A program made the translations under genes and the position numbers. A DNA stretch of 61,786 nucleotides from Acidobacteriota bacterium (GTDB lineage: Bacteria > Acidobacteriota > CAIWXX01): NCBI GenBank assembly GCA_016191015.1, contig JACPPM010000140.1, positions 1 to 61,786 of the forward strand, written 5' to 3'. This document shows, piece after piece, positions 1-61,786 of this stretch. The notes below the pieces were generated by a model. The model was not told the origin of the DNA, did not search any database, and worked only from the letters and a program-made list of their open reading frames with translations. Every line of letters begins with the position of its first letter. The stretch's first letter is position 1.

Positions 1-83
1 TTCCTGAGAGGTGCTCGGAAGGGTCTTGCAGCGTGCCTGGATCTTGCCTGTTTGGTTGCGGCTCCGCTGCGTTAGGCCTTAGC
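1..83. repeat. Fragments of two dispersed intergenic repeats
   Basis: Bases 1-25 match the core of an element also found near 45.57-45.60 kb and, inverted, near 61.72-61.75 kb (shared core TTTCCTGAGAG followed by a CGGA motif). Bases 54-80 are the inverted form of a second motif at 3350-3373 (CCTAACGC, then GCGGAGCCGCAACC). No coding potential is evident up to the start of the first gene at 217. Base 1 lies inside the first repeat, so the copy continues outside the window. Confidence 0.6.
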
Positions 84-216
84 CGTCAGCTCCGGAGGGG
101 CGGTCCCCACATGCAGCAATCTCGTTCGGGCCGACTGCTAACGGCTCACGGCCACGTGGCGTCGCCCCCGTGATTGACTTTTTGTAGCCGGGGTCCGATA
201 TTCTAGTATAGGGAAC

Positions 217-633
217 ATGGTCATCACGAGCTCGCTCGAATTGCAGGCGCGGGGGCCAGATCATTTCATCGACATCACGGGGCAGGTGGCCGGGATCATT
301 GGTCAGGCGGGGCTCCGGAACGGAAACGTGACCTTGTTCGTGCCGGGCTCTACTGCCGGCCTGACCACCATCGAATACGAAGAGGGCGTCTTGACGGACA
401 TGCACGAGCTGATGGAGCGGATGGTGCCGAGCGGGACTGCTTATCACCACGACGCGGCGTGGGGCGACGGGAACGGCTTCTCACACCTGCGCGCCTCTCT
501 GATCGGCCCCTCCCTCACGATCCCCTTCTCAGGTGGAAAGATGTGCCTGGGTACGTGGCAGCAGGTCGTCTTCATGGACTTTGACAACCGACCCCGGCGC
601 CGGGAGCTCGTCTGTCAGCTCATAGGGGAATAG
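217..633 (+). CDS. yjbQ: YjbQ/UPF0047 family protein
   Basis: The 138-residue product is full length for the YjbQ (UPF0047) family. Visible family marks are the central NVTLFVPGSTAGLTTIEYE segment, the HHDAAWGDGNGFSHLRASLIGPS segment with clustered His and Asp residues, and the late LGTWQQVVFMDFDNRPR segment. Members form compact trimers, and some have been reported to show weak thiamine-phosphate synthase activity; the physiological role is not settled. The ATG at 217 follows a weak AGGGA ribosome-binding site. The gene is followed 84 bases later by a small winged-helix gene on the same strand, so the two may be co-transcribed. Confidence 0.9.
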   Translation: MVITSSLELQARGPDHFIDITGQVAGIIGQAGLRNGNVTLFVPGSTAGLTTIEYEEGVLTDMHELMERMVPSGTAYHHDAAWGDGNGFSHLRASLIGPSLTIPFSGGKMCLGTWQQVVFMDFDNRPRRRELVCQLIGE

Positions 634-716
634 TCCGATGTCCAACGCCCAAGGTTCAAACTCCCCCCGGGCCGATCGGGACCTTGGACTCCGGGTTGGA
701 GCCGGAGGGGGGACTG

Positions 717-986
717 ATGTTTCGTGATCCGGTGAATGCGAAGGAGCGGCTTTTGAAGGTCTTGTACCAATGGCGGACGGAGACTACCTCGACCTCTGTC
801 AACGTCGACGATCTTTCCGCCAAGACCGGCCTGGGGACAGACGAGGTCCAGGCGGTCATCCAGGACCTCTTGGGCCTGGGCTTCGTCAAGGTTGCGACTC
901 TGGCGCCCAACGAGCAGCTTTACAGCTGGGTCAAAATCACCAAGGCCGGCCGGGATTACCTCAGGGAAAAGGCTCTCGCAAGCTAG
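717..986 (+). CDS. Small winged-helix-like protein
   Basis: An 89-residue protein is predicted if translation starts at the ATG at 717, which has a strong GGAGGGG ribosome-binding site just upstream; an earlier in-frame start at 684 has none. The pattern (helix ERLLKVLYQW, then a helix-turn-helix-like LSAKTGLGTDEVQAVIQDLLGLGFV, then a basic ITKAGRDYLREKAL end) resembles a winged-helix DNA-binding domain or the small HTH modules that end in TxxGxxYL. No effector domain is present. The target is unknown. It precedes the anti-sigma gene by 131 bases on the same strand. Confidence 0.65.
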   Translation: MFRDPVNAKERLLKVLYQWRTETTSTSVNVDDLSAKTGLGTDEVQAVIQDLLGLGFVKVATLAPNEQLYSWVKITKAGRDYLREKALAS

Positions 987-1117
987 GGGGGACTGCTCAG
1001 AGCGTGACGCAGCAATCGTCGCGAGCTCCTGAGCGGTTCGATTCCGGAATAGATTACCTGGGCACCGGGTATAGGTGATTGAGCCGCCGTTTTCGGAGGC
1101 GGTGCGGAGACAGATCA

Positions 1118-1954
1118 TTGGATTGCAGGGAATTCGAAGAGTCGATCGGGGCCTACCACGATGGCGAGATTCCCGATGGCCTCGCCACGCCGTACCGGCT
1201 TCACATGGAGTCGTGCGGCGTGTGTGCCGGGCGACTGCGGGAGCTTCAAGGACTCGATGTGGTCCTGCGGTCGTGGCCGCTGCCGGCTGCGCGACGCTCG
1301 AGATCCGTGGAAGACGCGGTGATGGACGCCGTCGCGGCGCGAGGTGCGTCGCCGGTTTTCAGCTACTGGGCTCTGGCCGCTGCGGCCTCGATCGCCGCGA
1401 TCGCGGTCGGGGCCTGGTTTCTCCGGCCGCCTGAGAAGACGGAGGTGGCGAGGGTGCCGCAATCAGAAAATACTACGGTAGTAGAAGGCGTGGAGCCCTC
1501 GCCCCCGCTGCGCAAGCTGTCAGCTCCGGACGAGGCCGACGCGCGGACCCTTTACTATCGCGGGATGGAGCTTGTGCGGAACGGGAGAAGTGACGATGCG
1601 CTGGCGCTCTTCATGGAACTGCAACACCGGTACCCAGGCAGTGGCTTGGCTGCGTCTTCCTCGTATCAGGAGGCCGTCCTGCTCGAAGAGGCGATCAACG
1701 CGGAGGCGATGGACGCTCCGAGCCTTCGCCTGCGCCTCAGCGTCTGGGAGAATATACGCCTGGATGTTTTGGGTGAGCAGGAAATCGAGCGTGCGATGTT
1801 CTACCGAGCGCAGATGAGCTATCTGCTCTACGACAAGACGCAGGACGCTTCTGAGCGGGAGCGGGCCCGCCATCACGCCCGCGCCTACCTCGAACGCCAC
1901 CCCCAGACCGGCGCCGCATCGGCTGTCCGGCGCTGGGTCGACCTTCTGAGGTGA
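1118..1954 (+). CDS. Zinc-finger anti-sigma factor with TPR-like periplasmic region
   Basis: Starting at the TTG at 1118, which has GGAG 8 bases upstream, the product is 278 residues and begins DCREFEESIGAYHDGE, typical of the putative zinc-finger (zf-HC2/ZAS) anti-sigma fold. The zinc ligands are Cys3 and the H29-x3-C33-x2-C36 motif. One transmembrane helix follows at about residues 80-102. The C-terminal part (about 140-278) is helical with a TPR-like YYRGMELVRNGRSDDALALFMELQHRYPGSG stretch split over one or two repeats. Such proteins hold an ECF sigma factor at the membrane. The likely partner is the ECF sigma gene at 2764-3345, although the lexA-like gene lies between them on the other strand. 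Confidence 0.75.
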   Translation: MDCREFEESIGAYHDGEIPDGLATPYRLHMESCGVCAGRLRELQGLDVVLRSWPLPAARRSRSVEDAVMDAVAARGASPVFSYWALAAAASIAAIAVGAWFLRPPEKTEVARVPQSENTTVVEGVEPSPPLRKLSAPDEADARTLYYRGMELVRNGRSDDALALFMELQHRYPGSGLAASSSYQEAVLLEEAINAEAMDAPSLRLRLSVWENIRLDVLGEQEIERAMFYRAQMSYLLYDKTQDASERERARHHARAYLERHPQTGAASAVRRWVDLLR

Positions 1955-2031
1955 TCTCCGGGGCCACCCTGCCGGGCCGAGGCGCCGGAGACAGCCGTTC
2001 ATGCCGCCGTGCCGGCTCGTCCCATGCCGCT

Positions 2032-2640
2032 CTACCGATACTGGCGCAGGAGTGCGACGAGCACGCCGTCGACGGGAATCCGATCCGGCGAGGGTCGGGC
2101 ATCAGCCCCGGTATTCTCGGCTGCGGATGGAGATTCGGACAGGCTGGGGAGGTCGGCGGCGTGTCTTGGGACGGCTCCGAGCCACCTGCCATCGGCCGTG
2201 ATGACGGATTCCCCATCGAGCGGCGCTCGCTCTTCCAGGATCAGCAGGTCGTGATCGCGGATCTGCTCGTCCAGCAGGGCATCACCCATCACCCGCAGCG
2301 CGTAGATGCGAGCCCCAGAGGTCATGCCGCGCGGGACGGTCACCGTTTCCGGCGGCTCGAGCTTCTGGAGATGGGCTCTCGCGCCGATCACCCCTCGGAC
2401 CTCGACCCGAACCGAATCATCCGTCTCCAAGATCTGGATGCTGCGGCTCCGATTGGGCGCTCGCCGGATGTGCCCACGCTCTTCGAGCCGGTTGAGGTAT
2501 TTGTGGACCGTGGCCGATGAGGAGAGCCTGAAATGCTGTCCGATCTCCACAATGGATGGCGAGAATCCCTTTTCGGAGATGTAGGCGCGCAGATACCCAA
2601 GGATATCGGCCTGTCGCTTGGTCAACCCGATCGCTGGCAT
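2032..2640 (-). CDS. LexA-like repressor lacking autoproteolysis residues
   Basis: The 202-residue protein has the normal LexA size and layout. The N-terminal winged helix (residues 5-72: LTKRQADILGYL, GFSPSIVEIG, LNRLEERGHIRR) is well conserved. The C-terminal S24-type domain keeps the fold marks YALRVMGDALLDEQI and DHDLLILEE, but the Ser nucleophile of the GDSM/GMSM motif is Ala121. The position of the catalytic Lys falls in the segment WLGA (about 153-156) with no Lys, and the Ala-Gly cleavage site region reads VIGAR (84-88). It should therefore bind DNA and dimerise but not self-cleave. The ATG at 2640 begins the conserved LexA N terminus. It is divergent from the ECF sigma gene, with 123 bases between. 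Confidence 0.8.
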   Translation of the reverse strand: MPAIGLTKRQADILGYLRAYISEKGFSPSIVEIGQHFRLSSSATVHKYLNRLEERGHIRRAPNRSRSIQILETDDSVRVEVRGVIGARAHLQKLEPPETVTVPRGMTSGARIYALRVMGDALLDEQIRDHDLLILEERAPLDGESVITADGRWLGAVPRHAADLPSLSESPSAAENTGADARPSPDRIPVDGVLVALLRQYR

Positions 2641-2669
2641 GTCCCGATTTCGGATTCTCTTCCGTGCTT

Positions 2670-2681
2670 GTGAATATACAC
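2670..2681. promoter_or_regulatory. Near-palindrome between lexA-like and sigma genes, possible operator
   Basis: GTGAATATACAC is a 12-base inverted repeat with one mismatched pair, framed by CTT and CAAG. It lies 30 bases upstream of the lexA-like start and upstream of the sigma-factor promoter. Position and symmetry fit an operator for the adjacent winged-helix repressor, but no consensus for this protein is known to me. It could be chance. Confidence 0.3.
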
Positions 2682-2724
2682 CAAGAGGCGTGCGGTTGTG
2701 GAGGAATCCGCCCGCGGGGCCATG

Positions 2725-2752
2725 CTGACAACCGGTGCGAACGTCTGATACT
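2725..2752 (+). promoter_or_regulatory. Possible sigma-70-type promoter of the ECF sigma gene
   Basis: CTGACA at 2725-2730 and GATACT at 2747-2752 are separated by 16 bases and resemble the -35 and -10 hexamers. The start codon follows at 2764 with GAGG five bases upstream. If this is correct the leader is only a few bases long. Confidence 0.4.
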
Positions 2753-2763
2753 GTGAGGTCAGG

Positions 2764-3345
2764 ATGCCAACGACGGGAGAATCCGAAAGCCCCGCGAGCG
2801 ATGATCTCGATCTCGTCCGGCGCGTCCTGTCCGGTGACGAGCAGGGGTATCGCCTCCTGATGCGGAAGTACGAACGCCGGGTCTTCGCGATTTGCTATCG
2901 CATTACATGCAACGAGGGCGCCGCTGAAGACGCCGCACAGGACGCGTTCGTTCGCGCGTACTTCGCCTTGAAGAAGTATGACCAGACCCGGCCGTTTCTG
3001 CCGTGGCTCACCCGAATCGCCGTCAACCGCGCTCTCACGGCTGCCGCACGCGAAAGCACGTATCAACCACTCCCCGAGGGGTTTGCGGAGACTCACGCCG
3101 CGACGGACGCGGCGGAGACGAGCGATGCGGCGTGCGCATCCGGGCAGCTCGAACGCGCAGCCCGAGATGCGGTGGCGGCGCTCCCTCCCAAGTTGCGGGC
3201 GGTGGTCACGCTGCGCGTGTTCGAAGAGATGAGTTATGACGAGATTGCGCAGGCTCTCAAGATCTCCATCGGGACGGTCATGAGCCGGTTGAGCAGAGGG
3301 CGGGAGCGATTGCGCGGGAAGCTCGCGCGGTTCGTGTCGGCCTGA
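2764..3345 (+). CDS. ECF-type RNA polymerase sigma factor
   Basis: The 193-residue protein has the two-domain ECF layout. Region 2 covers about residues 18-85 (GDEQGYRLLMRKYERRVFAICYR, AEDAAQDAFVRAY, FLPWLTRIAVNRA). An Ala/Thr-rich linker is followed by region 4 at about 133-190 (LPPKLRAVVTLRVFEEMSYDEIAQAL, GTVMSRLSRGRERLR), the HTH that reads the -35 element. It is RpoE/SigW-like. It probably pairs with the zinc-finger anti-sigma at 1118-1954 and may be controlled by the divergent LexA-like protein. Confidence 0.93.
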   Translation: MPTTGESESPASDDLDLVRRVLSGDEQGYRLLMRKYERRVFAICYRITCNEGAAEDAAQDAFVRAYFALKKYDQTRPFLPWLTRIAVNRALTAAARESTYQPLPEGFAETHAATDAAETSDAACASGQLERAARDAVAALPPKLRAVVTLRVFEEMSYDEIAQALKISIGTVMSRLSRGRERLRGKLARFVSA

Positions 3346-3349
3346 CCCT

Positions 3350-3516
3350 TCCTAACGCGGCGGAGCCGCAACCAAGAGCCGCGGGTTCATGGGTATGCCA
3401 TTTCACCGCAGAGGCGCGGAGAGCGCAGAGCGGGAATCTTTCTCCGCGACCTCTGCGTCTCCGCGGTGAAAAGGTTTCTTGCCATTTCGTGTCAGCACTC
3501 CACTTCTTAGACACTA
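3350..3516. repeat. Composite intergenic repeat with long inverted arms
   Basis: Between the convergent sigma and sulfatase-fold genes lie three repeat pieces. Bases 3350-3373 are the CCTAACGC...GAGCCGCAACC motif, also at 54-80 in inverted form. Bases 3399-3474 have arms TTTCACCGCAGAG and CTCTGCGTCTCCGCGGTGAAA, which can pair into a long stem. Bases 3481-3516 (TGCCATTTCGTGTCA, then CTTCTTAGACACTAAT) recur inverted at 61646-61684. The stem could act as a bidirectional terminator. Confidence 0.7.
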
Positions 3517-5550
3517 ATGCCCGCCTGTCAGCTCGCGCCGCAGCGCCTGGGCGGCGTTCGCGATGTCAGCAGGGATGCCATGATGGCTGAGCACTCCTTC
3601 GACGAGGCCCAGCGCCTCCTGCTTCTTGCCCCGTGCGGAGAGCACGCGCGCGAGGTTCAGCTGGACCCCGGGTGATTCCGGCTGTAGCGCGAGGGACGAG
3701 CGCAGGAGGGATTCGGCCTTGGCCGGGTCACCGCCGTTCAGCATCGCGATGGCTGCTCCGTTCAGCAGCGATGCGGTCGGCTCGCCGATCGCCAGTGCCC
3801 GGTCGTAGCACTTTGACGCTTCACTGTACTGCCCTTGCTGGTTGTGCAGGTGTCCGAGGTTGACCCATGCTTCGAGGAAGTTGGGGTCGCGAGCGAGTGC
3901 GCGCTGGAACAGCTCCACGGCGGCGGCCCGGTTGCCTTCCAGGGCGTAGGTGATCGCGGTTTCATTGGCAACCTGAGCGTCGTCGGCACCGGCAGCGGCG
4001 GCTTCGCGGAGTGTTTCCCTGGCCTCACTGCGCGCGCCACGGTCCGCCTGGCAACGGGCGAGGGCGAGCAGGAGCCTCGGATGGCGCAGATTCCTCGTCG
4101 TTGCGAGGAATCGACAAGATTCTTCCGACGCGCCCGAGCGCTCGAGAAGGTCAGCGTAGAGCGATGCGATCTCCGGGCTGCCCGGATCCGTGGCGAGAGT
4201 TTCGCGCAGGGTGGACAAGGCCGCCGTGAGATCGCCCTTCTCGATTGCGGCGATCGCCTCGTCGATTTTGACAAGAAGATGTACCCGGTCCTTTGGATCG
4301 GGCAGGGGCGCGGAGGAGCTTGTGCCGGCCTGCAGATATCCCAGTGATCGCAATTTTTCGCGCGTCTCGGTGTCCGGAGCGGTGGGGGTGAGGGGGGATC
4401 GCTCGTCACGGACGATCGGGGCAAGCTCTTTTCGCAGTGACTCGACTCGCTCCCCGTCGACTGCATACCGGTTATGCAGCTCGCGTGGGTCATCGAGGAG
4501 CCGATAGAGCTCCGCCTTCGGTGCGTCGATGAGCTTCTCCGATCGTGTCCGGATGGAACGGAGCTCCGACCAGCCGAGGTCGAGTCGCGGATAGAAGCTC
4601 TCCGCATAGATGCTCTCTCGCGCCGCACCGGAGAAGAGATCCCGCCCATCGAGGCCGGGGCTAAGTGGAATCCGCAACGCGCTCTGCACCGTGGGGTAGA
4701 TGTCGACCAGCGATGCCAGTCCATTCGCATGGACGCCACCGGCGCTGCCGGCCCCACAGATGATCAAGGGAACGCGGAGCGTCGAGTCGTAGAGGAAGAC
4801 ACCGTGCGTCGGCTCGCCATGCTCGCCCAGGCTCTCGCCGTGGTCCGCGGTCACGACAATGAGCGTCTTTTCCCTCAGGTTCAGATCGTCCATGGCTGCG
4901 ACGAGCCGGCCCACCGCGGCGTCGGCGTAGGCGATCTCGGCGTCGTAGGGCGTCAGCCCCGCATACTCGTCGTGTCGCCTGTAGGGCGCATGCGGGTCGA
5001 AGAGGTGGACGAACAGGAAAAACGGTGATGCTGTCTCTCGCAGCCAGTTGATGGCCGCATCCACGGTGGCGCCGGCTGGCCTCTCGGGGTAGTGGTGCGC
5101 GGGCAGGTTGTGCGCACTGGTCCGGTCGTCGTATGTGTCGAACCCTTGGTCGAGCCCGAAGCGTCGATTCAGCGGGAAGCCGCTCACAAACGCGGCGGTC
5201 CTGAATCCCCGCGCCTTCAACGACTCACCGAGAAGCACAAGCTCCTCACTCGCGCGGTAGAAGCCGTTGTCGCGAACTGCGGTGCGAGTGGGGTAGAGTC
5301 CGGTCAAGAGTGAGGTGTGTGCGGGAAGCGTCAGCGGGACGGGCGTGAACGCATTCTCGAACAGGGTGCCCTGGCGGGCGAGGGCATCGATGGCAGGCGA
5401 GGTCGATCGCCCATGGCCATAGCACGCGAGATGATCGGCTCGCAGTGTGTCGATTGAGATGATGACGACGTTCTGTGGCACCTTCATGGGTGAGCAGGCG
5501 GAGGGCGCGGCGAGGAGCCACGGGATCAGACTGGCCGGCGCGATTCTCAC
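3514..5550 (-). CDS. Sulfatase-fold hydrolase/transferase lipoprotein with TPR domain
   Basis: The 678-residue protein begins with a lipoprotein-like signal (lipobox around APSACS). An alkaline-phosphatase-superfamily domain at about 25-370 follows (ISIDTLRADHLACYG with a metal Asp; VVTADHGESLGEHGE with metal Asp and His), then a TPR array at about 410-670. At the nucleophile position, where sulfatases have C/S-x-P-x-R, this protein has T-L-P-A-H. Thr is used as nucleophile by related phospho-transferases, so a formylglycine sulfatase role is doubtful. The substrate is unknown. A paralogue with the same architecture lies at 10584-12752, and a purine permease and TonB receptor lie between them. 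Confidence 0.82.
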   Translation of the reverse strand: MRIAPASLIPWLLAAPSACSPMKVPQNVVIISIDTLRADHLACYGHGRSTSPAIDALARQGTLFENAFTPVPLTLPAHTSLLTGLYPTRTAVRDNGFYRASEELVLLGESLKARGFRTAAFVSGFPLNRRFGLDQGFDTYDDRTSAHNLPAHHYPERPAGATVDAAINWLRETASPFFLFVHLFDPHAPYRRHDEYAGLTPYDAEIAYADAAVGRLVAAMDDLNLREKTLIVVTADHGESLGEHGEPTHGVFLYDSTLRVPLIICGAGSAGGVHANGLASLVDIYPTVQSALRIPLSPGLDGRDLFSGAARESIYAESFYPRLDLGWSELRSIRTRSEKLIDAPKAELYRLLDDPRELHNRYAVDGERVESLRKELAPIVRDERSPLTPTAPDTETREKLRSLGYLQAGTSSSAPLPDPKDRVHLLVKIDEAIAAIEKGDLTAALSTLRETLATDPGSPEIASLYADLLERSGASEESCRFLATTRNLRHPRLLLALARCQADRGARSEARETLREAAAAGADDAQVANETAITYALEGNRAAAVELFQRALARDPNFLEAWVNLGHLHNQQGQYSEASKCYDRALAIGEPTASLLNGAAIAMLNGGDPAKAESLLRSSLALQPESPGVQLNLARVLSARGKKQEALGLVEGVLSHHGIPADIANAAQALRRELTGGH

Positions 5551-5897
5551 CGGCTCATCATATCTTCAGCGCTCGGGAACTGTCATCCTGAGGAGGCGGC
5601 CAACGGCCGCCGACGAAGGATCCCCATCCTCACCTGGACAATTCAGCATTTTGTACCCAAATTCAAATCTTTGGATCACTTCCCCAGAGTACCGCCATCG
5701 CTGTGCCATAAATGATTGATAATTAGTGACTTGATCTCGGCCACTCCGCTCGGCATTTGGCACCGCAATTGCTTATAGGGACGCTTTGCATCCACCGACA
5801 ATGAAGATCAAGGCCCAAGGAGGTGAGACAAGGGGGGGAGGGCGAACCGTTGCATTTGAGATTTTGGACTTTTGTTACCTTTTGAAAGGAGAATCGA
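5551..5897. other. Intergenic region upstream of the TonB receptor
   Basis: The 347 bases between divergent genes hold no convincing gene. Bases 5581-5623 carry a dispersed-type repeat (TGTCATCCTGAGGAGG ... GACGAAGGATC) with an internal hairpin GGCGGCC/GGCCGCC. An SD-like AAGGAGGTGAG at 5818-5828 has no supported start after it. A very good ribosome-binding site, AAAGGAGA (5885-5892), sits just ahead of the receptor ATG. Confidence 0.6.
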
Positions 5898-8813
5898 ATG
5901 AAGGGTAGAATCACCGGCACGAACGTGCTCATGACCCTCGCTGCCGTGCTGCTTGCCACCCCGCTATTGTTCGGGCAGGCTGATACGGGCATCATCGAGG
6001 GGACGGTCACGGACACGGATGGCGGGGTGCTGCCAGGCGCCACGGTCACGGGCAAGAATGTCAATACGGGGATGACGCGTGCGGATACCACTTCGGTAAA
6101 CGGGAGCTATCGTCTTTCGGCTCTCCAGCCTGGTGTGTACACGATCACGGTTGAGCTGTCCGGCTTCGCGACGACCGTGCGCGAGAACGTGACGGCGAAC
6201 GTCGGGAAAGTGGCGAGGATTGATTTCCAGATCGGCGCCGCGACGGTGTCGGAGACGGTGACGGTGAGTGCGGAAGCGCCACTGGTCGAGGCATCGCAGT
6301 CGGACCTCTCGACCGTGGTCAACGAGAAGCTGATTGCCAACCTGCCGCTCAACGGCCGCAAGTTCCAGGATCTCGCTCTGCTGGCGCCTGGAGTTCGCAC
6401 GGGCAACTACTACGACCCGACGAAGACAGAAATCGGCGGGACGTCGATGGGCGGCCAGCAAGGGCGCACCACGTTCTTCTCGATCGACGGCGGTGACGAC
6501 CGCGACTCAGTCGTGGGGGGTCTGTTGCAGCAGTACCCGCAGGAATCGATCCAAGAGTACGAGGTGACAACCCAGCGGTTCGGCGCCGAGCACGGCCGTT
6601 CGCCGCAGGGTGTTGTCAGCGTCATAACGAAGAGCGGCACGAATTCGCTTTCGGGCAGCGTCTTCGGATTCTTCCGCGACAAGTCGCTCAACACCAACGC
6701 GTATTTCAACGAGAACATCAACATTAGGGGGGATGACGTCGCACTGCCCGCTGGGGATACGGCCGACAAGCCGCCGTTCAGCCAGCAGCAATTTGGCGGA
6801 TCGATCGGCGGGCCGATCTCAGCAGATCAAGCGTTCTACTTTTTCGCGTACGAGAGGAACAAGAGGAACGACTACACGACGATCGTTGCCAAGAGTGCCA
6901 CGAAGGTCTACGAAGAGGGCAACTTCGCCAAGCCTTTCAAGAACGACATGCTCGTCGCCAAGGCGAACTGGAATCTCTCGAGCGACAATAGCATGTACGT
7001 GCGGTACGGGTTGGAGAACAACAAGCGCGAGCACGACTTTATTGGTGGCAACACGCTGTCCACCTCCGGTGCTCTGAACACGAACAAGTTCCACTCGATG
7101 TTGGCAGCGGACACGTGGGTCCTCTCGGCGGACAAGTTGAACGAGATCCACTTCCAGTACTCGTACTTCAAGAACGACATCACGGCGGAGTTCAACACGC
7201 TCCCGGGGATCGTCACGCCGTCTTTCAACCTCGGGGCAAACCTGAACACTCCTCAGCAGACGGTTCAAAAGCGCATCCAGGTGCGCGACGACTTCTCGTT
7301 GCGAAAGACCGGCTGGATGGGCGATCACGACATGAAGATCGGCGGCGAGATCATCCGCACGCACTTCGGCGGGTTTTTCATTCCGACCCTGTACGGCGTG
7401 TTCCGGTATGACACCGACGACTACCAGAATGCCCAGGCGACATCCTTCAGCGGTTCTGCCTCCAACAAGCCGGTCTCCCAGGGCGGCGGCGGCGCAGACG
7501 ACGATTGGAACTATTACGCCTTCTACCTGCAGGACGACTGGAAGGTCAGCAACAAGCTCACAATCAACGCAGGCCTGCGGTATGAGGTCGAGACGGGTCC
7601 GTTCGACGTCGACTGGCCGAATTCGATCACGCACCAGCTCGTGAACACCCTCACCGATGGCGCCGGCATTGCCAAAGCCGCTGACCGAAAGACCGACAAG
7701 AATAACTTCGGTCCTCGGCTCGGATTCGCTTATGACGTGAACGGCGACGCCAAGACCGTCATCCGCGGTGGCGGTGGCATCTACTACGACGAGATCTTTC
7801 AGAACATCACCTTGTACGAAGGCTGGATGAACCCGGAGAATGCGACGCAGTTCGTGAGCTTCGCCAATCCGGACTTTACCCCTGAGCAGTACGTTGCCAA
7901 CATTGACTTCTACCGCAACCTCTTCTTCAGTCAAACCTGGGAAGGACAGGTGCTCCGCATGACCGACAACAACCTGGTCATGCCCTATAGCTGGCAGGCA
8001 ACGATTGGTGTGAGCCGTCAAGTTGCCGAGCACCTCGCGTTCGATGCGGACTATGTCCACACCCTGAGCCTCAAGGAAGTGGCCCGGAGGACGATTAACG
8101 GTGGTCCGGCAGATCGAGGGTATGAGGACCGCAGCATTGCGACGCTGTTTCCGGACTATGGGCCGATCTACCTGGAGAGCAACTACGGCCACTCCCGGTA
8201 CGACGCGCTCCAGGTGGCCATGAGGGCCCGATATGCCAAGGCGTCCATCCAGGCATCCTACGCGTACAGCGTGGCGAAGAACATCGTGAACGACTTCTTC
8301 ACGCAGCCCAGCAACCAGAACAACTGGAAAGCGGATTGGGGTTTCACGCCCAACGACCAAACCCACGTCTTTGCGCTGGGTGGGGTCGTTGCGCTCCCGT
8401 GGGACTTCCAGGTAAGCTCGGTCATCGCCGCCCGCAGCGGCAAGCCGTACAACACCCGCGCCGGCACGAACCTGGACAACGTGGGCGGCTCGGGTGCCGA
8501 CCGCCCGAATCCGGGTGAGACCCTCCCGGATGGCTCGACTTACAGCGGCGTGCGGAACGAAAACCGCGCCGGCAACTACGTCAGCCTGGACATCCGTGCG
8601 TCGAAGATCTTCAGGCTTGGTGACAGGGCGAGTGTTGAGGCGCTGTTCGAGGTCTTCAACATCACCAATCACACCAACCTCGATGTGGACAGCTACATTA
8701 CCAACGTCAGGTCGGGTCTCGGCGATCCGAACACATTCACCCCGGGCTTCGGCGACCCGACGAGCGCGTTCGCTCCTCGGCAGGCCCAGTTCGGTCTGAA
8801 GCTCACGTTCTAG
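5898..8813 (+). CDS. TonB-dependent receptor with carboxypeptidase regulatory-like domain (Oar-like)
   Basis: The 971-residue outer-membrane protein has a signal peptide (about 1-26, ending LLFGQA). A carboxypeptidase-regulatory-like beta-sandwich (about 30-110: GIIEGTVTDTDGGVLPGATVT) is followed by a plug domain (about 115-260: LPLNGRKFQDLALLAPGV) and a long beta-barrel ending in LKLTF with a terminal Phe, the usual sorting signal. This layout is that of the Oar-like receptors abundant in Acidobacteriota. The ligand is not evident. The strong SD and downstream terminator suggest a highly expressed single-gene unit. Confidence 0.93.
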   Translation: MKGRITGTNVLMTLAAVLLATPLLFGQADTGIIEGTVTDTDGGVLPGATVTGKNVNTGMTRADTTSVNGSYRLSALQPGVYTITVELSGFATTVRENVTANVGKVARIDFQIGAATVSETVTVSAEAPLVEASQSDLSTVVNEKLIANLPLNGRKFQDLALLAPGVRTGNYYDPTKTEIGGTSMGGQQGRTTFFSIDGGDDRDSVVGGLLQQYPQESIQEYEVTTQRFGAEHGRSPQGVVSVITKSGTNSLSGSVFGFFRDKSLNTNAYFNENINIRGDDVALPAGDTADKPPFSQQQFGGSIGGPISADQAFYFFAYERNKRNDYTTIVAKSATKVYEEGNFAKPFKNDMLVAKANWNLSSDNSMYVRYGLENNKREHDFIGGNTLSTSGALNTNKFHSMLAADTWVLSADKLNEIHFQYSYFKNDITAEFNTLPGIVTPSFNLGANLNTPQQTVQKRIQVRDDFSLRKTGWMGDHDMKIGGEIIRTHFGGFFIPTLYGVFRYDTDDYQNAQATSFSGSASNKPVSQGGGGADDDWNYYAFYLQDDWKVSNKLTINAGLRYEVETGPFDVDWPNSITHQLVNTLTDGAGIAKAADRKTDKNNFGPRLGFAYDVNGDAKTVIRGGGGIYYDEIFQNITLYEGWMNPENATQFVSFANPDFTPEQYVANIDFYRNLFFSQTWEGQVLRMTDNNLVMPYSWQATIGVSRQVAEHLAFDADYVHTLSLKEVARRTINGGPADRGYEDRSIATLFPDYGPIYLESNYGHSRYDALQVAMRARYAKASIQASYAYSVAKNIVNDFFTQPSNQNNWKADWGFTPNDQTHVFALGGVVALPWDFQVSSVIAARSGKPYNTRAGTNLDNVGGSGADRPNPGETLPDGSTYSGVRNENRAGNYVSLDIRASKIFRLGDRASVEALFEVFNITNHTNLDVDSYITNVRSGLGDPNTFTPGFGDPTSAFAPRQAQFGLKLTF

Positions 8814-8829
8814 TTGCCACGGCTCCTCC

Positions 8830-8861
8830 AAGGGCGGCTCCAGCAGGGGCCGCCCTTTTTT
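8830..8861 (+). terminator. Rho-independent terminator of the TonB receptor gene
   Basis: A perfect 9-bp stem, AAGGGCGGC with GCCGCCCTT, closes a 10-base loop and ends in a run of T residues, 17 bases after the receptor stop codon. Confidence 0.9.
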
Positions 8862-9116
8862 CTTTCCTGGCGACGTCGCCCCAGACAGCTCGCCGCCTGA
8901 TCCTCATGGGGCTCATCGCGCAACACCAGGTCACGATTTGCGTTTGAATTGCCCTCCGTCCGCGAGTAGAATCGCGTTAGAATCACGTAACGGCGACAAC
9001 GGTGTTCGGTGTCGCCAGTCTTGGGAGCGTTGCGCGGATGTGGCTGGAACACGAATCGGTGGCGGAGCTGGGCCGGGTCTTCTTTGCACTCTCCTCCGCC
9101 AAGCCGACCCGCTGAT
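8862..9116. other. Intergenic region before the purine permease
   Basis: No gene is supported here. In-frame codons continue upstream of the permease to 9009, but they encode a low-complexity Arg/Ser/Pro-rich stretch unlike the family. No clear promoter was recognised. Confidence 0.5.
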
Positions 9117-10469
9117 ATGGCCATGAGCACGGTGAGTGGCAGTAGCTGGTTCCAGCGGCGCTTCGCTCTGGCTCAGAACGCGACCACGGTGAGGACCGAG
9201 ATTCTCGCCGGTGTCACGACGTTTCTCACGCTCGCCTACATCATCTTCGTCCAGCCGGTGGTGCTGAGCGCCTGCGGGATGGATTTCGGAGCTGTCGTGG
9301 TGGCGACCTGCATCTCGAGCGCGATCGCGACACTGCTCATGGCTTTTCTTGCGAACTATCCGATCGCCGTCGCGCCCGCGATGGGCCACAATTTCTTCTT
9401 CGCCTTCGGGGTCGTTGTCGGGATGAAAGTTCCGTGGCAGGTCGCCCTGGGCGGTGTCGCCGTCGCCGGCATCCTGTTCGTGCTGACCGCCGGGATCGGT
9501 TTGCGCGAAAAGCTGATCACTGCGATCCCGGAGAGTCTGAAGCATGCGATCGCCGTCGGCATCGGGCTGCTCATCGCCGTAGTCGGCCTCGAGTGGGCCG
9601 GGATCATCGTGGATTCGCCGGGCACACTCGTGACACTGGGAAGCCTCCGCAGCGGACCGGTCCTGCTGTGTCTTTTCGGCCTGGCGGTCATGTCGGCGCT
9701 GTTTGCGCTGAAGGTGCGCGGAGCGGTGCTCGGCGGAATGCTGGCCGCGACCGTCGCGGGCCTGGCGACAGATCTCGTCCAGTATCAGGGTGTATTCAGC
9801 GCGCCGCCATCCCTGGCGCCGACCCTGCTGAAGCTCGACATCCTCGGCGCCTTGAAGCCGCAGATGGTCGCGGTCATTTTCGTTTTCTTCTTCCTCGCTC
9901 TCTTCGATTCGGTCGGGACCCTGGTCGGCGTCGCTGGACAGGCAGGCCTGATGAGGGGAGGCACTCTGCCACGCGCCCGGCAGGCGCTCCTGTCCGACGC
10001 GGTCGGCACCGTCTGCGGCGCTGGACTGGGTACGTCGACGGTCACGGCTTATATCGAGAGCGCCACCGGAGTGGCTGCCGGCGGGCGCACCGGGCTGGCC
10101 AACGTCGTGACGGCGGCGCTTTTCCTTCTTGCTCTGCCGTTCTACCCGCTCGTCAAGATGATCGGCGGTGGCTATCAGACGGCCGACGGCCGGATGCTCT
10201 ATCCCGTCATCGCCCCTGCGCTGATCGTCGTCGGGACGATGATGATGCACGGAGTCCGCAAGGTGGACTGGGACGACATGACAGAGGCGATCCCTTCGTT
10301 TCTGACGATCATCCTGATGCCTCTCGCCTTCAGCATCACAGAAGGAATCGCGTTCGGATTCATCTCGCATTCGTTTCTCAAGATCGTGACCGGTCGCTGG
10401 CGGGAGGCACACTGGCTCGTGCACACGTTCGCGCTACTGTTTCTCGTGCGCTACATGGTCCTCACCTAG
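9117..10469 (+). CDS. NCS2 family purine permease (AzgA-like)
   Basis: The 450-residue integral membrane protein has about 13 hydrophobic segments. AzgA-subfamily marks are visible: an N-terminal FALAQNATTVRTEILAGVTTFLTLAYIIFVQP, the YPIAVAPAMGHNFFFAF segment, and VFFFLALFDSVGTLVGVAGQAG followed by DAVGTVCGAGLGTSTVTAYIESATGVAAGG. AzgA proteins import adenine, guanine or hypoxanthine with protons. The start at 9117 (ATATGG context) fits the family N terminus, although no good SD is seen; ATG 9123 is an alternative. It stands alone between a terminator and a convergent gene. Confidence 0.88.
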   Translation: MAMSTVSGSSWFQRRFALAQNATTVRTEILAGVTTFLTLAYIIFVQPVVLSACGMDFGAVVVATCISSAIATLLMAFLANYPIAVAPAMGHNFFFAFGVVVGMKVPWQVALGGVAVAGILFVLTAGIGLREKLITAIPESLKHAIAVGIGLLIAVVGLEWAGIIVDSPGTLVTLGSLRSGPVLLCLFGLAVMSALFALKVRGAVLGGMLAATVAGLATDLVQYQGVFSAPPSLAPTLLKLDILGALKPQMVAVIFVFFFLALFDSVGTLVGVAGQAGLMRGGTLPRARQALLSDAVGTVCGAGLGTSTVTAYIESATGVAAGGRTGLANVVTAALFLLALPFYPLVKMIGGGYQTADGRMLYPVIAPALIVVGTMMMHGVRKVDWDDMTEAIPSFLTIILMPLAFSITEGIAFGFISHSFLKIVTGRWREAHWLVHTFALLFLVRYMVLT

Positions 10470-10583
10470 GCTGCTCCCGCTGCTTGGGTGAGCGAGCTTC
10501 GGGTCTCTGTTTGCGCGCAGCCGATCCAGCTCACGACGAACCGCGCGGCCGCCGCCCCGCTCCCAAGCTCTTGGCCGAAGAGA

Positions 10584-12752
10584 CTACCGCGGGAGGCTCT
10601 CCAACATTCGGCGAATCCCGGGCTGGTGTGGATCCAGCGCGAGGGAACGGGCGAGAGCATCTCGCGCACCGTGGCGGTCACCGGATTCCAGGCGCGCCAT
10701 GGCGAGGCCGTTGTAGCAGGCGGTTGTGATCAGCCCGGTCCTCACGGCCCGTTCGAAATAGACAGCAGCGGAGGCCGGGTCACCCGTCTTGGCCAGGGTC
10801 GCCGCGAGGCTTGCCAGCGCCGGTCCGTTCTCTGGCTCGCGTTCGACGATAGCTCTGAACACCGCCGAGGCTCGTGTTGACTCGCCAGCACGTGCCAGGC
10901 AGGTGCCGTATTTGAGCCCGACTGCCGAGTCGTCGGGGTCCAGTTCCTGCACGCGACGCAGCAGATCCGCAGCCGCGCGGAAATCTCCCAGCAAGATCTG
11001 CAGATCGGCCGTTACCTGGAGCGCGTCCCGATGATCTGGTGCAATCGAGATACCAGCCTGCGCGACCGCGAGTGCCTCATCGACACGGCCGGATTCCGCG
11101 AGGGCCTTCGCCTGAGAGATCCGAGCCTCGACCGAATCAGGATACCTGTCGACGGCTCTTTTCGCAGTCTCGATCGCCTTTTCGGAGTGGCCGGCGAGCC
11201 GGTACACGTCGGCCCGGTAGGAGAGGGTCTCCGCCGAGTCGTCGCCGCGCGCGTGGAGTTCCTCGAGAATCGATGAGGCCTCTTCGTAGCTCCGCTCGTG
11301 GGTCAGCGCCGTGGCCAGCACTCTCATGGCCATGTTGTTTTGCGGATCCTCCGATCGGATCTCGCGGAGCAGTCTGAGGGCGGTGGCCGGGTCGACGGTC
11401 GACGCGGCAACTGCGCGCTCGAGCTTGTTGGCCACTGAGACCATGTCCTTGGGATCTCTCCCTGATGCAGGCACGGGAGCCCTGCCAGCACCGCTAGCGT
11501 ACCCGAGGCTCCTCAGCCGCTCGGCTGTCTGGCGCTCGATGGGCAGGGGGGCAGCAGGGTCCGATGTGGGCGCAAGCGCTGACAGCTTCTGTCGCATCGA
11601 AGAGACCTCGGCGGGCCGCGCCGGAGCGAGATTGACAGACTCCTGCGCGTCCTCATCAACGTCATAGAGCTCAGGCGTCGGTGCGTCGATGAACTTGGTA
11701 TTCTCGAATCTTATCGAACGCAGCGGAGCCCAGCCGCAGTTGATCTGCCCGAAGAGGGACTCGGAATAGATCCCGCGTCCGGCCGGCAGCGGATCGAGGA
11801 GCACTCTGCCGCGGAAGTCGCCCGGCGGGTGGGCGCCGGCGAGGCGGAGGATCGTTGGAGCGATATCGGCCAGCATGGCGGGCTCCTCGACGACCGCCGG
11901 GCGGATGCCAGGGCCGACGATGATCAGGGGCACTCGGATCGTCGTGTCGTAGATGAACAGACCGTGAGTATCCTCACCGTGGTCGCCGAGGCCTTCTCCG
12001 TGATCGGCCGTGATGATCACGACTGTCCGCCCTCGATCGACGGATGCGAGGAGTCGGGCGATCTCGCGGTCGACGGATGCGATTTCTCCGTCGTAGGGGG
12101 ACTCGCCGTTCTGCGGCGGCGCCGGCGGTTCGTATGGAGCGTGCGGATCGAAGTAGTGGACCCACAGAAAAAACGGTGCCTGCGCCTGGCGGAGCCACTG
12201 ACATGCCGCGTCGGTGGTGTGGTCGGCCGGGCGTTCGACGAAGGGGAGTCTGCCGGGTTTGCCTCGCAGCATGTGATCGTCGTAAATGTGGAAGCCCCGG
12301 TCGAGCCCGAAACGGGAGTCCAGTGGAAAGCCAGAGACGAAGGCCGCCGTACGGTACCCCGCACCGGCGAGGATCGCGCTGACGACAGGGCTATCAGCGC
12401 TCAGCCGGAAGGCCCCGTTGTCGCGAACACCGTGCTGGGACGGGAGCTGTCCAGTCAATATCGACGCATGCGATGGGAGGGTGAGAGGCACGTGAGCGAA
12501 GGCATGCTGGAAGCGCATGCCCTGCGTCGCTGCCTCGTCGATGGTAGGAGTGATCGCCCCCACGCGACCGTAGCAGCCGAGGTGATCGGCCCTGAGCGTG
12601 TCAATGGTGATCAGGACGATGTTCGGGCGCTGACACGGTTTCCCAGGAACATGGCGGAGTGCAACCCACCCCACGGCAGCCATGAGGCCGGCGACGGCCG
12701 CAGCCATCGCAAACCTGAGCCTGCGCCGGTTACGAGTGGCGTTACCGAGCAT
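10584..12752 (-). CDS. Second sulfatase-fold/TPR protein, membrane anchored
   Basis: The 722-residue protein has an N-terminal membrane anchor or uncleaved signal (about 12-35), an alkaline-phosphatase-superfamily domain (about 42-390: VLITIDTLRADHLGCYG; VVIITADHGEGLGDHGE) and TPR repeats (about 440-715). As in its paralogue at 3514-5550, the nucleophile position reads T-L-P-S-H in place of C/S-x-P-x-R. The ATG at 12752 has GGAG 7 bases upstream. It lies at the downstream end of the polysaccharide cluster, so modification of a surface glycan is one possible role (inference). Confidence 0.82.
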   Translation of the reverse strand: MLGNATRNRRRLRFAMAAAVAGLMAAVGWVALRHVPGKPCQRPNIVLITIDTLRADHLGCYGRVGAITPTIDEAATQGMRFQHAFAHVPLTLPSHASILTGQLPSQHGVRDNGAFRLSADSPVVSAILAGAGYRTAAFVSGFPLDSRFGLDRGFHIYDDHMLRGKPGRLPFVERPADHTTDAACQWLRQAQAPFFLWVHYFDPHAPYEPPAPPQNGESPYDGEIASVDREIARLLASVDRGRTVVIITADHGEGLGDHGEDTHGLFIYDTTIRVPLIIVGPGIRPAVVEEPAMLADIAPTILRLAGAHPPGDFRGRVLLDPLPAGRGIYSESLFGQINCGWAPLRSIRFENTKFIDAPTPELYDVDEDAQESVNLAPARPAEVSSMRQKLSALAPTSDPAAPLPIERQTAERLRSLGYASGAGRAPVPASGRDPKDMVSVANKLERAVAASTVDPATALRLLREIRSEDPQNNMAMRVLATALTHERSYEEASSILEELHARGDDSAETLSYRADVYRLAGHSEKAIETAKRAVDRYPDSVEARISQAKALAESGRVDEALAVAQAGISIAPDHRDALQVTADLQILLGDFRAAADLLRRVQELDPDDSAVGLKYGTCLARAGESTRASAVFRAIVEREPENGPALASLAATLAKTGDPASAAVYFERAVRTGLITTACYNGLAMARLESGDRHGARDALARSLALDPHQPGIRRMLESLPR

Positions 12753-12815
12753 CTTCTGACTCCGTCGCGGCTCAAGCTCCAGAATCAACGGTCACAACCG
12801 ACCTGCGCTATCTTC

Positions 12816-12848
12816 TTGAACTTTGAACTTTGAACTTTAAACTTTGAA
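12816..12848. repeat. Heptamer array, TTTGAAC family
   Basis: Four to five units of the 7-nt motif TTTGAAC, one variant with TTTAAAC, lie between the UDP-sugar decarboxylase and the second sulfatase-fold gene. Confidence 0.85.
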
Positions 12849-12887
12849 CCAAATCCGCTCGCAAGGTCTGCTCGAGATCTCTCTCTA

Positions 12888-13817
12888 TCACATCCGCTGC
12901 CTGAAGTACTCGATTGTGGCTGCAAGACCGTCGTCCAGCGACGTCCTGGGTTCCCACTGCAACAGCTGCCGGGCGAGGCCGATGTCCGGTTGCCGAACCT
13001 TGGGGTCATCCTGGGGCAGTGGGTGAAAATCGATCCGGCTGTTGCTGCCGGTCAGTTTGATGATTCGTTCGGCCAGATCCAGGATTGTCATTTCCTGGGG
13101 GTTGCCGATGTTAACCGGCCTGTTGGAATCGGAGGTCATGAGACGGAAGAGCCCTTCGATCTCGTCGGCGATGTAGCAAAAGCTTCGCGTCTGCCTCCCA
13201 TCTCCGAACACGGTGATGGGTTCTCCGCGCAGGGCCTGGGAGATGAACTCGGGTATGGCGCGGCCGTCCCGGACGCGCATTCGCGGGCCGTACGTGTTGA
13301 AGATCCGGGCGATCTTCACATTGACGCCATGGACGCGGTGGTAGGCCATTGCGAGTGCCTCGGAAAACCGCTTCGCTTCGTCGTACACTCCTCGCGGCCC
13401 GACCGGGTTCACATTGCCCCAGTACGTCTCTTTCTGCGGGTGCTCGAGCGGATCGCCGTAGACCTCGCTTGTCGACGCCAGGAGGAATGCGGCCTTCTTG
13501 TCGCGCGCGAGGCCGAGGGCTTTATGGGTTCCGAGCGAGCCGACCTTGAGGGTCTGTATGGGCAGCTCGAGGTAGTCGATCGGGCTCGCTGGCGAGGCGA
13601 AGTGGAGGATATAGTCGATCGGGCCCTCGAGATAGATGTAGTTGGTCACATCCTGTTTCACGAAGAGGAAATTCTCGTTGCGAACGTGGGCAATATTGGC
13701 GATGTCGCCGGTGATCAAATTGTCCATGGCGATCACGGAGAACCCCTTTGCGAGAAGGTAGTCGCAGAGGTGTGAGCCGATGAATCCGGCGCCGCCGGTC
13801 ACGAGGGCACGAGGCAT
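12888..13817 (-). CDS. NAD-dependent UDP-glucuronate decarboxylase/epimerase (UXS-like)
   Basis: The 309-residue short-chain dehydrogenase-type protein starts at the ATG at 13817 with the NAD-binding [11 protein letters not shown] motif. Further marks are [20 protein letters not shown], the catalytic Y-D-E-A-K, and [10 protein letters not shown] near residue 175, all close to UDP-xylose synthase. It converts UDP-glucuronate to UDP-xylose or acts on a related UDP-sugar. It belongs to the leftward glycan cluster and would supply a nucleotide sugar to the adjacent glycosyltransferases. Confidence 0.88.
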
Positions 13818-13825
13818 CTTCGGGG

Positions 13826-13858
13826 TCAAAGTTTAAAGTTCAAAGTTCAAAGTTCAAG
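13826..13858. repeat. Heptamer array, GTTCAAA orientation
   Basis: Four units of GTTCAAA (inverse of TTTGAAC), one reading GTTTAAA. The array ends one base before the stop codon of the four-helix-bundle gene. Confidence 0.85.
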
Positions 13859-13859
13859 A

Positions 13860-14294
13860 TCACTCGGTGGGTGAGGCGGAAGGATTTGGTGGCCGGGGGT
13901 TCTTTTGTTTGTACTTGGGTCCCCGAAAGCTGGACTGGCGTAAGTAGGACATGAGACCAGCCAGGATACGGCTGATCTCAATTGCCATTGAAGAGAGGCG
14001 TTCGAACTCCTTCTGAGTGATGTAGTTGTTGTCCAACGCCACGTAAAGCTGAGACCTCAGCTCGCCGCACGATCCCTTAGCAAGTGCCAGAAACTGGATG
14101 AATTCGTTGTTCCCGCCACGTTCGAAGCCCTCAGCGGTGTTGGACATGATTGAGACCACTGCACCTCGCATCTGCGATCGCAGTCCCCAATCAGCAGAGA
14201 AAGGCTCCCCCGCTGTGATCAGGTAGATCTCACGACCGAGCGCTCGACCTGCCTTCCACGCCTCGATCTCTTCGAAACGCCCAATCCCAGCCAT
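13860..14294 (-). CDS. Four-helix bundle protein (23S rRNA intervening-sequence family)
   Basis: The 144-residue protein carries family marks: RFEEIEAWKAGRALGREIY, an acidic-basic LRSQMRGAVVSIMSNTAEGF, the FIQFLALAKGSCGELRSQLYVALD helix and YITQKEFERL. This is the small four-helix bundle family first seen inside 23S rRNA intervening sequences; free-standing copies are common and their role is unknown. The ATG at 14294 gives the typical N terminus. TTTGAAC heptamer arrays lie on both sides, and the gene splits the glycan cluster, which suggests an inserted cassette. Confidence 0.85.
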   Translation of the reverse strand: MAGIGRFEEIEAWKAGRALGREIYLITAGEPFSADWGLRSQMRGAVVSIMSNTAEGFERGGNNEFIQFLALAKGSCGELRSQLYVALDNNYITQKEFERLSSMAIEISRILAGLMSYLRQSSFRGPKYKQKNPRPPNPSASPTE

Positions 14295-14405
14295 CACTGT
14301 ACATCGGGCAGGGCGGGCTGGGGACTCACGCACGAGAATCCGAGCAGTCTACTGGTCATCCGCAGGGTCTCATTCATCCAACGCGTGCAATCCCAACCAC
14401 GTGCC

Positions 14406-14474
14406 TTGAACTTTGAACTTTGAACTTTGAACTTTGAACTTTGAACTTTGAACTTTGAACTTTGAACTTTGAAC
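14406..14474. repeat. Ten-unit TTTGAAC heptamer array
   Basis: This is a near-perfect tandem array: TTGAAC followed by nine copies of TTTGAAC, 69 bases in all. It starts 112 bases upstream of the four-helix-bundle gene and ends exactly at the stop codon of the polyprenyl glycosylphosphotransferase. Confidence 0.95.
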
Positions 14475-15893
14475 TCAATACGCATTTCTGTGACGCATTC
14501 CTCGTCTGAGAGTGAGCCAGAGGATTCTGATGTCCAGCTTGAGCGACCAGTTCTCGATGTAATAGAGGTCGTATTCGATGCGTTTCTCGATCGAGGTGTT
14601 GCCGCGCCATCCGTGCACCTGGGCCCATCCCGTGATTCCGCTCCGCACCTTGTGACGCAGCATGTACTGGGGGATCTTCTCCTTGAACTCCTCGACGAAG
14701 TTGGGGCGTTCGGGCCGCGGCCCGACCAGGCTCATGTCGCCACGCAGCACATTATAGAACTGCGGCAGCTCGTCCAGGCTGTACTTCCGCAAAAAGGAGC
14801 CGATCCCCGTCCGCCGCGGGTCGTCCTTGCGTGCCCAGACCGGCCCGGTCTCTTTCTCGGCGTCATCCTGCATCGAGCGGAACTTGTAGATCATGAACTT
14901 CCCGCCGTCCATTCCCATGCGCTCTTGCGCGTAGAAGACGGGGCCGCGGGAGGTGAGCTTGATCAGAGCCGCGATGACACCGAACGGGATGGCCAGGCCG
15001 ACCAGCGCCGCGGCTGAGAAGACGATATCCATAAGCCGCTTCGTGACGCTGTTCCAGCCTTTGAGCGGCGTGTCGTGCGGATTGATGATCGGCATGCCAT
15101 CGATGTCCTCGAGGCTCGTCCGGATCGCCATGAACTGGAGCAGGTCCGGCACGATCCGCACTTCCAGACACTCATGGCTCGCGAGATTGACGATCCGGAG
15201 GATCTTCTTGTGCGCCTCGATGGGCAGAGCGATGTAGGCGAGGTCGATCGATCGTTCGCGCGCGATCTGGTCGAACTGGTCCGTCGTGCCGATCACAGGG
15301 ATGCCATGGTATTCGGTTCCCGCCTTCCGGGGATCGTCGTCCAGGTACCCCTTGATCTTGTAACCGAGCTCGCTGTGGCGCAAGATCCGTTCGCCGACGT
15401 TCTGTCCGACGTCGCCTGCGCCCACAATCAGAATCTGGAGGAGGTTCTTGCCCTGCTTCCAGGCCAGCTCCATGAGATACCGGAGCAACTGCCGTCCGAC
15501 CGTCGTCAGGATCACGTTGGCGAAGAAGAAAATCACCAACATCCAGTGGCTCAGCTCAAACGTCGTCCTCCCGTACACCTGCATGTAGTTGACCGTCGCC
15601 AACATGATCAGAATTCCCAGGCCGACACTCGTGACGATCGAGAACACTTCCTCAATGCGGCTGCGTCCCCGCCTGAGCCTGTACAGCCCGTGGACGCGGA
15701 AAATCAACGGCCATACGGCGACCATGAACAGAACGAGATACAGGTACTGTCTGATCGGAAACATGCCCTTCGTGTTCGGGACGACCTGAAGAGTAAAACG
15801 CAGATAGATCGAGAGAAGATAGGCCAGAATCGAGCTCAGAAGATCGGCACTTGCGAAAAGAAAGACGGTAATGCGCGCACGGCGTTTCAGCAT
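14475..15893 (-). CDS. Exopolysaccharide polyprenyl glycosylphosphotransferase (WcaJ/WbaP-like)
   Basis: The 472-residue membrane protein has four to five N-terminal transmembrane helices (to about 130), a CoA-binding-like Rossmann domain (about 140-260: ILIVGAGDVGQNV) and a C-terminal bacterial sugar transferase domain with YKFRSMQDDAE, SLDELPQFYNVLRGDMSLVGPRPE and VRSGITGWAQVHGWRG. It transfers a sugar-1-phosphate to undecaprenyl phosphate, the first step of repeat-unit assembly. Its ATG overlaps the stop of the upstream glycosyltransferase by 7 bases, indicating translational coupling. Confidence 0.93.
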   Translation of the reverse strand: MLKRRARITVFLFASADLLSSILAYLLSIYLRFTLQVVPNTKGMFPIRQYLYLVLFMVAVWPLIFRVHGLYRLRRGRSRIEEVFSIVTSVGLGILIMLATVNYMQVYGRTTFELSHWMLVIFFFANVILTTVGRQLLRYLMELAWKQGKNLLQILIVGAGDVGQNVGERILRHSELGYKIKGYLDDDPRKAGTEYHGIPVIGTTDQFDQIARERSIDLAYIALPIEAHKKILRIVNLASHECLEVRIVPDLLQFMAIRTSLEDIDGMPIINPHDTPLKGWNSVTKRLMDIVFSAAALVGLAIPFGVIAALIKLTSRGPVFYAQERMGMDGGKFMIYKFRSMQDDAEKETGPVWARKDDPRRTGIGSFLRKYSLDELPQFYNVLRGDMSLVGPRPERPNFVEEFKEKIPQYMLRHKVRSGITGWAQVHGWRGNTSIEKRIEYDLYYIENWSLKLDIRILWLTLRRGMRHRNAY

Positions 15894-17029
15894 TGCCGTT
15901 CGTTCCAGAATTCTGTGGTCAACTCCCTGAGCCTTTCCTCGAAGATCTGCCGCGAAAACCTCAGACTCTGCGCTCTGATGGCGGCACTATTGAACTCGAA
16001 CGTGCCGAGCTTGTCAATAGCGCCAGCCAACGAAGCCGGGTCTTCCTCATTGAAAAACAAGCCCGTCTCGCCCTCCACGACCGTCTCGATCGCGCCCCCG
16101 CGCGCCAGCGCCACGACCGGTCGCCCGCATGCCTGCGCCTCGATCGGGGCGATTCCCAGGTCCTCTTCGCCCGGCAGAACAAACGCCGCGCAGCCGCGGT
16201 AAAGCTCTCGCAACTCCGATCGCCCCACGTTCCCCAGAAACCTGGTCGTGGCCGGCGCAATTCGCTCCAGCCTCCGCCGCTCTGGCCCATTGCCAACGAC
16301 AAGGTATTCGATGCCCGAGCGAGCCGCGGCCAGGATCGCACGATCGATCCGCTTGTACGGGACGAGCGCCGAAACGGTAAGAAGATAGCTGCCAGGGGGG
16401 GTGACCGTGGCAGGGGGCGTGAAGAAATCCGTGTCCACCGGCGGGTAGAGGACGATTGAATCCCGGCCGTAGTATTTCTTTATGCGAAGAGCGGTGTTGG
16501 CGGAATTGGCCAGAAAGCGGCCGACACGAGTGCTCGACGCGATGTCCCATCGCCTCACCCGCGACATGATGAATCGAGCGGCCACGTGGAACAGACCCGC
16601 CCACTTGTCCGGCGGAAAGTAGTCATCGAATAACTCGTATGCGTAGCGCATCGGCGTGTGGCAGTAGCAGAGGTGGCGCGCACCGGAGGCCGGGATCACC
16701 CCCTTCGCGGCGCAATGGCTGCTGCTGATCACCAGGTCGAATCCTCGGAGGTCCAGAGCCTCGATCGCCCGCGGAAAGAGCGGAAGATAGTACCGGTAGA
16801 TCTTGCGGACCAGCGGGAGCCCGGAGATGAGCGAGCTCTTCACTTTCATTCGTTCGATCGCCGGCGCTTGGGTCCCGGGGACGCGGAAAAGAGTGAAAAG
16901 CGTGGCGCCGGGGAACAATTGACAGAGCGTTTCGAGCACGCGTTCGCCGCCGCGATCGGTGATGAGCCAGTCGTGCACGATGGCCACGCGACTGGCATCC
17001 AGGCCGGGGAGGGCAAGCGGATCAGCCAT
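15887..17029 (-). CDS. Family 4 glycosyltransferase
   Basis: The 380-residue protein starts at the ATG at 17029, overlapping the upstream glycosyltransferase by 8 bases. The N-terminal part has VAIVHDWLITDRGGERVLETL and CYCHTPMRYAYELFDDY. The C-terminal donor-binding part has TVSALVPYKRIDRAI and the E-x7-E-type motif in LPGEEDLGIAPIEAQACGRPV. It probably adds one sugar to the lipid-linked intermediate; donor and linkage cannot be read from sequence. Confidence 0.88.
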   Translation of the reverse strand: MADPLALPGLDASRVAIVHDWLITDRGGERVLETLCQLFPGATLFTLFRVPGTQAPAIERMKVKSSLISGLPLVRKIYRYYLPLFPRAIEALDLRGFDLVISSSHCAAKGVIPASGARHLCYCHTPMRYAYELFDDYFPPDKWAGLFHVAARFIMSRVRRWDIASSTRVGRFLANSANTALRIKKYYGRDSIVLYPPVDTDFFTPPATVTPPGSYLLTVSALVPYKRIDRAILAAARSGIEYLVVGNGPERRRLERIAPATTRFLGNVGRSELRELYRGCAAFVLPGEEDLGIAPIEAQACGRPVVALARGGAIETVVEGETGLFFNEEDPASLAGAIDKLGTFEFNSAAIRAQSLRFSRQIFEERLRELTTEFWNERQC

Positions 17030-18077
17030 GTCCGACTCTCGACGCGGCCCGCTCGTATACCGCTCGCGTCTCTCTCGCGCACGCCTCGAAGCTGAACCTG
17101 TGTGCATTCGCAAGTCCGCGCGCCGCGAGATCGGCACGCAGCGCCTCTCCACAGGCCAGGCGATCCATCGCGGAAACCAGAGAGGCGACATCGTCGCCGC
17201 TGAAGAGCAGGGCGCTCTCGCCGAGCGTCTCCCGGAACACCGGAATGTCGGATGCGACAACCGGGCACCCCGATGCCTGTGCCTCGATCGCCGTCAGGCC
17301 GAACCCTTCGTACCGCGAGGGGCATATGAGGGCCAACGCCGATCTGTAGAGCCGCGCGAGATCTCGCTTGTCGAGGTACCCCAGCGCGCGCACTCCGGCG
17401 GGCAAGTCACCGATTGCGCCTTCGAATCCAGCAATCGCGAGATCGACGCCTGTCTTGCAAGCGGCGAACCTCCCGTATGCCTCCACGAGGAGGGGCAGGT
17501 TCTTGTGAGGTTTGTTGTTGCCGACGCAGAGGAAGAACGGGCGAGAGACCGGCTCTTTGTCTACGTTTGTAGTGAAAAACGGATCGACCCCGTTGTAGAC
17601 TCTGACGATTTTTCCCGCCGCCCAGGGATATCTGGCGAGGATGTCGGACCGGCTTGATTCGGAGACGGTGATGACGGCCTCTGAGCTGCTCAGGGCACGG
17701 CGAACGAAATATCTGGCGTAGATGTGCGCGTGGTGTCCCGGGAGGGTTTTCGGGTAGAGCAGGTGGATGATGTCGTGGACGGTGACGACGGCAGGGCAGG
17801 GGAGTCGGAAGGGCAGCACATAATGGGGAGAGTGGAAGAGGTCGGCTCTCTCGGACCTCACCGCGCTCGAAATCGCGAGTAGCTCATTCAGGCTGTACAG
17901 CTCGGCGGACACGATCCGGACCGGGAAGAGATTCCTGAGGGACGTGGCGTCTCGTTCGAAGCAGAGCAGGACGTATTCGTTCCGGCTGTCCAAGTCGCGC
18001 AGTTGGGCGACCAGGTTTTCGATGTACGTGCCGATGCCGTGGTCGTGGAGCTTCCGGCAATCGATCGCGATTTTCAT
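17022..18077 (-). CDS. Family 4 glycosyltransferase
   Basis: The 351-residue GT-B protein has the N-terminal IAIDCRKLHDHGIGTYIENL, a central VTVHDIIHLLYP and SESSRSDILARYP, and a donor-site end CPSRYEGFGLTAIEAQASGCPVV. It is similar in layout to the proteins at 20454-21563 and 21633-22742, so the three probably arose by duplication. It lies 13 bases after the flippase stop and overlaps the next gene, so it is within one transcript. Confidence 0.88.
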   Translation of the reverse strand: MKIAIDCRKLHDHGIGTYIENLVAQLRDLDSRNEYVLLCFERDATSLRNLFPVRIVSAELYSLNELLAISSAVRSERADLFHSPHYVLPFRLPCPAVVTVHDIIHLLYPKTLPGHHAHIYARYFVRRALSSSEAVITVSESSRSDILARYPWAAGKIVRVYNGVDPFFTTNVDKEPVSRPFFLCVGNNKPHKNLPLLVEAYGRFAACKTGVDLAIAGFEGAIGDLPAGVRALGYLDKRDLARLYRSALALICPSRYEGFGLTAIEAQASGCPVVASDIPVFRETLGESALLFSGDDVASLVSAMDRLACGEALRADLAARGLANAHRFSFEACARETRAVYERAASRVGHG

Positions 18078-18090
18078 GGCTGCTCCAATT

Positions 18091-19473
18091 TCATCGGGTG
18101 AGGAGAACGGCCCGGACGTCCGTCCACTTCACGACTGAGAATGCGCGGGACAACAGGACGTGCCCGACCGCCGCCAGACCGAGGAATGGTATCAGCGGGA
18201 GTCCGCTTCCGGCAAGGAGTAGAACGCCGAGCGCGGCAGCCTCGAGGATCATCCGCGCCAGAGCTTCGGTGAGCCCGTCGACGAGCGGACCGAGCCGCCA
18301 GCCGATCTGCCCGAGGTCGAATGATGCCGCGGCGACCATCGCCCACGCCGTCCACGTGACCCCGCCGTACCAGGCGGCGACACCAACCAGCACAAGTCCG
18401 ACAACCAGACTGCGCATCCCGATCCGAAGACACTCTTTCTCGAACCCGGCCGCCAGCAGACTCCGAAAACATAACTCGATAAGCGACATCAGCGGAATGA
18501 GCAAGGCCAGAACCGTCAGTACGCTTCCGGACGTGGCGAATCTCGTGCCGAGCCCGAGCAGATCGAACAGCTCCTGCCCGCGCACGATGAGCACCGCGGC
18601 GACCGCGACCGAGTAGAAGGCGAGGAAGGCGAATGCGTGTCGAAACCCTGCGGCGAAGCCTGAGCCCTCGCGCGCCTGGGCGAGCCTGGGGAGCACCGCC
18701 GAGACCACGCTGCTCGAAACCAGAAAGAAGATCATGACCATCTTCTGTGCAATCGAGTAGATACCAGCATCCGTGACCCCACGCAATCGGGCGAGAAACA
18801 GTATGTCCGCGCGCCAGAAAAGTGAATAGACAGCGAGAATTCCGATAAATGCCGACATGCCACGGAGGAAGTGGAGTCGCCCGTGCCCGGCCACGTGAAC
18901 ACGCGGCAGACCTGAGACTGAAACCTGATAGAAGAGCAGGGCCGCAAAGCGAGCTGCCGCGTTGACGGCCAGCAGGAGGCGCACATCCGGTCTGAGGACA
19001 ATGACGGAGATCGAGAGGCACAGGCGGAGGGCGTTTTCGGCGGCCGAGACGATTGCGACCGTCCGTGTGCGCCTGAGGCCGATGAACACGGAGTCCAGGA
19101 TTGTGACGAGAGTCGAGGGGACCAACACCAGACAACCGGCCGCCACAGCTTCGACGACGGCTCGATCGTATCCGGTCACGAGCGCGGTCAGGAACGCCGC
19201 CGCGGCGGTCGCGATGCAGATCGGCAGAACGGCCCTCGTCGCTGCGCGGATCAGCTCGCGTGCCTCCTGGGGATTCCTTGCCACCTCACGAACGAGGTAA
19301 TTCTCTAGCCCCAGTCCACCGAAAACCTGGAACAGCGCGAGAACCGCCATGGCCGTGTTGAATTGGCCTACGAGCTCGACACCGCGAATCCTGGCAAGCA
19401 GGTACACCACGCCGAAGCTGGCCGTGGGCGCCAGGGTGCGAGCCAGCAGGATGAAACCGGCGGACCTTACCAT
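18091..19473 (-). CDS. Wzx-like polysaccharide flippase
   Basis: The 460-residue protein has about 12-14 hydrophobic helices and the MOP-superfamily N terminus (VYLLARIRGVELVGQFNTAMA, VFGGLGLENYLVREVAR). It would flip the completed undecaprenyl-linked repeat unit to the periplasm. No Wzy polymerase or Wza/Wzc export gene is recognisable in the window, so polymerisation and export genes are elsewhere or absent. It lies within the glycosyltransferase run. Confidence 0.85.
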   Translation of the reverse strand: MVRSAGFILLARTLAPTASFGVVYLLARIRGVELVGQFNTAMAVLALFQVFGGLGLENYLVREVARNPQEARELIRAATRAVLPICIATAAAAFLTALVTGYDRAVVEAVAAGCLVLVPSTLVTILDSVFIGLRRTRTVAIVSAAENALRLCLSISVIVLRPDVRLLLAVNAAARFAALLFYQVSVSGLPRVHVAGHGRLHFLRGMSAFIGILAVYSLFWRADILFLARLRGVTDAGIYSIAQKMVMIFFLVSSSVVSAVLPRLAQAREGSGFAAGFRHAFAFLAFYSVAVAAVLIVRGQELFDLLGLGTRFATSGSVLTVLALLIPLMSLIELCFRSLLAAGFEKECLRIGMRSLVVGLVLVGVAAWYGGVTWTAWAMVAAASFDLGQIGWRLGPLVDGLTEALARMILEAAALGVLLLAGSGLPLIPFLGLAAVGHVLLSRAFSVVKWTDVRAVLLTR

Positions 19474-19479
19474 GGTGGA

Positions 19480-19552
19480 GTTTAAAGTTCAAAGTTCAAG
19501 AACGTCAAACAAAACTTGAGCGTCTTGAACTTTGAACTTTGAACTTTGAACG
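19480..19552. repeat. Inverted pair of TTTGAAC heptamer arrays
   Basis: GTTTAAAGTTCAAAGTTCAA (19479-19499) faces TTGAACTTTGAACTTTGAAC (19525-19550), so the transcript can form a stem of about 20 bp with a loop of about 25. It lies between the GT2 stop codon and the flippase start, where it could attenuate transcription between cluster halves. Confidence 0.85.
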
Positions 19553-19554
19553 TG

Positions 19555-20457
19555 TCATCCTCCGATCTCGTAGTCCTTCACGGCGTGATAGATCCGGCGG
19601 CGCATCTCGACGAGCTCGTGATCAGAATAGAGGCGGGCAAGCGCGAGGTCGAGGCCGGTCCTGATGAGGAGGTACGCCTTGAGGAGGCGAGAGCTGACGC
19701 GCCCATGGTGTTTGGAATAGAAATAGAGCTGGCTCCGACGGTATTCGAGGCCGGCCTTGGCGCGATTCTTTTCTGTGGATTTGCCACCGAAGTGCACAAT
19801 CCGCCAGGAGGGGTCATAGATGATGCGCAGTCCCTTCCCGCGGATCCGTTCGCACAGATCCACTTCCTCGGTGTACATGAAGAAAGCCTCATCCAGCAAG
19901 CCCACGTCGAGGAGCAGGTCCTGGCGGGAGAGCAGGAACGCACCTGAGACCCAATGCGGATACATGACCTTCAATCCGACGGTCCTCTGTCGCACGATCA
20001 TCGCGAGTCGCGAGAAGTACTTCTGATAGAACTCGTTGCCGAAGCCGATCATGTTCCCGTACGAAACCTGCAAGCGCCCATCGGCCTCTTCAAGCGCACA
20101 GCCGGCCGCGCCCAGCGTAGGATCATCATCGAGATGCCGCACCATGGCCTCGATCGTTCCGGGGCGGACGCGGGTATCGTTGTTGAGCAGCAGGACGAGC
20201 TCCCCGCGCGCCCGCCGAATTCCCTGATTGTTCGCCTGGGAGAACCCCGTGTTCTCCCGGTTCCGGATGACAACCGTCGCCGGAAACTCCCGTTCGGCTT
20301 CCTCGACGCCGCCATCACTGCTTGCGTTGTCGACGACGATGATCTCATGAGGAAACGGGAGCCGTGCCTGATCGATCGAACGCATGCAGTCCAGGAGGTA
20401 CTGCTTGCAGTTGTAGCTGACGATGATGATCGAGAGCTTGATACCGTCACTGCTCAC
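19555..20457 (-). CDS. Family 2 glycosyltransferase
   Basis: The 300-residue GT-A protein has SIIIVSYNCKQYLLDCMRSI, EIIVVDNASSDGG, the ENTGFSQANNQGIRRA segment and the metal-binding LLLNNDTRVRPG, then a GAFLLSRQDLLLDVGLLDE acceptor-side motif. It resembles rhamnosyl- or galactofuranosyl-type transferases of surface glycans. Its ATG overlaps the upstream glycosyltransferase stop by 4 bases. A short basic tail follows the catalytic domain. Confidence 0.9.
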   Translation of the reverse strand: MSSDGIKLSIIIVSYNCKQYLLDCMRSIDQARLPFPHEIIVVDNASSDGGVEEAEREFPATVVIRNRENTGFSQANNQGIRRARGELVLLLNNDTRVRPGTIEAMVRHLDDDPTLGAAGCALEEADGRLQVSYGNMIGFGNEFYQKYFSRLAMIVRQRTVGLKVMYPHWVSGAFLLSRQDLLLDVGLLDEAFFMYTEEVDLCERIRGKGLRIIYDPSWRIVHFGGKSTEKNRAKAGLEYRRSQLYFYSKHHGRVSSRLLKAYLLIRTGLDLALARLYSDHELVEMRRRIYHAVKDYEIGG

Positions 20458-21563
20458 TGGCTACTTCCCATGACCTCTCCGATCAAACTCAAGAACTTTG
20501 CGGCCGCCGCCTGAGCGCTGTAGGCGGCCGCGAGCTCCAGTCCCTTGCTCCGCATCAGCCTCCGCCGCGCAGGATCCGAGAGCAGGGAGTCCATCGCATC
20601 GGCGATCTCCTTCGGATCTCGCGCGTCGACGAGCATGGCGTGGTCGCGGAAGATCTCCTCCAGACTCGAGCCCCGACTCGAGACGACGGGAAGCCCGCAC
20701 GCGCACGCCTCGAGCGGAGGCAGGCCGAATCCTTCATACTCGGAGAGAAAGACGAGGAGATCCGCGGCCTGGTAGAGTTGCCTCACCGTTGCTTCCTGCG
20801 TATAGCCGCCGAAGAAGACCCTGTGGCCGATGCCCATCTTCGCTGCCATCCGGCCGTAGTCGACTTTGGGATGCGTGCGATTCTCCCCAGCCACCCACAG
20901 ACGCGCCTCTGGATGTCTCCGCGACAGATCGGAGAATGCCTGGAGGAGCACGTCGGTGCGGCGGCGCTGAAAGAGCGACCCCACCGAAAGTATCAGGGGG
21001 CCGGAGAGGCCCAGGCGCGATCGGAACGCTGCCACGTCGCAGCCTCCCCGCGCAACGTCCGGGTCGACGCCCTCCTTGGCAACCAGAACGCGCTCGGGCG
21101 GCAGCCGGTAGTGCCGGAGGATCTCAGTCCTGGAGAATTCGGAGACCGTGAAAACGGCCACGGCCTTCCTCGCAGAAAGCCGCGAAAGCGTGATCCGCTT
21201 CAACCGCTCGCGCGTCGAAAACCACTCGGGATGGGCCACGAAGGACACATCGTGAAGAGTGAAAATCGACGGGATCCGAGCGCGCAACGGCAACCAGTAT
21301 CCCGGGGTATAGAATAAATCCACTCCGTCCTTCGACAGGAGCCGCGGCAGCTCGAGCTGCTCCTGCAGGAGCTTCCGAGATCTCCTGGGAACGTGGCGTA
21401 CTACGAAGCCCGGACCCTCGGGTGCGCGGATGTCCTCGGGCCCGTAGAGGGAGAACTGGTGGGGGGTCTCGGTCTGGGCCAGCCCGGCCAGAATCACCCG
21501 GAGGAATCGGCCGACGCCCGTAGGCTTCCCGCTCAGTTCACTGCAGTCGATGCCAATCCGCAT
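20454..21563 (-). CDS. Family 4 glycosyltransferase
   Basis: The 369-residue protein starts at the ATG at 21563 with MRIGIDCSELSGKPTGVGRF. It has FTLHDVSFVAHPEWFS, FTVSEFSRTEILRHY, LILSVGSLFQRRRTDVLLQAF and the donor-site LSEYEGFGLPPLEACACGLPVV. It closely parallels the neighbour at 21633-22742. It is a cytoplasmic or membrane-associated sugar transferase in the polysaccharide pathway; the donor is unknown. Confidence 0.9.
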   Translation of the reverse strand: MRIGIDCSELSGKPTGVGRFLRVILAGLAQTETPHQFSLYGPEDIRAPEGPGFVVRHVPRRSRKLLQEQLELPRLLSKDGVDLFYTPGYWLPLRARIPSIFTLHDVSFVAHPEWFSTRERLKRITLSRLSARKAVAVFTVSEFSRTEILRHYRLPPERVLVAKEGVDPDVARGGCDVAAFRSRLGLSGPLILSVGSLFQRRRTDVLLQAFSDLSRRHPEARLWVAGENRTHPKVDYGRMAAKMGIGHRVFFGGYTQEATVRQLYQAADLLVFLSEYEGFGLPPLEACACGLPVVSSRGSSLEEIFRDHAMLVDARDPKEIADAMDSLLSDPARRRLMRSKGLELAAAYSAQAAAAKFLSLIGEVMGSSQ

Positions 21564-21632
21564 GTCGTCATTCGAGGGAGCCGGCCGAGGACCGGCGACA
21601 AAATATCTCCGACCCTTCGCACCAGTCCGCAA

Positions 21633-22742
21633 TCATGCCTCAGCCACCACTCGTCTGTAAAACGCGAGTGTCCGCCGAGCCGACTCATTCCATGAATACG
21701 CCTGGACCCGAGTCTCTCCCGCCGAGCGGAGCCGGGCGCGCAACTCCTCATCGCTCCACACCCGTTCGATCGCGGTCGCCATCTCCACGGGATTCAGCGG
21801 GTCGAAGTGAAGGGCCGCATCGCCTGCTACCTCCGGAATCGCCGTGGCATTCGAAGCCGCGATGGGGATTCCGCGCCGCATGGCGTCCAGCAAGGGGAGT
21901 CCAAAGCCCTCGCAGAGGCTCGGAAACGCGAACACGCGGGCACGAGCGTACTCGGCCTCGAGTGCGGCGCCCGACTCGTAGCCGGCGAAATCGACGGCGG
22001 TGTCGAGCCCGAGCGATGTGCAGACCGATCGAGATTCTTCGTACCCGGCGCCGGGCGGGCCGACAATCCGCAGCCGCGCCCCGAGGTGCTTGAGGCGCGC
22101 GAATGCACGCAGCAGGTTGACAACGTTCTTCCGATGTTCGACTCTCCCGACGAAGAGGATCGTGTCGCGCGCGCTCTCAGGCGCGATCGGGGGCGCCTGT
22201 GCGAGTAGTCCCCCGTGGTAGATGACCTCGACCTTCGCCTCGTCTACGCCCAGCCGCTCCACGATTTCCCTCTTCGAATACTCCGAAACCGTGATCACAC
22301 CGTCGGCGCGCCGGGCGTGATCACGGACCAGCCGCGGGTAATCTGTCGCCATCTCGCGCTCGACCAGCTCCGGGTGTGTCAGGAAAAATAGGTCGTGGAT
22401 CGTCACAATTCTTTTCGCTTTGCGTGCGGGCAAGATCAGCGGATGGGGCGAGTGTGCAATGTCGATTCGCTCACCGAATATGGCCTCCACCGGGGGGAAG
22501 CCGAGGCGGTGCCAGAGGAAGTTCAACGCCCGGACCGGGATGCGCCAGTCGCGGATCTTCGAGTCTGCGAATCCACGCGCGGTCTCACGATCGAACCGTT
22601 CGCGGAGCGAGCTGGAGAAGAGGAGGTAACGATTTTCGCGGTCGAGCGTCGCGAGAGATGACAGCAGGCTGGCAACATAGACACCGACGCCGGTCGGACG
22701 GCTCAACATCGGCCGGCAGTCGAATGCCAGAACCAGGCTCAT
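21633..22742 (-). CDS. Family 4 glycosyltransferase
   Basis: The 369-residue GT-B protein has the same layout as the next gene: LAFDCRPMLSRPTGVGVYVASL, VTIHDLFFLTHPELVE, ITVSEYSKREIVERL, ILFVGRVEHRKNVVNLL and PSLCEGFGLPLLDAMRRGIPI. It starts the run of closely spaced glycosyltransferase genes, 125 bases after the radical SAM gene. Confidence 0.9.
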   Translation of the reverse strand: MSLVLAFDCRPMLSRPTGVGVYVASLLSSLATLDRENRYLLFSSSLRERFDRETARGFADSKIRDWRIPVRALNFLWHRLGFPPVEAIFGERIDIAHSPHPLILPARKAKRIVTIHDLFFLTHPELVEREMATDYPRLVRDHARRADGVITVSEYSKREIVERLGVDEAKVEVIYHGGLLAQAPPIAPESARDTILFVGRVEHRKNVVNLLRAFARLKHLGARLRIVGPPGAGYEESRSVCTSLGLDTAVDFAGYESGAALEAEYARARVFAFPSLCEGFGLPLLDAMRRGIPIAASNATAIPEVAGDAALHFDPLNPVEMATAIERVWSDEELRARLRSAGETRVQAYSWNESARRTLAFYRRVVAEA

Positions 22743-22866
22743 CGCGCGCTGGTCAGGTCAGGCGCGGCTGAGCCGACCGCGGATGCAGTCACAAGGTTTC
22801 AGAGCCACGGTAGGCGTTCGATGGGACTCTTTCCGAATTGCCTCTGCGGCCGCGACGCGGGTCATC

Positions 22867-24315
22867 TCAAACCAGCGCTGCGCTCTCCCTTGCGTTATCC
22901 GCGGCGACGGTCCTCTTCCAGGACAGCCACTTCATGAGGGTCTTCAGGGGGGCACCGTACATGAGGGCGCTGCGAGGGTCGCGGGCGAGGCGCTTCAGGA
23001 CCTTCTGAACGTAGGCCGGGCGCAGGTAGAACTCGCGGAGGGCCTTCTTCTGGAGGGTCATGATCTCCTCGGCGCTGAGGTAGAGGGTCTTGGCGACCGG
23101 AGATTCGATATACCCATACTGCGAGAAGTCCTCGGTGATGAGCAGGTTTTCCTTCTTCACCACATCCCAAAGCTCAGTACCGGGGAAGGGAGTAGAAATC
23201 GGGAAGACGGTGGTATCGGCGTTGATTCGCTTCGCGAAGTCGATCGTCCGCTGAATCGTGGCGCGGTCATCCCATGGGTGACCGATCATGAACGAGGCGT
23301 GAGTGTAGAGATGCAGCTTGTCGCAGAGGCGGAAGGCACGCTCGAGCTGCTCCAGTGTCTCCCCCTTCTTGATCTTCTTCATGATTTCCGGATCGCCGGT
23401 CTCGACACCGATCTTGACCATCAGACAGCCTGCGTCTCGCATCTGGGTCAAGACCTTCTCGTCAAGGTGATCGGCCCGGCCATAGCAGAACCAGTGCATG
23501 TCGAGCTTCTCCTCGATCATCTTCTTGCAGATGGCCGTCACATTCTTCTTGTTGATTGTGAAGACCTCGTCCCGGATATAGAACGTGTTGACGCCGAATT
23601 TCTCTTTCAGCTCTTTGAGCTCAGCGACGATGTTGTCCGCACTGCGGTACGACATCTTGGATTCCCACTGGCTGGGGGAGGAGCAGAACGTGCACTTGTA
23701 GACACAGCCACGCGAGAAATTGGCGGATGCATAGATCCTGCGCCGATCCGAGTAGATCGGAAACATGTAACGATACTTGTCCATCGGCAGGAGGTGGCGG
23801 GCAGGGAAAGGTACCTCGTCCAACACCACGCGCGAGCGGGCTCCCGTGAACACCAGCTTGCCGTCCTTGCCGGCGTAGTAGAATCCCGGCACCTTGTGAG
23901 CGTCCTTGCCGGAGGAAAGAGTTTCCACCAGCTCCAACATCGCGTACTCGCCTTCACCGGCGCAGACAAAATCGACGCCATCAAGCAGGGCCATCTCCGG
24001 GTAGGTCGCAGGATGGACGTTGCCGAAGACCGAGACAAACTCCATTTCCTTCTTCGCCTGACGGCAGACCTCGAGAGCGATATTGGCCAGCGGCGTCAGA
24101 ATCGAAAAGCCGATGATGTCAGGCTTGTATTCCCTGATTCGCTGCAGGATGTCCGGTATCTCAAGATTCTCGGCATCCGCATCCAGGAGTCTGACTTCAT
24201 GTCCGGCCTTCTCCATGACCGCCCCGATGTAGGCGATGCCCAGCGGCTCGACGACGTGGACCTCACTCGCTCTCTTGAAATATATATTGGGAGGGAATAT
24301 CAGCAGTGTTCTCAT
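22867..24315 (-). CDS. B12-binding domain radical SAM protein
   Basis: The 482-residue protein starts at the ATG at 24315 behind a good AAGGAAGG ribosome-binding site. An N-terminal cobalamin-binding-like domain (about 1-140: PLGIAYIGAVMEKAGHEVRLLDAD, IIGFSILTPLANIAL) is followed by a radical SAM core with C-x3-C-x2-C in SRGCVYKCTFCSSP (about 205-218), then VKIGVETGDPEIMKKIKKGETLE. The C terminus is helical. Lys and Glu content and base composition differ from the adjacent glycosyltransferases, a hint of separate origin. Related enzymes methylate or rearrange unreactive carbons; the substrate here is unknown. Confidence 0.88.
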   Translation of the reverse strand: MRTLLIFPPNIYFKRASEVHVVEPLGIAYIGAVMEKAGHEVRLLDADAENLEIPDILQRIREYKPDIIGFSILTPLANIALEVCRQAKKEMEFVSVFGNVHPATYPEMALLDGVDFVCAGEGEYAMLELVETLSSGKDAHKVPGFYYAGKDGKLVFTGARSRVVLDEVPFPARHLLPMDKYRYMFPIYSDRRRIYASANFSRGCVYKCTFCSSPSQWESKMSYRSADNIVAELKELKEKFGVNTFYIRDEVFTINKKNVTAICKKMIEEKLDMHWFCYGRADHLDEKVLTQMRDAGCLMVKIGVETGDPEIMKKIKKGETLEQLERAFRLCDKLHLYTHASFMIGHPWDDRATIQRTIDFAKRINADTTVFPISTPFPGTELWDVVKKENLLITEDFSQYGYIESPVAKTLYLSAEEIMTLQKKALREFYLRPAYVQKVLKRLARDPRSALMYGAPLKTLMKWLSWKRTVAADNARESAALV

Positions 24316-24405
24316 GGTGCCTTCCTTTGGTTCTGCGATCGGATTAGCCAAGCAAAATTGCGTGAGCCCTCGGAAGACCCAACATTGTCACCGGACACAC
24401 GATTC

Positions 24406-24425
24406 TTATCCACAGAATTTCCACA
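24406..24425 (+). promoter_or_regulatory. Pair of DnaA-box-like sites
   Basis: TTATCCACA at 24406-24414 is the DnaA box consensus, and ATTTCCACA at 24417-24425 is a near match, in the same orientation 11 bases apart. They lie in the leader region of the radical SAM gene. A single 9-mer match could be chance at this window size; the spaced pair is less likely to be. Confidence 0.45.
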
Positions 24426-24517
24426 TAGGGTCATCAAAAAGATACTTACTCTAACTACCGGGTGGGGACAAGTCAAATGGCTGGGGGGCGGCCGACATCC
24501 GAGGACCTGGGGGAGGC

Positions 24518-26035
24518 TCATGGGCCGCCCCTCCTTCTCTCGTAGAGCGCAACGAAGCCGTTCGGCATGGCCAACCAGCGCAGATAGTAGGTTGAGCGGA
24601 ATCGGGGGGCATGCGACATGTCGAGGTTGGCGTCCCCTGAGACACGCCTGAGGGCTTCGTCACCGGAGACTATGGATCGCCAGATCCACGTATGGATCAG
24701 GATGAAGTCGGGCTCGCGATTCAGCACATACGCAGAGTCGTACTTTTCGTGACCCGTGTAGCCGTGACCCAATCTGACGGGTCGTGCGGCGATGTGGCGG
24801 TCCAGCAGGCCGATCATGTCGATGGTATGCCAGCCGGTCCGGAAGGGGATGGCTCCTGCATTGGTGAGCGCAATGCTGTGACCGGAGCCGAGTTGTCTGA
24901 GCATCTCGCGGCCCATGCTGTCCCAGGTTCGGGCGAGAGTCAGTTCGAGGCGGAAGCGCTCCAGCATCGCCGGCTGGAGGCTGCATGTGGCGGTGAGGCA
25001 GACGGCAGCTGCGGCCGCGACGGAGCGCGCGCGGCCGGGAACATCGAGAGACCAGATGAGTCTGCTTGAGGCGAGGCACAACAAGGGGATGAAGGGGACG
25101 GCGAGCCGATGCATGGGGAAGTGATCTCCGCCCTCGAAGACGATGCCCGCGGCCAATGCGACCGTGATCCACGTGCCCACGGCCGCCGTCTCGCGCCGCC
25201 GAAGTACCCGCCATGCGTGGGCGGACGCAAGCAGCACCAGGGGTGCCAGCGCTATCCCGGAGTCGGCAAGGTAGTCGAGGCCCCTTGCCCAAAGATCTAC
25301 GCCTCCTCCGCCGACTTTGGCACGAAAGGTATTTGGGACCCAGTCGCCATAGTAGGCTCCGCGAAGGAGCGTGAGGAGGATGACTGGTGCGACTCCGATC
25401 AACGGTCCTCCCACGCCGCGGATTGACGTGAGATGTCTGGGGGCAATCGCAATGACGATCATGAGGAGGAGAATGCCCTCCGGGCGGACGATCACCGCGC
25501 TCCCGGCCGCAAACCATGTGCGCTTCGAGATGGGAGAAGGGGACTCTCCTCTCCTCCACCGATCCAAGTCTGCCTCGACCATCAAAACTGAGATCGTAAT
25601 GGCCAGTGCGAAGAGCGACGAGTCCATTCCCGTCGAAGCCCACAATGCGAAGGGAGCGGCCGCAATCGCCAGAAGGGCAGCACAGAGCCCCGGGGCCCCT
25701 CGAAACAGGCAGAGCGCCACGAGCGAGAGTGCCGCTGCTCCCATGGATACCCACCATGCCGCGACGGGCGCTTCTATACCCATGGTCACCAGGGCTGCCG
25801 TCACCAGCGCGTGAGCCGGACTGGTAAACCCCTCAACCCGCTCCCCCGAGTTGAATACCGCGCCCTGACCGGCGGCGATGTTGGCGGCATAGCGGCAGAA
25901 TATGAAGGCGTCATCAATCAGCCCTCCACCCAGGTGGCGCACGACAAGGAACAGCAGGGCAACAGGGACCGCACCCAGCAGGAGCGACAGAATGAGCGGT
26001 GGGGAGCGCCGAGCGTGGCCCGCATCCGTTTGCAT
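24518..26035 (-). CDS. GT-C-like membrane protein (possible glycosyltransferase)
   Basis: The 505-residue protein has about nine to ten transmembrane helices and a hydrophilic C-terminal region. Near the N terminus an acidic pair sits in GLIDDAFIFCRYAANIAAGQG, followed by FNSGERVEGFTSP. The same arrangement (DDAY, RY, G-G-L-V-F-N-x-GERVEGYT) is seen in polyprenyl-phosphate-dependent arabinofuranosyltransferase-like GT-C proteins. It would act on the periplasmic face. The start chosen, ATG 26035, gives a short cytoplasmic tail before the first helix. It is the first gene of the leftward glycan cluster. Confidence 0.7.
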   Translation of the reverse strand: MQTDAGHARRSPPLILSLLLGAVPVALLFLVVRHLGGGLIDDAFIFCRYAANIAAGQGAVFNSGERVEGFTSPAHALVTAALVTMGIEAPVAAWWVSMGAAALSLVALCLFRGAPGLCAALLAIAAAPFALWASTGMDSSLFALAITISVLMVEADLDRWRRGESPSPISKRTWFAAGSAVIVRPEGILLLMIVIAIAPRHLTSIRGVGGPLIGVAPVILLTLLRGAYYGDWVPNTFRAKVGGGGVDLWARGLDYLADSGIALAPLVLLASAHAWRVLRRRETAAVGTWITVALAAGIVFEGGDHFPMHRLAVPFIPLLCLASSRLIWSLDVPGRARSVAAAAAVCLTATCSLQPAMLERFRLELTLARTWDSMGREMLRQLGSGHSIALTNAGAIPFRTGWHTIDMIGLLDRHIAARPVRLGHGYTGHEKYDSAYVLNREPDFILIHTWIWRSIVSGDEALRRVSGDANLDMSHAPRFRSTYYLRWLAMPNGFVALYERRRGGP

Positions 26036-26359
26036 TGCCCACAAGGTAGCGAATGTCGGGGCTGGGCGCAACTGATCGTCGAGCGGCTGGCACGGAGGCG
26101 GCACGGCTACGGCAAAGTCCCGGAAACCGCAGATTTCACAGATTGACTCGCAGATGTCGCCGATTGCTTCGCGCCGACCCGAGAGTGAGGACCAATTTGC
26201 TCGTCGGTTGAATGCTGGAAGAATCTGCGTAATCTGCGCGGAAATCTGCGCCATCTGCGGTTTCGCACGGAACGGCCTCGCCCGAGTCGGCGCCTCGACT
26301 TTGCCGCAGCCCTGAGGCGGCCGTCGATCTTGACCCAGTCCTGCCGCGGTGCATAAGAT
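26036..26359. other. Intergenic region with CAGATT-type repeats
   Basis: The 324 bases between divergent genes contain no supported gene. Bases 26127-26272 hold an imperfect inverted repeat: GGAAACCGCAGATTTCACAG on the left, and AATCTGCG units ending in ATCTGCGGTTTC on the right. A related fragment occurs at 59845-59876. No clear promoter was recognised. Confidence 0.6.
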
Positions 26360-27700
26360 GTGGCGATGCGACCAATCCGTGCGAGGATGATGGGGATAGG
26401 AATGTGGCTGCTCGCGGCCGCGCTGCTCCTTGACGGCGTCGCGCTGGCAGCAGCGCCGGTGAAGCTTGTGCAAGCCGGCCGGCTCGTCGATGTCCGTAGT
26501 GGCAAGGTGCTCGAGGACGCGGGAATCCTGATCGACGGTGACCGCGTCTCGGCGGTGGCGAGCTTTGATACGTTGGCGCGCCGGGAGCCCTCGGCTGAAT
26601 CGATCGATTTGAGGGGCTACACGGTGCTCCCGGGATTCATCGACACGCACACTCATCTGACGAACTTCGCCTTCGGCTGGAGGCCGGAGCTGGAGCTTGT
26701 TCGGAGCGCTTCGAAGACGGCGCTCGAATCGATTCCGAACGCACGCGCGACGCTACAGGCGGGTTTCACGACGGTTCGCGATTGCGGCACATACCGGGCC
26801 TTCGTCGATGTCGCCCTTCGCGATGCCATCAATGCCGGCACGATCGAGGGGCCGCGCATGAGCGTTTGTGGCGCGTACGTGACGATCTCTGGAGGGGGAG
26901 GCGAGATCAACGCGACCGGCCCGGATATCGCTCTCCCTGAGGATCTCCGCTACGGAGTGGCCGACGGGCCCGACGCCGTGCGCAAGCGCGTCCGCCTGAT
27001 CGTCAGAAACGGAGTGGATTTCGTGAAGGTGATTGCAAGCGGCGCGTTCCTGACGATCGGGAGCGAGCCGTCGGCGAGAGAGATGAGCCGTGAGGAGATC
27101 CGCGCGGCGGTCGAGGAGGCGCGCAACGCCGGCCTTCGCGTCGCTGCTCACGCCCACGCCGCCTCGAGCATCGTCGACGCGATCGAGGCGGGCGCGGCCT
27201 CGATCGAACACGGATCGTTCATCGACGACACAGGGATTCGGCTTCTCAAGGATAGGCACGTCTACCTTTCGACGGACCTGTACGACTGGGATTTCACGAT
27301 CGAAAACGCCGACAAGCTAGGCTGGCCCGCCGAATACCTGGAAAAGACAAGGCGCTACTACGCGCGAGCCGAAGCATGCCTGAAGAAGGCCTTCGCAGCG
27401 GGAGCTCCCGTGGTCTACGGTACCGACGCCGCCGTCTATCCGCATGGCGACAACGCACGCCAGTTCGCGTACATGGTGCGCTATGGGTTGACCCCGCTGG
27501 AGGCTATCCGATCCGCCACGATCAACGCTGCGGATCTGCTCGGCTGGTCGGACCGCGTCGGCACAATCGAGCCAGGCCTTTTCGCCGACCTCGTCGTAGT
27601 CTCGGGCGACCCCCTCGTGGACGTGAAGACTCTCGAGCATCCCGTGATGGTGATCAAGGGCGGACGGGTAGTTCTGGATCGAAGAGCCGTTAGCCATTAG
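26360..27700 (+). CDS. Secreted metal-dependent amidohydrolase (imidazolonepropionase-like)
   Basis: The 446-residue protein has a signal peptide (about 1-33) and an amidohydrolase barrel. Metal ligands are in FIDTHTHL, the FVKVIASG Lys strand, HAHAASS, IEHGSF and the late YGTDAAVYPHG. Relatives include secreted dipeptidases/prolidases and imidazolonepropionase-like hydrolases; the substrate is uncertain. It starts at GTG 26360 or ATG 26366. The last residues, AVSH and the TAG stop, are encoded by a GCCGTTA/GCCATTA repeat, as for prmA. Confidence 0.88.
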   Translation: MAMRPIRARMMGIGMWLLAAALLLDGVALAAAPVKLVQAGRLVDVRSGKVLEDAGILIDGDRVSAVASFDTLARREPSAESIDLRGYTVLPGFIDTHTHLTNFAFGWRPELELVRSASKTALESIPNARATLQAGFTTVRDCGTYRAFVDVALRDAINAGTIEGPRMSVCGAYVTISGGGGEINATGPDIALPEDLRYGVADGPDAVRKRVRLIVRNGVDFVKVIASGAFLTIGSEPSAREMSREEIRAAVEEARNAGLRVAAHAHAASSIVDAIEAGAASIEHGSFIDDTGIRLLKDRHVYLSTDLYDWDFTIENADKLGWPAEYLEKTRRYYARAEACLKKAFAAGAPVVYGTDAAVYPHGDNARQFAYMVRYGLTPLEAIRSATINAADLLGWSDRVGTIEPGLFADLVVVSGDPLVDVKTLEHPVMVIKGGRVVLDRRAVSH

Positions 27701-27716
27701 CTATGAGCCGTTAGCT
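27684..27716. repeat. Heptamer array, GCCGTTA/GCCATTA family
   Basis: Units GCCGTTA, GCCATTA and GCTATGA, then GCCGTTAGC, run across the end of the amidohydrolase gene, whose stop codon is inside the array. Confidence 0.85.
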
Positions 27717-27830
27717 TCGAGTCGGCAGTCGGAGAGAAAGCTGGCAGGTCAGGACCATGCTCGTCCTGGCCTCCGGCCAAGGGCTCTCAGGAGTGATATA
27801 ATCGCGCGACACGAGGAGAAAGGAACGCGT

Positions 27831-28541
27831 ATGGACAAGAGAATTAGCGGCGCGGGGGAGGCCGTTAGCAAGATCAAAGACGGTGCCACGATCATGGTGG
27901 GAGGATTCGGCCTGTGCGGCGTGCCGGAGAACCTCATCCGCGCACTGCGCGACAGCGGCGTGAGGAACCTGACGGTCATCAGCAACAATGCAGGTATCGA
28001 CGGCGCCGCGCTCGGCTTGCTTCTCGAGACCCGCCAGATCAGAAAGATGATCTCCACCTACGTGGGCGAGAACAAGATTTTCGAGGAGCAGCTTCTGAAA
28101 AAGGAGCTCGAGGCCGAGTTGGTTCCGCAGGGAACATTTTCGGAGAGAATCAGGGCTGGCGGGGCAGGGATCGGGGGCTTTTTCACGCCGACCGGCGTCG
28201 GCACGATAGTGGCCGAAGGTAAGGAGCACCGGACCATTGACGGGCGCCAGTACATTCTCGAAGCGCCCTTGCGGGCCGACTTCGCCTTCGTGAAAGCGTG
28301 GAAGGGCGATTGGTGGGGGAATCTCGTCTTTCGTATGACCGCTCGGAACTTCAACCCGATGATGGCGACAGCGGCTGACTGCACGATTGCCGAAGTCGAG
28401 GAGTTGGTCAGGCCGGGTGAATTGCCTCCGGATGTCATTCACACACCCGGGGTTTACGTGAAGCAGATCTTTCGCGGGGAGTCCTATGAAAAACATATCG
28501 AAAAGAGAACTTATCGTCAGGCGAGTGGCACAGGAGCTTAA
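27831..28541 (+). CDS. 3-oxoacid CoA-transferase subunit A
   Basis: The 236-residue protein has the alpha-subunit marks [63 protein letters not shown] and [13 protein letters not shown]. With the next gene it forms an enzyme that moves CoA between succinyl-CoA or acetyl-CoA and acetoacetate or a similar acid. Its 3' end overlaps the beta-subunit gene by 56 bases if the first ATG of that gene is used. A ribosome-binding site, AGGAGAAAGGA, precedes the start. Confidence 0.93.
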
Positions 28542-29148
28542 GGACGGATACTACGTCAATCTCGGAATCGGCCTACCGACACTGGTTTCCAACTACATCC
28601 CGGTGGGGATGGACGTGATACTACAGTCGGAGAACGGGATGCTGGGTGTGGGACCCTATCCGCTTCCGGGCGAAGAGGACGCCGACCTCATCAACGCAGG
28701 CAAGGAGACGGTCACTCAGATTCCGGGAACCGCCTACTTCTCGTCGGTCGACTCGTTTGCAATGATCCGAGGTGGCCACATCGACCTGACGGTGCTCGGG
28801 GCTATGGAAGTGGATGAGCACGGAAACCTTGCCAACTGGATGATACCCGGGAAGATGGTGAAGGGGATGGGCGGGGGCATGGATCTGGTTGCCGGCGCGA
28901 AGCGGGTCATCATCGCGATGGAGCATGCGACGAAGGACGGCGGCTACAAGATAAAGAAGCGCTGTTCGCTGCCTCTGACCGGCGTCGCGGTCGTCGACAG
29001 GATCATTACCGAGCTTGCCGTCATTGACGTGACGGACAACGGTCTGGTTCTGCGGGAGATCGCCGGAGGTGCGACAGTGGAGGAGGTGCAGAAAGTGACC
29101 GAACCGACTCTGACCGTGGCGGGGGACATCAAGGAGATCGAGGTTTAA
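28486..29148 (+). CDS. 3-oxoacid CoA-transferase subunit B
   Basis: The 220-residue beta subunit has [30 protein letters not shown], the catalytic Glu in [12 protein letters not shown], and [38 protein letters not shown]. It completes the two-subunit transferase. The unusually long 56-base overlap with subunit A leaves open a later start, but the family N terminus supports the ATG at 28486. Confidence 0.93.
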
Positions 29149-29150
29149 AG

Positions 29151-29453
29151 GTGGAACCGCAGTCGGTTATCGTGGCATATCTGCACACCCCGAAGGAGAA
29201 GTTCTGGGGCGTGCTGCTCGCACTCAACCAGACCGGCATGACTCTGAGAGGCCTCGACCTCGCCACCTTCGACGACTGGACTCGGCAGGTGGCCAGGGGG
29301 GACGAGCCGGCGATCGGGTTGACGACCACTTTTTTCCCGATATCGCGAGTCGAGAAGCTCATCCTGGATGAAACCACGGGTTCAGCGCTCTCGTTCTCGG
29401 ACCAGTTTTTTCAGCGAGTCGGCAGGAGCGTGCGCGAGTACCTCGAGCTCTGA
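29151..29453 (+). CDS. Conserved small protein of unknown function downstream of CoA-transferase
   Basis: The 100-residue protein starts at GTG 29151, two bases after the CoA-transferase B stop, within AAAGGTGGAA. It has no signal peptide or membrane helix. Visible segments are VIVAYLHTPKEKFWGVLLALN, GMTLRGLDLATFDDWTRQ and IGLTTTFFPISRVEKLILDE. It is not a domain I can name. Tight coupling suggests a role with the transferase, such as a small regulatory or accessory subunit, but this is inference. Confidence 0.75.
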   Translation: MEPQSVIVAYLHTPKEKFWGVLLALNQTGMTLRGLDLATFDDWTRQVARGDEPAIGLTTTFFPISRVEKLILDETTGSALSFSDQFFQRVGRSVREYLEL

Positions 29454-29573
29454 AAAGAACTGTGGCCATTGGCCCTTGGCTCCGGATAAGGACCGGGCTG
29501 ATGGGCCACAGCTGAGAGCCGGCGTGCGGAAGGGGCGCTCGTTGCCGACCGTGAGCCTCGAGCGACCGTCCGG

Positions 29574-29597
29574 AGCTAATGGCTAACGGCTCTCTCC
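29574..29597. repeat. GCCGTTA/GCCATTA repeat supplying the prmA stop codon
   Basis: The inverse of GCCGTTAGCCATTAGC covers the last codons and TAG stop of the leftward prmA gene. With the array at 27684-27716 it brackets the CoA-transferase genes. Confidence 0.8.
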
Positions 29598-30421
29598 GCC
29601 ACAATCGTGACCCACTCCTCCTCACGAATTCTCCGTTTTGGATTCAGTCTGGCACGTTTGAGTGCCCGCACGACTTTCTGTTCCTGGGATCTCCCGAAGA
29701 TTCCCGAAAGCACTGCATTCCCGCCTGGGAGGAGGCACGAGGCGATCGTGTCCATGATTGTTGTGAGCGTGCCGGAGGTGAGATTTGCCATGATCAGGTG
29801 ATAGCGTCGTTTCGCCACCGCGGAGATCTCTCCCGCGATCAACCGGACCCGGACACTGTTCCGTTGGACGTTGAGCTTAGCGATCCCGAGAGCCTCGGGA
29901 TCATTGTCGACTGCATCGGCGGCCCGAGCGCCGAGCTTCATGGCACCGATGGCGAGGATACCTGAACCGGTTCCCAGATCGAGGACAGAGTCACCTCGCC
30001 GCACAAGGATCTCGAGCGCCTCGAGGCACGATCGGGTGGTAGCGTGGGTGCCGGTCCCGAATGCTCGTCCGAAGGGGATGCACAGGACAATCCGTTCCGG
30101 AGAGGCAGCTTCGAGATTCGGGCTAACGAGCAGTTTCGTTCCGACCTCGATAGGCACCTGGTTTCGCTTGAACTCGTGAAGCCAGTCCTCGTCCACGACA
30201 ACAGAGCATCTGACCTCGGTCCGGGCTGGCGCATCCTCCTTGATCGCGTTCCTGAGACGTCGCATGCTGACATCGTGTCCGAAGTAGGCCAGCAGCCGGG
30301 TCCTGTGCCGTGCGTTTGCATCTTCAACGATGCCGATTGTTCCGAGATCATGGCAGATCATGACCGCGATCTCGGCGAATCTGGACGGGCAGATCAGTTC
30401 AAGCCTGTTGTAAGTTTTCAT
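29576..30421 (-). CDS. prmA: Ribosomal protein L11 methyltransferase
   Basis: The 281-residue protein starts at the ATG at 30421. A small N-terminal substrate-recognition region is followed by the PrmA-type FGRAFGTGTHATTRSCLEALE and the SAM-binding VLDLGTGSGILAIGAMKLGA (about 160-180), with ANLTSGTL as the later motif. PrmA trimethylates ribosomal protein L11. The last four residues, AVSH, come from a GCCGTTAGCCATTAG repeat and are unlikely to be part of the fold. A DnaA-box-like palindrome lies directly upstream. Confidence 0.85.
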   Translation of the reverse strand: MKTYNRLELICPSRFAEIAVMICHDLGTIGIVEDANARHRTRLLAYFGHDVSMRRLRNAIKEDAPARTEVRCSVVVDEDWLHEFKRNQVPIEVGTKLLVSPNLEAASPERIVLCIPFGRAFGTGTHATTRSCLEALEILVRRGDSVLDLGTGSGILAIGAMKLGARAADAVDNDPEALGIAKLNVQRNSVRVRLIAGEISAVAKRRYHLIMANLTSGTLTTIMDTIASCLLPGGNAVLSGIFGRSQEQKVVRALKRARLNPKRRIREEEWVTIVAERAVSH

Positions 30422-30431
30422 GCCCGAATTT

Positions 30432-30489
30432 TTTTCCACAGAAGTTGTGGAAAACACTGTGGAAATGATTTCAAAAACGTCCACAACAG
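30432..30489. promoter_or_regulatory. Cluster of DnaA-box-like sites with a perfect palindrome
   Basis: TTTTCCACA (30432-30440) and its exact inverse TGTGGAAAA (30446-30454) are separated by 5 bases. TGTGGAAAT follows at 30458-30466 and a weaker GTCCACAA at 30480-30487. The cluster is immediately upstream of prmA. The stem is not followed by a T run on either strand, so it does not look like a terminator. Confidence 0.5.
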
Positions 30490-30560
30490 ATTGATCACAA
30501 AGGGCTTTCTCCGGATTGCACAGCGGTTCGGCACGTATGCAAAAGCGCCGAAAAGTGACG

Positions 30561-32555
30561 TTATTTTGACACCTGCGCACGTTTCGAATCGAAGTAGAGG
30601 TAGCACACCAGGCAGAGGCAAAGCACGATGCTCGCAGTTTCGCCGTAGGATGCGTACCACCACGCCGGATCGCCATCGATCCACTTCCCATCCGTAAGCA
30701 CCTGCGGGATTCCGAAATTCACGAAGCGATGCCAGTTCAGCGACTTCAGGACGACGCCGACGACGCCCATGAGAGCGCCGCCGGCGATGAAGCCCGACGC
30801 GATCAGGGTGCCGCGGGCGGAGCGGGCGGCGGCGGTCTTCGGATCGGGCGACCGCTTCTCGACCAGATGGGCGATAAAGCCGCCGAGCAACAACGGCGTG
30901 TTGAGCTCCATCGGGAGATACATGCCGAGCGCCACGGCCAGCGGGCTGATCTTGATCAGCTCCATCGCGATCGCGATCAGCGCACCGATCCCATACAGCG
31001 CCCATGGCACGGGATCGTTGGACATCAATGAGCTGATGATGGTTGCCATCAGTTTCGCCTGGGGAGCGGGGATCTTATCGAAGCCTTCGGTGTTATTGAT
31101 CAGAAGAATGGCCAGCCCTACGAAGAAGGCGGCGAGCAGGATGCCGAGGAACTTGAATCGTTCCTGGTTTCTCGGTGTCGAGCCGATCCAGTAGCCGATC
31201 TTGAGATCGGTGACGAATCCGCCGGCGACGCTCAAGGCCGTGCAGACCACACCGCCGATGAGAAGCGATGCGAACATGCCCTCTCCACCCTTGAGACCGA
31301 GCTGCATGAGGACGAGGCTGCTGAGGATGAGGGTCACGAGTGTCATGCCGGAAACCGGGTTGGTGCCGACGATCGCCGTGGCGTTCGCGGCGACGGTTGT
31401 GAAGAGGAAGCTAAGCAGGAATGCAATGAACAGGCCGACGAGGGCGATCGTGAAAGAGGTCAGGAAGTTGAAGAAGACGAGGAGGCACAATCCCGACCCG
31501 ACGATGACCATGATGACCGTTGACATGCGAATGTCCCTGTCAGTCCGGATGTTTTGGGAGACGCCCTTCACTCCCTTGAAGATCTCACGGAATCCCAGGG
31601 AGAACGATGCGATGATGATCTTCATCGATTTGAGGATTCCGAGAAACCCCGCGCAGGCCATGGCGCCGATGCCAACTTTTCGCGCATACTCCCGGAATAT
31701 CAGGTCGGGTGACATCTCAGAGAGCGGGACGGTGCCCGGGTAGACGGGCACATCGACGTGGGTGCCGATGAATCCGATGAGCGGCACGATCAGCCAGCAG
31801 GACAGAAAGCTACCGACACAGATGATCGATGAGTAGCGGAATCCGATGATGTATCCGAGTCCGATCAGAGAGGCGAGTCCGTCAAGCCGGATCAGCACCT
31901 TCGCCTTGTCCGCGATTGCCCGTCCCCACTCGAATGTCTGGAGAGTGATATTGTCCATCCAGAGGTTCAGGCTCGTGGAAAAGAAATCGTAGAGACCGCC
32001 GATCCCGGCGGCCACAACCAGGACCTTCGCCTGCTCTCCTCCGGCCTCCCCCGTGACGAGGACCTCAGTGGTAGCCGTGGCCTCGGGGTAGGGGAGCTTT
32101 CCGTGGAGCTCGGCCACGAAATACTTCCGCAACGGAATCAGGAGTGCGATCCCGAGGCACCCCCCGAATAGCGCGACGAGAAACATCTGATACAGGTGAG
32201 GCTCGAGCTTGAGGATGAAAAGGGCCGGAATCGTGAAGATCGCGCCGGCCACGACAACACCGCTGGCGGCTCCGATCGACTGGATGATCACGTTTTCCAG
32301 TATCGTGTTCTTCCTCGTGAATATCGTGCCCATCCCGACCGCGAGAATCGAGATCGGTATGGCCGCCTCGAAAACCTGCCCGACCTTCAGGCCGAGGTAT
32401 GCCGCCGCGAACGAGAAGATAGCGCACATCACGATCCCCGCCATCAGCGACCTCGCCGTTACCTCCGGCACTATCTGCTCGGCGGGAACGAAGGGAACGT
32501 ACTTCTCCCCGGGCTTCAACTCTTTGTACGCGTTCTCCGGAAGTGTTTTCGCCAT
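30561..32555 (-). CDS. OPT family oligopeptide transporter
   Basis: The 664-residue membrane protein has about 15-16 hydrophobic segments. OPT marks are ELTARSLMAG-like PEVTARSLMAGIVMCAIFSFAAAYLG (residues about 30-56), LPYPEATATTEVLVTGEAGGEQA and IGFRYSSIICVGSFLSCWLIVPLIGF. Members import oligopeptides or metal-chelate complexes by proton symport. The product is full length. A GCCGTTA repeat lies 20 bases upstream of its start. It is followed by prmA on the same strand after 139 bases. Confidence 0.9.
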   Translation of the reverse strand: MAKTLPENAYKELKPGEKYVPFVPAEQIVPEVTARSLMAGIVMCAIFSFAAAYLGLKVGQVFEAAIPISILAVGMGTIFTRKNTILENVIIQSIGAASGVVVAGAIFTIPALFILKLEPHLYQMFLVALFGGCLGIALLIPLRKYFVAELHGKLPYPEATATTEVLVTGEAGGEQAKVLVVAAGIGGLYDFFSTSLNLWMDNITLQTFEWGRAIADKAKVLIRLDGLASLIGLGYIIGFRYSSIICVGSFLSCWLIVPLIGFIGTHVDVPVYPGTVPLSEMSPDLIFREYARKVGIGAMACAGFLGILKSMKIIIASFSLGFREIFKGVKGVSQNIRTDRDIRMSTVIMVIVGSGLCLLVFFNFLTSFTIALVGLFIAFLLSFLFTTVAANATAIVGTNPVSGMTLVTLILSSLVLMQLGLKGGEGMFASLLIGGVVCTALSVAGGFVTDLKIGYWIGSTPRNQERFKFLGILLAAFFVGLAILLINNTEGFDKIPAPQAKLMATIISSLMSNDPVPWALYGIGALIAIAMELIKISPLAVALGMYLPMELNTPLLLGGFIAHLVEKRSPDPKTAAARSARGTLIASGFIAGGALMGVVGVVLKSLNWHRFVNFGIPQVLTDGKWIDGDPAWWYASYGETASIVLCLCLVCYLYFDSKRAQVSK

Positions 32556-32567
32556 TCGCGGCCTCCT

Positions 32568-32600
32568 TGGCCGTTAGCCGTTAGTTCCTAGCCCGGACTC
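32568..32600. repeat. Short GCCGTTA repeat
   Basis: Two GCCGTTA-type units (GGCCGTTAGCCGTTAGTTCCTAG in part) with a diverged third lie between the S9 peptidase stop and the OPT start. Confidence 0.7.
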
Positions 32601-32651
32601 GCCATACAGAGCTCGCCCGTCATCGCGCTGGCGACCCGCTGCTCACCTCTG

Positions 32652-34676
32652 TCACCGATCACTCTTGTCCTGTGTCCCGTCCAGATACTTCTTCCACCAC
32701 TCGAGGATTCTCTTCATGCGATCGTACCTGTGAAGCGGTTCGCCGGAACCTCGCCATTCATGGCTCTCGCGCGGGTAGCGCAAAAAGAGCACGTCCTTGC
32801 CCAGCCTCTTGAGAGTGACGAACCACTGCTCCGCCTGGTCGATCGCCGTACGGAAATCATCTTCACCATGAATGATGAGGATCGGTGTCTTCACCTCGCG
32901 GGCATACGTCAGCGGGGAGAGCCTCCTGTAAAGCGCTTCGTTCTCCCAGGGCAGACCCAGCTCGTGCTCCCAATCGATCTGGCAGTCGTCGGTCCCATAG
33001 CTACTCGCGAAATTCGACAGACCCTCCTCCGAGACCGCAGCTCGGAATCGGTCGGTGTGGCCGACGATCCAGTTGGTCATGATCCCGCCATAACTCAATC
33101 CCGTCACTCCGATCCTCCGCTCGTCCACGTAGCCCGTCGCCACGGCAGCGTCGACGGCCGCCATCATGTCCTTGTAATCGAGGTTACCCCAGTCCGCTTT
33201 GATGCTGTCGATAAACGCCTGCCCATAACCGGTGCTGCCGTGGGGATTCGTGTAGAGCACGATCCAACCCTGCGCTGCCCACATCTGCATCTCGGGGTAG
33301 AAAATGTTGCCGTAGTACCAGGCCGGCCCCCCATGGATGTCGAGAATGAGCGGGTATTTCTTGAACGGATCGAATTGCGGCGGCTTGACGATCCAGCCAT
33401 CGATCGGAGTCCCATCGGCGGACCTGATGGGGAACGTCTCAGGCGTCGAGATCAGGCGATCTTTGAGTCGTTCCTGCTGGTGAAACGTCAGGCGCGTGGA
33501 CTGGGACCCATCCAGATTTGAAATACACAATTCGGTTGATGCCGTCGGGAATTGCCGCCCGTGAACAAGCCGTCTCCCATTGTCGACTGGAAAGGGGTAT
33601 TCGATCTGTCCGGCGATCTGCATGACAAGTTCGGGCCTGCTTCGTTTGGCCGAAGGGCATCGGTACAGCGCCGTGTCGGGTCCCGTTTGAAGGAGGATGT
33701 ACACGTGCTTGCCGTCGGCGCTCCACCGCGGCGCGCACAGAGTGCTCTCCTCATAGCCCTCGAGGCCCACATTCCTGTCGAAACGCCCGCTCAGATCCAC
33801 CTGGTTGCTGCCACTGGAGGCCATCACCCAAAGATCGTTCGAGGCGTAGTAGTCGTTCGGCCGGCGGGCGCGCAGGTAGGCGATCATGCGGCCGTCGGGG
33901 GAGTACTGCGGGCGGCTCTCGCCCTCGGCAGTCATCGTCAGCCGCGCGACCTTTCCCCCGCCACTCGGCACCGTACAGATGTCGGTATTGTAGTTGAAAT
34001 CATGATCAGGCGTGACGTTGGCGGTGAAGAGCACCATCGATCCATCTGGCGAATACCGGGGATCGGCCACCGAGAACATCCCTTCGGTGAGCTTCTGCAC
34101 CTGCCCGTTGGCTATGTTCCCTTCGTAGAGCTGCTCTTCGTGAGCGCCCACGTAACCGGCCCCGTCGAGGCGATAGCGGTAACGATCAATCACCCGCACG
34201 TCGGTCTCCGGCTTCGGGGATGGGACCTGTGCGAGGAAGGAGATTCTCGTGGAATCCGGGGACCAGGAGATCGCAGAAGCGTCGGAGTCGAGCTTGAACG
34301 GCATGAACGGTTCACCCCCCTGACGCCTCAACAGATACACCCGGCTGGTCCCATCCCGATCGGACAGGAATGCAAGCCATTTCCCATCCGGCGAATAGGC
34401 TGGTTCAGTGTCCTCGGAATCGCCACGCGTCAACGGGACGGGTACGCCGCCGCCTGTCGTAGAGACCTCGTAGATCCGTCGCACATACGCATTCCGAGCC
34501 CGATCGATCGTTGAGAGAACGTAGGCGGCGTTCTTCCCACCGGGGGACACCGTGACCTGCCCGATCAGACGCTCAGCCCACAAATCTTCCGGGCTCAACG
34601 GCTGCACCTCCCCAGCTCCGGCAATCCCGGTGATCACCACCGTCCAGCACGAGAGCAACCAAGAGCGAGGCTTCAT
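32652..34676 (-). CDS. S9 family serine peptidase (acylaminoacyl-peptidase-like)
   Basis: The 674-residue protein has a signal peptide (about 1-22, ending GIAGAG), a WD40-like beta-propeller (about 30-400: repeated YSPDGKWLAFLSDRDG, YSPDGSMVLFTANV, YSPDGRMIAYLRARR) and a C-terminal alpha/beta-hydrolase. The catalytic triad is Ser in GLSYGG, Asp in HGEDD and His in RESHEW. Such secreted peptidases cleave oligopeptides or acylated N termini. An alternative ATG at 34691 adds five residues. It is encoded upstream of the peptide transporter on the same strand, which suggests joint peptide use. Confidence 0.92.
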   Translation of the reverse strand: MKPRSWLLSCWTVVITGIAGAGEVQPLSPEDLWAERLIGQVTVSPGGKNAAYVLSTIDRARNAYVRRIYEVSTTGGGVPVPLTRGDSEDTEPAYSPDGKWLAFLSDRDGTSRVYLLRRQGGEPFMPFKLDSDASAISWSPDSTRISFLAQVPSPKPETDVRVIDRYRYRLDGAGYVGAHEEQLYEGNIANGQVQKLTEGMFSVADPRYSPDGSMVLFTANVTPDHDFNYNTDICTVPSGGGKVARLTMTAEGESRPQYSPDGRMIAYLRARRPNDYYASNDLWVMASSGSNQVDLSGRFDRNVGLEGYEESTLCAPRWSADGKHVYILLQTGPDTALYRCPSAKRSRPELVMQIAGQIEYPFPVDNGRRLVHGRQFPTASTELCISNLDGSQSTRLTFHQQERLKDRLISTPETFPIRSADGTPIDGWIVKPPQFDPFKKYPLILDIHGGPAWYYGNIFYPEMQMWAAQGWIVLYTNPHGSTGYGQAFIDSIKADWGNLDYKDMMAAVDAAVATGYVDERRIGVTGLSYGGIMTNWIVGHTDRFRAAVSEEGLSNFASSYGTDDCQIDWEHELGLPWENEALYRRLSPLTYAREVKTPILIIHGEDDFRTAIDQAEQWFVTLKRLGKDVLFLRYPRESHEWRGSGEPLHRYDRMKRILEWWKKYLDGTQDKSDR

Positions 34677-34761
34677 GATCAGTTCGCGCATTCTATTACA
34701 AGACGCGCCGGGCGGCTAGCAATCAGTATCGCCCCACTCCACCGCCGCGTCACCCGGCGCG

Positions 34762-35403
34762 CTATTTGGCCCAAAGACCGCCGGTTGTTTCCAGCCAGTC
34801 GGCGATCCTGTCTGCCGCCGATCCCACGTTCGAGTCCGACATATCCAGCTCGACGTAGGGGAGAAGCGACTCCTGTGCGAGGCGGCGGAGCAGCGCCTGT
34901 TCCCGGATGAACATGTCGAGGTCGTCGTACTGTGCGGCGTTGCCGGTGACCTTCAGGCGTTCCGCTCGCGCGGCTTCGAATGATTCGGGCGAGCGCGTGC
35001 AGAGAACGATGCGAAATCCGATCGCGTCCATGCGCCGTTCCAGCCATGCGAAGTCGTAGTCACGGTTCCTCGCGTGGAGTTGATAGGCGCGGGTCGAGAG
35101 GTGGAAACGGTCGACGATCCATGAATAATATCGGAGGAGCTCGAAGAGCCTGACCCATGTCGCATATGTCTCCATGGCCTTGCTCTCCTCCGCAGGCTCG
35201 AAATTGATGAGTCCGCGGCCCCATGGAAAATTCGTGAATGCGCACCATTCCGCGGACACCACCGGCGAATGGTATCGGTACTTGCGGGGGCCGACGATCC
35301 GCGGATGCTCGTTCAGCGCGAATGCTATCTCCGTCTTCAGTGTCAGGCGCGTGCCCTCCAGGATGATCTTCGGGCAGAGCTTTCTTCCGGTCATGCGGGG
35401 CAT
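34762..35403 (-). CDS. Thymidylate-kinase-like P-loop protein with degenerate Walker A
   Basis: The 213-residue protein begins with a strand and loop KIILEGTRLTLKTEIAFAL that aligns with the kinase P-loop G-x4-G-K-T, but the second Gly is Leu (G-T-R-L-T-L-K-T). Later VDRFHLSTRAYQ (about 115-126) matches the D-R-[FY]-x-x-S-x-x-A-Y-Q motif of thymidylate and deoxynucleoside kinases, and VLCTRSPESFEAARAERLK resembles their lid region. It may be a divergent nucleotide kinase or a non-catalytic relative. It is divergent from the propeller gene with 28 bases between. Start 35403 or 35394. Confidence 0.65.
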   Translation of the reverse strand: MPRMTGRKLCPKIILEGTRLTLKTEIAFALNEHPRIVGPRKYRYHSPVVSAEWCAFTNFPWGRGLINFEPAEESKAMETYATWVRLFELLRYYSWIVDRFHLSTRAYQLHARNRDYDFAWLERRMDAIGFRIVLCTRSPESFEAARAERLKVTGNAAQYDDLDMFIREQALLRRLAQESLLPYVELDMSDSNVGSAADRIADWLETTGGLWAK

Positions 35404-35431
35404 GATACCATGGTGCCGAGGCTGAGCTCCG

Positions 35432-36601
35432 ATGAGAAGACACGCTGCATCAATCCGAACGATTCCGCTGGTGATCCTCGCGACGATAGGGCCCTGGGTG
35501 GGCGTCACCAGCGGCGATCTGGTTCCTCCCCCGGGATGGAATCGCCCTGATTGCACCATCGTCCGAGGAGGGGCAGGAGCGGTCACATATACCGGAGATG
35601 ATGGGAAGACGCTCACACCGACCGGGCAACAGCTCGTCGCTACGACCTACACGTATTCTGTTGCTGCGCTGGATCTGCCGAACGTTCTTCTGGCCGTTCA
35701 CGACGACAAGCTCCTCCTCTCGCGTGACGCCGGATGCACCTGGGGTGCGGCGGGTCTGGTCGAAAGTGATTGGGCTCGGCTTGTCCCCGTGGCCTCCGGC
35801 GGCGCCTACGCGTGGGGAGACAACCGGCGGTACCTCGCCCGGATCGATGTCGGGAGCACCGGGGCAGCGATCACCACCTTGGCTCTACCCCTCTCGTCAG
35901 CCGGCGTCGTGGGGTTCGCCGCGGAACCTGGGGACGAACGACATCTCCGCGTCGGCCTCAGCGACGGAACCACCTGGGATTCGGCCGACGGCGGCGCGGC
36001 TTGGATGATGACAGGGAGTGCGCCTGTCGATGTCTCATACGCCTACCGTGTGGCATTCGACCCACGCGACCCGAACCACATGCTCCTCGGCGCCAGCTCC
36101 AAGGGTGCGTTCGTCTCCACCGATGGCGGCCGATCCTGGGTCCCGTCAACCGGTCTGTCGGCTTCGGGGGGATTCGTCAATGTCTTCGCGGCCGTTATCT
36201 CGCCGGCAGATGGGAGCATGGTCTGGTGCGAGGGGATTGACATGGGCGCCAGCGGAGACGAAGGAATCAGACACATCTACCTGTCGCGCGACGGCGGAGC
36301 CTCGTTCGCGCCGGTTGTGACCGAGACGACCGGCCTGATTCTCGCCAACGGAACGCCGATGTGGGCCCATCCTACCCTCGCCAACGTGCTCTATTTCAGC
36401 TTCGGCGCCGGCCAGATCCCTCACATCGGGCCATATGGCTCGGATCTATTCCGCTACAACGCAAGAACCAAGCGTCTGAAGAAGGCCCACAATGATCTCT
36501 ACCACCGGATCTTCGACATCGCCTTTTCTCCGGAGGATCCATCTATGTTGTATCTGGCAGTGTCTCACGAGGTCATCGAAGCGACAGAGGCCGGGCCGTA
36601 G
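35432..36601 (+). CDS. Secreted beta-propeller protein with Asp-box (BNR) repeats
   Basis: The 389-residue protein has a signal peptide (about 1-28, ending GVTSG) and at least four Asp-box motifs, S-x-D-x-G-x-x-W/F: SRDAGCTW, SADGGAAW, STDGGRSW, SRDGGASF. This pattern occurs in sialidase- and exo-alpha-glucosidase-like propellers and in photosystem-assembly-type folds. No sialidase Arg triad is evident, so function is open. The stop is followed by a GAGCGTA heptamer array. Confidence 0.8.
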   Translation: MRRHAASIRTIPLVILATIGPWVGVTSGDLVPPPGWNRPDCTIVRGGAGAVTYTGDDGKTLTPTGQQLVATTYTYSVAALDLPNVLLAVHDDKLLLSRDAGCTWGAAGLVESDWARLVPVASGGAYAWGDNRRYLARIDVGSTGAAITTLALPLSSAGVVGFAAEPGDERHLRVGLSDGTTWDSADGGAAWMMTGSAPVDVSYAYRVAFDPRDPNHMLLGASSKGAFVSTDGGRSWVPSTGLSASGGFVNVFAAVISPADGSMVWCEGIDMGASGDEGIRHIYLSRDGGASFAPVVTETTGLILANGTPMWAHPTLANVLYFSFGAGQIPHIGPYGSDLFRYNARTKRLKKAHNDLYHRIFDIAFSPEDPSMLYLAVSHEVIEATEAGP

Positions 36602-36640
36602 CACGGAGAGCGTAGAGCGTGCAGCGTAGAGCGTCGTATC
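36602..36640. repeat. Heptamer array, GAGCGTA family
   Basis: Units GAGCGTA, GAGCGTG, CAGCGTA and GAGCGTC form a 7-nt tandem array between the convergent propeller and redoxin genes. Confidence 0.85.
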
Positions 36641-36648
36641 CCGGCGAG

Positions 36649-37263
36649 CTAGTGAGTCGCTTCGGCGTACTTCACCGAACAGCCATAGGGCTGTGTCGCT
36701 GGTGTCGTCACGGCCTTGCCCAGCATCGCCTCGCGTAGCGCTGTTGATACATAGTCGAGAGCTCCCGCGACGTCGGCGGTGTCCGTCGTCGGCTTGTCGT
36801 CGATCGCGCCGTTATAGACCAGAACTCCTTTCGGATCGATAACAAACATGTGAGGTGTCGTCCGTGCCCCGTACGCCCGGCCGACATCGCCGGCGGGATC
36901 CAACAAGACGGCGCTGGGATTCGCCTTCTTCTCCGACACGTACGCGTCTTCCTGGGCAGCCGTGACGTAGCCCTGCTTCCCGGGTGCGGACGAGATGACG
37001 GTGAACCAGACGACACCTTTCGCGGTCCACTCGCGCTGGAGCCTCTGCATGTTCCCGCTATTGTAGTGCTTCGCCACAAATGGGCACCCTTGATTGTGCC
37101 ACTCGAGCACCACAAACTTCCCCTGGTAGTCCGAGAGCTTGTGTTGCCTGCCCTTTGTGTCGCTCGCGGTAAACGGCGCGCCCGGCTGGCCGACTCTCGC
37201 CCCCAACGACGCAACGGCAACCGAGACGAGAAGAGCCGCGGCCATGGCCCCGACCTTTTTCAT
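36649..37263 (-). CDS. Secreted thioredoxin-fold (redoxin) protein
   Basis: The 204-residue protein starts at the ATG at 37263 with a signal peptide (about 1-22). The thioredoxin-like domain has QPGAPFTASDTKGRQHKLSDYQGKFVVLEWHNQGCPFVAKHY, with one Cys in GCPF and none in the second CxxC position, then TTPHMFVIDPKGVLVYNGAIDD. This matches a periplasmic AhpC/TSA-type redoxin subfamily. A further Cys lies near the C terminus (YGCSVKY). The DsbD-alpha-like gene is 25 bases upstream on the same strand and could be its redox partner. Confidence 0.85.
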   Translation of the reverse strand: MKKVGAMAAALLVSVAVASLGARVGQPGAPFTASDTKGRQHKLSDYQGKFVVLEWHNQGCPFVAKHYNSGNMQRLQREWTAKGVVWFTVISSAPGKQGYVTAAQEDAYVSEKKANPSAVLLDPAGDVGRAYGARTTPHMFVIDPKGVLVYNGAIDDKPTTDTADVAGALDYVSTALREAMLGKAVTTPATQPYGCSVKYAEATH

Positions 37264-37288
37264 AGTAGTCTCCTTTTCGAACCGTGAG

Positions 37289-38302
37289 TCAAGGTGCCGC
37301 TCGGACGGCGGGTACCGCCTCATTGGATTGGGGAGCGTCTATCGTAGCCATAGACGCAAAGGAATGGCCCTTGATTTCGTCTACGTCCACGTTGTTCGAT
37401 CGAGGGCGACCGGCCCCACGAGACTGAGGCGCTACGATGGTGGCGTCCAGAGAGTAGGCCCTGTCGGGGCCGAGGACAAAGACTCCCCGGAGCCGCGAAG
37501 GGAGCGTTGTGAGTTGATCGGAACGACGGATCCGCAGCGCGACGCCGCGATCGAGAGAGGTGGCGGCCTGCGGGGATCCGTCATCGATCATCCCACGATC
37601 GAGAGGGAAGAACGTGCCGGCAGTCTCGCGGCGGCCAGTTTCCACCGCCAGCAAGAAGCCGTCTCGGGTCAGGGCGGCGGAGGCGGTCCAGCCCGCCGGC
37701 CATGGCCGCGGAATCCTCGCGACGGCCGAGTCGATCGCCGCTCGCCAATCCGCCAGCAGGCGATCGCTGTCCTCGGCAATCGGCAGATCCAGTTGCGTGT
37801 CGGCCTGCTCGGCCACGCACACCTCTCGACAAACTACCCAACGGACGGACGCGGCGATCGTGAGCGCGTTTCGCTGGCGCGAGCTCCCAGTCACACGGAT
37901 GCGGACGGGCAGGACAACCTCTCCTGTGTATACATAGCTGGCCAAGGGTGGCTCTGCCAGACGGACAGGCGCGGGCCATTCGAGCGGTCCTGCCTCCAAC
38001 CCCGCTGGAAGGGACCAGCGTACTGACGGCGGGGCGCCAGAATCGCCCGGGTTCTGCCAGTAGATGTGCCAGCCGGCATCGATCCTGAACCGGATCCCCA
38101 CGAGGAGGTCGCCTGAGAACGCCGTGTCCCCCTGCGTGGCAACGAGATCGACCCGCGCGTGCCTCGCGGGTTGTGACGGAACCACCGACGATCCGAACGC
38201 GGGTGCGGCAAGAGCCAGAACGAGCCACCCGGCAATGCGTGACGAAGCCGAGCAGCCCCGGCGGGAGGACAGAGCAAAGTGCCCCCGACAGGGCCAGGTC
38301 AT
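37289..38302 (-). CDS. Free-standing DsbD alpha-like (N-terminal) domain protein
   Basis: The 337-residue protein has a signal or anchor near its N terminus and a DsbD-alpha domain: GWHIYWQNPGDSGAPPSVRW, LEWPAPVRLAEPP, YTGEVVLPVRI, and the Cys pair in WVVCREVCV (C-x3-C). The membrane DsbD-beta and thioredoxin-like gamma domains that normally follow are absent; the protein ends after a short polar tail. In DsbD the alpha domain passes electrons to periplasmic acceptors. Here the neighbour redoxin may receive or supply them. Start at ATG 38302 is uncertain. Confidence 0.75.
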   Translation of the reverse strand: MTWPCRGHFALSSRRGCSASSRIAGWLVLALAAPAFGSSVVPSQPARHARVDLVATQGDTAFSGDLLVGIRFRIDAGWHIYWQNPGDSGAPPSVRWSLPAGLEAGPLEWPAPVRLAEPPLASYVYTGEVVLPVRIRVTGSSRQRNALTIAASVRWVVCREVCVAEQADTQLDLPIAEDSDRLLADWRAAIDSAVARIPRPWPAGWTASAALTRDGFLLAVETGRRETAGTFFPLDRGMIDDGSPQAATSLDRGVALRIRRSDQLTTLPSRLRGVFVLGPDRAYSLDATIVAPQSRGAGRPRSNNVDVDEIKGHSFASMATIDAPQSNEAVPAVRAAP

Positions 38303-38451
38303 TCGCCCACCCGCTCGCCACTCATCACGCACTCCCCGCCATCGAGTATACACCGCAGCGGAGACGCGCGCGGTGAGCTGCATGCTCTCGACCCTCAGGC
38401 GCTCACGCCCCCCAATGCCGTCCGCAGCATGAGGAATGGTAGAATTCTCGC

Positions 38452-39222
38452 GTGGAGATCATCCGAAGCAAGGCCAACCCCGCCGTCAAGGCGATCTCCG
38501 CGTACCTCGCAGGCCAGTCGCGAGAGAAGTGGATCCTTGTGGAGGGGCGGAAGAATGTGCGCGACGCGCTCGCGCAGCGCATCACTCCAATTCGCATCGT
38601 CGCGACACCCGAAAGGGCGGCTGAACTCGATGAGGGGCTCCCGCTAACAGTGGTGTCTCCCGAGATCTACCGCGGGATGAAAACCGTGCAGACCCCCGAA
38701 GGATTGCTCGGGGTTTTTGAGGTCACGGCATCGACTCCGGATGACATCGTCGGGCGACCAGGCGCTGTGCTGGTCCTCCACGGTGTCCAGGATCCAGGCA
38801 ACGTGGGAGCAGTCATCAGGCTGGCGGCGGCCTTCGGCGCTGCCGGCGTGATTCTCGGGCCTGGCTGTGCCACTCCGTACAATCCCAAGGTGTCCCGCGG
38901 TTCTGCCGGAGCTGTCTTGCGGACCCCTTTCTGTCTGGTTCCGGAAACCGTGGCAGCGATTCGGATGCTCCGTGAACGGAGGAAGGTCGTCGCAGCGGTG
39001 GCGCACGGTGGCGCTGACCCCGGGTCAGGGGCGCTTCAGGGCGATCCGGTGGTTCTGGTCGGGGGCGAGGGGAGCGGATTGCCAGAGGAATTGGCGCTGA
39101 TGGCGCATTCCACCGTCACGATCCCGACGACCGGCGCCGTGGAGTCGCTCAATGTCGCTGTTGCGGCCGGGATACTCCTCTACCTGTCCCAGCGTGGATC
39201 CAGCAGGATCGCTGCGCCCTGA
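38452..39222 (+). CDS. SpoU/TrmH family RNA 2'-O-methyltransferase
   Basis: The 256-residue protein starts at GTG 38452. A small N-terminal RNA-binding part (REKWILVEGRKNVRDAL) precedes a SPOUT knot with the three motifs: VLHGVQDPGNVGAVIRLAAAFG, VLVGGEGSGLPEEL and IPTTGAVESLNVAVAAGILLYL. It is of the RlmB/TrmH type that methylates ribose in rRNA or tRNA. A second enzyme of the same superfamily is convergent at 39428-40288. A copy of the extreme C terminus of this gene is at 40472-40534. Confidence 0.92.
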   Translation: MEIIRSKANPAVKAISAYLAGQSREKWILVEGRKNVRDALAQRITPIRIVATPERAAELDEGLPLTVVSPEIYRGMKTVQTPEGLLGVFEVTASTPDDIVGRPGAVLVLHGVQDPGNVGAVIRLAAAFGAAGVILGPGCATPYNPKVSRGSAGAVLRTPFCLVPETVAAIRMLRERRKVVAAVAHGGADPGSGALQGDPVVLVGGEGSGLPEELALMAHSTVTIPTTGAVESLNVAVAAGILLYLSQRGSSRIAAP

Positions 39223-39427
39223 TTCCTCTCCTTGCCACCGCGCACACAAGATCGACCGCCCTTTCGCACACGCAGAGCTGATCCGCCCGGGCAGGTGGTG
39301 AGCCCGTGGAATAGTGCGTGACTTTCCGGCACATCAGGGGCTCCCGCTGCCTCCGGCGCCGACCCCACATCCCGAATCATTCGATCAGCATCCAGGGTGC
39401 TGAGAGGTATCCCTGCTGCCAAGCGTC
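39223..39427. other. Intergenic region between convergent methyltransferase genes
   Basis: About 205 bases with no supported gene, RNA or repeat. Confidence 0.4.
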
Positions 39428-40288
39428 TCATGCCGTGTCGCCTTTCCCCGCGTGCATCTTCGCCCTCCCGCGTTCCTGCTGCATGCTGTATTTCTTCTTG
39501 AGCAGGATGCCGCCGTCCCTCAGATTCCTCCGAATCTGGGAGATGAGTCCGTGCATGGTTTTCACACCGCTTTCCTCGTCGGCTATTCCGGCCATGATGC
39601 GTTCGAGACGCGGGCGCATCTTGAGGGGATCGCCGGGCGCGACGAAGCCGACGTCTTCGGCGAGGTGCACCAATTCGGCGATCAGCCGCCGCGTCTGTGT
39701 TTGCGCCGACATAGGCTCAGTCCCCGCACTCTCGAGGAAAGCCATGTTCATCTCATAGGCCGCGACCATGACGGCCTGAGCGAGGTTGAGTGAACTGTAG
39801 GCCGAAGGCGTCGGCACCGTGACTATCCAATCGCACAAGGCGACCTCCTCGTTTTTCAGCCCGTCTCCTTCGGGACCGAAGACGAGCGCCACGCCCAGGG
39901 CCGTTCCCGCGACGAGCGAGGCGTGCGCGCGGCGGGCGGCTTCGTGCACTGGAATCGGGTGTGGGCGGTCGGCAGACCCCGACCGCGACGTGAATGCCAG
40001 CGCGAGAGGGCGCCGCTGTTCTCCACCCAGGGCATCGCGCAGCGTTGACGCGTGACGCAGGAGAGGGCTTTCGAGAATGGGCGCGGCATGCTTCGAAACA
40101 CGGATGGCCTCCGCACCGACGACGTCGGCAGCCCCAACGATGGTCAACCCGTACAGCCCCATGTTGGCCGTCGCACGCGCCGCTGCGCCGACGTTGACCT
40201 GGAGGGCGGGCCGCACGAGGATGACCCCCACCCGGCTCCTGAGCGCGGCCTCGGCGGGATCCATTCCTTCCAGAAAAGGTTGAGACAT
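39428..40288 (-). CDS. TrmJ-like tRNA/rRNA 2'-O-methyltransferase
   Basis: The 286-residue protein starts at the ATG at 40288. Its SPOUT domain has VGVILVRPALQVNVGAAARATANMG, ALVFGPEGDGLKNEEVALCDWIVTVPT and YSSLNLAQAVMVAAYE, typical of TrmJ (tRNA Cm32/Um32). A C-terminal helical extension (about 195-286) includes TMHGLISQIRRNLRDGGILLKKK. It is convergent with the other SpoU-class gene. Confidence 0.9.
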   Translation of the reverse strand: MSQPFLEGMDPAEAALRSRVGVILVRPALQVNVGAAARATANMGLYGLTIVGAADVVGAEAIRVSKHAAPILESPLLRHASTLRDALGGEQRRPLALAFTSRSGSADRPHPIPVHEAARRAHASLVAGTALGVALVFGPEGDGLKNEEVALCDWIVTVPTPSAYSSLNLAQAVMVAAYEMNMAFLESAGTEPMSAQTQTRRLIAELVHLAEDVGFVAPGDPLKMRPRLERIMAGIADEESGVKTMHGLISQIRRNLRDGGILLKKKYSMQQERGRAKMHAGKGDTA

Positions 40289-40471
40289 CGAACCTCGAAG
40301 GATCAATCGCTACCCTGCGGCCGGCACATGAGTGAGGCCACGGCAATGCGCGGGGCGAATGCAAGGGAAGACCTGCCGAAAGCCCGGGCTCGTCCGGCTT
40401 CAGGAAAGATGCAAGCCACTGCGTCCTCCGCTCTTTCGGGATCTGCCTGTCCGCTCCGTGAGAACTCCTTC

Positions 40472-40534
40472 GTTGCGGCGGGAATACTCGTCTACCTGTT
40501 CCATCGTGGCTCTACCCGGAGCTCCGTGCTCTGA
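40472..40534 (+). pseudogene. Decayed C-terminal fragment of a SpoU methyltransferase gene
   Basis: Twenty codons plus a stop read VAAGILVYLFHRGSTRSSVL. They match the last 20 residues and stop of the gene at 38452-39222 (VAAGILLYLSQRGSSRIAAP), with clear base-level similarity. Upstream sequence (40320-40471) shows no recognisable remainder of the methyltransferase. The fragment overlaps the 3' end of the leftward MBL gene by 23 bases. Confidence 0.6.
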
Positions 40535-41399
40535 TTGCTTCCTTCACCACGTACTTTTCGCCCTCCGGGGCGACACGTGCCGCCAGGATGGAAGGGTCGT
40601 GGTAGAAGATCAGGAGCGAATTCTCGTGGGCCGCGTTCTTCAGGATCTCCTTCTTGCCGGAAAGCGCGTCCATCGGGTAGAGGTCGATTCCGGCTATGAA
40701 CGCCGGTTGGATGTGAAAGGAGTCGGGGATCACATCCGAGAGAGCGATCCCGGTTTCCCCGCCGGAGGTGATCTTGACGCACATGACACAATCGAGGTGA
40801 CCGCGCTGGGGCAGCAGTGTGATACCAGGCAGCAGCTCCGTCGCACCGCCGCGGATGCGCCGCACCGTGCCCGCATCGACGATCCCCGCGTAGTCCTCCT
40901 GCACGATCGAGGTACGCGTCCGCTCGTTCAGATGCGTGGCTTCTTCGTAACAGCGCTCGTGGATCACATACGTTGCATTGGGGAAGGTCGGAGTGAGGTG
41001 CCCGTCTTCGGCTTGGCACATATTCCCTCCACAATGGTCGAAGTGGAGGTGCGTGTCGATCACGTAGGTCACATCGGCGGGGTCGAAACCGGCGGCTTTC
41101 AGCGACGAGGCTAGTGTCCGCGGCTGTTCGACGCCGAACAGCTTTCGCAGTCGTTCTTTCCGTCCTGCGCCCACCCCCGTCTCGACGAGGATCCGATCTG
41201 CACCCGTGTCGATCAAAAGGGGACGGATCGCGAGCCGGACGCGGTTCATGTCGTCGGGCGTGTCGAATCGTGACCAGACGACCTTGGGGAGCGCGCCGTA
41301 CATCGCGCCGCCATCGATGAACATGTGTCCGTCGTCGAGGAAGTGGAGCGTGAAATCGCCGAGTCTGATCGAGACCGGTTTGTCATCCGGGATGGTCAT
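40512..41399 (-). CDS. MBL-fold metallo-hydrolase
   Basis: The 295-residue protein has the metallo-beta-lactamase motif H-x-H-x-D-H in YVIDTHLHFDHCGGN (about 112-126), LLIDTGADRILVETGVGAG, GHLDCVMCV, and IALSDVIPDSFHIQP with a metal Asp. It resembles quorum-quenching-like or glyoxalase II-like hydrolases. Its ATG overlaps the Nramp stop by 4 bases, making it the third gene of a tightly coupled operon. The last residues and stop coincide with the SpoU fragment on the other strand. Confidence 0.88.
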   Translation of the reverse strand: MTIPDDKPVSIRLGDFTLHFLDDGHMFIDGGAMYGALPKVVWSRFDTPDDMNRVRLAIRPLLIDTGADRILVETGVGAGRKERLRKLFGVEQPRTLASSLKAAGFDPADVTYVIDTHLHFDHCGGNMCQAEDGHLTPTFPNATYVIHERCYEEATHLNERTRTSIVQEDYAGIVDAGTVRRIRGGATELLPGITLLPQRGHLDCVMCVKITSGGETGIALSDVIPDSFHIQPAFIAGIDLYPMDALSGKKEILKNAAHENSLLIFYHDPSILAARVAPEGEKYVVKEAIRARSSG

Positions 41400-42655
41400 G
41401 ACTGTCCTCTCAGGGTCATGTAGATGAGGGAGATCGAAAGAAAGCTCACGACCGCGATTGTTGCACCGACAAGAATGTTCTCAATCATCGAGTTGCGGTG
41501 CTCTCCCATCACTTTCGGATTGTTGATCAGGATCAACATGAAGACAAGGACGGCGGGGAGGACGACACCGTTGATGACCTGTGAGAGGTACATGATCGGG
41601 ATCAGAGGCACCCCTGGGAGGAGGATCACGCCCCCGCCGAAGAGAAGCAGGATCGAGTAGAGCCCGTAGAACTGAGGCGCCTCGGAGAATTTCTTGTTCA
41701 CTCCGTCTTCCCACCCCATACCCTCGCAGATCGTGTACGCCGTGGATAGCGGAAGAATCGATGCGGAGAACAGAGATGCGTTGAGGAGGCCGAGGGCGAA
41801 GAGAATCGAGCAGTAGGGGCCGGCGAGCGGTTCGAGCGCGCGCGCAGCCGCCTCGGCGCTGTCGACGCGGATTCCACCTTTGAAGAGAGTGGCTCCGCAG
41901 ACGACGACGATGAAGAAGGCGACGACGTTCACGATGACGCTGCCGGTGAAGACATCCAGGCGCGTATACTTGTAATCTCTCCACTTCGTGTGCTTTTCGA
42001 CGATGCTGCTTTGGAGGTAGAACTGCATCCAGGGAGCGATCGTGGTGCCCGTGAGGGCGACCAGCATGGCCGTTTCGCCAGGGCCGAAGGAGAAAGTGGG
42101 GTGTCGCAGCGCGTGGAAGACCTGGCTCCAATCCGGGTGAGCGAGCACACCTGAGAGGATGTAGAGGAAGTAGATCGTGCTGGCGGCGAGGAAAATCTTC
42201 TCGGTCGTCTTGTAGGTTCCTTTGACGACGAGGAGCCAGACCAGCACCATGGCTACGGGAACCGACAATCCGCGTCTCACGCCGAACAACTCCATGCTGG
42301 CCGCGATCCCGGCAAACTCGGAGATGACATTCCCCAGATTCGTGAAAAAGATAGCCGTCAGGAGATAGAAGGTAGCCTTGATTCCGAAACGCTCCCGAAT
42401 AAGGTCCGAGAGCCCCTTGCCCGTGACGACGCCCATTCGCGAGCTCATCTCCTGAATCAAGTAGAGGGCCAGTGAGATTGGGATCAGCGACCAGAGCAGG
42501 GAATAGCCGAAGTGCGCTCCCGCCATAGAATACGTCGTGATGCCACCGGCGTCGTTGTCGACATTGGAGGTGATGATGCCCGGGCCGATGAGCGCCGCGA
42601 TGATCATGACCCGCTTCCATCTGCGGCGGAGATGGTGGAGCAGGCGGAACCTCAT
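41396..42655 (-). CDS. Nramp-related divalent metal (possibly magnesium) transporter
   Basis: The 419-residue protein has about 11 transmembrane helices. Helix 1 reads GPGIITSNVDNDAGGITTYSMAGA. The metal-binding DPGN of Mn/Fe Nramps is D-A-G-G here (residues 35-38), and the helix 6 MPH motif is A-P-W (207-209). Loss of the Met and Asn ligands is expected for Nramp-related magnesium transporters, and the adjacent MgtE-like sensor supports Mg2+ as substrate (inference). Its ATG overlaps the sensor stop by 4 bases and its stop overlaps the MBL start by 4 bases. Confidence 0.85.
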   Translation of the reverse strand: MRFRLLHHLRRRWKRVMIIAALIGPGIITSNVDNDAGGITTYSMAGAHFGYSLLWSLIPISLALYLIQEMSSRMGVVTGKGLSDLIRERFGIKATFYLLTAIFFTNLGNVISEFAGIAASMELFGVRRGLSVPVAMVLVWLLVVKGTYKTTEKIFLAASTIYFLYILSGVLAHPDWSQVFHALRHPTFSFGPGETAMLVALTGTTIAPWMQFYLQSSIVEKHTKWRDYKYTRLDVFTGSVIVNVVAFFIVVVCGATLFKGGIRVDSAEAAARALEPLAGPYCSILFALGLLNASLFSASILPLSTAYTICEGMGWEDGVNKKFSEAPQFYGLYSILLLFGGGVILLPGVPLIPIMYLSQVINGVVLPAVLVFMLILINNPKVMGEHRNSMIENILVGATIAVVSFLSISLIYMTLRGQS

Positions 42656-43938
42656 TTTTCAGCGAACTCCGGGAGGACCGCGTCGAGCGCGTCGCGGAGA
42701 GTGACGATTCCCTTCAGCCTGCTCTCCTCGTCGACCACCGGAACCGAGAGGAAGTTGTACTTCTTGAAGATGTCTGCGATGTCCTTGACGTCTTCATCGA
42801 GCCGCACCGAGATCGGGTGCGATGTCATCACGCTGTCCACCGGTGAGGAGGGCGGGGTCAGGAGAAGCGCGCGCATCGTCAGGACGCCGCAGAGACGAGC
42901 CTCATCGTCGATGACATACATGTAGTAGAGCAGTTCCCTATCGCGCGCCGCCTCACGAATGACATCCCATGCGTCGCTCACAGTGGAGCTTCTGCCCACG
43001 GTCACCGGCTCGCAGGTCATGAGGCTCCCAGCGGTTCCCTCCGAATAGCTCAACAGCTCCTCCAGCTCACGGCGCTTCCCCGTCTCGATCCGGGAGATCA
43101 ACGTCTCCTTTCGCTCGACCGTCATGTCCTCTAAAAGATCCGCGGCCTCGTCCGGCTCCATCTCGTTGATGATGTCCGATGCTTTCGTTTCGCCAACCTC
43201 CTCCATGACCCTCACCTTCACCTTGTCGTCCATCTCTTCGATGGCGTCGGCGGCCGTGGAGGCGTCGAGCGACTGCAGGAGCATGTTGCGATGCCAGTGA
43301 TCCAGCTCCTCCAGGATGTCGGCGAGATCCGATGGGTGGATGTCCGACAGCCGGCGGCTGGTGACGTTCAGCTTGAGGTTCTTCATCTGCTGGTCGGCCG
43401 TCAGCGGCTGCACGTATTTCCACGAGATCAATTGGTCGGATATCTGGTAGGCAAACAACCAGTTAGTGCTCGCGTCGACCCCTCTGATCCATCCGAGCCG
43501 CCTGAGGATTCCACGAATGCCGACGTCGACGTGAACCAGCCGGAGCTGTCCGGCATTGATGAGAAAATGCAGATCGTTGACCCGTTCAACCTTCGCTCCG
43601 CTCGTGTCCACCACCTGCTTGTCCAGCAGCTCGTCACGCAACAGCAGCTCGCCTGTGGCCGCCGGCCGCATCGGCGTCGCTCGTTCCGCCGCCCCCCTCC
43701 TCAGGTGAATACGATTCCCGTCGATCGCTTCAACTTCCTCCCACGGAAGCTCGATCGCGTTGCCATATCTTCTCCTGTACACCAACCCCGTGATTCGTGG
43801 GAAGAGCTCACCCAGCTTCATGCGCAGATCCGTCAACCGCCCCACAACCACGCGCCCTTCGACGAAAACATTCCTCCCCAGCAATTCGCTGAAGAAGATG
43901 AACATCTTCGATATCTCGGCGTCGGTCGTGCTCAGCAT
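42652..43938 (-). CDS. Cytosolic MgtE-like sensor: PRC-barrel, MgtE N and CBS domains without channel
   Basis: The 428-residue soluble protein has two PRC-barrel-like segments (about 15-85 and 95-175: VVVGRLTDLRMKLGELFPRI; LLDKQVVDTSGAKVERVNDLHF). An MgtE N-terminal superhelical domain at about 190-300 (HPSDLADILEELDHWHRNMLLQSL, MEPDEAADLLEDM) and two CBS motifs at about 305-425 (LMTCEPVTVG, SVMTSHPISVRLDEDVKDIADIFKKYNFLSVPVVDEE) follow. The five-helix MgtE channel is missing. In MgtE these domains bind Mg2+ and close the pore; here they are translationally coupled to an Nramp-related transporter. Confidence 0.9.
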   Translation of the reverse strand: MLSTTDAEISKMFIFFSELLGRNVFVEGRVVVGRLTDLRMKLGELFPRITGLVYRRRYGNAIELPWEEVEAIDGNRIHLRRGAAERATPMRPAATGELLLRDELLDKQVVDTSGAKVERVNDLHFLINAGQLRLVHVDVGIRGILRRLGWIRGVDASTNWLFAYQISDQLISWKYVQPLTADQQMKNLKLNVTSRRLSDIHPSDLADILEELDHWHRNMLLQSLDASTAADAIEEMDDKVKVRVMEEVGETKASDIINEMEPDEAADLLEDMTVERKETLISRIETGKRRELEELLSYSEGTAGSLMTCEPVTVGRSSTVSDAWDVIREAARDRELLYYMYVIDDEARLCGVLTMRALLLTPPSSPVDSVMTSHPISVRLDEDVKDIADIFKKYNFLSVPVVDEESRLKGIVTLRDALDAVLPEFAEK

Positions 43939-43954
43939 GCTACTTTCGCGGAGC

Positions 43955-43988
43955 GTCCAGCGGAGAGCGTGGAGCGTGGGGCGTCGAG
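43955..43988. repeat. Heptamer array, GAGCGTG family
   Basis: GAGCGTC, CAGCGGA, GAGCGTG and GAGCGTG units, partly diverged, lie upstream of the sensor gene start. Confidence 0.7.
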
Positions 43989-44037
43989 GGTAAGCGGGCC
44001 GTGACGCCGCTTGGCGCGTTTCGACTCTGAACGTCCT

Positions 44038-44436
44038 TCACGATGTCTGCCTCAATTCGATCAGCACCCCGCCAGTCGACTTCGGATGGACGAAAGCCAC
44101 TCGGGTGCCGCCCGCGCCTTCGCGTTCATCGAGAACACGGCATCCGCGAGCCCGCAACTCCTCGAGTGCTCCATGGAGGTCATCGACCTCGAAACAGACG
44201 TGGTGCAATCCCTCGCCGCGCCCCTCGATCGATCGGGCGAGCACCGATCCGGGATCGGACGGCTCGAGCAGCTCAATCCGCGTCCCACCCACAGGTAGGA
44301 ATGCGACATTCACGGCCTCTCCCGGTACATGCTCGCGCCCGGCGCACTCTATTCCCAGCGCATCCTGGTACACGAGCAGGGCGTTCTCCAGGGAACGCAC
44401 CGCGATGGCAATATGATCGAGTTTTGTGATTTTCAT
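44038..44436 (-). CDS. mce: Methylmalonyl-CoA epimerase
   Basis: The 132-residue VOC-fold protein has KLDHIAIAVRSLENALLVYQDALG, FLPVGGTRIELLEPSDP, GEGLHHVCFEVDD and GVLIELRQ, which supply the paired His/Glu metal ligands. It interconverts the epimers of methylmalonyl-CoA for the mutase. It overlaps meaB by 4 bases. The mutase subunits are not in the window. Confidence 0.92.
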   Translation of the reverse strand: MKITKLDHIAIAVRSLENALLVYQDALGIECAGREHVPGEAVNVAFLPVGGTRIELLEPSDPGSVLARSIEGRGEGLHHVCFEVDDLHGALEELRARGCRVLDEREGAGGTRVAFVHPKSTGGVLIELRQTS

Positions 44437-45371
44437 CCCATGATCTCCCTGGCGAGATCGGCGGCGAGCATCCGCGGATGCGCCTCGCGACGGAGCACGC
44501 TGTCCACCACGGCGGCCAGGCGCTGCTGACCCATCTTCTGGAAGGCGCGCTCCTGAATCTCCTCGGAGAGCATCTGACGGAGGCTGTGCACCACGAGATC
44601 GCGGCGCTTCTTCTCCAGAATCCCATGCTCTCGCGCAAACGTGCCGTATGTCGCAATCGCATTGATCAGCTCTCCGACCGTCTCGATCTTCAGCGCCACG
44701 GTTTTGATGAGAGGCGGCCTCCAGCCATCCGGCCTCTCGAGGAGCTCGATCGCATTCATGAAGTCGCGTTCGACTTTCCCCGCGTCCGGCCGGTCAGACT
44801 TGTTCAGCGCAAAAACGTCACCAATTTCCATGATGCCGGCCTTCATGATCTGCATGTCGTCGCCGAGGCCCGGGACGAGCACCACGACTGTCGCATCGGC
44901 AAAGCGCGCCACCTCGACCTCGTCCTGCCCGATCCCGACCGTCTCGACGAGAACGATGTCGAACCCGGCAGCGTCGAGAATCTGTATCGCTTCCGGACAC
45001 GAGCGGCTCAGGCCACCCAGATGCCCCCTGCTCGCCATGCTTCGGACAAAAACCCCGTCTCCCTGCACCTGCGTAAACATACGCACACGGTCCCCCAGGA
45101 TCGCACCGCCCGTGAAGGGGCTCGTCGGATCCACCGCCAGAACTCCGACACGCTTTCCCGCTCGCCGGTACAGAGCGATCATCTTGTCGACGAGCGTCGA
45201 CTTGCCGGAACCCGGAGGGCCCGTGATGCCTATCGTTTCGGCGCGGCCCGTGCGAGGGAAAAGCGACGCCAGCAGCACCGCGGCACCTTCATCGTTGTTT
45301 TCGACGACGGAGATGGCTCGCGCCAACGCGCGCTGGCTCCCGGCCAGGACATCTGCAGCCAGCTTCTCCAT
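44433..45371 (-). CDS. meaB: Methylmalonyl-CoA mutase-associated GTPase MeaB
   Basis: The 312-residue P-loop GTPase starts at the ATG at 45371. It has Walker A GPPGSGKST, AVDPTSPFTGGAILGDRVRM, SMASRGHLGGLS, the switch-type VETVGIGQDEVEVA and NKSDRPDA. A C-terminal dimerisation region follows. MeaB gates cofactor B12 loading and protects methylmalonyl-CoA mutase. Coupled to the epimerase, it indicates a propionyl-CoA/succinyl-CoA route. Confidence 0.94.
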   Translation of the reverse strand: MEKLAADVLAGSQRALARAISVVENNDEGAAVLLASLFPRTGRAETIGITGPPGSGKSTLVDKMIALYRRAGKRVGVLAVDPTSPFTGGAILGDRVRMFTQVQGDGVFVRSMASRGHLGGLSRSCPEAIQILDAAGFDIVLVETVGIGQDEVEVARFADATVVVLVPGLGDDMQIMKAGIMEIGDVFALNKSDRPDAGKVERDFMNAIELLERPDGWRPPLIKTVALKIETVGELINAIATYGTFAREHGILEKKRRDLVVHSLRQMLSEEIQERAFQKMGQQRLAAVVDSVLRREAHPRMLAADLAREIMG

Positions 45372-45653
45372 GGTGGCGGGTGATCGTCCATGCTTTTCAC
45401 GGTCGGCCCCCAACGAGCCAACACCCGCAGTATATCATTCTCCTCCACTCCCGAAACCCCCGACGCGGCTTCGCCGCGCGTGTGAGCGTGGAGCGTAGAG
45501 CGTGGAGCGTGAGAGCGTTCCGTGCCGCCCTGAACATCCGAAATGTCACAACCGTTTCCGCATTCCTCCCTTCCTGCTTTCCTGAGAGCAGTCCGGAAGA
45601 TCTGGCCTCTCCGAGAGTTTTGCCACTTGGCGTCAGCACCCAGCACTCAGCAC
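45372..45653. repeat. Intergenic block of heptamers and a dispersed element
   Basis: No gene is supported. Bases 45484-45520 hold GAGCGTG/GAGCGTA heptamers. Bases 45556-45622 match, in the opposite orientation, the element at 61684-61751 (CGCATTCCTCCCTTCCTG, then TTTCCTGAGAG). Bases 45632-45662 are AGCACCC/AGCACTC heptamers that run into the stop codon of the lhgO-like gene. Confidence 0.8.
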
Positions 45654-46889
45654 TCAGCACCGGTACCCTCTGAGTCCGAAGGACCGCATGGCGATCCCGG
45701 CGATATGCCTGCCGATCGCGAGGGAGGCTGTGGCGGCGGGCGATGGGGCATTGAGAACATGCAGCGCATCGGGAGTTTCGACGATACGGAAGTCATCGAC
45801 GAGCGTCCCATCAGGAGCGACTGCCTGCGCCCGCACACCCGATCCTCCCGGGGTGACATCTTCGTCGCTCAAGTCCGGGACGAGTCGCTGGAGTGCGCGC
45901 ACGAATGAACGGCGGCTGAATGAGCGGTACATCTCCTCGAGCCCCATCCGCCAGTATCGAGATCCCATCGCCCAAAAGCCGCGGTAGGCGAGCATGCCGA
46001 GCGACTCCGCCACCTGCACGTCCCGTTTGCGATAGCCTTCGCGCGCGAACGCGAGCACAGCGTTGGGGCCAGCCTCGATCTCTCCGGTGATCCTCCTGGT
46101 GAAATGGACACCGAGAAAGGGGAACGATGGATCAGGGACGGGATAGATGAGAGCGTGCACGAGGCTCCGGTCGCGCCTCACCACATAGTACTCGCCTCTA
46201 AATGGGATGATCCGCACATCCGGAGCGACGCCCGTCATGCGAGCGACCGAGTCCGAGTGGAGCCCTGCACAATTGATCAAGCTCCCGGCTTCGACAGGCG
46301 ATCCGTTCCTTGTCTCCAAGACCAGGGCGCCGCCGGAGCGCCTCACGCAAACCACAGGATCCGCCCGGCGAATCAGCACGCCACTGCGCACCAGCTGCGC
46401 GGCCATCGCCTCAGCCACCCTTCTGAAATCCACAATTGCGGTCGTGGGGCAGTGTAGGGCGCGTATCCCTCGCGCATGCGGTTCGATCTCCCGAAGGCGC
46501 TCCGACCCGATTAATTCAAGCCCCGCAACGCCGTTAGCCTTCCCACGCTCGAAGAGCGCGGCGAGGCGAGCCAGATCGGTGTCGTCCGTCCCGATGATCA
46601 CCTTTCCGCATCGTTGGTAGGGGACGGCGTTGGCTTCGCAAAACTCGGTGAGCATGCGAGCCCCCTCGACGCAGAGACGCGCCTTATGCGAGCCGGGTCG
46701 GTAGTAGACCCCGGAGTGGACGACTCCGCTGTTGTGCCCGGTCTGGTGGCTTGCGAGCTGTGGCTCTTTCTCGAGGACGACGATCCGGATGGCCGGCCGG
46801 CTCTCTATGAGGGCCAGAGCGGTTGCGAGACCGACGATGCCGCCGCCGATGACGGCGACATCATGGCGCTGCGCGCTCGTCGGAGGCAG
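45654..46889 (-). CDS. lhgO: L-2-hydroxyglutarate oxidase (LhgO-like), probable CTG start
   Basis: Read from CTG 46889, with GGGAGAG five bases upstream, the 411-residue protein is full length. The FAD-binding VAVIGGGIVGLATALAL and HQTGHNSGVVHSGVYYRPGS are followed by the catalytic-domain end. No ATG, GTG or TTG is in frame before codon 79 (ATG 46655), which would remove the FAD-binding site. An ATG at 46864 is in another frame and would fit if one base were missing from the assembly. The enzyme oxidises L-2-hydroxyglutarate to 2-oxoglutarate. The TGA stop lies within an AGCACTC-family heptamer. Confidence 0.82.
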   Translation of the reverse strand: MPPTSAQRHDVAVIGGGIVGLATALALIESRPAIRIVVLEKEPQLASHQTGHNSGVVHSGVYYRPGSHKARLCVEGARMLTEFCEANAVPYQRCGKVIIGTDDTDLARLAALFERGKANGVAGLELIGSERLREIEPHARGIRALHCPTTAIVDFRRVAEAMAAQLVRSGVLIRRADPVVCVRRSGGALVLETRNGSPVEAGSLINCAGLHSDSVARMTGVAPDVRIIPFRGEYYVVRRDRSLVHALIYPVPDPSFPFLGVHFTRRITGEIEAGPNAVLAFAREGYRKRDVQVAESLGMLAYRGFWAMGSRYWRMGLEEMYRSFSRRSFVRALQRLVPDLSDEDVTPGGSGVRAQAVAPDGTLVDDFRIVETPDALHVLNAPSPAATASLAIGRHIAGIAMRSFGLRGYRC

Positions 46890-46939
46890 TGTGGCTCTCC
46901 CATGGGGCCGAAGCGTTCGAAGCCTCGGCGGAGGCGATC

Positions 46940-47863
46940 TCAGGCGCTGGCAGGCGCGTAAGGCGCCACCGCCGCCGCAGCCTGGGATGCGACGAGGTCC
47001 GGTAGCGAGACCGCGGGCTCGGAACCGAGCAGTTCGTAGGCACCTCGCGTCGCGAGAAGCTTCCGCAGGAAATCCGTGTGGATGTGATGCCCGCCCTTGT
47101 GAGCGACGACGTGCCCATCAAAATGGCACCCCAGCAAGGCGAAGTCGCCGACGAGGTCCAGGATCTTGTGCCGGACGCACTCGTTGTCGAAGCGGAGCTC
47201 GCTGTTGAGGATCTGGTCGTCTCCGATGACGACCGCGTTCTCCAGCGATCCGCCCCGTGCGAGGCCCACCTTCCGCAACGCCTCGACATCGCGCAGGAAG
47301 CCAAACGTCCTGGCAGGGGCTATCTCGGAAGCAAAGGTCGAGCTGGTGATCTCGATGCTGTGTTTTTGGAACTTGAGGAGCGGGTGGTCGAACTCGATGG
47401 AGTACGTGACATGGAAGCCGCGCGCCGGATAGATGACGATGGACTTGTCTTCCTCGAGCAGCGAGACAGGTTTCAGAATCCTGATCCGCGTCCGTTCAGC
47501 CGGCAACTCGATCCGGCCCGCCGCACCCAGCATCACCACAAACGGTTCGCTGCTCCCGTCGAGGCTCGGGACCTCGGGGCCGTCAAGCTCCAAGACTGCG
47601 TTGTCGATCCCGCAGGCGTAGAGTGCGGCGAGGACATGTTCGACCGTGTCCACGCGGACCCCGTTCCTCGCCAGGCGGGTCGCATAGTTGGTTGACTGCA
47701 AGAATCTGGGCGCCGCCGGCACCTCGGCTCTCCCCGCATCCATCCTTCTGAAGACCAGGCCCTTGCCGCTATACGATGGCAGGATTGTAAGGGTCGCTGG
47801 CTGGCCACTGTGGAGTCCTGTACCTCTGATCGTCACTGAACGCTTGATTGTGGTCTGCTTCAT
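46940..47863 (-). CDS. lpxC: UDP-3-O-acyl-N-acetylglucosamine deacetylase
   Basis: The 307-residue protein starts at the ATG at 47863 (MKQTTIKRSVTIRGTGLHSGQPATLTILPS). It shows the zinc and catalytic motifs VDTVEHVLAALYACGIDNAV, HKILDLVGDFALLG and GGHHIHTDFLRKLL. LpxC catalyses the committed step of lipid A synthesis, so the organism makes lipid A. No other lpx gene is adjacent. The lhgO-like gene follows 50 bases downstream. Confidence 0.95.
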   Translation of the reverse strand: MKQTTIKRSVTIRGTGLHSGQPATLTILPSYSGKGLVFRRMDAGRAEVPAAPRFLQSTNYATRLARNGVRVDTVEHVLAALYACGIDNAVLELDGPEVPSLDGSSEPFVVMLGAAGRIELPAERTRIRILKPVSLLEEDKSIVIYPARGFHVTYSIEFDHPLLKFQKHSIEITSSTFASEIAPARTFGFLRDVEALRKVGLARGGSLENAVVIGDDQILNSELRFDNECVRHKILDLVGDFALLGCHFDGHVVAHKGGHHIHTDFLRKLLATRGAYELLGSEPAVSLPDLVASQAAAAVAPYAPASA

Positions 47864-48310
47864 GCCATCAAGTGTGTGCAAGAAACGTGCCGGGACGTTG
47901 ACATTCGTAACAACGTTTATTATCAATATATTGGAGCTCGCCATGGGGAGTCTCGTTGTGTCTCTGGCGCACCCGCACGACGTCCACTGTGGCGCGATGC
48001 CCACACCCGAATGGTCTCGGGATTCCGTTCTGTCACATGATGCTTGAAAAAACGCAATGTGGAAATGATATTAATGTGTAGGCGGCTCGATCCGGGTCGT
48101 GATGTCCGGAGGACCCCGTGCCATGACATCGCCCGGGTTCGCGGGCGGCAGTGGAGACAAAGGGCAAGATGGGAACCCCAAAGTGCAGAACGATGGAAAC
48201 CGATGGTGGGCCAGGTTTTTTCGCTCCGTCTGGGGAGCTTGTGTTTTCCGATTCGGAACCGGTGGCGGCGTGGCCGCCTCCGGTTGCGGCCCGGGACTAG
48301 AGGCGTCACT
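47864..48310. other. Intergenic region between lpxC and the transglutaminase/TPR gene
   Basis: The 447 bases between divergent genes hold an AT-rich part (47895-47935) with TTGACA (47898) and TTATCAATATATT, and on the other strand TTGATAAT. These are possible promoter elements, but the spacing is not decisive. A DnaA-box-like TGTGGAAAT is at 48058-48066. Open frames here look non-coding (Arg-rich, low complexity). Confidence 0.45.
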
Positions 48311-49468
48311 ATGACCGGAATCCCGATCGTCCTGTCCCTCGCATCTATCATAGTGCCATTCCATTCGATGCAGGGGAGAAACTATTACACTGAATCGGTC
48401 AATGGCCTCCGAGAGACGCTGGTGAAGGAAGTCGGCGCAACCGAGGCGGCCCAGATCGAGATTCCCTTCGAGCTCACTGAAGAAATGTTCATGAAAGCCC
48501 GGGAGCAGGCGAAGTACGTTCATGATGCCGGGGAGAAGCGGCGGCGCATCCTGGATATGATCATAGGCAGCTCGCAGATCGGGGTCGTGTATGACCCCAA
48601 AGCTACGCGGACGGCGCGCGAGGTGTACGAGCAAAAAATCGGGAACTGCCTGTCGCTCACCAACCTGTTCGTCGGACTCGCCAGATCGGTCTCCCTCGAT
48701 GCGCGCTTCGTCCATGTCACCGAGATCGAACGGTTCTCCGAGAGCAAAACGGCGTCGAAGAGCGGAACCGTCATTCATAGCTCGCACATCTGCGCCGGGA
48801 TCGACGAGGGCAGCGGTACGATTCTGGTGGACTTCTCCCCGATGCCGACTCGCAAGTATCATGCGTACCGCGTGATCGACGATCTGACTGCTCTGGCACA
48901 CTTCTACAATAACCGGGCCTACGAGGTCGGATTCTTCTCGCCCGATCTCCCGCCGGCGGAGCGGGAGGCGAAGGAGATCGAGCTCTATCAGATGGCCATC
49001 CGAATCAAGCCGGATTTTTTCCCCGCTTACAACAATCTGGGCGCCTTGTACAGGCGACGAGGCGAGACCATGAAGGCGCTGGACCTCTATGAGAAGGCGC
49101 TGAGCATCAATCCTCAGTTTGCCGAGGCGCACAGCAACCGCGCGTCGATCTACATCAGTCAGGGGAAGTCCGAGGCCGCCGTCGATGAGCTCAAGCTGGC
49201 GACAAACACCAGCAGCGCCAACCCTTACATCTACCACGATCTCGGGCAGATCTACTACTCGATGGGGAAGTACAGCGAGGCTGAGGACTGTTTCCGCAAG
49301 GCAACGTCGAGGGGCGAGAGCCCCGTATTCCATCTGTCGCTCGCTCGCACCCGACTCGCCCTGGGCAGGACCAAGGACGCAGTCTCTGCGCTGCGCAAGG
49401 CGATCAAGATCGATCCTCAGAACGTGGAGGCAAGGAATCTCCTGGCGATGCTGGGGGAGACTCCGTGA
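48311..49468 (+). CDS. Transglutaminase-like protein with TPR repeats
   Basis: The 385-residue protein starts at the ATG at 48311 with AGAGG seven bases upstream. A hydrophobic N terminus (IPIVLSLASIIVPF) may be a signal or anchor. The transglutaminase-like core has Cys in IGNCLSLTNLFVGLARSVSLDARFV, His in SSHICAGI and Asp in ILVDFSP (about 105-180). Four TPRs follow (about 225-380: FFPAYNNLGALYRRRGETMKALDLYEKALSINP). It may be a cysteine protease or scaffold acting on envelope peptides. The stop overlaps the larB GTG by 4 bases. Confidence 0.82.
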   Translation: MTGIPIVLSLASIIVPFHSMQGRNYYTESVNGLRETLVKEVGATEAAQIEIPFELTEEMFMKAREQAKYVHDAGEKRRRILDMIIGSSQIGVVYDPKATRTAREVYEQKIGNCLSLTNLFVGLARSVSLDARFVHVTEIERFSESKTASKSGTVIHSSHICAGIDEGSGTILVDFSPMPTRKYHAYRVIDDLTALAHFYNNRAYEVGFFSPDLPPAEREAKEIELYQMAIRIKPDFFPAYNNLGALYRRRGETMKALDLYEKALSINPQFAEAHSNRASIYISQGKSEAAVDELKLATNTSSANPYIYHDLGQIYYSMGKYSEAEDCFRKATSRGESPVFHLSLARTRLALGRTKDAVSALRKAIKIDPQNVEARNLLAMLGETP

Positions 49469-50211
49469 AGGCCAGCTCGCTGAGCCGACTGCTCGAACGT
49501 GTGGCCGCGGGAACGACGACCCCGGCGGACGCACTCGAGGAGCTCAAGGGGCTCCCCTTCGAGGATCTCCAATTCGCCAAGGTCGACAACCACAGATCGA
49601 TCAGACGAGGATTTGCAGAGGTTGTTTATGGCGGGGGAAAGACGGAAGCCCAGATTGAGGGGATCGTGCGGCGCCTTTACAGGACCGGCCAGAATGTGAT
49701 CGTGACCCGCACCTCGCGTTCGACATACAAGAAGGTCAAGCGCGCCTTCCCGATCGCCCGGTTTTCGGAGGAAGCTCGCATGATCTACATCAAGCGCGAG
49801 AGGACGATTTATGGGAAGGGCACGATCGTGGTCATATCGGCCGGGACATCTGATATTCCGGTCGCTGAAGAGGCATACCTGACCGCCGTCCTTCTCGGGA
49901 ACAGGGTAGCGAAGATCTACGACGTAGGCGTAGCCGGCATCCACAGGCTCTTCAGCTTCCTGCCGGTTCTGCAGAAAGCACATGTCATTATCGCGGTGGC
50001 CGGAATGGAGGGCGCGTTGCCGAGTGTTGTCAGCGGACTTGTGGCGGTGCCGGTGATCGCCGTCCCGGCGAGCACGGGCTACGGGGCGAGTTTCGGCGGC
50101 GTCGCCGCGCTCCTCGGCATGCTCAATAGCTGCTCATCAGGAGTCGGCGTCGTGAACATCGACAACGGATTCGGCGCCGGCTGTCTCGCGAGCCTGATCA
50201 ACCGACTCTGA
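49465..50211 (+). CDS. larB: Pyridinium-3,5-biscarboxylic acid mononucleotide synthase LarB
   Basis: The 248-residue protein starts at GTG 49465 inside the upstream stop. LarB/PurE-like marks are FEDLQFAKVDNHRSIRRGFAEVVYGGGK, TIVVISAGTSDIPVAEEA, VAGMEGALPSVVSGLV and VPASTGYGASFGG. LarB carboxylates and hydrolyses nicotinic acid adenine dinucleotide in nickel-pincer cofactor synthesis. LarC, LarE and a lactate racemase are not in the window, so it may serve another racemase elsewhere. Confidence 0.93.
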   Translation: MKASSLSRLLERVAAGTTTPADALEELKGLPFEDLQFAKVDNHRSIRRGFAEVVYGGGKTEAQIEGIVRRLYRTGQNVIVTRTSRSTYKKVKRAFPIARFSEEARMIYIKRERTIYGKGTIVVISAGTSDIPVAEEAYLTAVLLGNRVAKIYDVGVAGIHRLFSFLPVLQKAHVIIAVAGMEGALPSVVSGLVAVPVIAVPASTGYGASFGGVAALLGMLNSCSSGVGVVNIDNGFGAGCLASLINRL

Positions 50212-50212
50212 C

Positions 50213-50284
50213 GTCAGCCATTAGCCGTTAGCCATTAGCTATCAGCCCGGACAGCTAATGGCTAAAGGCTAACGGCTACGAGGC
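50213..50284. repeat. Inverted GCCATTA/GCCGTTA heptamer array, likely bidirectional terminator
   Basis: GCCATTA and GCCGTTA units (50218-50243) face their inverses (50253-50275) across about 10 bases. This forms a long stem exactly between the stop codons of the convergent larB and lipoprotein genes. Confidence 0.85.
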
Positions 50285-50970
50285 TAGGTTCCCTGTGGCT
50301 GCATGTGCATGATGATCCACTTGCCACGGGATGTTCGTCCCGTCGCGGGATTCACCATCTTGTATGAACGCATCGTCACGACGTAGTTCTTGGCCTCCTG
50401 GGTTTCGTCCTCTTTCTTGATCGTCAGCTTCACCACGACTTCCTTGGAACGATACTCTCCGTCCATCGTCTCGAGTCCAGGTAGATCGCTGGCTGAGAGC
50501 GCCGTGATCTTGCGCTCCGCATCGGCATCCCCCTTCGCGTTGTTGAGGACCTTCTGCTGATCCTTGACCGCCTGCACGGCCTGTTCGTACGCGGTCTCCT
50601 TCGCGTCGAAGTCGCTCTGTGCCACAGCCTTTTCCTTCTTGGAGGCGGATTCGAGGGTGGCCTTGGCCGCATCCATAGCTGCCTGCGCTTCGCGCGCCTT
50701 GCCCTTCAGTCCCTCCAGCTTCGCCTTCGCTTCATCCGCGGCCTGTTGCAGGGCCTTCAGCGGGGCCACCTGGGTTGTAATCTCGCCGGGCGAAACGATT
50801 TCCCACTTCGTGAGATTCGGCATCGTTGGTTCGACGGCGATGGCAGCCAGCGTCGCCTTGTCCTTGAGTTGCACCGCCGAGAAATACTTCTTCAAAACCA
50901 GCTGCTCCGGGCCCTGGCACGCGGCCAGCAGGAACAGGAGCGCCGCAGCGAGTCGCACAGTACGTGTCAT
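50284..50970 (-). CDS. Coiled-coil lipoprotein of unknown function
   Basis: The 228-residue protein starts at the ATG at 50970 behind GGAGG. A lipoprotein signal (LLFLLAACQG, lipobox Cys about 20) is followed by LVLKKYFSAVQLKDKATLAAIAVEP, an Ala/Lys/Glu-rich coiled coil (about 70-160) and a beta-rich end (VVVKLTIKKEDETQEAKNYVV, SRGKWIIMHM). The short helix plus terminal sheet around a coiled-coil insertion parallels the end of the protein at 52891-54822. Function not recognised. Confidence 0.75.
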   Translation of the reverse strand: MTRTVRLAAALLFLLAACQGPEQLVLKKYFSAVQLKDKATLAAIAVEPTMPNLTKWEIVSPGEITTQVAPLKALQQAADEAKAKLEGLKGKAREAQAAMDAAKATLESASKKEKAVAQSDFDAKETAYEQAVQAVKDQQKVLNNAKGDADAERKITALSASDLPGLETMDGEYRSKEVVVKLTIKKEDETQEAKNYVVTMRSYKMVNPATGRTSRGKWIIMHMQPQGT

Positions 50971-51009
50971 CTGAAAGCCTCCTTCCAAAATCATATGATC
51001 AAATCGCAG

Positions 51010-52491
51010 TCAGTTCCGGCGGGCTGCTGCCATGGGTGGGATCCGGACCGGCAGCGAGACCGCCCTTTCGAATGCCCTCGCGAGCTGAAAGATTTTCTCC
51101 TCTGAAAAGTGGGGTCCTACGACCTGGAGTCCAACCGGCAGCCCGTCCACGAACCCGGACGGAATCGAGATCGCCGGGACACCCGCCAGGTTGGCCGCGA
51201 CCGTGAAAACATCCGAGAGATACATCTGAACCGGGTCCTCCACCCGATCGCCCAGACGGAAAGCCGGGCCGGGTGTCGTCGGCATGACCAATAGATCGAA
51301 ACGGCCGAAGTTCTCTGCGAAGTCGCGCATCACAAGCGTCCGGATGCGGCAAGCGCGCTGGTAATAGGCATCGTAGTATCCGCTGCTGAGCGAGTGAGTT
51401 CCCAAGATGATCCGCCGCTTCACTTCCGCTCCGAACCCCTCCGTCCTGCTCCTGCAGTACATATCACGGAGGTTCTCATAGGAGGAGCTCCGATGTCCAT
51501 ACTTCACGCCATCGTATCTGGCGAGGTTTGAGGAGGCCTCGCTGGTCGCGAGGATGTAGTAAGCAGGAAGAGAATAATCCCAGTGGGGCAACGTCGACTC
51601 ACCGATCGTCGCCCCCATCTGCCGGAGGGCATCGACATTCGAAAGAAACACCGAGCGGGCACCGGGCTCGAGTTGGTCGATCAGTTTCTCGGGCAGCACT
51701 CCGACGCGGAAATCCCGACGCGCCCCTGATTCAGTGTAGGCACCCACCGGCTCGCGGGCGCAGGTCGAGTCGTTGGGGTCCTCGCCGGCAATCACCTCGA
51801 GCACCGCGGCGCAGTCGTCGACAGTCCGCGCGAGGATGCCGACGTGGTCAAGCGATGATGCGAAGGCGATCAGCCCATATCGGGACACTCGTCCATACGT
51901 CGGCTTCATCCCGACGACCCCACACAGCGCGGCCGGCTGGCGGACCGACCCACCCGTATCTGAACCAAGTGCTGCGACCGCATAGCCCGCAGCGACGGCC
52001 GCGGCGGAGCCGCCGCTGCTGCCTCCCGGCACCCTCTCCAGGTCCCACGGATTGCGCGTTGGAAAAAACGCCGAGTTCTCCGTGCTCGACCCCATCGCGA
52101 ATTCGTCCATGTTCGTCTTTCCCATCACGACCCCACCCTCGGCCATGATGCGTTCCACCGCGGTGGCCGAAAACGGGGGTTTGTAGCTGGAGAGAATACG
52201 ACTCCCGCACGTCGTCCTGATCCCGCGGGTGGCGAATACATCCTTGATCGCCACCGGCACCCCGGCCAGGCGCCCCGGCTTCTCGCCCCCTCGGATCTCC
52301 CGATCAACCGCCCTCGCTCTGTCCACGGCCTCATCGGCCATCACCGTCAGAAACGCGCCGATCTCCTTATCGCTACCCGCGATCCACTCGATATGTCTCC
52401 TGGCGACTTCCTCCGCACTACGCCGTCCCGTGAGAATCATCTCGCGGACGGAGGTGACACCATACTCCGAGATGTCGTGGTCGAATGTCAT
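51010..52491 (-). CDS. gatA: Asp/Glu-tRNA amidotransferase subunit A
   Basis: The 493-residue amidase-signature protein has the catalytic Lys in VPVAIKDVFATRG, the Ser-rich RVPGGSSGGSAAAVAAGYAVAALGSDTGGSVRQPAAL with the cis-Ser and nucleophile, and YGRVSRYGLIAFASSLDHVG. It releases ammonia for amidation of misacylated Glu-tRNA(Gln) or Asp-tRNA(Asn). It lies 7 bases after gatC. GatB is not in the window. Confidence 0.95.
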   Translation of the reverse strand: MTFDHDISEYGVTSVREMILTGRRSAEEVARRHIEWIAGSDKEIGAFLTVMADEAVDRARAVDREIRGGEKPGRLAGVPVAIKDVFATRGIRTTCGSRILSSYKPPFSATAVERIMAEGGVVMGKTNMDEFAMGSSTENSAFFPTRNPWDLERVPGGSSGGSAAAVAAGYAVAALGSDTGGSVRQPAALCGVVGMKPTYGRVSRYGLIAFASSLDHVGILARTVDDCAAVLEVIAGEDPNDSTCAREPVGAYTESGARRDFRVGVLPEKLIDQLEPGARSVFLSNVDALRQMGATIGESTLPHWDYSLPAYYILATSEASSNLARYDGVKYGHRSSSYENLRDMYCRSRTEGFGAEVKRRIILGTHSLSSGYYDAYYQRACRIRTLVMRDFAENFGRFDLLVMPTTPGPAFRLGDRVEDPVQMYLSDVFTVAANLAGVPAISIPSGFVDGLPVGLQVVGPHFSEEKIFQLARAFERAVSLPVRIPPMAAARRN

Positions 52492-52498
52492 CCCGCTA

Positions 52499-52774
52499 TC
52501 ATCGCTCGATGATCAGTGGAACCCGGAACAGGCCTGCCTTCCCATCCGGTGCGTTCCCGAGGGCATCCTCTGTCGCGAGGGACGGGGCCGGTTCGTCGGG
52601 CCTCCCAAACTGCAGATGCATCGCGGCGCTGCTGGCAGCTGGCACGTCCGCTGCCGTCACCTCATCCATCTGCCGCACCCAGTCGAGGATGTGAGCCATC
52701 TGCGGCCCCAACCTCGCCTTCTCATCTGCGGAAAGAGCCAAGTGCGCAAGTCTGGCGACGTAATCAATGTCCAC
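52499..52774 (-). CDS. gatC: Asp/Glu-tRNA amidotransferase subunit C
   Basis: The 91-residue protein starts at GTG 52774 (GGAG 7 bases upstream). It has the GatC N terminus VDIDYVARLAHLALSADEKARLGPQMAHILDWVRQMDEV and the C-terminal half that wraps GatA (DALGNAPDGKAGLFRVP). An earlier in-frame ATG at 52834 adds 20 residues not usual for GatC. Confidence 0.93.
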   Translation of the reverse strand: MDIDYVARLAHLALSADEKARLGPQMAHILDWVRQMDEVTAADVPAASSAAMHLQFGRPDEPAPSLATEDALGNAPDGKAGLFRVPLIIER

Positions 52775-52890
52775 GGCATCACTCCGAAGTGGCCTCAATA
52801 TATTCGATCCAGTTGCAAAAAGCAACGCGTTCATTGTAGCCTTTCAGATCACGAAATGATGGAATGCCAACACCGAACTGAGTTTTGACG

Positions 52891-54822
52891 ATGCGCGCAC
52901 AGTGTAACCATTGCAGAGCCGAATACGATTTCCCGGGATTGGAATCTCTCGAGAATCCGATCCGGATCAAGTGTGAGAAATGCGACCAGGTTTTCGAGAT
53001 CGGCCCGCCCCCACCCTCGAAACCGGTCGAATCGCTCGATGGACTGGAGGAGGCGCTCCAGGATCTGAAACTCGATGTGCCCCTGGAACCCATCGGCGAG
53101 ACGCCTGGGGCTGTCTGGGATGAGAAGCCGTTACGGCCCGAGTTTTTTCAGGGGGCGCCCGCTGGCGAGAAGGCGACGGGCGGCTCGGGAGGAATCTGGG
53201 ACGCGAACTCCCCGGCAGACGCGGCGGCGGCGTCTCCGACCCCGGCCCCTTCAACCGATGAGGAGTTCGATCTGGATTTTGATTCCGCCGCAGCCGCGGC
53301 CAAGGGAGAGAGCGAGATGTCGGTGGCGGACACGGGTATGTTCGACGGCGGCAGCCGTCCTGCGCCCGCCCCAAGCATGCCTTCGCCAGGGGTGACAGGA
53401 TCGCAGCCACCTTCATCACCACCTCCACCCGCTGTCGAGTCTGCGAAGCCGCCCCAACCGGCGAGGCCGGCGCCCGGTGGCTTCCACCAAGAGCCCTCGC
53501 GAGAACGAGGGAGGAGTACCAAGATGCCTGATGACGATGCCCAGAAGCCCAAGGACGACCTCGACGACCTGCTCAACTTTGACGAAGATGAGTCCTCCGG
53601 CGCTGAAGAGACTCCGTCGCCGGTCGAGGCCAAGAAGACGCCTGCTGTGAAGAAGCCGGGAGCAGCGGCGAGGAAGCCTGCGGCGCGGGGTGGCTTCGAG
53701 ATGCCGGCGATGACTCCGCAACTGCTGATTGTCGCCGTCGGTGCACTCGTGGTGATCATTGGCGTCATTGTCACGCTCATCTTTGTGCTCGGGGAAGGGA
53801 CTGCTGCGGAACAGTGGCAGAAGGCCTCGGCAAAGGGGGAGATCGATGCTGTGACCATGGCGCGCGTCTTTCTGCGGGCGGCCGAGGAACCCGACGATGT
53901 CATTCTCAAGACTGTTTTCTACGGCAGGCAGGCGCCTGTTGTCGCCGATGCCGAGGTCGAGTCAGCTGGTCAGGAATACGACAAGGAGTCGCTCGGATCC
54001 GTCAGCCAGCTTCTCGTTGAGAAGGAGTCGCTCCTGAAGGCAAAGAGGGACGACTTTGCAGTGCGCCAGGCACAGCTCACGAAATACAAGAGCCTGCAGA
54101 AGAGTGGGGATCCGGACGACATCAAGGTATTCATCGAGTCGAAGCGCAGGGAGCTGGAGGCAGAACAGAGGCGGATGGAAAACGAGACCAAGGAGGCAGG
54201 CCAGGACCTGAAGCGTGTCGACTACGACATCGATCAGATCACCCAGAAGATAAAGAAGGCACAGGCAATCGTCGACAAGTATGCCAAGCCGAAGAGCGAT
54301 CTCGAGGCCACGATGTACCAGACCAACTTGACGAACATAGGGATGTACAAGCAGGAGCTCGACGCGAAGAGGAACGAGTACTCTGAGATGAAGGTCGGGG
54401 TGGACCTGGAGATCGCCGGGATCGAAGCCAAACACAAGCCCACGATCGACGGGTTGCATGCCATGCTTGCGGAGAAGGACCAGGAGCTAGTCCTGCTGGA
54501 GGCCCTGAAGAGCGACAATCCTCAGCCGCTGCTGGATCTGGAGAGCGAGGTGAACGGGTTGGGTGCGGGTGTCGCTGCCCTCGAGAAGGAGGCCAAGGAT
54601 CTCAAAGCGGAAATGGAGCGTGCTCAGAAATCGCTCTCCCGAAATCCTTCCAGCAGGCAGCTCATCGAAACGGGCACTCTCAGCCGGGCCCGGGTCGATG
54701 TGAAGGCCTCCGTCGATCTCGAGGATGGTTCACAGAAGGGCGCCGTCGTTCTCTGCCGCTACAGCGTTGAATCAGCGGGGAAGAAGATCTCCGGCGATTG
54801 GTTGGTCGAGGAGCTGAGATAG
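52891..54822 (+). CDS. MJ0042-type zinc-ribbon membrane protein with long coiled coil
   Basis: The 643-residue protein starts at the ATG at 52891. A zinc ribbon, C-x2-C near residues 5-8 and C-x2-C near 31-34 (IKCEKCDQVFEI), is followed by a Pro/Ala/Glu-rich disordered stretch to about 270, one transmembrane helix (LLIVAVGALVVIIGVIVTLIFV, about 275-300), a long coiled coil (about 370-590) and a beta-rich end (GAVVLCRYSVESAGKKISGDWLVEEL). It spans the inner membrane with the ribbon inside. Similar proteins are seen in Acidobacteriota and Myxococcota; function unknown. The stop abuts a GTTCAAA-family repeat. Confidence 0.8.
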   Translation: MRAQCNHCRAEYDFPGLESLENPIRIKCEKCDQVFEIGPPPPSKPVESLDGLEEALQDLKLDVPLEPIGETPGAVWDEKPLRPEFFQGAPAGEKATGGSGGIWDANSPADAAAASPTPAPSTDEEFDLDFDSAAAAAKGESEMSVADTGMFDGGSRPAPAPSMPSPGVTGSQPPSSPPPPAVESAKPPQPARPAPGGFHQEPSRERGRSTKMPDDDAQKPKDDLDDLLNFDEDESSGAEETPSPVEAKKTPAVKKPGAAARKPAARGGFEMPAMTPQLLIVAVGALVVIIGVIVTLIFVLGEGTAAEQWQKASAKGEIDAVTMARVFLRAAEEPDDVILKTVFYGRQAPVVADAEVESAGQEYDKESLGSVSQLLVEKESLLKAKRDDFAVRQAQLTKYKSLQKSGDPDDIKVFIESKRRELEAEQRRMENETKEAGQDLKRVDYDIDQITQKIKKAQAIVDKYAKPKSDLEATMYQTNLTNIGMYKQELDAKRNEYSEMKVGVDLEIAGIEAKHKPTIDGLHAMLAEKDQELVLLEALKSDNPQPLLDLESEVNGLGAGVAALEKEAKDLKAEMERAQKSLSRNPSSRQLIETGTLSRARVDVKASVDLEDGSQKGAVVLCRYSVESAGKKISGDWLVEELR

Positions 54823-54825
54823 GTT

Positions 54826-54897
54826 CCAAGTTCAAAGTTCCAAGTTCAAACCAGCATGTTGGCCCCGTTTCACATTGAACTTTGAACTTGGAACTTT
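54826..54897. repeat. Inverted heptamer array (TTCCAAG/TTCAAAG), likely bidirectional terminator
   Basis: TTCCAAG/TTCAAAG units at 54826-54849 face TTGAACTTTGAACTTGGAAC at 54875-54894. They can form a stem of about 20 bp between two convergent genes, immediately after both stop codons. Confidence 0.85.
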
Positions 54898-55511
54898 CAG
54901 GGTGATTCGCTGCGCTTCTTGATCAGCACTGAGGCCAGGTTCCGGAGTCCCGTCTTTCGTTCGAGGCGCTCGATGGCATGAGTGATGGTACCGGTGATCC
55001 GGTCACGCAAGACCTGCTGCCATTCGCCGAGATCATGCGAGGCGCGGAACTGGACGGCAGCGGGTTCGAGCATTTTCTTCCCCCCCTCCCAGGCGTGGTA
55101 GTGGCCCAGGATCCGTATCGCCCAGAACAGGAAAAAGACATTCGGCCCAGGGATGAACATCGCAAGAGCAGCCGGGATCAACAGGGGGAAATCGATGCAC
55201 AGCCATACGACATGGTGTTTCATCTCGGCGCGAACCCGCCTCTCGAAAACGGACTTGGCCTCCTCGCGACTCATCCCGGATGGGTAACAGACCTCCACAC
55301 CGGCCGCCTTGCGGGCATTCTTCAGAGACCTCTCCTGCGCCAGTGTCGATTCGGTCCACTTCATGTACCTCGCCTTGAGCCTTGACCAAAGTCCGGGCGA
55401 AGTGCCCGCGGGCACTATCTCATCCTCGTGGGTGGATAGCAGCGCGTACCCATAGGTCTGGCTGGGGATCATGTAGATCCTGTGGAGACGCTCAGCTCTC
55501 CGCTTCACCAT
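54897..55511 (-). CDS. Membrane protein, possibly related to mitochondrial K+/H+ exchange-related family
   Basis: The 204-residue protein begins VKRRAERLHRIYMIP and has a central basic region (RARYMKWTESTLAQERSLKNARK), then two hydrophobic stretches (VVWLCIDFPLLIPAALAMFIPGPNVFFLFWAIRILGHYHA, about 115-155). The IPGPN-x-FF-x-x-x-R-x-x-x-H-x-x-A-x-x-G pattern recalls the mitochondrial K+/H+ exchange-related family of eukaryotes. This assignment is from memory of the pattern and is tentative. Confidence 0.5.
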   Translation of the reverse strand: MVKRRAERLHRIYMIPSQTYGYALLSTHEDEIVPAGTSPGLWSRLKARYMKWTESTLAQERSLKNARKAAGVEVCYPSGMSREEAKSVFERRVRAEMKHHVVWLCIDFPLLIPAALAMFIPGPNVFFLFWAIRILGHYHAWEGGKKMLEPAAVQFRASHDLGEWQQVLRDRITGTITHAIERLERKTGLRNLASVLIKKRSESP

Positions 55512-55631
55512 GCGATCGATTCTACACTATTCCTGATGCGCAAACTCGTGAGGCAGAGCGGAGAACGAAATTATGCCTTGAAAGTCCGCACCCTTTCGGG
55601 TACGCTCCCGGCAACGGGAGCTCACAAGGGG

Positions 55632-56105
55632 ATGGCACGGCGACCGATTCTCGAAATGACGTTTGCCAGCAATCTGGCGTATATCGAGATTGCGGTCGCT
55701 GGTTGCTGCCAGGTTGCGCGGCAGCTCGGCTTCACCGACGACGAGTGCACGGATATGTGCCTGGCCCTGCGTGAATCGCTCAACAACGCGATAGTCCACG
55801 GCAATCACCGGGGCAACGGTCTGACGGTCCGCGTGCGACTGTCAGGGGTCCAAGGGCGAATCGAGATGGCTGTCCGGGATCAGGGAACCGGGTTCAATCC
55901 TGATGTCGTGCCCGACCCGACGGCCCCCGAGAACCTCCTCAAGCCGTGTGGACGAGGGATTTTCCTCATGCGGCACATCATGGACACGATAGGGTTTCGA
56001 TTTCCACGGGGCGGCGGCACAGAAGTCCTGTTGACCAGGATGGCGAGACCTCAGCCGGGCTGTCAGGTGCCTGCGCATGCCGACGCGCACGGCGACAGGA
56101 GCTGA
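55632..56105 (+). CDS. Anti-sigma regulatory factor, RsbW-type Ser/Thr kinase ATPase domain
   Basis: From the ATG at 55632 the product is 157 residues, nearly all one GHKL ATPase domain. The N box is in LALRESLNNAIVHGN, the G1 box in VRDQGTGFNP, and the G2-like motif in CGRGIFLMRHIMDTI. RsbW/SpoIIAB-type proteins bind a sigma factor or phosphorylate a STAS antagonist. An alternative ATG at 55536 would add 32 residues without SD support. The matching phosphatase class is encoded at 59969; no STAS protein is in the window. Confidence 0.85.
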   Translation: MARRPILEMTFASNLAYIEIAVAGCCQVARQLGFTDDECTDMCLALRESLNNAIVHGNHRGNGLTVRVRLSGVQGRIEMAVRDQGTGFNPDVVPDPTAPENLLKPCGRGIFLMRHIMDTIGFRFPRGGGTEVLLTRMARPQPGCQVPAHADAHGDRS

Positions 56106-56182
56106 TGTACGACCGGTTTCAGTGGTCAGGGCGTACCAGTCGCGCGTTGCGATCGCCCGGTGCCCTCGGCTCCGGCTGAATT

Positions 56183-57097
56183 CTACTGAGATTCCGGCTT
56201 GGCCGGGATGACTCTGGTCGACGGCGCGTCCAGGGGGAGAAACTCCCGGAAAAACCGTAGAATCCGGGTTTCCATCTTCTTCTTGTCCGCACCGAGGGTC
56301 AAAGCCTCGTGGAATCCCTTGATGACGGCGAGCTCCTTCGGCTCCGGCGTGATGTCATAGAGACGATGACAAAACTGGTCGGATCGATCGGTGGACTGAC
56401 TCGAAACGAACAGAATGGTCTTGTGCTTGAGCGACGGGAGCGACTCCTCCAGTGACCATCCTTTGCCGGTCGTGCCGGTGTAGATCGCGAACACGTCGCG
56501 CATGAGACTCGCCAGTGGTCCCTTTCCGACATGGAAGAGGATTCTCAATCTCTCGCTGAAGTAGCTGTCGAGATCGGGATAGGGGTCTACGAGAACAAGA
56601 GCCTTGAGCTCATCGGCGCTGGCTGCCGCGAGGGCCCCCGCGTAGCCCCCCATCGAAATACCGAGCAGGCCGCGGTCTCCCGGCGACTGCCGGGAATCGA
56701 GAAACCTTAAGGCCGCGGACACGTCGAGCTTTTCGCGCGCACCGAGGGTCGAGACCCTCCCGGCACTCTTCCCGTGTGCACGAAAGTCGAACATGAGGAC
56801 CGCATATCCAGCCTCGTTGAGGGCGGAGGCCAGCGGGAGCAGATCGCCGACATTCGAGCCGAAGTCATGGCAGAGGAGGATAGTTCCACCGCTCCCCGGG
56901 ATGTAGTAACCGGCCAGCTTCAGTCCGTCGGAAGTGGTGAAGTGCACATCTTGCGAATTCATGAGCAGGCTTTGAGGAGTGATCGTGGCGATTCTGCGGG
57001 GAGGGAACGTGACCTCGGCGAGGACATACAAGGACATGGCCACGATCAGAAGTGCCGAGAACAGGACGGCAGCGGCGACGAGATAGCGCTTCTTCAC
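56183..57097 (-). CDS. Membrane-anchored alpha/beta hydrolase
   Basis: The 304-residue protein has an N-terminal transmembrane anchor (about 5-28). The alpha/beta-hydrolase core has YYIPGSGGTILLCHDFGSNVGD, VLMFDFRAHGKS, the nucleophile in LLGISMGGYAGALAA and the His in VIKGFHEAL. It resembles the family of prolyl-oligopeptidase-type hydrolases with FrsA-like or esterase roles. Substrate unknown. It is convergent with the anti-sigma gene. Confidence 0.85.
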   Translation of the reverse strand: MKKRYLVAAAVLFSALLIVAMSLYVLAEVTFPPRRIATITPQSLLMNSQDVHFTTSDGLKLAGYYIPGSGGTILLCHDFGSNVGDLLPLASALNEAGYAVLMFDFRAHGKSAGRVSTLGAREKLDVSAALRFLDSRQSPGDRGLLGISMGGYAGALAAASADELKALVLVDPYPDLDSYFSERLRILFHVGKGPLASLMRDVFAIYTGTTGKGWSLEESLPSLKHKTILFVSSQSTDRSDQFCHRLYDITPEPKELAVIKGFHEALTLGADKKKMETRILRFFREFLPLDAPSTRVIPAKPESQ

Positions 57098-57205
57098 GGA
57101 ACCAGGGCCATCCTCGTCGTGCGGTCGTCACAGGCCTCGCCGTCGCTGCTCGGGGGCCTGGCACCCGGACCCGCCGCGGACTCGAAGCGTGCTCGCACAG
57201 GGCTC

Positions 57206-57715
57206 CTATCGGGGCTTGCGCTTGGTGGCGCCCGGCTTGCGATGTGTCGGGCGAGGCGCAACCGGGGTGAGACTCACAATACTCGCGGAATTGATGAGCG
57301 CCAGTTCCCGGCCGGCCAGCAACGGCAGAAAGGCGCGGTTGGTGTTGATGTAATCCTGAACTCGGGCCATCCCGGCCGGCATCTCAATGAGGAGAGTGCC
57401 GCGAGTGGAATGGCGCCCTCGCAAGGATAGTACCACCTCTTCCCTTCGCGCAACCGATCGGAGGTTGATGTAGTAGTCTGTTTCTGCGGCGTCGGTGGTC
57501 GTGAGATAGAGGAGGTTGCGCTTGTTGAGCAGGACGAATCCGGACTTGGTCGCGAGTGGAAAGAAGGACTCCGGTTCATTCAGCATGTCCTCGAGTCGCT
57601 GGTGACCCGCATGATCGCGCGCCGCCTCGGCGACAAACGCCATCCCGACACGGGGCGCCCCGGCCGTCATCACAACTTTCACCTTCACACTCGCCTTTGG
57701 CACGCTGTAGTTCAC
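57206..57715 (-). CDS. Two-repeat protein of unknown function
   Basis: The 169-residue protein appears to be an internal duplication of about 62 residues. Segment 1 runs from VKVVMTAGAPRVGMAFVAEA to FFPLATKSGFVLLNKRNLLYLTT. Segment 2 runs from VVLSLRGRHSTRGTLLIEMP to FLPLLAGRELALINSASIVSLTP. Both share G-x-L/F-x, F-x-P-L and L-x-N-x3-I/L-x-x-L-T spacing. A basic Pro/Arg/Lys tail follows. No signal peptide. It lies beside the HAMP and chemoreceptor genes, divergent from them, so a role in signalling is possible. Confidence 0.65.
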   Translation of the reverse strand: MNYSVPKASVKVKVVMTAGAPRVGMAFVAEAARDHAGHQRLEDMLNEPESFFPLATKSGFVLLNKRNLLYLTTTDAAETDYYINLRSVARREEVVLSLRGRHSTRGTLLIEMPAGMARVQDYINTNRAFLPLLAGRELALINSASIVSLTPVAPRPTHRKPGATKRKPR

Positions 57716-57991
57716 GCTACTCCCTCCCGGCGGCAGAATAGCATAAAGGGCCAGCGGGAACCAGATCTCGAACTCAGTGTGAGCTCATAGAAGCTCATCT
57801 TCTTCTCCCTCGTTCCCGTTCACGGGTGCTCGATTCGCGCTCCAGCGAAATGGATGGCCTACTCGCGGATCTAGGAGCGTACGACTTGTTTTCTGCGACG
57901 ACCGAACTCGAAGGGAGAGCTTTGCCTTGCCTGCCACAAGTGACCGAGCCGAGAGGCCGACGCGGGGCGGGACATGCGTGAGAGGGAGACC
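57716..57991. other. Intergenic region upstream of the HAMP gene
   Basis: The 276 bases between divergent genes show no supported gene or RNA. The GGGAG ribosome-binding site for the ATG at 57992 is at 57984-57988. Confidence 0.4.
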
Positions 57992-58624
57992 ATGACGACA
58001 TTACCGAAGAAAAGAAAGATTCTCCTCATCAACAGGGAGCTCCAGGTCGGCTTCATGACCAAGCTCGCCGCGCTCGTCGCCCTGGGCGGGCTCATGAGTA
58101 GTATCGGGCTCTATCTCCTGGCGGCCACTGAGCTGGAGGCATACTCATACCGCTCCCACAAGCTCACGCCCGAGACCCAGGAAGCTCTGCTTCTGGAAAT
58201 CGCAGGCGTCAACGGGCTCGCCGTGGTGCTGGTCGCGGCCGCGGGGTCCTGGCTGGCCCTCCACTCGCTCCACCGCGTTGCAGGGCCGCTGTGGCGATTC
58301 GCGCGCGTGGTGAGGTCAGTGGCGGATGGCGACCTGGACGTGCGCACTTCGCTCAGACAGGTCGAGGAGCTGCAGGAGTTCGCCGCGGCACTCGGTCAGA
58401 TGACTGAGTCGCTGGCGGCTCGGATCCGCCGGCTGCGCGAGCTCCATCGAGAGCTGCGTAAGCTCGCGATCGAGCTCGCCCCGTCCGCCGAACAGGCACC
58501 TGCCATCGATGCCTTGCGGGAGAAGATCGCGGAAGCCGGGCGAATCCTCGATCAGTTTACGATCCCCACACACTCAGGATCTCTCGAAGTGCGGGCATCA
58601 CATCAAGCGGATGGACACAGATGA
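57992..58624 (+). CDS. Two-helix membrane protein with HAMP domain
   Basis: The 210-residue protein has two transmembrane helices (about 20-44 and 62-88) with a very short periplasmic loop. A HAMP domain (about 89-140: VAGPLWRFARVVRSVADGDLDVRTSLRQVEELQEFAAALGQMTESL) and a C-terminal coiled coil follow. No kinase, cyclase or MCP output domain follows. ATG 57992 is chosen for its SD; an in-frame ATG at 57974 is an alternative. The TGA overlaps the ATG of the chemoreceptor-like gene by 4 bases. Confidence 0.82.
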   Translation: MTTLPKKRKILLINRELQVGFMTKLAALVALGGLMSSIGLYLLAATELEAYSYRSHKLTPETQEALLLEIAGVNGLAVVLVAAAGSWLALHSLHRVAGPLWRFARVVRSVADGDLDVRTSLRQVEELQEFAAALGQMTESLAARIRRLRELHRELRKLAIELAPSAEQAPAIDALREKIAEAGRILDQFTIPTHSGSLEVRASHQADGHR

Positions 58625-59586
58625 AATGGTTGATTGGCAGGAAGAGAATGCAAGTTGGCTTCGGCTCGATCATCCTCCTCGTCGCAGTCTTCTCGGTCTT
58701 TGTGCTCATGAGATTGCGGGAGATCCGGACCGGTGTGGAGACGGCCCAGTCGATTCAGCGACGCGTGGAGGTAGCAAAAGACCTGCAGCTTCAGATCGCG
58801 AACGTTTGGCAGTTCATCACCGATGCGTCGCTCACCAAAGACAGAAAGGTGATCGAAGAAGAGGCCGGGCAAGCGTTGAGCTCGGCGTATGCGGACATCG
58901 ACAAACTGAAGGCGCTCGGCGCGCACAGTGCGCAGAAAACCGGCGAGCTGGATGCGCTGCGCGATAGCGTCGCGTCGCTCTACTCGACTGGAGTCAGGAT
59001 GTTTGATGCCTACCCGCGCAGATGGGAAGACGGCAACGTCGTGGTGGATGAATGCGACCGGGCCTGCGATCGGGCCAACCGAGCGGCGGCGGGATACGTG
59101 GTGAGCACGACCCGGGAGGCCAACGAAGACGCCGCCAGAATGCAACAGACGACTCGCTCCGCCGTCGTCGCGGATGAGGTTCGGAAGCTGGCTGAGAGGA
59201 CCACGAGGGCGACGAAAGAAATCGGAACGATGATCAAGAAGATCCAGGATGACACGGCGGAGGCTGTGAAGGCCATGAACGAAGGGACACGCGAAGTGGC
59301 TTCGGGCATCCAGCTGGCGGACCAGGCGGGTAACGCTCTGCAGCAGATCATCGAGAATACTCTGAAGGTCACTGACATGGTGGCGCAGATTGCGTCGGCG
59401 AGCGAGGAGCAGTCAAGCACGAGTGAAGAGATCGCACGAAATGTCGAGTCGATCAGCGGCGTGGCGCAGGAGACCGCAAGCGGCACGCATGAGATCGCCA
59501 AGGCGTCCGAAGATCTCAACAGTCAGACCGAGAGCTTGCAGCGCCTCATGAGTCGATCCGAGCTGGCACCTACGAAGACGCGGTGA
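58621..59586 (+). CDS. Chemoreceptor-like protein lacking TM2, HAMP and half of the signalling hairpin
   Basis: The 321-residue protein has one transmembrane helix (about 13-30) and a helical four-helix-bundle-like sensor region (about 35-178). At the junction QQTTRS-AVVADEVRKLAER (about 178-194) it passes straight into the C-terminal half of an MCP signalling hairpin, which continues with ASASEEQSSTSEEIARNVESI to the end. TM2, HAMP, the N-terminal hairpin helix and the ALNAAIEAARAGE tip are missing. A membrane-topology conflict results. It may be an in-frame deletion derivative or a decaying gene. Confidence 0.8.
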   Translation: MKWLIGRKRMQVGFGSIILLVAVFSVFVLMRLREIRTGVETAQSIQRRVEVAKDLQLQIANVWQFITDASLTKDRKVIEEEAGQALSSAYADIDKLKALGAHSAQKTGELDALRDSVASLYSTGVRMFDAYPRRWEDGNVVVDECDRACDRANRAAAGYVVSTTREANEDAARMQQTTRSAVVADEVRKLAERTTRATKEIGTMIKKIQDDTAEAVKAMNEGTREVASGIQLADQAGNALQQIIENTLKVTDMVAQIASASEEQSSTSEEIARNVESISGVAQETASGTHEIAKASEDLNSQTESLQRLMSRSELAPTKTR

Positions 59587-59968
59587 CCGTCCAGCGGGAT
59601 CCCAGCCCACCGGCGCTTCCGGGTGGGATATTTCGCAGGTTTCGCGAATAGTTCCAGGCGGACCGCGAAGCCGACGGCAGAGCTGTTGACAATTCGCTCA
59701 ACCGGCTCTATCGTTCCCGCATGCTTTCTGCTCGGTCGACCCGGGCGCGAAACCCGGTTCCTCGCCCGCTGCCCTCAGCCCTACAACGGGATCTCACGGA
59801 GCGAAGGCGTTCGGCGATCTCGCGGCCGTCAATACTCCGAGGTTGAATCTGTGAAATCAGTGAAATCTGCGGTTGTCCGGCTTTCCGCCTCGTTTGATCT
59901 GACAACATGTTGGTAAGGAATGCGCCCTAAGGTGCCTCACTGAACCGGTCGAGCAAGCGACGTAAGCG
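59587..59968. other. Intergenic region before the FHA-phosphatase gene
   Basis: A hairpin CCCACCGG/CCGGGTGGG (59605-59627) after the chemoreceptor stop may be a weak terminator; it lacks a T run. Bases 59845-59876 carry a fragment of the CAGATT-type repeat (GTGAAATCTGCGG). No gene is supported. Confidence 0.5.
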
Positions 59969-61786
59969 ATGTACCTGTCAGGCCTCGTCGACAACCACTT
60001 CATGGTGTGGAGCCTCGACGATCCGACGACGATCGTGGGGAGGTCTAGCCAGAGCACGATCAGAATTCCTCACCAGACCGTGTCGAAGTCTCACGCGGAG
60101 ATCGTTCTTCAACACGGGTCCTACACGGTGAGGGATTTGGGGAGTCGGAATGGAACGACAGTCAACGGCACGCGCATTCGAGACGCAGTGGGGCTCAAGC
60201 CGGGCGACAATGTGGGGTTCGGCGACATTGTCTTGATGGCGGCGGAGGAGGAACCGCACCAGGCAACAGTGTACAACGACTCGGCCAGCCTCCTGTCGTC
60301 GGTGCGCTTGTCCGTGGACGATTTGCTGAAGAAGAGATCGGAACCCGCGACAGGGCAGCTCCTGCACGTGCTGGCTGAGGCCGGGCGTCTCCTCGTGTTG
60401 TTCCGCCCCCTAAACGAAACCTGCGAAGACATACTCGGGATCGCTGAGAAGGCGGTCCCGGCCTCGCGCCTCAGCCTCCTGCTCAAGCACGAGGACGCCT
60501 CCGATCCTGTTCAGGTCGCCGCCCGGCACCGCGGTGGCAGGGCCGAGGATCCTCTCGTTCTCTCGCGGACGATGGTCGGGAAGGTGCTCAGCGAGCGCAC
60601 CTCCGTTCTTACCTCAGACGCGACCGTCGATCCAAGATTCCGTGGGCAGGAGAGCATAATGATTCATGGCATCCGCTCGGCGATGGCCGTGCCTCTCTTC
60701 GACAACGAGAAGGTGCTCGGGATCCTCTACGCCGATACTGATGACCCGGCGACTCACTACAGTCGCGAGCATCTGGAGGTGTTCACTTTGCTGGCGAACA
60801 TGGCGGCGGTGAAGATCACCAACGCACGGCTGCTGGAGGCGCAACGAGAACGGGATCGGTTGGAGCAGGAGCTGGCGACCGCGGCGCGCATCCAGCGAGC
60901 GCTCCTTCCGGCGGCCTGCCCGCACGTTGTCGGCTATGAGATTCATGCCTTTCAGGAACCCTGTTTCGAGGTGGGCCGTGATCTGTACGATTTCTACCCT
61001 TGTTCCTCCGACGGGCAGCTCTACCTGCTTCTCGGCGATGTGAGCGGCAAGGGGATGGGCGCCGCCCTTCTGATGTCATCTTTCCTCTCCTACGCCAGAG
61101 TGATCTTCGAAACCGGTGCCGGTCCTGCCGAAATCGTCACGCGGCTTAACTCGATCATCTGCCGCAACACCGAGCCTGAACACTACATCACCCTCTTCCT
61201 CGGGCGGCTCGACCCCTCCACCGGCTCACTCCGATATGTCAATGCCGGCCACCCATCGCCGTTCCTTGTGGCCGACGCCGGACTGCGCGAGCTCCCCAGT
61301 ACCAGCCCACCCGTCGGCCTGCTGCCTCACCTTGCGTACGAGGAGGCGGAGGTGGAGCTGGCCTGTGGCTCGCTCTTGGCGGTCTTCAGCGACGGTATTG
61401 CCGAAGCGAGGTGGGGCGAGGAGTTCTATCAGGTCGAGCAGCTCCGACACTCATTCCTCAGTCTCTCCGCGGATGCAGCTCTGGCGAACATCGCCGAGTC
61501 AGTCGTTCGCTCGGTAGACGACTTCCTCGCCGGACACCCGAGGAATGACGACGTCACCCTGGTCCTCCTGCGCCGCTCGCCCAATGTGCAGACCCGACGA
61601 AGCTCGGACACCCCTGAGGATACCGCCTCGACGACGAAGGAAGAATTAGTGTCTAAGAAGTTGAGTGTTGACACGAAATGGCAAAACGTTCGAGTGGGTG
61701 AGATCCTCCGAACCCCTCTCAGGAAAGCAGGAAGGGAGGAATGCAGGAACGGAGCAGTCATCTCCGGTGCTCAGGGTGGCATCGAA
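59969..61786 (+). CDS. FHA-GAF-SpoIIE (PP2C) phosphatase, RsbU-like, truncated by window end
   Basis: A continuous frame of 606 codons runs from ATG 59969 to the right edge without a stop. An FHA domain (about 1-95: IVGRSSQSTIRIP, VSKSHAEI, LGSRNGTTVNG) binds phospho-Thr. A GAF domain (about 110-280: SAMAVPLFDNEKVLGILYAD) follows, then a coiled-coil link (RERDRLEQELATAARIQRAL). A PP2C/SpoIIE domain (about 290-530) has FEVGRDLYDFY, LLLGDVSGKGMGAALL, YVNAGHPSPFL, FSDGIAEAR and HPRNDDVTLVLL. It would dephosphorylate a STAS antagonist in partner switching. The last 45 or so codons lie in a dispersed repeat, so the true C terminus is uncertain. Confidence 0.9.
   Translation, partial: MYLSGLVDNHFMVWSLDDPTTIVGRSSQSTIRIPHQTVSKSHAEIVLQHGSYTVRDLGSRNGTTVNGTRIRDAVGLKPGDNVGFGDIVLMAAEEEPHQATVYNDSASLLSSVRLSVDDLLKKRSEPATGQLLHVLAEAGRLLVLFRPLNETCEDILGIAEKAVPASRLSLLLKHEDASDPVQVAARHRGGRAEDPLVLSRTMVGKVLSERTSVLTSDATVDPRFRGQESIMIHGIRSAMAVPLFDNEKVLGILYADTDDPATHYSREHLEVFTLLANMAAVKITNARLLEAQRERDRLEQELATAARIQRALLPAACPHVVGYEIHAFQEPCFEVGRDLYDFYPCSSDGQLYLLLGDVSGKGMGAALLMSSFLSYARVIFETGAGPAEIVTRLNSIICRNTEPEHYITLFLGRLDPSTGSLRYVNAGHPSPFLVADAGLRELPSTSPPVGLLPHLAYEEAEVELACGSLLAVFSDGIAEARWGEEFYQVEQLRHSFLSLSADAALANIAESVVRSVDDFLAGHPRNDDVTLVLLRRSPNVQTRRSSDTPEDTASTTKEELVSKKLSVDTKWQNVRVGEILRTPLRKAGREECRNGAVISGAQGGIE
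61646..61786. repeat. Dispersed repeat copy at the right edge
   Basis: In inverted orientation this segment matches 3481-3516 (CTTCTTAGACACTAAT ... TGCCATTTCGTGTCA) and 45556-45622 (CATTCCTCCCTTCCTG, TTTCCTGAGAG). It is read through in frame by the phosphatase gene and continues past the window. Confidence 0.75.

Follow-up and report, generated by a model that had tools for sequence, protein, structure and literature searches.

At positions 2032–2640 on the minus strand, the 61,786-nucleotide stretch of Acidobacteriota DNA analysed here (the window) encodes a 202-residue LexA-like protein, with its ATG at 2640, that has lost the catalytic dyad of the LexA family. As far as its sequence tells, this protein is unable to use the self-cleavage mechanism of LexA. 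The second half of its peptidase domain has decayed, while the winged helix is intact and the last strand is kept. We consider it probable that the protein is a functional DNA-binding repressor that derives from LexA and is uncoupled from RecA-dependent self-cleavage.

The first-pass annotation had given the limits of this gene correctly. The reading frame is full-length, free of frameshifts and coding-like in its GC content by codon position, and no LexA-like peptide was found in the other two frames, which rules out a hidden frameshift that would restore a normal C-terminus. The DNA-binding half, described as canonical, is indeed so, with a match to LexA_DNA_bind (PF01726) at an E-value of 5.1e-20 and 71.5 bits against a cut-off of 23.7. 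The score for Peptidase_S24 (18.5 bits) falls below the Pfam cut-off of 23.3, and that for the lexA equivalog TIGR00498 (97.4 bits) below the curated cut-off of 110.95. The top sequence matches in the PDB are LexA structures.

When the protein was aligned to E. coli LexA and about 130 relatives, E. coli residues Ala84, Gly85, Ser119 and Lys156 fell onto Ala87, Arg88, Ala121 and Pro158, and the four columns read A-R-A-P in place of A-G-S-K. The former nucleophile is Ala121 of the sequence GDAL (2278..2280), as had been proposed. The general base had rightly been called lost; its column, however, is not located within the sequence WLGA, as had been suggested, but is Pro158 directly after it (2167..2169). 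At the former scissile bond, which is Ala-Gly or Cys-Gly in LexA and Ala87-Arg88 here (2377..2382), the glycine has been replaced as claimed, but the alanine, thought to be gone as well, is still present. All lysines of the protein are found at residues 8, 24, 47 and 93. With none beyond residue 93, a substitute Ser-Lys dyad is impossible in the C-terminal domain, and no other Ser or Lys occupies the dyad positions in the alignment.

An AlphaFold model calculated with an 86-sequence alignment has a mean pLDDT of 82.6, and LexA entries rank first in a Foldseek search with this model. The winged-helix domain (residues 1–72; 2425..2640) is predicted with confidence, mostly with pLDDT values above 90, and superposes on the LexA structure 1lea with a TM-score of 0.88 at 0.9 Å. 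The start of the C-terminal domain is ordered, residues 164–183 (2092..2151) are predicted to be disordered (pLDDT below 50), and the last strand (residues 188–202; 2035..2079) is again confident, with a pLDDT of about 91 for residues 191–200. The C-terminal domain of this predicted, partly ordered model superposes poorly on LexA C-terminal domains. The earlier statement that fold and length are both kept therefore holds for the length and for the N-terminal domain, but not for the C-terminal fold throughout. Identity to 12 cleavable relatives follows the same course, with values of 0.51 for the N-terminal domain, 0.36 for the middle and 0.18 for residues 149–202. Conservation is higher in the DNA-binding domain than in the peptidase domain, a gradient that most other proteins lacking the dyad share. 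Gly192 and Arg199 of the last strand are invariant across all 86 sequences, the window protein included, and it is this strand that we take to form the dimer contact of LexA. A Ser-rich tract (residues 166–172) lies inside the decayed region. LexA dimerises via its C-terminal domain (PMC3834820), and because part of this domain is predicted to be disordered, dimerisation of the window protein may be impaired.

The host genome (6.43 Mb in 349 contigs, 100% complete) contains RecA. A search for a second, cleavable lexA, which the annotation had recommended, located one on another contig (G000:C139:6380-6967) with all four residues A-G-S-K intact. It adjoins an open reading frame for a Y-family polymerase, named from its sequence, and is immediately preceded by a promoter-like stretch with a perfect TTACGC-N5-TTACGC direct repeat. 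The same motif occurs in a sister genome (G001). Elsewhere in the host genome, matches to this type of box with one mismatch almost all belong to a dispersed repeat. The cleavable C139 LexA would carry the SOS response.

Several other repeats were seen. A dispersed 36-bp element, CCATTTCGTGTC-N13-TTAGACACTAA, is located at 3482–3517 and 61646–61681 of the window and has 27 copies in the genome, several of them near contig ends; these genome-wide copies support the assignment of the window contig to this genome. A resembling element lies upstream of the intact lexA of the sister genome (L034). The sequence TTCCGCGCAGATTACGC at 26227–26243 of the window is one copy of another repeat, to which about a hundred matches, nearly identical, are spread over the genome, many near contig ends. 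A cluster of glycosyltransferase and flippase-like genes at 16000–21600 looks like a surface polysaccharide locus.

Most probably, the window gene is a member of a LexA lineage other than that of the C139 protein, one that is common in the phylum and often stands head-to-head with an ECF sigma factor gene. Approximately unbiased (AU) tests rejected a grouping with the C139 LexA, of which the gene is therefore no recent duplicate (p 0.012), and with the wider clade of that LexA (p 0.023); a grouping with the ECF-linked clade was not rejected (p 0.129), in a tree that gives no supported placement. The best identity of the N-terminal domain (57%) is to members of the ECF-linked clade and their relatives. 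An origin as a prophage repressor was discarded, as phage matches are distant (27–34% identity in the longer matches) and PHROG matches cover the N-terminal domain only.

The divergent neighbour of the window gene encodes an ECF sigma factor (2764..3345, plus strand; Sigma70_r2 and r4_2 domains), and the two start codons are 123 bp apart, which is the head-to-head arrangement that marks the ECF-linked LexA lineage as defined in this analysis. Cleavable LexA genes are arranged in the same way in families f23, f61, f75 and f84, and with one intervening gene in f14. This shared layout is suggestive of a link between the window locus and the ECF-linked lineage; for orthology of the window ECF gene with the lexA-linked ECF genes, the tree supports neither answer (p 0.19). 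In two readable lexA/ECF loci, which have nth-, ksgA- and recG-like genes nearby (named from reading the sequences, without a family search), a short protein similar to zinc-finger anti-sigma factors is encoded after the ECF gene. No anti-sigma-like gene lies behind the ECF gene of the window. Instead, beyond the lexA-like gene and convergent with it, a protein with zf-HC2 and TPR regions (1079..1954, plus strand; PF13490 at 25.2 bits against a cut-off of 22.2) may be an anti-sigma factor and could act as the partner. In family f60 (L101, L102, L103, L105 and L106), ECF genes of another clade are located downstream of lexA in the same direction, and the linkage between LexA and ECF factors may thus have arisen twice. 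Downstream of the window ECF gene, at 3398–3474, we also noted an imperfect inverted repeat with 33-nt arms of the CACCGCAGAGGCGCGGAGAGCGCAGAG type, which resembles a dispersed intergenic palindrome.

The predicted operator of the ECF-linked lineage is a direct repeat, TTCRC-N6-TTYRC, with a period of 11 bp, found upstream of the cleavable genes and usually in a promoter-like context. Scores were obtained by leave-one-out and compared with a background of 260-bp pieces drawn at random from the window (median -6.4, 95th percentile 3.1, 99th percentile 6.4). A score above 10 was reached by 64 of the 112 intact genes, counted over all lineages, and by nine genes without the dyad, of which families f4 and f64 contribute eight and f29 one. 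Since about nine such genes keep the ancestral operator upstream, it is plausible that LexA proteins without the dyad still bind DNA. Upstream of the window gene itself this box is absent, with a best score (-2.0) that lies within the background. An exact operator match at 2951–2966 was set aside: it falls within the coding sequence of the ECF gene, and a stretch the size of the window should yield one match by chance alone. The divergent intergenic region (2641..2763) contains two opposed sigma-70-like promoter sites, where 0.2 would be expected (1 kb scanned). Over the -10 site (TATATT) of the putative lexA-like promoter lies an imperfect palindrome, CTTGTGAATATACACCAAG (2667..2685), noted by eye and proposed as a candidate operator only.

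Loss of the dyad is not confined to the window gene. Among 134 aligned sequences, E. coli LexA and the window protein included, 113 keep A-G-S-K and 21 do not. On a tree built without the four catalytic columns, loss of Ser and/or Lys requires about eight changes. Well-supported branches force a minimum of five of these, and a single origin is thus unsupported. The families concerned are f1, which holds the window gene, and f2, f4, f29, f43 and f64. In the three f29 proteins, to be counted with caution, only the Lys is changed, to Arg, and the Ser is kept. LexA with this Lys-to-Arg replacement may retain some activity, as in E. coli mutants. Within the main ECF-linked lineage, Ser and/or Lys are lost in 19 of 92 scored genes, or 13 of 27 where the genome holds another intact LexA versus 6 of 65 where it does not; the six genomes of this latter group are 71–91% complete. 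This association is significant when relatedness is ignored (Fisher p 8e-5, odds ratio 9.1), but not when relatedness is allowed for, which leaves too few phylogenetically independent pairs (5). The clades of f2 and f4 that lack the dyad persist with open frames, and those of f4 with intact operators also, indicating that the dyad-less state can be stable. The f2 genomes carry two such genes each, to which G002 and G017 add one intact LexA, and L043 and L044 (f2; genomes G030 and G002) represent yet another LexA-like lineage, which is highly divergent and lacks the dyad residues.

The proposal that the window gene encodes a repressor uncoupled from RecA is thus well supported by sequence, as the dyad is gone, no spare lysine is available, and the genome holds RecA together with a cleavable LexA. 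With self-cleavage lost, DNA damage and RecA should leave the repressor in place. We envisage that an ancestor from the LexA lineage that is cleavable in related bacteria, and often head-to-head with an ECF gene, gave rise to a protein that would be expressed and would dimerise through its last strand. It may bind the divergent region 2641–2763, and its probable site of action is the promoter region that the lexA-like gene has in common with the ECF gene, where it could repress itself, the ECF gene, or both. Its activity would then depend on its own abundance or on another factor, or would not be regulated.

The main alternative, to which we assign a clearly lower probability, is that a redundant LexA copy, without a current role, is undergoing neutral decay. 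With SOS in the hands of the second LexA, the peptidase domain would have been the first part to erode, and the remainder would go the same way. No other end branch of the tree is as long as that of the window gene (2.2–2.3 changes per site), the ancestral operator has been lost upstream, no ortholog from a close relative was found, and the sister genome G001 contains only the intact LexA and no counterpart of the window gene. All of this weighs against a functional repressor, as does the ECF gene not being a demonstrated ortholog of the lexA-linked ones, and the low C-terminal identity and predicted disorder also fit decay. Points against neutral erosion are the full-length, coding-like frame, an N-terminal domain and a last strand that are conserved while the middle decays, and the promoter-like sites in the intergenic region. 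Furthermore, the clades of f2 and f4 persist without the dyad.

It is unlikely, in our view, that the repressor is functional but induced in a different manner, for instance through phosphorylation, a dedicated protease or a partner protein. Such routes have precedents in the LexA of Synechocystis, which lacks the Ala-Gly site and the catalytic Ser and for which tuning by phosphorylation has been proposed (PMC3091678, PMC7567884), and in DdrO, which is cut by IrrE (PMC8072749); the Ser-rich tract in the decayed region would also be compatible with this idea. However, we saw no conserved linkage of the locus to a gene for a protease, a kinase or a partner. The ECF gene is the only recurrent neighbour, and it is absent beside the dyad-less genes of f2, f4 and f29.

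Control of the LexA-like protein by the divergent ECF factor, for example via an ECF-dependent promoter, had been put forward in the first-pass annotation and is very improbable. The adjacency of the two genes and the recurrence of this layout with cleavable LexA genes would suit it, but the promoter-like site upstream looks like one of the sigma-70 type, and since the adjacency is seen equally with cleavable LexA, it leaves the loss of cleavage unexplained. Because several other families have an ECF gene head-to-head with an ordinary cleavable LexA, the ECF gene is at least as likely to be a target of the repressor.

The window protein resembles LexA (TIGR00498; E. coli 1jhf, T. maritima 3k2z) in its winged helix, length, last strand and partial C-domain homology, and differs in having no scissile Gly, Ser or Lys, a score below the family cut-off and a decayed second half of the C-terminal domain. 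A natural non-cleavable LexA is already known. The precedent is the LexA of Synechocystis sp. PCC 6803, which is predicted or reported to be non-self-cleaving and regulates many non-SOS genes, with the control by phosphorylation proposed above (PMC3091678, PMC7567884). The window protein likewise has neither the Ala-Gly site nor the catalytic Ser. Unlike the Synechocystis protein, which is described as the LexA of its organism, the window gene is an extra copy beside a cleavable LexA, and its product has lost the Lys too. Synechocystis has a single LexA. Second paralogs are represented by LexA2 of Leptospira and the second LexA of Deinococcus, which have their own DNA specificity or regulon and are still cleavable (PMC3789691, PMC8072749). 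IrvR of Streptococcus mutans is a LexA-like protein that autocleaves without needing RecA (PMC7101444); the window protein also departs from the RecA rule, but has no catalytic residues left. In the literature searched, outside which many subscription journals lie, natural non-cleavable LexA proteins appear as isolated forms only, and nothing was found on repeated loss of the LexA dyad, on the pairing with ECF genes or on the direct-repeat box in this phylum.

More broadly, and with considerable doubt, we suggest that LexA in this phylum may repeatedly have given rise to two kinds of copy, one inducible and the other permanent and uncleavable, both reading related direct repeats with an 11-bp period. 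The permanent copy might then serve as a constant brake, or set a floor, for part of the SOS regulon or for an ECF stress regulon. LexA is the textbook example of a self-destructing repressor, and a lineage that repeatedly loses the protease, usually beside a second, cleavable LexA, provides a natural test of LexA function after uncoupling from DNA damage. The predicted operator makes the role of such an uncoupled LexA testable at the bench.
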